In this document: piece after piece, positions 1 through 32,962 of the stretch | Layout of the letters: the number at the start of each line of letters is the position of its first letter | Numbering within the stretch: position 1 is the stretch's first letter | Assembly (NCBI GenBank): GCA_016931785.1 | Contig: JAFGED010000228.1 | Span: 1 to 32,962 of the forward strand | Reading direction: 5' to 3' | Source: Anaerolineae bacterium | Lineage (GTDB): Bacteria > Chloroflexota > Anaerolineae > B4-G1 | DNA: 32,962 nt | Notes under the pieces: model-generated | The model's database searches: none | What the model was told of the DNA's origin: nothing | Seen by the model: the letters and a program-made list of their open reading frames with translations, nothing else | Program-made: the position numbers and the translations under genes

Positions 1-3150
<3,150 letters not shown>

Positions 3151-3204
3151 CGGATAAGCCGGGAGGGAGTATACTGGGAGGCGACTTGTTGGAGGCTTTG
3201 GTCT

Positions 3205-3498
3205 ATGGCAGTCTTGCGCGACCTTTCTATCATTCTCATTGCCGTTGAGGTGTTCTTTATCGCCCTGATGCCCATCGTCGTTTTTGGGGGGCTGATCTAT
3301 GGCCTGGGGTGGCTGCAGCGGCACGAGAACCTGCCCAGTTGGCTCAAGCTGGCCCAGGCGTACACGTCGCTCGGGCAGGCCTACGTGGAGCTGGCGATGG
3401 CTGCCGTAGCCCGGCCTTTTCTGTTCGTCCATTCTGTGCTGGCGACGGTTCAGCGATGGCTTGGCGTCAATGTGAAAACGGGAGGCGATACCCAATGA
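3205..3498 (+). CDS. Small single-pass membrane protein, unknown function
   Basis: The product has 97 residues. A strongly hydrophobic segment at about residues 8-33 (LSIILIAVEVFFIALMPIVV, then glycine-rich) predicts one membrane helix near the N terminus, followed by an amphipathic part with a second moderately hydrophobic stretch (AMAAVARPFLFVHSVLATV). The start is supported by GGAGG about nine bases upstream. Its stop codon overlaps the ATG of the next gene (ATGA), which suggests translational coupling. I do not recognise a family. A membrane-anchored accessory role is possible, but nothing in the sequence or the neighbours (mfd upstream) defines it. Confidence 0.7.
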   Translation: MAVLRDLSIILIAVEVFFIALMPIVVFGGLIYGLGWLQRHENLPSWLKLAQAYTSLGQAYVELAMAAVARPFLFVHSVLATVQRWLGVNVKTGGDTQ

Positions 3499-3704
3499 AC
3501 CTAAAGACACGCGTGATGATCGTCGGCGGCGTCGTCGGGGCGCTGCTGGGCGTGGGCGCTGCTTACCTCTATATGCAATCGGCTGGAGTCGCGGTGGATG
3601 AAGAGGGTAACGAGCGGCTGCCTGCCGTCCAGCCGGCGAAGGCCCTCACTCTTGGCTTGGGCGTGATGACCCTGCTCCGGCAGATCGCCGGTATGGGAAA
3701 GTAG
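3495..3704 (+). CDS. Very small membrane protein, unknown function
   Basis: The product has 69 residues. An N-terminal helix at about residues 5-28 (VMIVGGVVGALLGVGAAYLYM) is rich in glycine and alanine, of the kind seen in small glycine-zipper membrane proteins. A short polar loop (DEEGNERLP) and a second weakly hydrophobic stretch (ALTLGLGVMTLLRQIAG) follow. The start ATG overlaps the stop of the upstream gene and has GGAGG at 3481-3485 with normal spacing, so the two are probably made together. The open frame extends upstream but without matching protein character, so the internal ATG is preferred. The family is not recognised. Confidence 0.65.
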   Translation: MNLKTRVMIVGGVVGALLGVGAAYLYMQSAGVAVDEEGNERLPAVQPAKALTLGLGVMTLLRQIAGMGK

Positions 3705-3727
3705 ATTCCGACTTTCAACTTTTCTGG

Positions 3728-3797
3728 ACACGGATCAGCACGGAAAAACACGGATGTTTTTCAATTTATCCGTGTGCACCTGCGTTGTTCCGTGTTC
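3728..3797. repeat. Imperfect palindrome built from CACGGA/TCCGTG units
   Basis: Three CACGGA-type units on the left arm (ACACGGAT, GCACGGAA, ACACGGAT) face ATCCGTGTG and TTCCGTGTTC on the right, around an AT-rich centre. The RNA could fold into a long imperfect hairpin. This type of ACACGGAT repeat is common between genes in environmental genomes. It separates the small membrane-protein pair from the SCP2 gene. Confidence 0.7.
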
Positions 3798-3829
3798 TTT
3801 TTAATAGGACAGATCAACTGGAGGAACCC

Positions 3830-4240
3830 ATGGCGCTCAAATTCCCATCTGATGAATGGATCAAGGCGTTAGGCCAGAAGCTCAATGACAGCGCGTCGTA
3901 CGAGCGCTCGGCCAAGAACTGGGAGGGAGACTTTGTCTTTATCAGCGAGCCGGACGAGGCCAACCACAGCGAGGCCTATCTGTTCCTGGGGCTGTATCAC
4001 GGCAAGAGCACCGGCGCGGCGATGCTCGCCAGCGAGGACGAGAGGGAGGCCGAGTTTGTCATCCGCGCCCCGTTCGGCGCCTGGCGGCAGGTCATCGAGG
4101 GCAAGCTCGATCCTATCCAGGGCATGATGATGCGCAAGCTCAAGCTGACGGGCGACATGAAGATGATCCTGCGTTACGTGGCAGCGGCCAAGGAGATCGT
4201 CTCCTGCTGCGCGCTCATCCCGACAGACTTTGGCGACTAA
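3830..4240 (+). CDS. SCP2 sterol-binding-domain-like protein
   Basis: The product has 136 residues. The overall plan fits the SCP2-like lipid-binding fold used by stand-alone bacterial proteins: an N-terminal helix with DEWIKALGQKLN, a strand region (GDFVFISEPD), then a C-terminal part typical of the family (GKLDPIQGMMMRKLKLTGDM followed by a hydrophobic helix). Such proteins bind acyl or other hydrophobic ligands; the ligand here is unknown. The ATG at 3830 is chosen because GGAGG lies at 3820-3824, and an upstream in-frame ATG falls inside the ACGGAT repeat. The gene is 27 bp ahead of the alcohol dehydrogenase and probably shares its transcript, so it may act in the same alcohol or aldehyde pathway. 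That is inference. Confidence 0.75.
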   Translation: MALKFPSDEWIKALGQKLNDSASYERSAKNWEGDFVFISEPDEANHSEAYLFLGLYHGKSTGAAMLASEDEREAEFVIRAPFGAWRQVIEGKLDPIQGMMMRKLKLTGDMKMILRYVAAAKEIVSCCALIPTDFGD

Positions 4241-4267
4241 CGCTGCGCTGCGCTGAAGGAGGCGGCC

Positions 4268-5431
4268 ATGTGGAACTTTGTCTCTCCGCGAATCGTCTTT
4301 GGCGAAGGGGCGCTGGATGTCATCGATGAGTTGAAGGGCAAACGAGCCCTCGTCGTCACCGATCGCACCCTGGTTGAGCTGGGGTTGGTGGATCGGGTGA
4401 AAGCCCACTTGGACGGGGCCGGCGTCGAGATGCACGTCTTTGACGGGGTGGAGCCTGACCCCAGCGTGCAGATGGTGCGCCGGGGGGCGGAGGTGGCGCT
4501 TGATGTGTCGCCCGACTGGATCGTCGGCCTGGGCGGCGGCTCGCCGATGGATGCCGCCAAGGCCATTTGGGTGCTCTACGAGCGGCCCGATATCGAGCCG
4601 GCGGCGATCAATCCCTTCGATGACCTGGGGCTGCGCCAAAAGGCGCGCCTGGTCACCATCCCCACCACCAGCGGCACCGGCGCCGAGGTCACCTGGGCCA
4701 TCGTGCTGACCGATACCGACGAGCAGCGCAAGATGGGCTTGGGCAACCGGGAGAACATCGCCGACATCGCCGTCGTCGATCCAGGTTTAGCGGCTGGGAT
4801 GCCGCCCCAGCTGACCGCCGATACCGGCTTGGACGCCCTCACCCACGCCGTCGAGGGATACACCTGCGCGTGGCACACCGACTTGAGCGATGGGTTGTGC
4901 GTCAGGGCCGCGCGCCTCGTCTTTGAGAACCTGCCTCGCGCGGTAGCCAATGGCTCCGATATGGCGGCCCGCGAGTGCATGCACAACGCCGCCACCTGCG
5001 CCGGCCTGGGCTTTGGCAATGCCATGGCTGCGATAGCCCACTCGATGGGGCACGTTCTGGGCTCGGTGTTCCATGTGCCGCACGGCCGCGCGGTGGGGCT
5101 GTGCCTATCGTACACCATCGAGTTCGCCGCTCGCACGGCGCCGGAGCGGTTCGCCGAGTTAGCTGCCGTGCTGGGGATCTCTCAGGCGGAGGGCGAGGAG
5201 GGGGCGCGGGCGCTGGCCGCGCGCATCCGCGACCTGAGCCGCGAGGTCGGCAATCCCACCTGCATCTCCGAGATGGGTATCACGCGTGAGGTGTACGAGG
5301 CGCGGTTGGAAAAGCTGGTGGACGATGCCTTCAACGATACCCAAGTGGTCGCCGCAGCCCGTATGCCCTCCTTTGAGGAGATGGAGCGGCTGTTCGTCTG
5401 CGCCTACGACGGCGATTCGCCCGATTTCTGA
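4268..5431 (+). CDS. Iron-containing (group III) alcohol dehydrogenase
   Basis: An NAD(P)-dependent dehydrogenase that interconverts an alcohol and an aldehyde or ketone in the cytoplasm. The 387-residue length is normal for the family. The nucleotide-binding GGGSPMDAAK motif (near residues 85-94) and TIPTTSGTGAE are present. The metal site is complete: Asp189 and His193 in DALTHAVE, His258 in AHSMGH, and His272 in HVPHG, with the 14-residue spacing between the last two histidines that is known from FucO-type enzymes. The start has GAAGGAGG upstream. It sits between an SCP2-like gene and a tungsten aldehyde oxidoreductase, which suggests an alcohol-aldehyde-acid relay that passes electrons to ferredoxin. 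The substrate cannot be read from sequence. Confidence 0.93.
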   Translation: MWNFVSPRIVFGEGALDVIDELKGKRALVVTDRTLVELGLVDRVKAHLDGAGVEMHVFDGVEPDPSVQMVRRGAEVALDVSPDWIVGLGGGSPMDAAKAIWVLYERPDIEPAAINPFDDLGLRQKARLVTIPTTSGTGAEVTWAIVLTDTDEQRKMGLGNRENIADIAVVDPGLAAGMPPQLTADTGLDALTHAVEGYTCAWHTDLSDGLCVRAARLVFENLPRAVANGSDMAARECMHNAATCAGLGFGNAMAAIAHSMGHVLGSVFHVPHGRAVGLCLSYTIEFAARTAPERFAELAAVLGISQAEGEEGARALAARIRDLSREVGNPTCISEMGITREVYEARLEKLVDDAFNDTQVVAAARMPSFEEMERLFVCAYDGDSPDF

Positions 5432-5440
5432 GAAGCGACC

Positions 5441-7273
5441 ATGCACGGTTACATGGGCAAAATCCTGCGCGTTGACCTCAGCGCTGGGGATATCCAGGAC
5501 GAACCGCTGAACGAGGTGTATGCCCGCGCCTTTGTCGGCGGCAGCGGCCTGGCCGCGCGCTACATCTATGACTTGGTGGACGGCGGCACAGACCCGCTGG
5601 GACCGGATAACCCCCTCGTCTTCATGACCGGCCCGCTGGTCGGCACGTCGATGCCCTCGGCGGGGCGGTGCAGCGTGTGTGCCCTCTCGCCGCTCACCTC
5701 CATCTGGGGCGAGGCGAACACGGGCGGCTTCTTCGGCCCTGAGCTGCGCTTTGCCGGTTACGATGGCCTCATCATCACCGGGCGGTCCGAGAAGCCGGTG
5801 TGGCTTGCGGTGATCGAAGGGCGGGCCGAGTTGTGCAGCGCGGATGGCGTCTGGGGCAGCGATTCATACGGGACGCAGGATCGCGTGCGTGAGGCGTTGG
5901 GCGAGCCCAAGGCGCGCGTGGCCTGCATCGGCCCGGCGGGCGAGAACCTGGTCAAGATGGCGGCGGTGATGAACGACCACGGCCGCGCCGCCGGGCGCAC
6001 CGGCATGGGCGCGGTGATGGGCTCCAAGAACCTCAAGGCCGTCGCCGTGCGTGGCAAGGCCAGGGTCGGCTTGGCCGACCCCGAGGGGTTCAAAGCCGTC
6101 GTGCGCGAGATTCTCCACAACGTCAGTGAGGATATGGCGGTCATGTCGCTGCAGCTTGCCGGCACCGCCTGCTACGTGGACATGGCGCTGATGTACGGCG
6201 ACATGCCCATTCGCTACTACCAGCGGGGAGAGTGGGAGGGGGCGAGCGATCTCTCCGGCGTGCTGATGGACGATCAGTTTGGCGTCAAGAACGCCGCTTG
6301 CTACCACTGCCCCATCGCCTGTGGCCGCCAGATGCGCGCCCCTTCATACGGCGTGGAGCGGGTGGACGGCCCCGAGTACGAGACATTGGGCGCGCTGGGC
6401 ACGCTGCTGCTGGTGAACGATTTGGAGGCCGTCATCTACGCCGGGCACATGTGCAATGTCCTTGGCTTGGATACGATCAGCGCCGGCGCCACCCTGGCGC
6501 TGGCCTGCGAGATGTTTGAACGCGGTATCCTAACCGCGGCCGATACGGGCGGCGTCGAGATGCGCTTTGGCGATGCGGAGATGGCGCATCGCCTGATCGG
6601 GATGATGGCCCGCCGCGAGGGCTTTGGCGACGTGCTGGCGGAGGGGAGCGCGGCCTTGGCCGAGAGGTTCGGCGTGCCAGAGCTGGCCGTGACGGTCAAC
6701 CGGCTGGAGGTGCCGCTCCACGACCCGCGGGCGTTCGTCGGCATGGCGGTGAGCTACGCTCTCTCTCCCCGTGGGGCGTGCCACATGCAGGGCGATATGT
6801 ACAGCGTAGATACCGGCCAGGGGCCGGCGCTCGAGTTGGGGATCGAACCGGGCGACCGCTTTGATTCCTCGGAGGAGAAGGGGCGCATCGCGGCGCGGCA
6901 GCAAGCCTGGCGCAGCCTGTACAACGCCATGACCCTGTGCCAGTTCCAGAATCCCGGCGTCGAGTGGATATTGGCGGCGCTGAACGCCGCGACGGGGTGG
7001 GGGTTGGAGGCCGGCGCCATGATGGTTTTGGGCAAGCGCATCGTCACACTCCAGCGGCTGCTCAATCTGCGGCGCGGCCTCTCGTGTGCCAGCGACCGTC
7101 TGCCCGAGCTGCTGTTGCGCCCGCTGAAGGACGGCGGTACAGAGGGGTGTACGCCCGACATGGATCTGCTCCTTGCTGGCGCATACGCCGAGTATGGCTG
7201 GGATTCGGAGACAGGCCGTCCTACGCCGGAGACGTTGGCGGAGATGGACCTGAGTTTTGCCGATGGACCATAG
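5441..7273 (+). CDS. Tungsten-dependent aldehyde:ferredoxin oxidoreductase
   Basis: Oxidises an aldehyde to a carboxylic acid and reduces ferredoxin, using a tungstopterin and a [4Fe-4S] cluster, in anaerobic metabolism. The 610 residues match the AOR family length. The N terminus has the typical GKILRVDLS and the GGSGLAARYIY region. Cluster ligands are visible as Cys287, Cys290 and Cys294 (CYHCPIAC) plus Cys500 (MTLCQFQ). AGRTGMGAVMGSKNLKA is the family's pterin-contact region, and DPRAFVGMAVSYALSPRGACH is the C-terminal signature. The gene starts 9 bp after the alcohol dehydrogenase, so the two are almost certainly co-transcribed. No MoaD-like or ferredoxin gene is next to it. A terminator follows 17 bp downstream. 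Confidence 0.94.
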   Translation: MHGYMGKILRVDLSAGDIQDEPLNEVYARAFVGGSGLAARYIYDLVDGGTDPLGPDNPLVFMTGPLVGTSMPSAGRCSVCALSPLTSIWGEANTGGFFGPELRFAGYDGLIITGRSEKPVWLAVIEGRAELCSADGVWGSDSYGTQDRVREALGEPKARVACIGPAGENLVKMAAVMNDHGRAAGRTGMGAVMGSKNLKAVAVRGKARVGLADPEGFKAVVREILHNVSEDMAVMSLQLAGTACYVDMALMYGDMPIRYYQRGEWEGASDLSGVLMDDQFGVKNAACYHCPIACGRQMRAPSYGVERVDGPEYETLGALGTLLLVNDLEAVIYAGHMCNVLGLDTISAGATLALACEMFERGILTAADTGGVEMRFGDAEMAHRLIGMMARREGFGDVLAEGSAALAERFGVPELAVTVNRLEVPLHDPRAFVGMAVSYALSPRGACHMQGDMYSVDTGQGPALELGIEPGDRFDSSEEKGRIAARQQAWRSLYNAMTLCQFQNPGVEWILAALNAATGWGLEAGAMMVLGKRIVTLQRLLNLRRGLSCASDRLPELLLRPLKDGGTEGCTPDMDLLLAGAYAEYGWDSETGRPTPETLAEMDLSFADGP

Positions 7274-7290
7274 TGTAAAACCCGATTGGG

Positions 7291-7326
7291 AAGGCCCCAG
7301 ATGCCGGACGAGGCTCTGGGGCCTTT
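7291..7326 (+). terminator. Intrinsic terminator after the aldehyde oxidoreductase
   Basis: An 11-bp perfect stem (AAGGCCCCAGA with TCTGGGGCCTT) encloses a 13-base loop that can itself pair GCC/GGC. It is followed by a short T tract. It lies 17 bp past the stop and closes the SCP2-ADH-AOR unit. Confidence 0.8.
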
Positions 7327-7354
7327 TGCATGGCTCAGATCACTGCCTCTAGAA

Positions 7355-7385
7355 GGTGTGGCGGCGGCAAAGCCGCCACCACACC
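7355..7385. repeat. GC-rich hairpin, core-type repeat
   Basis: GGTGTGGCGGCGGC and GCCGCCACCACACC pair around AAA with one G-T type mismatch. It resembles the central hairpin of the larger repeat elements at 7441-7479 and 32842-32876 and the hairpin in the mraZ leader, but lacks their outer flanks. Confidence 0.65.
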
Positions 7386-7392
7386 CAAACCA

Positions 7393-7533
7393 TAACTACT
7401 CGGCCTGGCTTCGCGGTTGCCTTTTGCGACAAAATAGGAAGGGGGGGGCGAGGACGGCGAAGCCGTCCTCGCCCCCCCCTTCTCCCTTTTTCGAGCGAGG
7501 GGCTCTGCTCGGACGAACAGCCTGAGTAGATAC
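7393..7533. repeat. Dispersed palindromic element, copy 1
   Basis: A 141-bp non-coding element. The outer arms are CTACTCGGCCTGGCTTCGC on the left and CAGCCTGAGTAG on the right. Inside them are TTGCCTTTTGCGACAAAA and CTCCCTTTTTCGAGCGAGGG. The centre is a perfect 18-bp hairpin (7441-7458 with 7462-7479, loop GAA). The same layout occurs at 29061-29255 and, in reverse orientation, at 32788-32929. There is no open frame of merit inside, so if mobile it would depend on an enzyme supplied elsewhere. Confidence 0.8.
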
Positions 7534-7570
7534 CCCAAACCTTAAAATTTACACGTTTTAAGGTTCGGGG
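7533..7570. repeat. Inverted repeat next to element copy 1
   Basis: CCCCAAACCTTAAAA and TTTTAAGGTTCGGGG form a 15-bp stem with one mismatch and an 8-base loop. It directly abuts the palindromic element. AACCTTAAAATT recurs as a direct copy at 7986-7997, on the far side of the ribbon-helix-helix gene. Confidence 0.65.
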
Positions 7571-7581
7571 AGGATGTCCTC

Positions 7582-7610
7582 TTGACAGGTAGGGTAAGTT
7601 TGAGTACACT
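7582..7610 (+). promoter_or_regulatory. Sigma-70-type promoter for the ribbon-helix-helix gene
   Basis: A perfect -35 TTGACA (7582-7587), a 17-bp spacer and a TACACT -10 (7605-7610) lie about 55 bp before the start codon at 7664. The two palindromes that follow overlap the expected transcription start. Confidence 0.7.
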
Positions 7611-7612
7611 TA

Positions 7613-7627
7613 GCTTACAATGTAAGC
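7613..7627. promoter_or_regulatory. Candidate operator, palindrome 1
   Basis: GCTTACA and TGTAAGC form a perfect 7-bp inverted repeat around a single A. It starts three bases after the -10 element, where a bound repressor would cover the start site. The most likely ligand is the small ribbon-helix-helix protein encoded just downstream. Confidence 0.5.
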
Positions 7628-7637
7628 GGTATTAAGT

Positions 7638-7651
7638 GTTGTGATCACAAC
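7638..7651. promoter_or_regulatory. Candidate operator, palindrome 2
   Basis: GTTGTGATCACAAC is a perfect 14-bp palindrome, 12 bp before the start codon of the ribbon-helix-helix gene. It could be an autoregulatory site, or it could hinder ribosome access in the transcript. It also resembles a CRP-family half-site pair (TGTGA/TCACA) with too short a spacer. Confidence 0.5.
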
Positions 7652-7663
7652 TGAAGTTGAACG

Positions 7664-7837
7664 ATGACAAATCAAGTAAAAGCATTCGAAAAGTCCGTCA
7701 CCTTCAGGATGGAGGAGGAGGACTACAAAGAAATAGATCGGATAGCTCAGGAGAGCGGCGTCTCGATTGCGTGGGTTCTGCGCTACGCACTCAAGCAGTT
7801 CTTAGAGTCCCGGCCAAAGCAACTAAAGTTGCTCTAG
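7664..7837 (+). CDS. Small ribbon-helix-helix (CopG/Arc-type) DNA-binding protein
   Basis: The product has 57 residues. A predicted strand (KSVTFRMEEEDY, residues 10-21) is followed by two helices (KEIDRIAQESG, then SIAWVLRYALKQFLES), the classic ribbon-helix-helix plan used by antitoxins and small repressors that dimerise and insert a beta-ribbon in the major groove. The basic tail (RPKQLKLL) is short. It is an orphan: no toxin gene is visible within several hundred bases on either side. It is preceded by a TTGACA-N17-TACACT promoter and two palindromes, as expected for an autoregulated repressor. There is no strong Shine-Dalgarno sequence before the ATG. The local base composition is more AT-rich than the surrounding genes, which suggests it arrived by transfer. 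Confidence 0.75.
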   Translation: MTNQVKAFEKSVTFRMEEEDYKEIDRIAQESGVSIAWVLRYALKQFLESRPKQLKLL

Positions 7838-8005
7838 ATGTTTTGCGTTTGCAGCGCGGCGTCTGGCGGGTCGCTGTGGGATACTTTTCTCTGTGGGCCG
7901 GTTTATTTGTCAGAGGATCTGGTTCTTTGACGCTTGGGTGCCGGGTTTCTGTGAATGGTGATCGGGTCTGGCAGGGGATTTGTTGAACCTTAAAATTCCC
8001 ATCGA
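7838..8005. other. Intergenic stretch, nothing recognised
   Basis: There is no convincing gene, RNA or repeat here apart from the AACCTTAAAATT copy at 7986-7997. An open frame overlapping the ribbon-helix-helix gene runs through it, but its product looks like out-of-frame sequence. Confidence 0.4.
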
Positions 8006-8009
8006 GTAC

Positions 8010-8038
8010 TAGTCAAAGCAGCAAAAATACTGTATAAT
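8010..8038 (+). promoter_or_regulatory. Promoter of the dcw cluster (mraZ promoter)
   Basis: A consensus -10 TATAAT (8033-8038) lies 17 bp after a weak -35 TAGTCA (8010-8015). It is immediately upstream of three TGGG repeats, the arrangement known for mraZ promoters. The leader to the mraZ start would be about 180 nt. Confidence 0.65.
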
Positions 8039-8049
8039 ATGGACAATTG

Positions 8050-8073
8050 TGGGTTAAAGTGGGGTGAAGTGGG
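8050..8073 (+). promoter_or_regulatory. MraZ operator: three TGGG direct repeats at 10-bp period
   Basis: TGGG occurs at 8050, 8060 and 8070, exactly one helical turn apart, with the last two in the longer context AAGTGGGG. MraZ is known to bind short direct repeats of this type ahead of its own gene and to repress the dcw operon. The site begins 12 bp after the -10 box and would overlap the transcription start. Confidence 0.75.
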
Positions 8074-8129
8074 GAGACGCCCTGCCTGAATGCCACGTTT
8101 TGGTATCTTTTCAATAAATAGGGGAAGAT

Positions 8130-8168
8130 GGGAGGTGTGAGGGCGGCGCAGCCGCCCTCACACCTCCC
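8130..8168 (+). repeat. 18-bp perfect hairpin in the mraZ leader
   Basis: GGGAGGTGTGAGGGCGGC pairs perfectly with GCCGCCCTCACACCTCCC around the 3-base loop GCA. There is no T tract, so it is not a standard terminator. Its GGGCGGC/GCCGCCC inner part matches the core of the dispersed elements at 7393 and 32788. It sits in the transcribed leader, between the MraZ operator and the mraZ ribosome-binding site. Confidence 0.75.
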
Positions 8169-8227
8169 CCGCTCCCCGGATTATTGAGGTGATACACGGT
8201 TTGTTTCTTTCTGGGGGGATTCGACAT

Positions 8228-8656
8228 ATGTTCTTGGGAGAGTTCATCCATACCATCGACGAGAAGGGACGGTTGACTATCCCCGCCAAATTCCGCGACG
8301 AGCTGGCTGATGGTCTCATTGTCACTCGTGGCATCGACCGCTGCCTAGCGGTCTATCCCATTGAGGAATGGAATCGGTTGGCGGAGCAGGTCAGCGCGCT
8401 GCCGTTGACCGATCGACTTGCCCGCGCCTTCCGCCGCCTCGTTTTTGCCAACGCTTCTGATGCTGTCCCCGATAAACAGGGTCGCATCCTGATCCCCCCC
8501 CGTTTGAGAGAGTACGCCGATCTCGATGGCGAGGCCATCGTCACCGGGCTTAATACCTACGTTGAAGTCTGGAACCCCGATGCTTGGGGCGAGGAACGCG
8601 AGCGGGTCGAGGGAAATGGCGTGAACATCGAGGCATGGAAAGAGCTAAACATCTAG
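8228..8656 (+). CDS. mraZ: Transcriptional regulator MraZ
   Basis: MraZ is the AbrB-fold, ring-forming DNA-binding protein that heads the dcw cluster and represses it. The 142 residues are the normal length. Both duplicated MraZ units show the DxKGR motif region: DEKGRLTIPAKFR (about residues 11-23) and DKQGRILIPPRLREYA (about 83-98). The frame is open 39 bp further upstream, but the family start is MFLGEFIHTID, and GGGGGG ends about nine bases before this ATG, so 8228 is preferred. Promoter, operator repeats and gene form a consistent autoregulatory unit. The coding end overlaps rsmH. Confidence 0.95.
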   Translation: MFLGEFIHTIDEKGRLTIPAKFRDELADGLIVTRGIDRCLAVYPIEEWNRLAEQVSALPLTDRLARAFRRLVFANASDAVPDKQGRILIPPRLREYADLDGEAIVTGLNTYVEVWNPDAWGEERERVEGNGVNIEAWKELNI

Positions 8657-9642
8657 CCGAGACGCAGTCCCAACTTGACCGCCGTGCCGGGGTGCCAGGT
8701 TCAGAACGAGAGGAGGAGGGGACGGGTATCCACATCCCTGTTCTTTTCCAAATAGTGCTTGACGGTTTACAGGTCAGACCTGGCGGCCGATACATCGATG
8801 CGACGGTGGGGGGCGGAGGACATGCGGCTGGCGTGCTAGAGGCCTCGTCTCCCGACGGACGCCTCCTGGGTCTGGATCGGGATCCGGCGGCAGTGAAAGC
8901 GGCGGGTATGCATTTGGCTTCCTTTGGTGAGCGCGTCGCACTTGTACACAGTTCCTTCAGTCGCCTGGCGGAGGTCGCGCGTGCCCGCAGCTTTGTTCCC
9001 GTCGATGGCATCTTGTTCGACCTGGGGCTCTCTTCCCTCCAGTTGGCCGGCTCGGAGCGTGGGTTTGCCTTTATGGCAGATGGGCCGCTTGATATGCGCT
9101 TCGATCCACAGTCGGGGGGACCGACCGCCGCTGATCTGGTGAACGGTCTTTCGACAGGAGAGTTGGCGGTGCTGTTGAGCAGGTATGGCGAGGAGAGGCA
9201 TGCACGGCGCATCGCGGAGGCGATTGTGGCGGCGCGCCCGCTCTACACCACGGCCGAACTGGTCGACGTCATCGAGCAGGTGACCAAGAAGCGCGAGCGC
9301 ATCCATCCGGCGACGCGCACGTTTCAGGCCTTGCGGGTCGCCGTCAATGACGAATTGGCCGTGCTGGAATCGGCGCTTCCTCAGGCTGTGGAGATCCTGT
9401 CGCCCGGGGGCAGGCTGGCCGTGATCAGCTTCCATTCGCTGGAGGACCGCATCGTCAAGCGCTTTTTCCGTCAGGAGAGCCGCGATTGCATCTGCCCGCC
9501 GGAGGCGCCGGCTTGCACGTGTGATCATCGTGCTGTGTTGCGGGTGATCTCGCGCAAGCCGATTCGCCCGACGGCGGCGGAGATCGCGGATAATCCGCGG
9601 GCGCGCTCGTCGCGGCTGAGGATCGCTGAACGAATTGGGTAG
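8635..9642 (+). CDS. rsmH: 16S rRNA (cytosine-1402-N4)-methyltransferase RsmH
   Basis: Transfers a methyl group from SAM to N4 of C1402 in the decoding centre of 16S rRNA. The SAM-binding loop DATVGGGGH is at residues 55-63, followed by GLDRDPAAV, DGILFDLGLSS, and the family C-terminal signatures RTFQALRVAVNDEL and ISFHSLEDRIVKRFF. The final CICPPEAPACTC cluster and RKPIRPTAAEI are typical. The start is uncertain: ATG 8635 (22-nt overlap with mraZ, 335 aa) fits family length best, while ATG 8584 would add 17 residues. A strong purine-rich GAGAGGAGGAGGGG further in has no start codon after it. Confidence 0.95.
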   Translation: MERAKHLAETQSQLDRRAGVPGSEREEEGTGIHIPVLFQIVLDGLQVRPGGRYIDATVGGGGHAAGVLEASSPDGRLLGLDRDPAAVKAAGMHLASFGERVALVHSSFSRLAEVARARSFVPVDGILFDLGLSSLQLAGSERGFAFMADGPLDMRFDPQSGGPTAADLVNGLSTGELAVLLSRYGEERHARRIAEAIVAARPLYTTAELVDVIEQVTKKRERIHPATRTFQALRVAVNDELAVLESALPQAVEILSPGGRLAVISFHSLEDRIVKRFFRQESRDCICPPEAPACTCDHRAVLRVISRKPIRPTAAEIADNPRARSSRLRIAERIG

Positions 9643-9651
9643 GGGGCAGCA

Positions 9652-9984
9652 GTGTCTAATTTCATGCAGTGGGTGACGCACGGAATCAAGCGCGGGCGGT
9701 TCGAGATGAGCCGGCGCACGCTCGCTTACTTCGTTGTGGCCGTCACTCTTTTGGTGTTGGTGGCTACCCTCTATCTGATGTTGGTCAGCCAGACGGCGGC
9801 GCGGGGCCGTCACATCGAGCAACTGCGGACGGAGTTGGCTTGGCTGAAGAAGGAGAACGAGCAGCTGGAAGTCGAGATCGCCGAGGCAGGCTCGGTATCG
9901 CGCCTCTGGGGCCGGGCAATCGAGCTGGGCTTTGTGCCGGCCGACCAGGTGGAGTTTTTGTCCTTTCCAGTCGAAGGGCCTTAG
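9652..9984 (+). CDS. ftsL: FtsL-like septum-formation protein
   Basis: The product has 110 residues: a basic cytoplasmic N terminus, one membrane helix at about residues 24-45 (LAYFVVAVTLLVLVATLYLML), then a coiled coil (RGRHIEQLRTELAWLKKENEQLEVEIAEA) and a short C-terminal part. This is the FtsL/DivIC plan: a bitopic protein that forms a complex with FtsQ and FtsB and activates septal peptidoglycan synthesis. It begins with GTG, preceded by AGGGGGC with good spacing, 9 bp after rsmH. Position between rsmH and the PBP gene is the canonical ftsL place. Sequence similarity in this family is low, so the call rests on architecture and order. Confidence 0.82.
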   Translation: MSNFMQWVTHGIKRGRFEMSRRTLAYFVVAVTLLVLVATLYLMLVSQTAARGRHIEQLRTELAWLKKENEQLEVEIAEAGSVSRLWGRAIELGFVPADQVEFLSFPVEGP

Positions 9985-10032
9985 GCGCGTGCGCCGAGGG
10001 GTCTGGCAGGATTACTCTGGGAGAGGGTACTG

Positions 10033-11754
10033 ATGGCAGAAGGGCCGCGACGTCGCTTAAGACTGGTGAGCATGTTGTTGATTGGCCTCCTGCTGGTGAT
10101 CGTGGCACAGTTGGTGCAGGTGCAGGTCATCAGCCACGGTTTTTACGCGGATTGGGCCCAGGAGCAATACAAGCAGTCTGTCGTGATCGTCGAGCCGCCG
10201 CGGGGTGTGATCCGCGATCGGAGCGGGCACCTGCTGGCGGGCAACTCGGTGATGTACGCGATCGAGGCCGACCCGCGCTCCGTGGATGATCCCAGGGCGA
10301 CGGCGGCAGAGCTGAGTGTGCTCTTGCACATGCCATCCATGGAGATCGAGCGCCTGCTCTCAAACAAAGAAGCCCTCTGGGCGTCGATCTGCCCCAAAGT
10401 ATCGAAAGAGTTGGGAGAAGAGATCGCGGCCGAGAGGTTGCCGGGAATCACGGTCAGGTCGCTGTGGATAAGGGAGTATCCTGAGGGCCGGTTGGCATCT
10501 CACGCACTGGGCTTTTGTAACGCCGTCGGTGAGTGCTCCTACGGGGTCGAGGGATTCTATGATTCGCTGCTGCGGCCGGAGGATGTCAAAAAGGAGGAAC
10601 AAAACGACCCTCTTGGCGACGGGGTGCTGTGGACCGGCCCGCCGGTTGTGTTTCCTGATCCCGGAATGGAGCTGGTGCTGACGCTCGACCGCACCATACA
10701 GATGCTGGCGGAGGAGGAGCTGGAGCGGTCGGTGAGGGAGTATCAGGCCGAGGGTGGCACGATCATCGTGATGGACCCGCGCACCTTTGAAATCTTGGCG
10801 CTGGTCAGCCTGCCCAATTATGATCCGGGGAGCTTTTTCGAATTTGCGGACCAATCCCCGCTGCCGTTTGAGGATCCGGCTACAAGTCTGCAATACGAGC
10901 CGGGTTCTATTTTCAAGGTCCTGACGGTGGCTGCGGCCCTCGATTCAGGTACGGCGACGCCGGAGACCACGTACTACGACACGGGTGAGATCGAGGTGGG
11001 GGGGCAGGTGATCAAGAATGCCTCCCGCGAGGCGTACGGCGAACAGACGGTATCTGACGCTCTGGTCAAGTCGCTCAATGTGGGAACGGCCTGGTTGAGC
11101 ACGCAGATGGGACCGGATACGTTCTATCACTACTTGCGGGCTTTTGGCATCGGGCAACCCACGGGGGTCGATCTGGCTGGCGAGGTATCGGGGCAGTTGT
11201 GGCTGCCGGGTGATTTTGAGAACTGGCACGATGCCAATCTGGGGACGAACTCTTTTGGGCAGGGGCTGGCCGTGACGCCGATCCAGATGGCCACTGCGGT
11301 GGCGACGGTGGCCAACGATGGGGTGCGGTTGCGGCCTCACATCGTGGGACGACGCATCGCTCCAGACGGGTCGGTCATCGTCTCTCAGCCGGTGGTTGAG
11401 GCGCAGCCGATCTCGCCGAACACCGCACGACAACTGTCGGAGATGATGGTGCGCGTCGTGGAGGAAGGCGCCCCAGGGGCCAAGGTGGAGGGCTACCGCG
11501 TGGCAGGCAAGACGGGCACGGCGCAAATCCCTGTCCCTGGCGGGTACGACAAGCAGAGGACGATTGCTTCCTTCGTCGGGTTTGGACCGGTGCCCAACCC
11601 GCAGTTTGTCATTTTGATCAAGTTGGATCGGCCCAAGACCTCGATCTGGGCTGTCGATACGGCCGCGTCGGCGTTCAGCAGGCTGGCGTCGCGGCTGTTC
11701 GTCGTCCTGGATATTCCTCCTGATGGCGGGTCGGTGGCGGAGGCGGCAAGGTGA
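10033..11754 (+). CDS. ftsI: Septal peptidoglycan transpeptidase (class B PBP, FtsI/PBP2-like)
   Basis: Crosslinks peptidoglycan stem peptides at the septum, partnered with FtsW. The 573-residue protein has an N-terminal membrane anchor (about residues 12-34), a dimerisation or pedestal domain with PPRGVIRDRSGHLLA, and a transpeptidase domain. Catalytic motifs are complete: SIFK with Ser292 and Lys295, SLN from Ser347, and KTGT from Lys493. No PASTA domains follow, unlike Gram-positive spore or PBP2x enzymes. The start ATG follows GAGAGGG. The gene's TGA overlaps the GTG of murF. Class B PBPs can act in elongation or division, and the place after ftsL argues for the division enzyme. Confidence 0.93.
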   Translation: MAEGPRRRLRLVSMLLIGLLLVIVAQLVQVQVISHGFYADWAQEQYKQSVVIVEPPRGVIRDRSGHLLAGNSVMYAIEADPRSVDDPRATAAELSVLLHMPSMEIERLLSNKEALWASICPKVSKELGEEIAAERLPGITVRSLWIREYPEGRLASHALGFCNAVGECSYGVEGFYDSLLRPEDVKKEEQNDPLGDGVLWTGPPVVFPDPGMELVLTLDRTIQMLAEEELERSVREYQAEGGTIIVMDPRTFEILALVSLPNYDPGSFFEFADQSPLPFEDPATSLQYEPGSIFKVLTVAAALDSGTATPETTYYDTGEIEVGGQVIKNASREAYGEQTVSDALVKSLNVGTAWLSTQMGPDTFYHYLRAFGIGQPTGVDLAGEVSGQLWLPGDFENWHDANLGTNSFGQGLAVTPIQMATAVATVANDGVRLRPHIVGRRIAPDGSVIVSQPVVEAQPISPNTARQLSEMMVRVVEEGAPGAKVEGYRVAGKTGTAQIPVPGGYDKQRTIASFVGFGPVPNPQFVILIKLDRPKTSIWAVDTAASAFSRLASRLFVVLDIPPDGGSVAEAAR

Positions 11755-13178
11755 GTGCGAAGAGGTTAACACTAGCGGATGTGGTCGACGGGTTGGCCGG
11801 TGTGCGCCCGGAGGGGCTGGACCAGCCGATTTCCAAGACGGTGATAGACTCGCGGCAGGCCGAGCCGGGCGCTCTGTTCGTCGCGCTCGCGGGTGAACAC
11901 AAGGATGGCCACGATTACGTCGCGGACGCTTTTTCTCGTGGCGCGGTCGCGGCGATCGTCGAGCGGCCTGTCAAAACCGGCGGATTGGTAATGGACTTGG
12001 CCGACCCCAGCCGGACGCTGCCCAGTGCCTGGTCGCTGCCTTTGGTGATCAAGGCTCCCGATAGCTTGATGGCGCTACAGCAAGTAGCGGCGTTCTGGCG
12101 GCGGCAGCACGACGTGCGCGTGATCGGTATCACCGGGAGCGTGGGAAAGACGACGACGAAGGAACTCGCCGCGGCGGTGCTGGCTCGCCGTTACGAGACG
12201 CTCAAGAGCGAGGCCAGTTACAACAACGAGATCGGCTTGCCACTCACGCTGATGCAACTGACTGACGAGCACGAACGGGTGGTGTTGGAGATGGGGATGT
12301 ATGACGTGGGTGAGATCTCCGACCTGGCCCGTATCGCTCAGCCCCAGGTCGGCGTCGTGACGATCATCGGGCCGGTGCATCTGGAGCGGGCCGGGACGAT
12401 CGAGCGCATCGTGCAGGCCAAGACGGAGCTGGTCAAGGCGTTGCCGCCGGCTCCCGATGGCGTGGCGATACTGAATTACGATGACGAGCGCGTGCGCGGC
12501 ATGGCGGGGGCGACCCAGGCGCGTGTCTTTTACTACGGTCTCTCTCCCGAGGCCGACCTGTGGGCCGACGACATCGAGGGATTGGGCCTGGATGGCATTC
12601 GCTTCCGGCTCCACTGTGGCGACGAGGAGATGTTTGTGAGAATCCCGCTGCTGGGACGGCATTCGGCCCACACGGCGCTGAGGGCGGCGGCAGTGGGGTT
12701 GGTGGAGGGGCTGAACTGGCAAGAGATTATCGAAGGGCTGCGCGGGCCGTCGGCGCAGTTGCGGCTGGTCGCGGTGCCCGGGCCGAGAGGGTCCACCATC
12801 CTCGACGATACCTACAACGCCAGCCCGGCTTCGACCATCGCGGCACTGAACTTGCTCGGGGAGCTGGAGGGACGCAAAATCGCCGTCTTGGGCGATATGC
12901 TGGAGCTGGGCGACTATGAGGAGGAGGGGCATCAGAAGGTGGGCATGCGAGTGCTGGAGGTGACCGACGTGCTCATCGTCCTTGGCTCGCGCGGGCGCAT
13001 CATCGGCGAAGCAGCGCTGCGCTGGGGCATGTCCCCTGACCAGGTACACATCTTCGCGGAGAACGCCGAGGCGATTGCCCTGTTGGAAAAGATCGTGACG
13101 CACGACGACGTCATCCTGGTCAAGGGCTCTCGGGCGTTGAAGATGGAGGAGATCGTCAGCGCGCTGGCAAGGCCGTAG
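11751..13178 (+). CDS. murF: UDP-MurNAc-tripeptide--D-Ala-D-Ala ligase MurF
   Basis: Adds D-Ala-D-Ala to the UDP-MurNAc tripeptide, the last cytoplasmic step of the stem peptide. The 475-residue protein shows the Mur-ligase P-loop GITGSVGKTTTKE (from residue 126), the SYNNEIGLPLTLM substrate region, EMGMYDVGEISDLA, the DDTYNASPAST motif typical of MurF (about residues 351-361) and GDMLELGDYEEEGH. It starts with GTG overlapping the PBP stop (GTGA), with GGAGGCGG in front, so translation is coupled. There is no MurE gene next to it in this cluster. An 89-bp gap follows before mraY. Confidence 0.96.
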   Translation: MSAKRLTLADVVDGLAGVRPEGLDQPISKTVIDSRQAEPGALFVALAGEHKDGHDYVADAFSRGAVAAIVERPVKTGGLVMDLADPSRTLPSAWSLPLVIKAPDSLMALQQVAAFWRRQHDVRVIGITGSVGKTTTKELAAAVLARRYETLKSEASYNNEIGLPLTLMQLTDEHERVVLEMGMYDVGEISDLARIAQPQVGVVTIIGPVHLERAGTIERIVQAKTELVKALPPAPDGVAILNYDDERVRGMAGATQARVFYYGLSPEADLWADDIEGLGLDGIRFRLHCGDEEMFVRIPLLGRHSAHTALRAAAVGLVEGLNWQEIIEGLRGPSAQLRLVAVPGPRGSTILDDTYNASPASTIAALNLLGELEGRKIAVLGDMLELGDYEEEGHQKVGMRVLEVTDVLIVLGSRGRIIGEAALRWGMSPDQVHIFAENAEAIALLEKIVTHDDVILVKGSRALKMEEIVSALARP

Positions 13179-13267
13179 CATATTCGTTGTTAAGGTTCGA
13201 GACGGATTGTAGCACAGATGTTCTATTTTGTCAAGTCGATTGGGTAGAGTTTTCGAGCACATTTATT

Positions 13268-14302
13268 ATGGATTTTGCACTGATCCTGGCGAGCATTTCA
13301 TTTCTCCTGGCGGTGGTGTGGGGCCCGCTGCTCATTCGCATCTTGCGCCATTACGGCATCGGCAAGCGCATCCGCATTGACGGCCCGCGCAGCCATCAGA
13401 CCAAGTTGGGGACGCCGACGATGGGCGGGCTGATGATCGTCGTGCCGGTGGTGGTGATCACACTGGTGTTGAACGTGCTCTATTTGCTGACCGGCACCAC
13501 GTTGAAGGGGCGAGAGGGGAATACAGGGTTGTCCATTCTGGTGCCTCTGGGCGTGATGCTGGCCTACGGCTTTGTCGGCGCGGTGGACGACATCGCCGGG
13601 GTGCGCGGGATGCGTCGCGGCGAAGGGCTTACAGCGCGGCGCAAGACCCTGTTGGAGGTGCCTTTATCGTTGGCGATTGCCGTGGTCATGCTGCTGATGG
13701 ACCTCCAGTTCGCCGGGCAGGTGCGCGTGCCGGTGCTGCAGAATCCGGTGGACCTCGGGTGGGCGTGGGTGCCGATTGCGGCGTTTGTGATTTATGCCTC
13801 TGCCAACGCGGTCAACCTGACCGATGGGCTGGATGGGCTGGCGGGCATCATCGTCGCCAGCGCCTTCGCTGCCTATGGTGTGATCGCCCTGCTGCACCTG
13901 CGGCAGGAGCAGACCTTTGTGGTGCAGTTTTGCTTCATCGTGGTGGGGGCCTGTTTTGCTTTCCTGTGGTACAATGCGCACCCTGCGCAGATGATCATGG
14001 GCGACACGGGCGCCCTGGCGTTGGGAGCGACGCTGGGCACGGTGGCGCTGATGACGGGGCAGTGGCTGCTGCTGCCGGTGGTCGCGCTGATCCCGGTGGC
14101 GGAGGCGGTCTCGGTGAGCTTGCAGGTGGCCTATTTCAAGTACACCAAGCGCCGATTCGGCCAGGGACGGAGGCTGTTCAAGATGGCCCCGTTGCACCAT
14201 CACTTTGAGCTTCTGGGGTGGTCGGAGACGCAGGTGGTGCAGCGATTTTGGCTGGTTGGGCTGCTGGCGGCGATGGCCGGAGTGGCGTTGGCATTGGTAT
14301 AG
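13268..14302 (+). CDS. mraY: Phospho-MurNAc-pentapeptide transferase MraY
   Basis: An integral membrane enzyme that transfers phospho-MurNAc-pentapeptide to undecaprenyl phosphate, making lipid I. It has about ten hydrophobic segments. Key residues are visible: the Asp107-Asp108 pair (GAVDDIAG), the NLTDGLDGLAG loop with Asp186 and Asp189, MGDTGALALG, and the PLHHHFELLGW histidine cluster near residue 310. The TKLGTPTMGG substrate loop is present. The frame is open 81 bp upstream, but that part looks non-coding, so the ATG at 13268 (344 aa) is preferred. Its Shine-Dalgarno sequence is weak (GAG), unusual among its neighbours. The AT-richer gap of 89 bp from murF may hold a minor promoter, but I see no good -10/-35 pair. 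Confidence 0.95.
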   Translation: MDFALILASISFLLAVVWGPLLIRILRHYGIGKRIRIDGPRSHQTKLGTPTMGGLMIVVPVVVITLVLNVLYLLTGTTLKGREGNTGLSILVPLGVMLAYGFVGAVDDIAGVRGMRRGEGLTARRKTLLEVPLSLAIAVVMLLMDLQFAGQVRVPVLQNPVDLGWAWVPIAAFVIYASANAVNLTDGLDGLAGIIVASAFAAYGVIALLHLRQEQTFVVQFCFIVVGACFAFLWYNAHPAQMIMGDTGALALGATLGTVALMTGQWLLLPVVALIPVAEAVSVSLQVAYFKYTKRRFGQGRRLFKMAPLHHHFELLGWSETQVVQRFWLVGLLAAMAGVALALV

Positions 14303-14318
14303 ATATTGGAGGTGGACG

Positions 14319-14606
14319 ATGAAGACGGGTTTGTTGTGGTTTGATGACGATCCGCGCAAGGAATTGGAGGAGAAGGTGCTGCGCGCAGCGGCGCATTACG
14401 AGCGCAAGTACGGCCGCTTGCCCGAGCTGTGCTACGTCCATCCCGGCGCTTTCAACGGGAACGGCAATGGCAATCACGGCAAGAAGGGCGACGTCGTCAA
14501 GGCCGGGGAGGTCGAGGTGCGCGCCGGGCGTTCGGTTCTGTTGCACCATTTTTGGTTGGGTATGGCGGAGGAGAAATCCCAGGTCGCGAGTCGCAAGTCT
14601 CGGTAA
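14319..14606 (+). CDS. Small conserved-type protein inside the dcw cluster, unknown function
   Basis: The product has 95 residues and no membrane segment. The N-terminal half (TGLLWFDDDP, then a helix KELEEKVLRAAAHYERKYG) is followed by LPELCYVHPGAF, a low-complexity NGNGNGN linker, and VVKAGEVEVRAGRSVLLHHFWLGM. A strong Shine-Dalgarno sequence (TTGGAGGTGG) precedes the ATG, and the gene fits neatly between mraY and murD, so it is translated. I recall similar short proteins in Chloroflexota but cannot name a function. The last ten residues come from a GTCGCGAGTCGCAAGTCTCG stretch that looks like an intergenic repeat, so the tail may be a late addition. A regulatory or adaptor role in wall synthesis is only a guess. 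Confidence 0.75.
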   Translation: MKTGLLWFDDDPRKELEEKVLRAAAHYERKYGRLPELCYVHPGAFNGNGNGNHGKKGDVVKAGEVEVRAGRSVLLHHFWLGMAEEKSQVASRKSR

Positions 14607-14622
14607 AGGTAGTGATAGCGGG

Positions 14623-16005
14623 ATGCAGGATTTTGGTGGTAAGCGGGTCGTCATACTGGGTCTGGCGCGGCAGGGTGTGGCGCTGGCGCGTTTCCTGGCG
14701 CAGAGTGGGGCCAAGGTGACGGTCTCCGATCTGAGCGATAAGGCGGCATTGGCCGACGAGATATCGGATTTGCAGGGCCTGTCCATTCGCTACGTGCTTG
14801 GCGAGCACCCGCTCGACTTGCTGGATAGGGCCGACCTGCTGTGCCTCAGTGGCGGCGTGCCGATCGACGCGCCCATCGTCTTGGAGGCGCGGCAGAGAGG
14901 AATGCCGCTCAGTAACGACGCCCAGATTTTTCTGGAGCGTTGTCCGGCGCCCGTCATCGGCATCACCGGCTCGGCGGGCAAGACGACGACGACGGCGCTG
15001 GTTGGGGAGATGTGCCGCGCGGCGGGATTCCGGACCTGGGTGGGCGGCAACATCGGCAACCCGCTTATCACCGATTTGGGCGAGATAAAGCCTGATGATC
15101 GGGTGGTGATGGAGCTTTCCAGCTTCCAGTTGGAACTGATGACGGTCAGTCCGCACGTCGCGGCGGTGCTCAACATCACGCCCAATCACCTTGACCGGCA
15201 CGAGACGATGAAGGCCTACATCGCCGCCAAGCGCAACATCGTGGCTCATCAGGGAAAGGATGATTTCGCGCTCCTGGGCTACGACGACGCCAACGCCCGG
15301 GCGCTGGCGCTGGATACGGCGGCGCGCCTCCTCTGGTTCAGCGGTGGCGCTGAAGTGGAGCAGGGGGCGTTTAGGACGAACGGCGAGCTGACGTTGCGGA
15401 TGGGAGGTACGGATCGCACAATCTGCTACGCCTCGGATGTGCGGCTGCTGGGACGGCACAACTTGCTGAACGTGCTGGCGGCCAGCACGCTGGCTGGCGT
15501 GGCCGGCGTCCCGCTGGAGGCGATGCGCGAGGTGGCGACGACGTTCACGGGCGTCGAGCATCGCCTGGAGCTGGTGCGGGAGTCGGGTGGGGTGCGCTGG
15601 TACAATGACTCGATGGCCACGGCTCCCGAGCGCTCCCTGGCGGCGCTGCGCGCGTTCGAGGAGCCCATCGTGTTGCTGGCTGGGGGGCGTGACAAGAATT
15701 TGCCCTGGGACGAGTTCGCCGGTGAAGCGACGCGGCGGGCGCGCCAACTTGTGACGTTTGGCGAGGCCGGGCCGATGATCGCGCGGGTGGTGAAAAAGAG
15801 TCTGAACGGGGGTGCAGGCGAGCCTGGGGCGATGCTGGAGGGGATCACGCGGGTGGAAACGCTGGAGGAGGCGGTGTCGGCGGCGGCCCGCCTGGCTCGG
15901 AGCGGGGATGTGGTGCTGCTCTCACCCGGCGGCACCAGCTTTGACGCTTTCCGTGATTTTGCCGAGCGCGGCGAGAGGTTCAAGACCCTGGTCAAAGCAT
16001 TATAG
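14623..16005 (+). CDS. murD: UDP-MurNAc-L-alanine--D-glutamate ligase MurD
   Basis: Adds D-glutamate to UDP-MurNAc-L-Ala using ATP. The 460-residue length is standard. The N-terminal Rossmann-like domain has VVILGLARQGVALARFL, the central domain has the P-loop GITGSAGKTTT (residues 113-123), GGNIGNPL, MELSSFQLE and NITPNHLDRHETM, and the C-terminal domain has the substrate-binding NDSMATAPERSLAAL and LLAGGRDKNLPWDE. The frame is open to 14341 in the shadow of the upstream small gene, but ATG 14623 gives the family start MQDFGGKRVVILG. It begins 16 bp after the 95-aa gene. Confidence 0.96.
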   Translation: MQDFGGKRVVILGLARQGVALARFLAQSGAKVTVSDLSDKAALADEISDLQGLSIRYVLGEHPLDLLDRADLLCLSGGVPIDAPIVLEARQRGMPLSNDAQIFLERCPAPVIGITGSAGKTTTTALVGEMCRAAGFRTWVGGNIGNPLITDLGEIKPDDRVVMELSSFQLELMTVSPHVAAVLNITPNHLDRHETMKAYIAAKRNIVAHQGKDDFALLGYDDANARALALDTAARLLWFSGGAEVEQGAFRTNGELTLRMGGTDRTICYASDVRLLGRHNLLNVLAASTLAGVAGVPLEAMREVATTFTGVEHRLELVRESGGVRWYNDSMATAPERSLAALRAFEEPIVLLAGGRDKNLPWDEFAGEATRRARQLVTFGEAGPMIARVVKKSLNGGAGEPGAMLEGITRVETLEEAVSAAARLARSGDVVLLSPGGTSFDAFRDFAERGERFKTLVKAL

Positions 16006-16027
16006 CACCTAGCTTGGGGAGAGAAAG

Positions 16028-17305
16028 ATGGCAGCAGAGGCAGGGGCACGGCAAGAGGTAGGGCCGGCAAAGCGGGCCAGGAAGGCGCGTGCTCGCTTTG
16101 ATTACGCGCTGGTGCTGGCGGTGGCTGCGCTGCTCGTCATTGGATTGATGATGGTTTACAGCGCGACCTTCGATTGGTCGTATCAAGTGCACGGCAACTC
16201 TTTCCTGATCGCGTCCCGGCAGTTTATGTGGGTCGGCCTGGGCGTGGTCGCGCTGATCGCTGTTGCCCTTACACCCTACGATTGGTGGCAGCAGGCGGCG
16301 GTGCCGGTTATGGGCGTGACGCTGGTGCTGTTGATTTCGGTGCTCTTTGTCGGCGAAGAGATCTTTGGCGCAAAGCGCTCGTTTCTCGGCGGCTCGATCC
16401 AGCCGGGCGAGTTGGCCAAGCTGACGATGGTCATCTACGTCGCCGCGTGGCTGACCTCCAAGGGCGACCAGATCCGCGATGTGACCTACGGCTTGGTTCC
16501 ATTCGCCGTGTTGATCGGCGTCGTGGCCGGCCTGATCGTAGCGCAGCCGGACGTGAGTACGTCGGTGATGATCGTGCTGACCGCACTGGTGATGTTTTTC
16601 TTTGCCGGCGCCGACATCGTGCAGCTGGCCGTGAGCGGCGTCGTCAGTGTCATCACCTTTCTCGTGCTGATCAACCAGTTCCCTCACGCCAAAAGGCGGC
16701 TGACGGAGTGGATGGAAGTGTGGGGTGACCCGACGCGCGTCAGCTATCACATCCGCCAGGCACTGATCGCCATGGGCAGCGGCGGCCCCGTGGGCGTGGG
16801 ATTGGGTGAGGGCAAGCAAAAGCTGGGCTTCCTGCCGACGCCGCACACCGATTCCATTTTCGCGGTGCTGGGCGAGGAGATGGGCCTTTTTGGCTGCCTG
16901 ATCGTGATCGGTCTGTTCGTGCTGTTGGCCTATCGCGGCTTCAGGATCGCCCGCGAGTCGCCGGACGCTTTCGCGGCGCTCTTGGCGTGTGGGGTGACAT
17001 GCTGGCTGGTGTTCCAGGCGTTGGTCAACGTTGCCGTGGTGACTGGCCTTCTTCCCTTCACCGGGGTGGCGCTGCCGTTCATCAGTAGCGGCGGCTCCTC
17101 GATGGTGGTTTCGTTGGCCGGGGTAGGACTTTTATTGAGTATTTCACGGGGCAAGCGAATTGGAAAAAGAACTCAGGGGCGAATCGGCAAGGCCCTCCAA
17201 CCTGCGACTTTGGATCGCAGGTGGGGGGACGGGGGGCCACGTCTATCCCGGCCTGGCCGTGGTACAGGCACTCGCCACACGCGCCACACCAGCCGCCGAA
17301 GGTAA
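16028..17305 (+). CDS. ftsW: Septal lipid II polymerase FtsW (SEDS family) with an arginine-rich tail that overlaps murG
   Basis: A multi-pass membrane glycosyltransferase that polymerises lipid II together with the class B PBP. The 425-residue product has a basic cytoplasmic N terminus (KRARKARARFDYAL), about ten membrane segments, the SEDS signature RQALIAMGSGGPVGVGLGEG followed by LPTPHTDSIFAVLGEE (about residues 243-285), and PFISSGGSS (about 350-358). After the last membrane helix (LLLSISRGKR) the frame continues for about 48 residues, of which roughly a quarter are arginine. This tail is encoded in 146 bases that also encode the first 48 residues of MurG in another frame. It could be genuine or a drift of the stop codon. 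Confidence 0.94.
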   Translation: MAAEAGARQEVGPAKRARKARARFDYALVLAVAALLVIGLMMVYSATFDWSYQVHGNSFLIASRQFMWVGLGVVALIAVALTPYDWWQQAAVPVMGVTLVLLISVLFVGEEIFGAKRSFLGGSIQPGELAKLTMVIYVAAWLTSKGDQIRDVTYGLVPFAVLIGVVAGLIVAQPDVSTSVMIVLTALVMFFFAGADIVQLAVSGVVSVITFLVLINQFPHAKRRLTEWMEVWGDPTRVSYHIRQALIAMGSGGPVGVGLGEGKQKLGFLPTPHTDSIFAVLGEEMGLFGCLIVIGLFVLLAYRGFRIARESPDAFAALLACGVTCWLVFQALVNVAVVTGLLPFTGVALPFISSGGSSMVVSLAGVGLLLSISRGKRIGKRTQGRIGKALQPATLDRRWGDGGPRLSRPGRGTGTRHTRHTSRRR

Positions 17306-18335
17306 CGTCGCCCCGGAGATCCTCTACGTCGGTGGGAAGGGTAAGGTAGAGGAACAGCTCGCTGCGCGGGCAGGGTTGCGTTTCGTGGGAGTGCCCGTAG
17401 GCGGCATTCATGGATTGCCACCCTGGCAGGTGGCGTGGAACCTGACCAAGTTAGCGTGGGGATGGCTGGCGGTGCTGCTGATGGGACTGAGGCAGCGCCC
17501 CGCGGCGCTGTTCGCAACCGGGGGATACGCCAGCGTGCCGGTGGCGCTGGCGGCCTGGATGTTGCGGGTGCCGATCCTGGTCTACCTGCCCGACATGGAG
17601 CCGGGGTGGGCGGTGCGCTTCGTCGCCCGCCTGGCGGCGCGGGTGGGAGTGACGGTGGAAGAGGCGGCAGCACACTTTCCGGCGCACAAGGCCGTGGTGA
17701 CCGGCTACCCGGTGAGGGCCGAGTTTCACTCGGTTGACCGCGCGGAGGCACGATCGGCGTTCGGCCTGACGCTAGACGAAGCTCCGGTGCTCTTGGTGAT
17801 GGGGGGAAGCACCGGGGCGCAGGGGATCAACCGACCGTTTTGTGAGATGCTGGAGCAGGGATTGGAGCTGGCGCAGGTGATACACGTGACCGGAAAGATC
17901 GATTGGCCGTGGATTCAGGAGCGGCGCGAGGCGCTGCCCGCAGCGCTGCATGCGCGCTATCAGATTCACGATTACGTACACGATATGGGAAAAGCATTTG
18001 CAGCCGCGGACCTGGTCGTTTGCCGGGCGGGCGCGTCGATATTGGGGGAGCTGCCCTTCTTTGGGCTGCCAGCGGTGTTGGTGCCGTATCCGCACGCCTG
18101 GGAGTACCAGCGGGTCAACGCCGATTGGCTGGCCGAGCGAGGCGCTGCGGTAAGGCTCCAGGAGGAGCGGTTGGGCGAGGAGCTGTTGCCCACGCTGCGG
18201 CGCCTGCTTGGCGAGCGAGAGGCACGCGCGGCGATGGCGGAGCACATGCAGGCGCTGGCCCGCCCCGATGCGGCCGCGCGGCTGGCGGGCGAGTTATTGG
18301 CCCTGGCGCAGGCTGGCGGCGGGAGGGGGGTGTAG
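17160..18335 (+). CDS. murG: UDP-GlcNAc:lipid I GlcNAc transferase MurG
   Basis: Peripheral membrane GT-B glycosyltransferase that adds GlcNAc to lipid I, making lipid II. The 391-residue protein has the donor/acceptor loop GGGTGGHVYPG (residues 21-31), FATGGYASVPVALAA, GGSTGAQGIN and the C-terminal CRAGASILGELPFFGLPAVLVPYP with EYQRVNADWL. Where most MurGs have HEQNAVPG there is YLPDMEPGWAVR, which I associate with Chloroflexota-type MurG. The start is a TTG at 17160 with only a modest GGGGC in front. No ATG or GTG exists before the glycine loop, so initiation lies within ftsW. The next gene follows with no gap. Confidence 0.94.
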   Translation: MEKELRGESARPSNLRLWIAGGGTGGHVYPGLAVVQALATRATPAAEGNVAPEILYVGGKGKVEEQLAARAGLRFVGVPVGGIHGLPPWQVAWNLTKLAWGWLAVLLMGLRQRPAALFATGGYASVPVALAAWMLRVPILVYLPDMEPGWAVRFVARLAARVGVTVEEAAAHFPAHKAVVTGYPVRAEFHSVDRAEARSAFGLTLDEAPVLLVMGGSTGAQGINRPFCEMLEQGLELAQVIHVTGKIDWPWIQERREALPAALHARYQIHDYVHDMGKAFAAADLVVCRAGASILGELPFFGLPAVLVPYPHAWEYQRVNADWLAERGAAVRLQEERLGEELLPTLRRLLGEREARAAMAEHMQALARPDAAARLAGELLALAQAGGGRGV

Positions 18336-18980
18336 ATGCTGCCGATTCACACGGTATTCCTTATCTTGATGGTTCTATTCGGCCTGATCGGCGGCCTGCG
18401 CGGCTGGGCCAAGGAGATCATCGTGGTCTGCAGCGTGATCGTGGCCTTGTTCTTCCAGCATGTGCTATTACTCCCGATGCTGCCGTTCAGAGATTTATTT
18501 TACAACCTGGCCCCGCAAACCCGGTTCTACACACGCACCGTCGTGTTCATCATCATCTCCATCTTCGGGTACGCCAGCCCGACGGTGATCGGCAGGATCG
18601 GGGCGAAGGTGGCCCGCGAGCGGCTGCAGGATATCCTGCTGGGCTTTTTTATCGGCCTGCTTAACGGGTTCCTCATCATCGGCACGATACTCGCCTTTCT
18701 CGACATGTCCCAGTTCGGCGTGCCCGAGGATCAGCGAGGGATCCAGCAGAAGGTAGATGAGAACGGCAACCCGGTGTACGACGAGGACGGCAACCCGGTG
18801 ACGGAGATTGTCTACTATCCCGGCGCTGAGGGGATTGGAGGCATAAAGCCCCCAGAGCCTGAGACCACCTCGTCAAATCTCTTGGCCATTCTGCCGCCGA
18901 GGATTATCGAACAGTCGGAGGTGGCGCTGTATCTGGCGGTAGCGCTTTCGTTCGTATTTGTGCTGATCGTGTTTATATGA
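18336..18980 (+). CDS. CvpA-like membrane protein
   Basis: The product has 214 residues and about four hydrophobic helices: residues 5-21, 29-50, 67-87 and 105-128, plus one at the C terminus (193-214). The N-terminal half has the pattern of the CvpA/colicin V production family: a first helix ending GLIGGLRGWAKEI, and a later RLQDILLGFFIGLLNGFLIIGTIL. Between the fourth and last helices is a polar loop with a tandem DENGNPV/DEDGNPV motif and an acidic, proline-rich stretch. The start codon follows the murG stop directly, with GGGAGGGGGG in front, and its TGA overlaps a possible ATG of murC. The role in this cluster is unknown, and the CvpA assignment is moderate. Confidence 0.68.
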   Translation: MLPIHTVFLILMVLFGLIGGLRGWAKEIIVVCSVIVALFFQHVLLLPMLPFRDLFYNLAPQTRFYTRTVVFIIISIFGYASPTVIGRIGAKVARERLQDILLGFFIGLLNGFLIIGTILAFLDMSQFGVPEDQRGIQQKVDENGNPVYDEDGNPVTEIVYYPGAEGIGGIKPPEPETTSSNLLAILPPRIIEQSEVALYLAVALSFVFVLIVFI

Positions 18981-18991
18981 TTGAGGATAGC

Positions 18992-20461
18992 ATGCAATTT
19001 CGCGGCAAGCACGTGCATTTCGTCGGCATCGGCGGGGCCGGACTTTCGGCCATCGCCCGTGTGCTGATGGAGCAAGGTGCTGCGGTGTCCGGCTCGGATT
19101 TGGTGCTCTCGCGGGTGGCGGAGGCGCTGGCGCGGGACGGGGCCAGCGTCTTCGCCGGACACCGGGCGGAAAACGTGCGCGGCGCGGATTTGGTCGTGGC
19201 CTCCTCGGCGGTGCCTCCGTCCAACGTGGAGATACAGGCGGCTCAGGCGGCCGGTACCCCGGTGATGAGGCGCCCCGAGTTCCTCGGCCGGTTGATGGAG
19301 GATCGCGTGGGTGTGGCGGTGGCCGGCACGCACGGCAAGACGACGACGACGGCGATGATCGCTTCCATCCTGCTGGATGCCGGGCGCGATCCGACGTTCA
19401 TCGTCGGCGGCGTGATCGCCGGGCTGGAGACGAACGCCCGAGCGGGAGCGGGTGAGCTATTCGTTATCGAGGCTGATGAGTACGATCGCACGTTTCTCGG
19501 CTTAAAACCCAGGGTCGCAGTTGTGACCATCGTCGAGCACGACCACCCCGACTGCTACCCGACGTTCGACGATTTTCGGGCAGCGTTCGAAGAGTTCGCG
19601 GCGCTGGTGCCACCCGACGGGCTGCTGCTGGTCTGCTGGGATGACCCGGTGGCGCGGGGCCTCGGCGAGCGGCGACGGGATGCAGGACTGCCGGTGGTGT
19701 TCTTTGGGCTGGGCGAGGGGGCAGAGTGGCGGGCCGAGGAAGTGCGGCCCAACTTTGCCGGGGGCGCCGATTTCCTGGCCGTGCGCGACGGGCAGACGCT
19801 GGGCCTGGTGCGATTGCGAGTGCCGGGCGGGCATAACGCCTCCAACGCAACAGCGGCCCTGGCGGTGGGAGACTATCTCGGCGTGCCTTTCCAGATAGCA
19901 CGCGATGCGCTGACCGAGTTTCACGGCGTGGGGCGGCGTTTCGAGATCAAGGGCGAGGCCGATGGCGTGCTCGTGGTGGACGATTACGCCCATCACCCGA
20001 CAGAGATTCGGGCCACGCTGCAAGCGGCGCGCTCTCGCTTTCCGAACCAGGCCCTGTGGGTGGTGTGGCAGCCGCATACCTACAGCCGTACCAAGACGTG
20101 GTTGGACGATTTTGCGCGGGCATTTGACCTGGCCGATCGGGTCATCGTGCTGCCGATCTATGCCTCTCGCGAGAAGGACACATTGGGCCTGACCGACGCT
20201 CAGGTAGCGGCGGCAGTGCGACATCATGACGTGCGTCGCGCGGAATCGCTGGAAGAGGCGGTGGTGTGGTTGGCCACTGAGGTTCGGCCCGGCGACGTGG
20301 TGCTGACGCTGGGCGCAGGGGATGGCGACAAGGTCGGCGAGTGGTTGCTGGAGGTGCTGGAAAACCAGCATGCACAGGTGGTGACCATCGGGCCTCCGGT
20401 TTCGAAGCGGCTCGATCTCGATGCGGGCAAAAACGGAAACAACGCCACAGGAGGATGTTAG
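18992..20461 (+). CDS. murC: UDP-MurNAc--L-alanine ligase MurC
   Basis: Catalyses the first ATP-dependent amino acid addition to UDP-MurNAc. About 489 residues. The N-terminal UDP-binding loop HFVGIGGAGLSAIA, the P-loop GTHGKTTTTAM (residues 112-122), EADEYDRTFL, the H-N-x-x-N region GGHNASNATAAL and the C-terminal VVDDYAHHPTEI are all intact. Two starts compete: ATG 18977, which overlaps the upstream TGA (ATGA), and ATG 18992, which has GAGG five bases ahead. The second is preferred on its Shine-Dalgarno sequence and because MQFRGKHVHFVG is the usual beginning. A 26-residue polar tail past the last conserved helix is longer than usual. Confidence 0.95.
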   Translation: MQFRGKHVHFVGIGGAGLSAIARVLMEQGAAVSGSDLVLSRVAEALARDGASVFAGHRAENVRGADLVVASSAVPPSNVEIQAAQAAGTPVMRRPEFLGRLMEDRVGVAVAGTHGKTTTTAMIASILLDAGRDPTFIVGGVIAGLETNARAGAGELFVIEADEYDRTFLGLKPRVAVVTIVEHDHPDCYPTFDDFRAAFEEFAALVPPDGLLLVCWDDPVARGLGERRRDAGLPVVFFGLGEGAEWRAEEVRPNFAGGADFLAVRDGQTLGLVRLRVPGGHNASNATAALAVGDYLGVPFQIARDALTEFHGVGRRFEIKGEADGVLVVDDYAHHPTEIRATLQAARSRFPNQALWVVWQPHTYSRTKTWLDDFARAFDLADRVIVLPIYASREKDTLGLTDAQVAAAVRHHDVRRAESLEEAVVWLATEVRPGDVVLTLGAGDGDKVGEWLLEVLENQHAQVVTIGPPVSKRLDLDAGKNGNNATGGC

Positions 20462-20607
20462 TGAGCGAAGCGAAGAACGACAACAGACGGGGAGGACGGC
20501 TGAAGGGCGTGCGCAGGCGCAAGCGCTCTAAGCAGACGTTCACCTGCGAGGTGATGGCTTTCAAGATGCGCTTGGTGAAAGAGAGATCCGAGGATAACGA
20601 CAAGTAG
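20461..20607 (+). CDS. Short basic protein (48 aa) between murC and the dehydratase, unknown
   Basis: A GTG start shares one base with the murC stop (TAGTG) and has GGAGG at the right distance (CACAGGAGGATGTTA before it), so translation is plausible. The product is very basic in its first half (NRRGGRLKGVRRRKRSKQ), then CEVMAFKMRLVKERSEDNDK. There is no membrane helix, and it contains one cysteine. The composition suggests nucleic-acid or ribosome contact, but no family is recognised. It is shorter than usual gene-calling cut-offs and could be missed. It may be a chance frame kept open by GC content, but the ribosome-binding site and tight packing argue for a real gene. Confidence 0.5.
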   Translation: MSEAKNDNRRGGRLKGVRRRKRSKQTFTCEVMAFKMRLVKERSEDNDK

Positions 20608-20618
20608 GGGTTAGTCGA

Positions 20619-21758
20619 GTGATGGGTGGTAGCGAGGAGATGCAGGGCTTTTTTGGAGGAGCGTTTCGGGGGATGCCGGTTCTGGTGACCGGCCACACCG
20701 GTTTCAAAGGCTCCTGGCTGAGCATCTGGTTGAGGGAACTTGGAGCCAAGGTGATCGGCTACAGCGTGGACGTCCCGACCGCGCCGAGCAATTTTGAGGC
20801 GTCGCGCTTGGGCCAGCGGATGACGGATGTGCGCGGCGATGTGCGGGACTTGGACGCGCTGTGCCGGGTGATCGACGAGCACAAGCCGCAGGCCGTCTTT
20901 CACCTGGCAGCCCAGCCGATCGTGCGCCTGTCCTACGCCGAGCCGAAAGGGACTTTCGACGTCAACGTCGGCGGCACGGTCAATTTGCTGGAGGCGGTGC
21001 GGCTGACCGATTCGGTCGAGGCCGTGGTGTGCATCACCAGCGACAAATGCTACGAGAATCGAGAGTGGCTGTGGGGCTACCGGGAGATCGACCGCCTCGG
21101 CGGTCACGATCCGTACAGCGCCAGCAAGGCGATGGCGGAATTGGCCGTCGCGTCTTACCGGCGCTCGTTCTTTTCCGTGGATATGGCCGACGAGGTGTGT
21201 TTGGCCTCCGCGCGGGCCGGCAACGTGATCGGCGGGGGCGATTGGGCGCAGGATCGATTGGTGGTGGACTGCATGTGCGCGTTGATGGCTGGCCAGCCGA
21301 TCCCCGTCCGCAACCCGCATGCGGTACGCCCGTGGCAGCTCGTCCTCGAGCCGCTGAGCGGATATCTGTGGCTGGCGGCAAAGCTGCTGCAGGAGGACGG
21401 CGGGCGATATGCTGAGGCGTGGAATTTTGCCCCGCCTGGAAGCGTGTCCGTCAGCGTCGGCGATCTGGTGCAAAAGCTGATCGAGCTGTGGGGGGCGGGT
21501 GAGTGGCAGGATTTGAGCGCGAACCAGGCCCAAGCGCCACACGAGACCGGCCTTTTGCGGTTGAGTTGGGAAAAGGCGGCGAATCGTCTCGGTTGGCGGC
21601 CGGTCTACGACTGGCACGAGGCGGCGGCTGAGACGGTGAGCTGGTTCAGGGTTTACCACGATCATGGCGCAGATATGGACATGTACGATGCCTGCGTCGG
21701 GCAGATCGCGCGTTACGTGGGCCGCGCGCGTGAGTTGGGGATTCTATGGGCTTTGTGA
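20619..21758 (+). CDS. rfbG: CDP-glucose 4,6-dehydratase-like short-chain dehydrogenase
   Basis: Member of the extended SDR family that converts CDP-glucose to CDP-4-keto-6-deoxyglucose with bound NAD. The 379 residues include the Rossmann loop VLVTGHTGFKGSWL (near residues 21-34), HLAAQPIVRLSY, the very characteristic TSDKCYENREWLWGYRE, the YSASK catalytic pair (Tyr and Lys), and RAGNVIGGGDWAQDRLV with RPWQLVLEPLSGYL. These are RfbG features. It has no rfbF (cytidylyltransferase) or other deoxysugar gene next to it, and it interrupts murC and murB, so its substrate here is uncertain. The start is GTG 20619 or ATG 20622 (AGGGG upstream). It overlaps murB by 13 bases. Confidence 0.88.
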   Translation: MMGGSEEMQGFFGGAFRGMPVLVTGHTGFKGSWLSIWLRELGAKVIGYSVDVPTAPSNFEASRLGQRMTDVRGDVRDLDALCRVIDEHKPQAVFHLAAQPIVRLSYAEPKGTFDVNVGGTVNLLEAVRLTDSVEAVVCITSDKCYENREWLWGYREIDRLGGHDPYSASKAMAELAVASYRRSFFSVDMADEVCLASARAGNVIGGGDWAQDRLVVDCMCALMAGQPIPVRNPHAVRPWQLVLEPLSGYLWLAAKLLQEDGGRYAEAWNFAPPGSVSVSVGDLVQKLIELWGAGEWQDLSANQAQAPHETGLLRLSWEKAANRLGWRPVYDWHEAAAETVSWFRVYHDHGADMDMYDACVGQIARYVGRARELGILWAL

Positions 21759-22735
21759 GCGGTTTGTTGAAGCGTCACCTGCTGTCGTCTGGCAGGAAAG
21801 ACGCTGCTGAGGACTTGCGAATGGCGGCTGGATCCAACCTGGATGGGCTGGCCAAGGCGCTGGGGAAGGGCGTCAAGCGCGACGAGTCGCTGGCACCTTA
21901 TACGGCGATGCGCGTCGGCGGGCCGGCCGACCTGCTCGTCGTCTGCGGGAGCGTGGACGAGGTGGTCGAGGCGGTGGCGCTGGCGCGGCGGCACAGGGTG
22001 AACTGGCTGCTGCTGGGCGGCGGCTGCAACGTGCTGGTCGCCGATAGGGGCGTGCGCGGGTTGGTGATCGTCAACCGCGCGACGTCCATTGTGTTCGATG
22101 GCAACACCGTGTGCGCCGAGGCGGGGGCGCTGCTGGCCATGCTCGCCCGCCAGGCTGTCGAGCGCGGCTTGGGCGGACTGGAGTGGGCCGCCGGACTGCC
22201 GGGCGCCGTGGGCGGGGCAGTGGTTGGCAACGCCGGAGCTTTCGAGGGCGACGTCGCAGGCGTGCTGCTCAGCGCGACGGTGCTGGGGCCAGACGGCCAA
22301 GTTGTAGAGAGGCCGAACGAGTGGTTCGAGTTCGACTATCGCTTGAGCCGCATCAAGCGGGAGAAACCCGGCCAGCGCTCTGTGGTGCTGGCGGCGACGT
22401 TTGGCCTGGAGCCGGGCGATCCGCAGGCTCTGGCGGCACGGGCGAGCGAGATCCTGGAGTGGCGCAGGACACGCCATCCCTCCGGGGCGACGATGGGATC
22501 GACCTTTAAGAATCCTCCGGACGGCCACGCGGGGTACCTGATCGAGCAGGCCGGGCTGCGCGGATGCTTCATCGGCGGGGCGCAGATTTCAGAGCTGCAC
22601 GGCAATTTCTTTATGAACACCGGCGACGCGACGGCGGCGGACGTCCTGGCGCTGATCGAGTACGCGCGGACCGAGGTGAAACGGCGGTTTGACGTGGATC
22701 TGGGGCTGGAGATCGAGTTGGTGGGAGAGTGGTAG
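21746..22735 (+). CDS. murB: UDP-N-acetylenolpyruvoylglucosamine reductase MurB
   Basis: FAD- and NADPH-dependent reduction of UDP-GlcNAc-enolpyruvate to UDP-MurNAc. The 329-residue protein has the FAD-binding signatures [24 protein letters not shown] and [23 protein letters not shown], the FDYRLSRIK region, and GSTFKNP with the catalytic serine, ending with [11 protein letters not shown] and [18 protein letters not shown]. The ATG lies inside the end of the dehydratase gene, with GGGG five bases ahead. An ATG at 21822 ([10 protein letters not shown]) is an alternative. The first ~30 residues are basic and not conserved in the family. Confidence 0.95.
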
Positions 22736-22736
22736 G

Positions 22737-23873
22737 TTGGCGAGGAAAAAGATCCGCGTGGGCATCGTCTTTGGCGGGCGGTCGGGGGAGCACGAGGTGT
22801 CCCTCGTCTCCGCCCAATCGGTGATGGACGCCATCGACAAGGAGAAATACGAGGTCGTGCCCATCGGCATCACCAAGGAAGGGCGGTGGATCGCTTCAGG
22901 CGACCCGATGAAGGCGCTGCAGGCGGGTGACGCGGAGGCGAGCCGCCCGGCGGCGCTCTTGGGCGATCCTTCCCGCCGCGGCCTGATGCGGCTCGAGGAC
23001 ACGGAGCAGGCCATCGAGGCAACGCGCCTGGCGGAGCTGGACGTCGTCTTCCCGGTGCTGCACGGCCCGTATGGCGAGGATGGCACGGTGCAGGGTTTGT
23101 TGGAGCTGGCCGGCATCCCTTACGTGGGCGCCGGGGTGATCGGGTCGGCGCTGGGATTGGATAAGGCGGTCTTTAAGGACGTGATGCGGGGCCGCGGGTT
23201 TCCCGTCGTGGATCAGGTGCTGCTCAAGCGCAAGGAGTGGGACGCCGATCCTGAAGGGGTGATGGATCGGGTCGAGGCGGCGCTGGACTATCCGGTCTTT
23301 ACCAAGCCGGCCAACCTGGGTTCGAGCGTGGGTATCAGCAAGTGTGATAATCGGGCCGAGCTGGCGGCCGGCCTGGCAGATGCGGCGCGCTACGACCGCA
23401 AGCTGATCGTCGAGGAGGGGGTGCCGGCGGCACGCGAGATCGAGGTCAGCGTATTGGGCAATGACGATCCCATCGCCTCGCTGCCGGGCGAGGTCATCCC
23501 CAGCCGCGAGTTTTACAGCTACGAGTCCAAGTACTTTGACGAGGGCGAGGATGCGTCCGAGTTGTTGATCCCGGCCCCGCTCTCGCCAGAGATGGCCGAG
23601 CGTGTGCGCGAGCTGGCGGTGGAGGTCTACAAGGCGATCGATTGCGCCGGGATGGCGCGGGCCGATTTCCTGCTCTCCGCCGAGACGGGCGAGCTGTACG
23701 TGAACGAGGTCAACACCATTCCGGGGTTCACGTCGATCAGCATGTACCCCAAGCTGTGGGAGGCCACCGGCATCTCTTACCCGGAGCTGATCGACCGGTT
23801 GATCGAGTTGGCGGTCGAGCGGTACGAGGACAAGGGGCGCTCGGAAACCTCGTATCGGACGCCGGGAAATTGA
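22737..23873 (+). CDS. ddl: D-alanine--D-alanine ligase
   Basis: ATP-grasp enzyme that makes the D-Ala-D-Ala used by MurF. 378 residues from a TTG start, one base after the murB stop, with GGGAGAG in front. A longer open frame into murB is not family-like. Motifs include [19 protein letters not shown] (N-terminal glycine loop and Glu), [22 protein letters not shown], the ATP-binding [15 protein letters not shown], and the C-terminal metal-binding GMARADFLL and [21 protein letters not shown]. The family is close to the DdlA/VanA-like larger type. It completes the set of stem-peptide genes in the cluster. Confidence 0.96.
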
Positions 23874-23883
23874 GGCGTAGACG

Positions 23884-24072
23884 GTGCCAGGCATTCAGAA
23901 GACGTTCACTAAGGTGAGTCTTCAGGCGCAGAAAAGCGATTTTGCCTATTGGCAGACGCAATCCTATCAAGCGCGCCTGGCGGCTTTGGAACAGATCAGG
24001 CGCGAGTATCATCGGTGGCGATACGGTGCTGAACCAAGATTTCAAAGAGTTTATACAATCGTTAAACGATAA
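23884..24072 (+). CDS. Small partner protein of a nucleotidyltransferase module
   Basis: The product has 62 residues, with a GTG start preceded by GAGGC eight bases away. The pattern KTFTKVSLQAQKSDFAYWQTQSY, LEQIRREYHRW, YGAEPRFQRVYTIVKR is one I recall as a widespread short protein in Chloroflexota and cyanobacteria that is always followed, with an overlap, by a minimal nucleotidyltransferase. That arrangement suggests a toxin-antitoxin-like pair, though function is not established. The last 47 bases overlap the next gene. It appears intact, whereas its partner is frameshifted. Its insertion between ddl and ftsQ is unusual. Confidence 0.72.
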   Translation: MPGIQKTFTKVSLQAQKSDFAYWQTQSYQARLAALEQIRREYHRWRYGAEPRFQRVYTIVKR

Positions 24073-24468
24073 CCACGTCCGGTATCTGGTTATCGGCGGT
24101 TACGCCGTCGCGCTACACGGTCACCCGCGTTATACCAAAGGTTTGGACGTGTGGATTGAGATGAATCCCGAAAACGCAGGCAGAATGGTCGAAGCACTGA
24201 GGCAGTTTGGGTTTGAATCGCTGGGGCTGCAGCCCGCCGACTTTTTAGCATCCGATCAGGTCGTTCAGCTTGGATATCCACCTAACCGAATCGACATCAT
24301 CACGACGCCGCAGGGAGTGGATTTTGAAAGCTGTTATGCGTCGCGGGTTGAAGTTGAGAGATCGATGAGGTCAGGGTCAACTTTATCGATCTGGAAAATC
24401 TCAAGGAGAATAAGAAGGCATCCGGGCGGTTGCAGGATTTGGCCGATTTGGAGAATTTGGGGCAGTAG
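24026..24468 (+). pseudogene. Frameshifted minimal nucleotidyltransferase (MNT-like) of the module
   Basis: The N-terminal 110-odd residues are intact: NQDFKEFIQSLNDNHVRYLVIGGYAVALHGHPRYTKGLDVWIE is the nucleotidyltransferase beginning, with GG and the D-x-W (DVW) position. At 24357-24360 the sequence reads GAGAG where the frame needs GAG. Removing two bases restores IDEVRVNFIDLENLKENKK and ASGRLQDLADLENLGQ, ending in TAG at 24466-24468, which is the family's normal C terminus. In the observed frame the protein continues to 24496 with unrelated Trp- and Arg-rich sequence. The best reading is a 2-base duplication (GA) that truncated the gene, or a sequencing error. The GTG start at 24026 overlaps the partner gene. 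Confidence 0.78.
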
Positions 24469-24492
24469 CGTCACGTACAGGGTTTGTGACCT

Positions 24493-25281
24493 ATGAGGTC
24501 TGCAAGAAGGCAGCGAACGACGCGAAGAAGGTTTGAGACTGCGGGCACGCTCGTCATGGGCCGGGCGCACGTGCCGGCGCCGCCGCGGCTGCGTTGGCTG
24601 TGGCGGGGGCTGTTGGTGCTGGCGCTCGTGGTGGCGGCGCTGGCGCTGTGGGTGCTGCTCGACGATCTCTTTTACGTCTACCAGGCCGACGTGGAGGGCA
24701 CGGTCCGGCTGTCGCCCGAGGAAGTCTTTTGGGCCAGCGACCTGCCCGGCCTTCACGTCCTTTGGGTGAACGCAGGCGCTATCGAGGCCCAGATATTGGC
24801 GGCGCTGCCGAGCCTCGAGAGCGCCGAGGTGGCCTGCAGGTTGCCGTCGAATTGTACGATCACCGTCGTGGAGCGGCAGCCGAGGATGATGTGGAGCGAC
24901 GGCGGGCAGCTGTGGGGCGTGGACACCAACGGCGTGATCTTTCCGGCCGAGGCGGCGATCACCGAGGCCTGGGTGGTGCGGGGACCGCTGCCCAAGGATA
25001 AGGATGGCTTATTGGCGGAGCCTGCGCGTATCGCGCTGGCCGAGTTGTGGGCGTCCGGCGTCGCGATGTCGCCGGAGCTTGCCTACGTGCCGGCCCGGGG
25101 ATTTGCGATCACGGACGAGCGGGGTTGGCGCGTGATCGTGGGCCAGGGGACAGGGGTGCGCGAGCGGTTGCAGACCTTGGAGGTGGTGGCGGCTCACTTG
25201 GAGGCACAAGGAGTGACGCCCAAATTTGTGGACGTGCGCTTTCCCGAGGCGCCGTATTATTCGTTGACGAATGAGTGGTGA
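24493..25281 (+). CDS. ftsQ: FtsQ-like division protein (POTRA domain)
   Basis: Bitopic membrane protein of the divisome, partner of FtsL/FtsB. 262 residues: basic N terminus (RRQRTTRRRF), membrane helix at about residues 36-56 (LLVLALVVAALALWVLL), then a POTRA domain (YVYQADVEGTVRLSPEEVFWAS, LHVLWVNAGAIEAQILAALPSLESAEV, ITVVERQPRMMW) and a C-terminal beta-rich domain (GVDTNGVIFPAEA). ATG 24493 has no strong Shine-Dalgarno sequence. ATG 24556 would still keep the helix. Position before ftsA and ftsZ is canonical. The gene starts 24 bp after the broken nucleotidyltransferase's restored stop, so the insertion may have altered its expression. Confidence 0.85.
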   Translation: MRSARRQRTTRRRFETAGTLVMGRAHVPAPPRLRWLWRGLLVLALVVAALALWVLLDDLFYVYQADVEGTVRLSPEEVFWASDLPGLHVLWVNAGAIEAQILAALPSLESAEVACRLPSNCTITVVERQPRMMWSDGGQLWGVDTNGVIFPAEAAITEAWVVRGPLPKDKDGLLAEPARIALAELWASGVAMSPELAYVPARGFAITDERGWRVIVGQGTGVRERLQTLEVVAAHLEAQGVTPKFVDVRFPEAPYYSLTNEW

Positions 25282-25289
25282 GGCATTGC

Positions 25290-25350
25290 TTACGTTTCAC
25301 ATTTTACGCATTTGGGTGCGTAAGGGCGTAAAACGTAAAACGTAAAACGT
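25290..25350. repeat. Inverted array of TTTTACG/CGTAAAA units between ftsQ and ftsA
   Basis: Left: TTACGTTTCACATTTTACGC. Right: GGTGCGTAAGGGCG followed by three tandem 7-bp TAAAACG units. The arms can pair into a long imperfect hairpin in the 84-bp gap. It has no T tract after the stem and lies just before the ftsA ribosome-binding site (GCGAGG). Confidence 0.65.
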
Positions 25351-25365
25351 CATAGCGAGGTCACC

Positions 25366-26586
25366 GTGGAACGAACCATTGTCGGTATAGACATAGGCAG
25401 CAGCAAGGTGTGCACCCTGGTAGGCGAGGTGGGTGACGACGGGGAAACGCGCGTTATCGGCGTGGGGCAGGTACCGTCGCGCGGCATCCGCAAGGGCGTG
25501 GTGATCAATGTGGCGGATGCCACGGCTTCCATCGCTGCCTCGGTCGGAGAGGCCGAACGGATGTCGGGGTACAAGATCGAGCGGGCCTACGTGGGCTTGA
25601 GCGGCACGCATATCTCGTCTCTCAACAGTCGGGGTGTGGTGGGTATCTCCCGCCGCGAGGACGGGATCGCGGTGGAGGATGTGGACCGGGTGCTGGATGC
25701 GGCGCACGCCATCGCCGTGCCGCACAACCAGGAGGTCGTGCACGTGATCCCCCGGAGTTATGCGGTGGACGGGCAGACCGGCGTGCGCGACCCGGCCGGG
25801 ATGCATGGTTTCCGGCTAGAGGTTGAGGCGCACATCGTCACCGGCTCCACCACCGCGATTCAAAACCTGGTCAAGTGCGTGGAGGGGGCCGGGTTGGAGG
25901 TGGATGAGTTGATCCTGGCGAGCATCGCCGCCGGCAATTCTGTATTGACAGAGACCGAGCGCGAGATGGGGGTCGTCCTGGCCGACATCGGCGCAGGGAC
26001 CACGGATATCGCGATCTTTATCGAGGGCACGGTGTGGCACACGGTCACGTTGGGTGTGGGCGGCGAGTACATCACCGGCGATATTGCCATCGGGCTGCGC
26101 CTGCCGCCGACGGCTGCCGAGGAGATGAAAGTGCAACACGGCCATGCCCTCGCGGCCCAGGTATCGCCTGACGAGCACTTTACCGTGCCGACCATTGGCG
26201 GCGGGACCCCCCAGGTGGTGCCGCGCTGGAAGCTGGCAGAGATTATCGAGGCGCGGGTGGAAGAGATCATCTCGATGGTGCAGCAAGAGATCAAGCGCTC
26301 GGGCTACGATGGCCTGCTGCCCGCCGGGATCGTGTTGTGCGGCGGCACGGCGCAGCTCTCTGGCATCCAGGAATTGGGACGTGATACCTTTGAGCTGCCG
26401 GTGCGGATCGGAGCTCCCCGCGATCTCTACGGCCTCGTGGACCGGATTTCGACTCCAGCCCACGCGGTGGGTGCCGGGCTGATGAGGTGGAGTGTGACGA
26501 TGGACACGCGCCCGCAACTTCACAGACCCGTTCCTAATCTTGGCGGGCGCTTTTTCAAGTGGCTCCGGGCGCTTTTGCCCGGCTGA
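25366..26586 (+). CDS. ftsA: Cell division protein FtsA
   Basis: Actin-like ATPase that anchors FtsZ filaments to the membrane. 406 residues from a GTG start with GCGAGG upstream. The actin-fold phosphate loops are visible: VGIDIGSSKVCTLVGEV (from residue 4) and DIGAGTTDIAIF (from about residue 206), with GIVLCGGTAQLSGIQEL near the end. The SHS2/1C domain lies in GYKIERAYVGLSGTHI. The C terminus, GRFFKWLRALLPG, is the amphipathic membrane-targeting helix expected of FtsA. It is followed after 83 bp by ftsZ. Confidence 0.95.
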   Translation: MERTIVGIDIGSSKVCTLVGEVGDDGETRVIGVGQVPSRGIRKGVVINVADATASIAASVGEAERMSGYKIERAYVGLSGTHISSLNSRGVVGISRREDGIAVEDVDRVLDAAHAIAVPHNQEVVHVIPRSYAVDGQTGVRDPAGMHGFRLEVEAHIVTGSTTAIQNLVKCVEGAGLEVDELILASIAAGNSVLTETEREMGVVLADIGAGTTDIAIFIEGTVWHTVTLGVGGEYITGDIAIGLRLPPTAAEEMKVQHGHALAAQVSPDEHFTVPTIGGGTPQVVPRWKLAEIIEARVEEIISMVQQEIKRSGYDGLLPAGIVLCGGTAQLSGIQELGRDTFELPVRIGAPRDLYGLVDRISTPAHAVGAGLMRWSVTMDTRPQLHRPVPNLGGRFFKWLRALLPG

Positions 26587-26669
26587 TGGATGGTGAATGA
26601 AGAACGATGACGAGAGACACGCAAGTTACAGGTTTTGCATCAATCTTTCATCACAATAGGAGGCTCGAA

Positions 26670-27737
26670 ATGCACAACCAGACAGAAAGCTTTGCACAGA
26701 TCCGCGTAATTGGCGTAGGTGGTGGCGGCAGCAATGCCGTCAACCGCATGATCGCCGAGGGGCTGAGCGGCGTCGACTTTATCGCGATCAACACCGACGC
26801 CCAGGCCCTGATGCTTTCCGACGCTCCAAAGCGGGTGCGCATAGGCGACAAGCTGACGCGCGGGCTAGGAGTGGGAGGTAATCCCGAGCTGGGGCAGAAG
26901 GCGGCGGAGGAGTCTGCCGACGACCTGTACCAGGTCCTGCAGGGCACCGACATGGTGTTCATCACGGCCGGGATGGGCGGCGGCACTGGCACCGGCGCCG
27001 CACCCGTCGTCGCGCGCATTGCCCGAGAGGTCGGCGCGCTGACCATCGGCGTGGTCACCCGCCCGTTCGGTTGGGAGGGCTCGGTGCGGAACGAAGCGGC
27101 ACGATCGGGGGTCGAGCACCTCAAGGAGGCGGTGGACACGTTGATCGTCATCCCCAACGACCGACTGCTCGAGATCACCGACAAGCGCGTCAGCCTGCAG
27201 GCCGCGTTCACCATGGCCGACGACGTGCTACGCCAGGGCGTCCAGGGCATCTCGGAGCTGATCACCGTGCCGGGGTTGATCAACCTGGACTTTGCCGACG
27301 TACGGACGATCATGTCGGAGGGTGGGGCGGCGTTGATGGCGGTTGGGCACGCCAGCGGCGAGAATCGAGCGGTCGAGGCGGTGCAGCAGGCCATCTCCAG
27401 CCGTCTGCTGGATATCACGATCGACGGCGCGCGCGGCATCCTGTTCAACATCACCGGTGGGCCGGACATGAGCTTGTACGAGGTCAACGAGGCGGCTTCG
27501 ATCATCAAGCAGACCGCGCATCCCGACGTGAACCTTATCTTTGGCGCTGTCGTCGACGAGAAGATGGGCGAAGAGGTCCGCATCACCGTCGTCGCGACGG
27601 GCTTTGACACTGCGGAGCCGCGTCCGCGCGCAGTGCGCGCAGCGCCTGTGAAGGCCAGCGAGCCGGTCGAGTTCCCTGTGCCCGCCTTTGACAAGGACGA
27701 TCTGGAGATCCCGGCTTTTTTGCGCCGTCGTAACTAG
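26670..27737 (+). CDS. ftsZ: Cell division GTPase FtsZ
   Basis: Tubulin-like GTPase that forms the division ring. 355 residues from ATG 26670, which follows a strong TAGGAGG; the open frame extends upstream but the family start is here. The signature GGGTGTG is at residues 103-109, the N-terminal loop [15 protein letters not shown] near residue 13, and the T7 catalytic loop NLDFADV at residues 205-211 supplies the acid residues that complete the GTP site of the neighbouring subunit. The C-terminal peptide [12 protein letters not shown] is the conserved FtsA-binding tail, and the linker is short (about 30 residues). Confidence 0.97.
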
Positions 27738-27835
27738 GCTGCGTGTGTTCTGAATCGGCGTTTGCGGGTGCTCCTGGCGAGCGTGTTGCGTCGTTCGCAG
27801 AGTGGCCGGGGCGACGTATAGGTGGCGGTGCCAAG

Positions 27836-28978
27836 ATGGCAGGTCTTGACGAGATCTTGCAGAAATACGGCCGTGAGAAAAGGTTGTCTCCCGACGACGT
27901 GCTGATTCGCCAGGGAGCGGTCAGCGATGGCGTGTATTACCTCAAGTCGGGAAGATTGGGAGCCTACAAGGAAGAGCAGGGGAGCTTTTATCCTCTGTCG
28001 GAGATCCTGCCAGGACGATTGGTGGGCGAGCTTGGATCGACCACCGGCTGGGCGCGCACGGCCACGGTGAAGGCCGAGGAAGAGTCTGTGGTCGTTCACG
28101 TTCCCGAGGCCGATTTTCACCTGGCGTTGCGTGAGTCTCCTGATCTGGCGGCGACCGTCGTCTGGCAGATCGGCGAGCACCTTACCAGTGCGGATGCCGT
28201 GCGGATCACGTTGGGTCGCTCTTACCAGCGCGCCGCTGGCCGGGTCGAGACGCTGACCACCGAGAAGGTGCAACTGGAAGAGTTGCTGCGCCTGCGGGAA
28301 GAGCTGGCCGACATGATCGTTCACGACCTGCGCAATCCATTGACGGTCATCATCAATGGCCTGCAGTTGCTGGATGACGTGTCGGTCTCTGACGCCGATC
28401 GGGACTATGCGAGCGTCGTGGTGGATACTATGGGGCGGGCGACGCAGCGGATGGAGCGCCTGGTGGACACGTTGCTGGACATCGCCCGATTTGAAGAAGG
28501 GGCGATGGCGCTTCTGCTTCAGCCGCTCGATGTGGCCTCTCTGATTGAGGAGACGGTCACAGGAGAGCGTCATCTGGCGGAGAACAAAGGCATGACCTTG
28601 GAGGCACGCCTGACTGTGGAACTGCCCGCCATCTCGGCCGACCGCGATGTGTTTCAACGGGCGTTGGTCAATTTGCTGGATAACGCGCTAAAGTTCACGC
28701 CCGCCGGTGGGCATGTGTGGGTGGAAGCCCATCCCGAGGCCGAGGCCGTGCGGGTGGATGTGGTGGATACCGGCCCTGGCATTCCTGTGGGTGAAAGGGA
28801 GCGCATCTTTGAAAAGTTTACCCAGGTGCGGGGACAAGCTGGATCCCGGCGAGGCTCTGGTTTGGGATTGACTTTTTGCCGGATGGCCGTGGAGTCTCAC
28901 GGCGGGCGCCTCTGGATCGAGGACGGTCCGGGAGGTAAGGGGAGTCGCTTTGTGTTCACCGTTCCCAGAGCGACGTAG
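27836..28978 (+). CDS. Histidine kinase with N-terminal cyclic-nucleotide-binding domain
   Basis: 380 residues with no membrane segment, so a soluble sensor. Residues about 5-125 resemble a cNMP-binding (CRP-like) domain: IRQGAVSDGVYYLKSGRLGAYKEE, LPGRLVGELG, and ATVKAEEESVVVHVP. A helical linker leads to HisKA with the phospho-acceptor His163 in MIVHDLRNPL, then HATPase_c with N box (NLLDNALKFTP), G1 (DTGPGIP), F box (IFEKF) and G2 (GSGLGL). No response regulator is adjacent, so it is an orphan kinase. The start is uncertain: the frame is open to GTG 27743, but ATG 27836 has AGGTGG and a family-like beginning. Whether the domain binds a nucleotide or only the fold is kept cannot be judged. 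It follows ftsZ by 98 bp, and a terminator follows it. Confidence 0.9.
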   Translation: MAGLDEILQKYGREKRLSPDDVLIRQGAVSDGVYYLKSGRLGAYKEEQGSFYPLSEILPGRLVGELGSTTGWARTATVKAEEESVVVHVPEADFHLALRESPDLAATVVWQIGEHLTSADAVRITLGRSYQRAAGRVETLTTEKVQLEELLRLREELADMIVHDLRNPLTVIINGLQLLDDVSVSDADRDYASVVVDTMGRATQRMERLVDTLLDIARFEEGAMALLLQPLDVASLIEETVTGERHLAENKGMTLEARLTVELPAISADRDVFQRALVNLLDNALKFTPAGGHVWVEAHPEAEAVRVDVVDTGPGIPVGERERIFEKFTQVRGQAGSRRGSGLGLTFCRMAVESHGGRLWIEDGPGGKGSRFVFTVPRAT

Positions 28979-29006
28979 GTCGTCTTGTTATCTGGTTGTG
29001 CTGGAG

Positions 29007-29031
29007 GGGCGCGGTCACCGCGCCCTTTTTT
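29007..29031 (+). terminator. Intrinsic terminator after the kinase
   Basis: An 8-bp perfect GC stem (GGGCGCGG, loop TCA, CCGCGCCC) is followed by six T. It lies 28 bp past the stop and probably ends transcription from the ftsA-ftsZ-kinase end of the dcw cluster. Confidence 0.88.
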
Positions 29032-29060
29032 GTTGCAAGCCTCCTACTTGTAGATTTTTG

Positions 29061-29255
29061 TAACGACTCAGCCTTGCTTCGCAGTTGCCTTTCGCGCGTG
29101 AAAAGAGAGGGGGCGGGGGTTTGGAGAGCGGCGATCCTTCGGCTTCGCCCCTCGACTCGCTCGGGGGGCGCTTCAGGACAGGCGCCGCCCTCCAAACCCC
29201 CATCTCTCCCTTTTTCGAGCGAGGGAGACTGCTCGGGCGAATAGCCTGTAGTTAC
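29061..29255. repeat. Dispersed palindromic element, copy 2
   Basis: Outer parts match copy 1: TAACGACTCAGCCTTGCTTCGCAGTTGCCTTTCGCG on the left, CTCTCCCTTTTTCGAGCGAGGG and GCTCGGGCGAATAGCCTGTAGTTAC on the right. The central hairpin is different: GGGGGTTTGGAG (29115-29126) pairs with CTCCAAACCCCC (29190-29201) around a longer interior of about 63 bases that holds its own GC-rich palindromes. The element sits between the terminator and the nrdR promoter. Confidence 0.78.
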
Positions 29256-29286
29256 AGATTTTTTAAGGTTACGCGCGTCAAATCGC

Positions 29287-29315
29287 TTGTGCCGCGCGCG
29301 AGGGTATGGTATAAT
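29287..29315 (+). promoter_or_regulatory. nrdR promoter with extended -10
   Basis: A consensus TATAAT (29310-29315) is preceded by TGG, giving an extended -10, with a TTGTGC -35 at 29287-29292 and a 17-bp spacer. The transcript would start near 29322, about 105 bases before nrdR. Confidence 0.68.
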
Positions 29316-29331
29316 CATTTTTACTATAAAA

Positions 29332-29378
29332 CCGCCAGATGTGGGGTCCTTGACTTCCTTGGTCTCTATATCTGGTGT
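29332..29378. promoter_or_regulatory. Candidate pair of NrdR boxes
   Basis: TCTCTATATCTGGTGT (29363-29378) matches 12 of 16 positions of the known box ACACWATATATWGTGT. A weaker partner, CCGCCAGATGTGGGGT (29332-29347), matches 9 of 16 and is 31 bp upstream, three helical turns, the spacing typical of paired NrdR boxes. They lie just downstream of the promoter and ahead of nrdR. Confidence 0.45.
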
Positions 29379-29425
29379 TATTTGTCTTTCTTGTCGGTTA
29401 GAAAGTTCACTTTGAGGTTAGGGCA

Positions 29426-29869
29426 ATGAGATGTCCCTATTGCGACAGCGACCGGACGCGCGTGATCGATACCACTCACGATAGTCGAGGCATCCGCCGC
29501 CGACGCGTGTGTAAGGATTGCGAGCACCGTTTCAGCACGGTGGAACGATCCATCTTGGTCACCCCTCTCGTCGTCAAGCGCGGCGGCCAGCGGGAGGAGT
29601 TCGACCGCGAGAAGCTGATCTCTGGCTTGCGCATCTCGTGTGCGCGCAGGCCCGTCTCGGCGGGCGACCTGGAAAGGCTGGCGGATCGGGTCGAGAACCG
29701 GATACGCCAGATGGGCAAGACCGAGATTCCTAGCCGCGTGATCGGCGATTTTGTCATCGAGGAACTAAAAGCATTGGATCCAGTCTCTTACATCCGCTAT
29801 GCCATCGTCTATTTGGGGCTGGAGGATCTGGAAGCGGTGCGAGAGGAGATCGATCGGCTGTTGGGATAA
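29426..29869 (+). CDS. nrdR: Ribonucleotide reductase transcriptional repressor NrdR
   Basis: ATP/dATP-sensing repressor of ribonucleotide reductase genes. The 147 residues are the usual length. The zinc ribbon has Cys3, Cys6, Cys29 and Cys32 (MRCPYC, RVCKDC), followed by EHRFSTVE and an ATP-cone domain from about residue 46 (VVKRGGQREEFDREKLISGL, IGDFVIEELKALDPVSYIRYAIVY). It has its own promoter and, 236 bp downstream, the class II reductase that is the likely target. The ATG has AGGTTAGGG in front. Confidence 0.96.
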   Translation: MRCPYCDSDRTRVIDTTHDSRGIRRRRVCKDCEHRFSTVERSILVTPLVVKRGGQREEFDREKLISGLRISCARRPVSAGDLERLADRVENRIRQMGKTEIPSRVIGDFVIEELKALDPVSYIRYAIVYLGLEDLEAVREEIDRLLG

Positions 29870-29965
29870 AGAGGGTGTGCTGGTGAATTGGGAGACTCGT
29901 TTGGCAGAGTCAAATCCAGGTAACACTTGAGTTTGTAGGGCAACGAGCGGGAATTTAATCATCGA

Positions 29966-30031
29966 GCACCCTGAGCCTGTCGAAGGGTGCGGGCTTCGTC
30001 GAGCCGTCATCCTTCGACAAGCTCAGGATGA
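29966..30031. repeat. Pair of REP-like hairpins in inverted orientation
   Basis: Two hairpins, each with a 7-bp stem and 11-base loop. The first (29966-29990) is GCACCCT/AGGGTGC around GAGCCTGTCGA; the second (30007-30031) is TCATCCT/AGGATGA around TCGACAAGCTC. The loops are near reverse complements. ATCGAG flanks the pair on both sides. The same CCTTCGACAAGCTCAGG motif is common as a REP-type sequence in many bacterial genomes. It fills most of the nrdR-nrdJ gap. Confidence 0.75.
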
Positions 30032-30105
30032 CTATCGAGTTTGCGGTAAGAGGAGGCTTCTCATTTCTTCGCGTGGGCGGGCGCGGCTGACACTTGGGGG
30101 GCGCC

Positions 30106-32571
30106 ATGCTGGATACATCTCAAACATCAACGAAAACTTTATCAGCGGAGCGAATAGAGTTAGGCGTCCGGCTGACCGAGAATGCGATGGCCGTGCTCAA
30201 GCGCCGCTACCTGCGCAAGGGACCGGACGGCCAGCCGGCCGAGACAGTCGAGCAGATGTTTCACCGGGTCGCTTATCACGTCGCCGCCGTCGAGGAGGCC
30301 TGGGAGGGTAACGTAGCGGGGATGGGGGCCGCCTTCTACGACCTGATCACCGCTTTTCGCTTTATGCCCAATTCGCCCACCTTTACGGGCGCCGGCACCC
30401 CCTTGGGACAACTGGCCGCCTGTTTCGTCCTCCCCGTCTCGGATGACATGGGGCGCGATGCCGACGGCATCTTCCAGACGCTGCGCAACGCCGCGCTCAT
30501 CCAGCAGACCGGCGGTGGGACGGGGTTCTCGTTCTCGCGCCTGCGTCCCAGGGGGGCGACGGTGCGCAGCAGCGGCGGACAGGCCACGGGCCCGGTGGGC
30601 TTTATGCGCGTCTTTGACGTCGCCTCCGGGATCGTCAGCCAGGGCGGGGCCAGGCGGGGCGCCAACATGTCCGTGCTGCGGGTGGACCACCCCGATATCC
30701 ACGAGTTCATCCGCTGCAAGAGCAGCGAGCACGCCATCACGAACTTTAACCTCTCCGTGGGCGTGACCGACGATTTTATGCGGGCGGTGGAGAAAGATGA
30801 CATGCTCGATCTGGTCAATCCCCAGGATGGCGAGATCTGGCAGACCGTGCGGGCGCGCGAGATATTTGAAGAGATCGTCGCGGGCGCGCATCGCAACGGC
30901 GAGCCCGGCGTGCTGTTCCTGGATGCCGCCAACCGCGAGAACCCCTGCCCTCACATGGGCGATTATGAAGCCAGCAATCCGTGCGGCGAGCAATTTCTGC
31001 TTCCCTACGAGAACTGCTGCCTGGGCTCGATCAACCTGGCGCGGCACGTGAGCTCGGCGAACAACGGGCATCCCGGTTTGGATTGGGCAAGGCTGCGAGA
31101 GACGGTCGAGCTGGCCGTGCGCTTCTTGGACGACGTCATCGACGCCAACGGGTACGTGCCGGCGGTGCCGCAGCTCAGGGATGCGGCACTGCACACGCGG
31201 AGGATTGGGCTGGGCATCATGGGCCTGGGCGACCTGATGTATCACCTGGACGTGCGCTACGGCAGCGACGAGGCCCAGGAGCTGGCGGCGCAGGTGATGG
31301 AGTTCATCCGCTATCAGACTATGCGCGCCAGCGTCGAGCTGGCCCGCGAGCGCGGCCCCTTCCCCGCGATCGAGGGCAGCGTCTACGACCGGCAAGCTTT
31401 CCGCTGGACGCCGCCCCGGCCGGTCGTCCCTTACACGCGCCTGCAAAAGTGGGGCCGTCCGTCGCTGGATTGGGAGGCGCTCGTCGAGGATATGCGTCAC
31501 TATGGCATCCGCAACGCCGCCCAGACGACGGTGGCCCCCACCGGGACGATTGCCACCGTCTCTGGCTGCGAGGCTTACGGCTGCGAGCCGGTCTTTGCCC
31601 TGGCCTACGTGCGTCACGTGAACGACAACGGCAAGGACATGGAGCTGCGGTACACCAGCCCCATCTTTTTAAAGGCATTGGAAAAGGTGGGACTGGATCG
31701 GGAGGCGCAGGAGCGCATCCTGCAGAAAGTGGCCCTCAGCGGCAGCTGCCAGGGAGTCGAGGAGTTGCCTCCTCACATTAGAGAGACTTTTGTCGTGGCG
31801 GCGGATATCACTGCCGAGGAGCACGTGCGCATGCAGGCGGCGCTCCAGGCTTTTGTGGACGCCTCGATCTCCAAGACGATCAATTTCCCCGACTGTGCCA
31901 CTCAGGATGACGTGGCGCGGGCGTTCGAGCTGGCCTGGAAGTTGGGCTGCAAAGGGCTGACGGTCTATGTGACCGGTTCGCGCGAAAAGGTCGTGCTGGA
32001 GACGGAGGCCACGCGCAAGGCCAAGGAGGAAGCCCAGACGCCGGCGGCGGTAGTAACGCCGCCGGCTGAAACGGCCCTCGTGCGGCGGCCCCGGCCGCAC
32101 GTGCTGAAAGGCGTGACCTATCGCAAGGGGACGCCATTGGGCACGGCCTATGTCACCGTCAACGCCAACGGCGGCGACGAGCCTTTCGAGGTGTTCCTGA
32201 CCGTGGGCAAGGCGGGCTCGGATACGGCTGCGGTTGCAGAGGCCCTCGGGCGGCTGATCTCCCTCGTCTTGCGCATCCCCTCGCCGCTCACGGCGACGCG
32301 CAGGCTCAAGCAGGTGGTGACGCAGTTGAAGGGCATCGGCGGCGGGCAGCCGCTGGGCTTTGGGCCGGATCGCGTGCGCAGCCTCCCCGATGGCGTGGCG
32401 CAGGTGCTGGCCGAGCACCTGGGGATGATCGCGCCGGAGGGCGAGGGGCAGGCCGAGCAGCAGCTATCCTTGTTCCCCGCCGGCGACCTGTGCCCCGTGT
32501 GCGGTCACGCGGCCCTGGTGAACGAAGAAGGGTGCCGCAGGTGTTATTCCTGCGGGCACAGCGAGTGCTGA
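30106..32571 (+). CDS. nrdJ: Class II (adenosylcobalamin-dependent) ribonucleoside-diphosphate reductase
   Basis: Reduces ribonucleotides to deoxyribonucleotides using a B12-derived radical; no oxygen and no second subunit are needed. 821 residues. The catalytic finger loop N-P-C-G-E holds Asn291, Cys293 and Glu295. Cys106 (AACFVLP) and the ENCCLG cysteines provide the redox pair. [12 protein letters not shown] and [22 protein letters not shown] are family signatures. After the barrel, a TSCPD-type domain ([26 protein letters not shown]) and a C-terminal zinc-ribbon [13 protein letters not shown] with an ending cysteine act in re-reduction. No ATP cone is seen at the N terminus. ATG 30106 follows a GGGGGGC ribosome-binding site; a TTG at 30094 is an alternative. 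It is probably under NrdR control. Confidence 0.96.
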
Positions 32572-32590
32572 GAATAATGTAGGTTTTCAC

Positions 32591-32619
32591 AAAGTGTCAC
32601 TGCGGACTTCTGACACTTT
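32591..32619. repeat. 9-bp inverted repeat after nrdJ
   Basis: AAAGTGTCA and TGACACTTT form a perfect stem around an 11-base loop (CTGCGGACTTC). It is not followed by a T run, so it is a weak terminator candidate. Similar hairpins recur as repeats in related genomes as far as I recall. Confidence 0.6.
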
Positions 32620-32641
32620 CAAATTGCTGGTTTTACCCCAA

Positions 32642-32768
32642 AGCCGCGTGGACTTTGCCCCGCAAAACTGCGTTGACTTTGCCTCATAAAAGCCGCGCTG
32701 ATTTGGCAAAGTCGCGTGGACTTAAAGCCACGTTGACTTTGTATCACAAACCCGCGTTGACTTTGCCT
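32642..32768. repeat. Six degenerate CGCGTTGACTTTG repeats
   Basis: Copies of a unit like CGCGTTGACTTTG begin their GACTTTG part near 32651, 32675, 32700, 32719, 32735 and 32759, spaced 24, 25, 19, 16 and 24 bases. The core is kept, the spacers vary in length and sequence. Units three (GATTTGG) and four (GGACTTAA) are the most decayed. Confidence 0.7.
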
Positions 32769-32787
32769 GTGTTGGTTACTTATTTCG

Positions 32788-32929
32788 TATCTACTCAGGC
32801 TGTTCGCCCGAGTAGTGGCCCTCGCTCAAAAAAGGGAGAGAGGGGGGCAAGGGCGGCTTCGCCGCCCTCGCCCCCCTTCCTCCTCTTTTTGTCGCGAAGA
32901 GCAACTGCGCAGCAGGGCTGAGTAGTTAC
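32788..32929. repeat. Dispersed palindromic element, copy 3 (reverse orientation)
   Basis: Reads as the reverse complement of copy 1: CTACTCAGGCTGTTCGCCCG on the left, then CCCTCGCTCAAAAAAGGGAG, and on the right TTTTTGTCGCGAAGAGCAACTGCG and GCTGAGTAGTTAC. The centre is a 16-bp stem (32842-32857 with 32861-32876, loop TTC) with one mismatch. It lies downstream of the CGCGTTGACTTTG repeats, at the end of the window. Confidence 0.8.
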
Positions 32930-32962
32930 CTTATTCCATCTTTCGCATCTACAATCGGGCGC

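Follow-up and report, generated by a model that had tools for sequence, protein, structure and literature searches.

Long Out-of-Frame Overlap of ftsW and murG in Chloroflexota with a Probably Selected, Arginine-Rich FtsW Tail

In the window, that is, the whole stretch of 32,962 nucleotides of Anaerolineae DNA that was analysed, the ftsW gene runs out of frame into the downstream murG gene, and the same arrangement is found in most of the sampled loci of the phylum. It is likely that this is an old, selected dual-coding overlap, which would endow FtsW with an arginine-rich basic tether and would couple the translation of the two genes. Judged from sequence statistics, selection has probably acted on the arginine-rich FtsW tail as a protein segment, which would then not be the by-product of a lost stop codon. 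Conservation of the overlap, its single phase, the early position of the FtsW stop codon, and the bias in the encoded residues are not given by chance.

The ftsW/murG Locus

Both FtsW and MurG are typical representatives of their families. FtsW matches the SEDS family PF01098 with residues 27–376 (E-value 7.9e-97; 324.9 bits at a cut-off of 26.4; profile positions 2–354 of 356); MurG (GT28) matches PF03033 (70.7 bits; cut-off 26.2) and PF04101 (94.7 bits; cut-off 22) and contains the GGTGGH loop. The last base of the FTSW Pfam match is found at position 17155, and from there the FtsW frame stays open up to a TAA codon within murG (Table 1). The 146-base out-of-frame overlap that had been proposed in a preliminary description of this DNA is confirmed for TTG 17160 as MurG start codon, and it would amount to 104 nt from CTG 17202. 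For either start, the FtsW frame at and beyond the first codon of the MurG loop comprises 83 nt including the stop codon. Being located on the same strand, of a length that equals 2 mod 3, and longer than 8 nt, the ftsW/murG overlap belongs to the long phase-1 same-strand overlaps.

Table 1: Features of the ftsW/murG locus (positions refer to the window).
Feature	Position	Strand	Remarks
ftsW	16028..17305	+	425 aa; stop TAA 17303-17305; ORF list and Pfam PF01098 match
TGA closing the MurG frame upstream	17136..17138	+	Frame reading; MurG frame open from 17139
Weak Shine-Dalgarno-like stretch CGGGGCAA	17147..17154	+	5 nt before TTG 17160; duplex energy -5.0
murG	17160..18335	+	391 aa from TTG 17160; 377 aa if CTG 17202 is used; Pfam
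Out-of-frame ftsW/murG overlap, phase 1	17160..17305	+	Length 146 = 2 mod 3
CTG in place of the ATG/GTG/TTG start found in relatives	17202..17204	+	7 codons before the loop; Shine-Dalgarno energy -3.6
MurG glycine loop GGTGGHVYP	17223..17249	+	Same bases encode FtsW residues in the other frame
FtsW-frame basic motif R405-L-S-R408-P-G-R411-G	17240..17263	+	FtsW alignment
FtsW stop inside murG	17303..17305	+	10th percentile of the synonymous-shuffle null

Two further ORFs were noted by eye in the same cluster. One of them, CvpA-like and membrane-associated in appearance (18336–18980), is located between murG and murC and has a 4-nt overlap with the murC ORF; the other one, resembling a nucleotide-sugar dehydratase (SDR; 20619–21758), is located between murC and murB. 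According to the preliminary description, the remaining overlaps of the cluster would measure 1–22 bases.

Conservation and Phase of the Overlap

The survey started with a search for FtsW in 60 relatives, from which 30 loci were read, namely, the window's own and 29 others. FtsW runs into murG in 23 of these 30 loci, each time in the same phase, and the seven exceptions all come from a single genus (g13). Added to this set were 20 relatives, 80 named genome records, 29 new loci from a 161-genome sample of the phylum, and 48 further regions; the phylum of the sample is Chloroflexota according to the names of the matching records, of which one (L081) is called just "bacterium". From the resulting 207 loci, 25 were excluded (18 without a downstream murG, four with an unaligned MurG N terminus, two with no FtsW stop on the contig, and one lacking the FtsW C terminus), and the 182 usable ones were reduced to 151 non-redundant loci by removing copies that were identical around the loop.

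An overlap is present in 117 of the 151 non-redundant Chloroflexota loci, a proportion that is not an unbiased frequency because the 48 further regions were picked by hand, mostly one or two per family. All 117 overlaps are in phase 1 (2 mod 3). The linker between the FtsW core and the MurG start ranges from 4 to 148 nt, yet the phase is constant in the overlapping loci; in the 34 non-overlapping loci, phases 2, 1, and 0 occur 20, 7, and 7 times, respectively. In the 117 overlapping loci, FtsW ends 44–248 nt beyond the start of the loop, corresponding to 65–269 nt beyond the codon that precedes the loop by seven codons (-7 codon). Within the family of the window, ten out of ten loci read, the window included, enter murG in the same phase; another genome of the family (G009), with FtsW fragments only, is outside these ten. 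According to an FtsW tree of the 151 loci, the overlap state has changed at least nine times. Several lineages do without the overlap, which makes it dispensable.

A variation of the loop itself was observed in the same sample. In 17 of the 151 non-redundant MurG sequences the loop His is replaced by Gly, giving GGTGGG for GGTGGH (loci L062, L065, L083, L091, L141-L145, L157, L161, L166, L169, L190, L198, L118, and L146), and family f16 accounts for nine of these sequences.

Start Codon and Ribosome-Binding Site of murG

At the -7 position, the 117 overlapping loci carry ATG in 57, GTG in 38, and TTG in 10 cases as MurG start. For these 105 loci, the duplex energy of the Shine-Dalgarno sequence has a median of -7.7, the background being -3.2, and a value of -5 or better is reached by 82% of them versus 31% of the background. 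In the overlapping loci, the murG Shine-Dalgarno sequence sits within codons of the FtsW tail.

In the window, TTG 17160 is the sole ATG, GTG, or TTG codon between the upstream TGA and the loop codons. This agrees with the preliminary description, which had noted that neither ATG nor GTG precedes the glycine loop; its conclusion that MurG initiates inside ftsW is likewise supported. With a duplex energy of -5.0 as compared to -3.6 for CTG 17202, the choice leans towards TTG 17160, short of proof. The usual -7 start is absent in three of the ten loci of the window's family (f1), where CTG, GCG, and GGG are found instead. A TTG codon 18–21 codons upstream of the MurG loop is common to four loci of the family (L004, which is the window, L005, L007, and L012), and two of these four, the window and L007, have lost the usual start. 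The shared upstream TTG suggests a family-specific N-terminal extension of MurG.

Position of the FtsW Stop Codon

As a null model, each murG was shuffled synonymously and the distance to the first stop in this phase was recorded. The null median is already 129 nt from the usual start; an open FtsW frame of such length is, therefore, expected from composition, and its openness needs no selection. The observed median is 87 nt. In the overlapping loci, the FtsW stop is found at a mean percentile of 0.27 (0.261 with a larger codon table); the corresponding value for the 34 non-overlapping loci is 0.57 (0.552), and control offsets gave 0.52–0.66 across both sets and 0.58–0.66 inside the overlapping genes. 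Upon clustering of the loci with a threshold of 55% FtsW identity, 24 of 30 overlapping clusters (p = 7e-5) had a mean percentile below 0.5, as compared to 4 of 12 non-overlapping ones. Since it is only in the overlapping loci that stops come earlier than in the shuffle null, some force trims the FtsW tail. Compared with the window, five of the nine remaining loci of the family have their stop 24 nt further upstream.

Residue Bias at the Wobble Positions of murG

In this phase, every FtsW codon begins with the third base of a MurG codon, and the silent positions of murG thereby choose FtsW residues. Over MurG codons 1–19 of the overlapping loci, Arg is more frequent than expected, and Cys, His, and Gly are less frequent (Table 2). 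The shifts of Pro and Asn belong in part to the place and not to the overlap and are weak evidence, because the non-overlapping control has part of the same shifts. Among the wobble positions that favour Arg are those of P8 (65 observed, 33 expected), L10 (43 and 21), A11 (92 and 40), and V12 (54 and 27). The loop His codon of the 117 loci is CAC in 99 and CAT in three cases, with Gly instead in 15.

Table 2: FtsW-frame residues encoded across murG codons (observed/expected).
Residue	Codons 1–19, 117 overlapping loci	Codons 1–19, 34 non-overlapping loci	Codons 40–150, overlapping genes
Arg	726/560	160/162	2093/2116
Cys	1/103	20/21	476/493
His	52/103	36/37	525/494
Gly	307/401	125/120
Pro	87/175	43/66
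Asn	79/27	16/9
Ser	207/132	46/42

At the level of clusters, 28 of 30 overlapping ones exceed the expected number of Arg (p = 6e-6) and none exceeds that of Cys (p = 1.9e-9); the 12 non-overlapping clusters obtained at the same threshold give no significant shift. A small Cys deficit of the non-overlapping loci is seen upon clustering at 90% (p = 0.042) and 75% (p = 0.038) and is not significant at 65% or below. Five Arg sites that are shown separately were picked after the position-wise result, which does not apply to the all-site test. Arg excess and Cys deficit are repeated in five out of five taxonomic subsets of the overlapping loci, the Arg excess being weakest outside the class (Arg 117/99.9; Cys 0/12.7). 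A test with independent pairs, six pairs only, gave Arg 1.7 with and 1.0 against, and any in-frame Cys 0.0 with and 3.1 against.

A dinucleotide effect was considered as the origin of the bias and is disfavoured. Wobble T before G is tolerated when it gives Trp (85/79), while the same dinucleotide giving Cys is almost absent, which places the bias on residues and not on dinucleotides. The preference for wobble C in the overlap region likewise changes its sign with the residue, with ratios of 1.40 before G, 0.51 before A, and 0.50 before C; that is, C before A or C, yielding His/Gln or Pro, is about halved. In codons 40–150 the respective ratios are 1.01, 1.17, and 0.83. A synonymous choice that is biased by the residues of the other gene and absent in controls, as would be looked for in dual coding, is thus found for Arg, Cys, and His.

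Plain conservation of synonymous sites is less telling. The ratio of wobble identity in the loop is 1.93 for overlapping and 2.10 for non-overlapping loci at more than 70% MurG identity, 1.58 and 0.85 at 60–70% (49 comparisons for the latter), and 1.08 and 1.16 at 50–60%; it is not clearly above the non-overlapping controls and not raised at 50–60% MurG identity. At high identity the controls show just as much conservation, which renders this measure uninformative as a test. The mRNA folding energy does not differ from that of synonymous shuffles, either in the 34 of the 117 overlapping loci that were folded (mean z 0.10) or in the 34 of 34 non-overlapping loci.

The FtsW Tail

Tails were aligned from 36 FtsW proteins, all of the overlapping type, comprising the window and 35 proteins picked by hand from 64 overlapping named loci. 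Their consensus is RNxGxRLSRxGR with R405 conserved to at least 90%, and R405, R408, and R411 are all kept in the FtsW of the window. An AlphaFold2 model has no helix past residue 385, and the block means of pLDDT are as low as 44–52 for residues 381–425, for which reason the end of FtsW is assumed to be flexible, basic, and located in the cytoplasm. In mycobacteria, the basic C-terminal tail of FtsW contacts FtsZ; the likeness to the present case is that of a basic cytoplasmic FtsW tail.

In genus g13, which is devoid of the overlap, six of seven FtsW tails still end in an Arg-rich sequence (e.g., SLRSPRSLR), as would be expected if a basic end is wanted. Some lineages possess short acidic tails, such as RPQEEGE (L099) and AMDDDEASA (L132), and FtsW of Ardenticatena-like loci ends in a short acidic tail. 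Together with the at least nine changes of state, this indicates that neither the overlap nor the Arg-rich tail is universally needed.

Comparison with Known Overlaps

In E. coli K-12, ftsW and murG overlap by 4 nt (99644–99647). This overlap of the -4/-1 type concerns the same gene pair in the same order, and coupling is plausible; the Chloroflexota overlap, in contrast, measures at least 65 nt instead of 4, belongs to another phase class, and has the murG Shine-Dalgarno sequence inside ftsW. Long phase-1 same-strand overlaps of bacteria are explained by composition or by the inability to shorten them in the available parts of two papers on overlapping genes (Sabath et al. 2008, PMC2542354; Huber et al. 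2023, PMC10666635). With the cases described there, ftsW/murG shares the common strand, the length of 2 mod 3, and the unidirectional neighbours; unlike them, as far as those parts go, its upstream residues appear to be selected, and it concerns two core cell-wall genes in most sampled loci of one phylum. Overprinted genes of E. coli O157:H7 are similar in that two frames of one stretch are used, but the ones listed in the literature search are separate antisense or orphan ORFs, whereas ftsW shows a C-terminal extension of an old gene into another one. Among the matches listed in the literature search, no work was described as treating this ftsW/murG overlap.

Alternative Explanations

The overlap might be a passive by-product, in which a stop codon was lost once, the GC-rich murG rarely offered another one, and Arg is simply the other reading of GGN. 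The null distance to the first stop, which allows openness without selection, would be in line with this, as would the GGN runs, which alone yield Arg, Gly, and Trp, and the wobble identity, which is not clearly raised. However, stops are earlier than the null, the biases of Arg, Cys, and His already contradict a by-product, and the non-overlapping loci are without early stop, Arg excess, and His deficit and have at most a slight Cys deficit, which makes this explanation improbable. The preliminary description had left the choice between a functional basic tail and a lost stop codon; residue bias and early stop speak for the functional segment, and the lost stop as the whole story was not upheld. 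Alternatively, selection could act on the bases themselves, through the structure of the mRNA, the pausing of ribosomes, or effects of codon pairs close to where murG starts. The region adjoins the start site, and Arg-rich nascent chains can slow ribosomes, but the folding energy, equal to that of the shuffles, and the wobble C preference, which follows the FtsW residue, render such an origin very improbable. As to a base lost or gained by sequencing or assembly of the window's contig, the late FtsW stop with respect to sister loci and the CTG at the -7 position might raise suspicion. The preliminary description would have been refuted by relatives with an FtsW ending near 17160 together with a one-base error; what is found in the family, from different genomes, is entry into murG in the same phase throughout. 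Because the arrangement recurs in other genomes, the overlap itself is real and not a sequencing error, and the probability of this explanation is practically nil. No slippery site was seen by eye among the codons inspected for a programmed +1 frameshift leading to an FtsW-MurG fusion.

Another explanation would confine selection to coupling, the overlap keeping ribosomes crossing the murG start and the sequence of the tail hardly mattering. According to the available parts of PMC10666635, coupling was demonstrated in E. coli and Haloferax with gene pairs that overlap by a short distance, and a long phase-1 overlap has no way of shrinking to -4 or -1; the location of the murG Shine-Dalgarno sequence inside ftsW would also fit. 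Yet coupling alone predicts neither Arg excess nor avoidance of Cys and His, and the 117 overlaps, all at least 65 nt when counted from the -7 start, lie outside the distance of -8 to +6 nt given for termination-reinitiation in the same parts of that paper. Selection on coupling alone is, thus, doubtful. The inability to shorten may account for the persistence of an overlap once it has been entered, but leaves the residue bias unexplained.

Proposed Mechanism and Significance

In the favoured reading of a selected dual-coding overlap with tether and coupling, ftsW and murG would overprint each other, the 3′ end of the former lying in the +1 frame on the 5′ end of the latter. Sequence statistics suggest that selection acts as if translation of FtsW continued across the glycine loop of MurG, that it holds the FtsW stop close behind the loop, and that the free wobble bases of murG are spent on Arg residues of FtsW under avoidance of Cys and His. 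The product would be a short, flexible, Arg-rich cytoplasmic tail following the last FtsW helix and would tether FtsW electrostatically to an acidic partner, which could be membrane lipids, FtsZ, or MurG itself. Since translated ftsW codons contain both the ribosome-binding site and the start codon of murG, ribosomes passing along ftsW could open the murG site, by which the supply of MurG would be tied to FtsW synthesis.

A farther-reaching version is put forward tentatively, as possible rather than likely. The MurG loop and a partner-binding FtsW tail would have shared the same DNA, locked together, for much of Chloroflexota history, with murG codons serving FtsW; the tail would recruit MurG or FtsZ, and lipid II synthesis and polymerisation would be coupled at the levels of DNA, translation, and protein.

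Where bacterial genes overlap over a long distance, annotation noise or a remnant of composition is often assumed. For annotation, the present case is a warning, as a probably selected segment would be lost if FtsW were cut back to where murG starts. The conserved tail motif gives a handle on the role of the FtsW tail, and in ftsW/murG the silent positions of one core gene appear to carry the protein signal of another one, making this pair a clear-cut example of dual coding in core genes that lends itself to testing.
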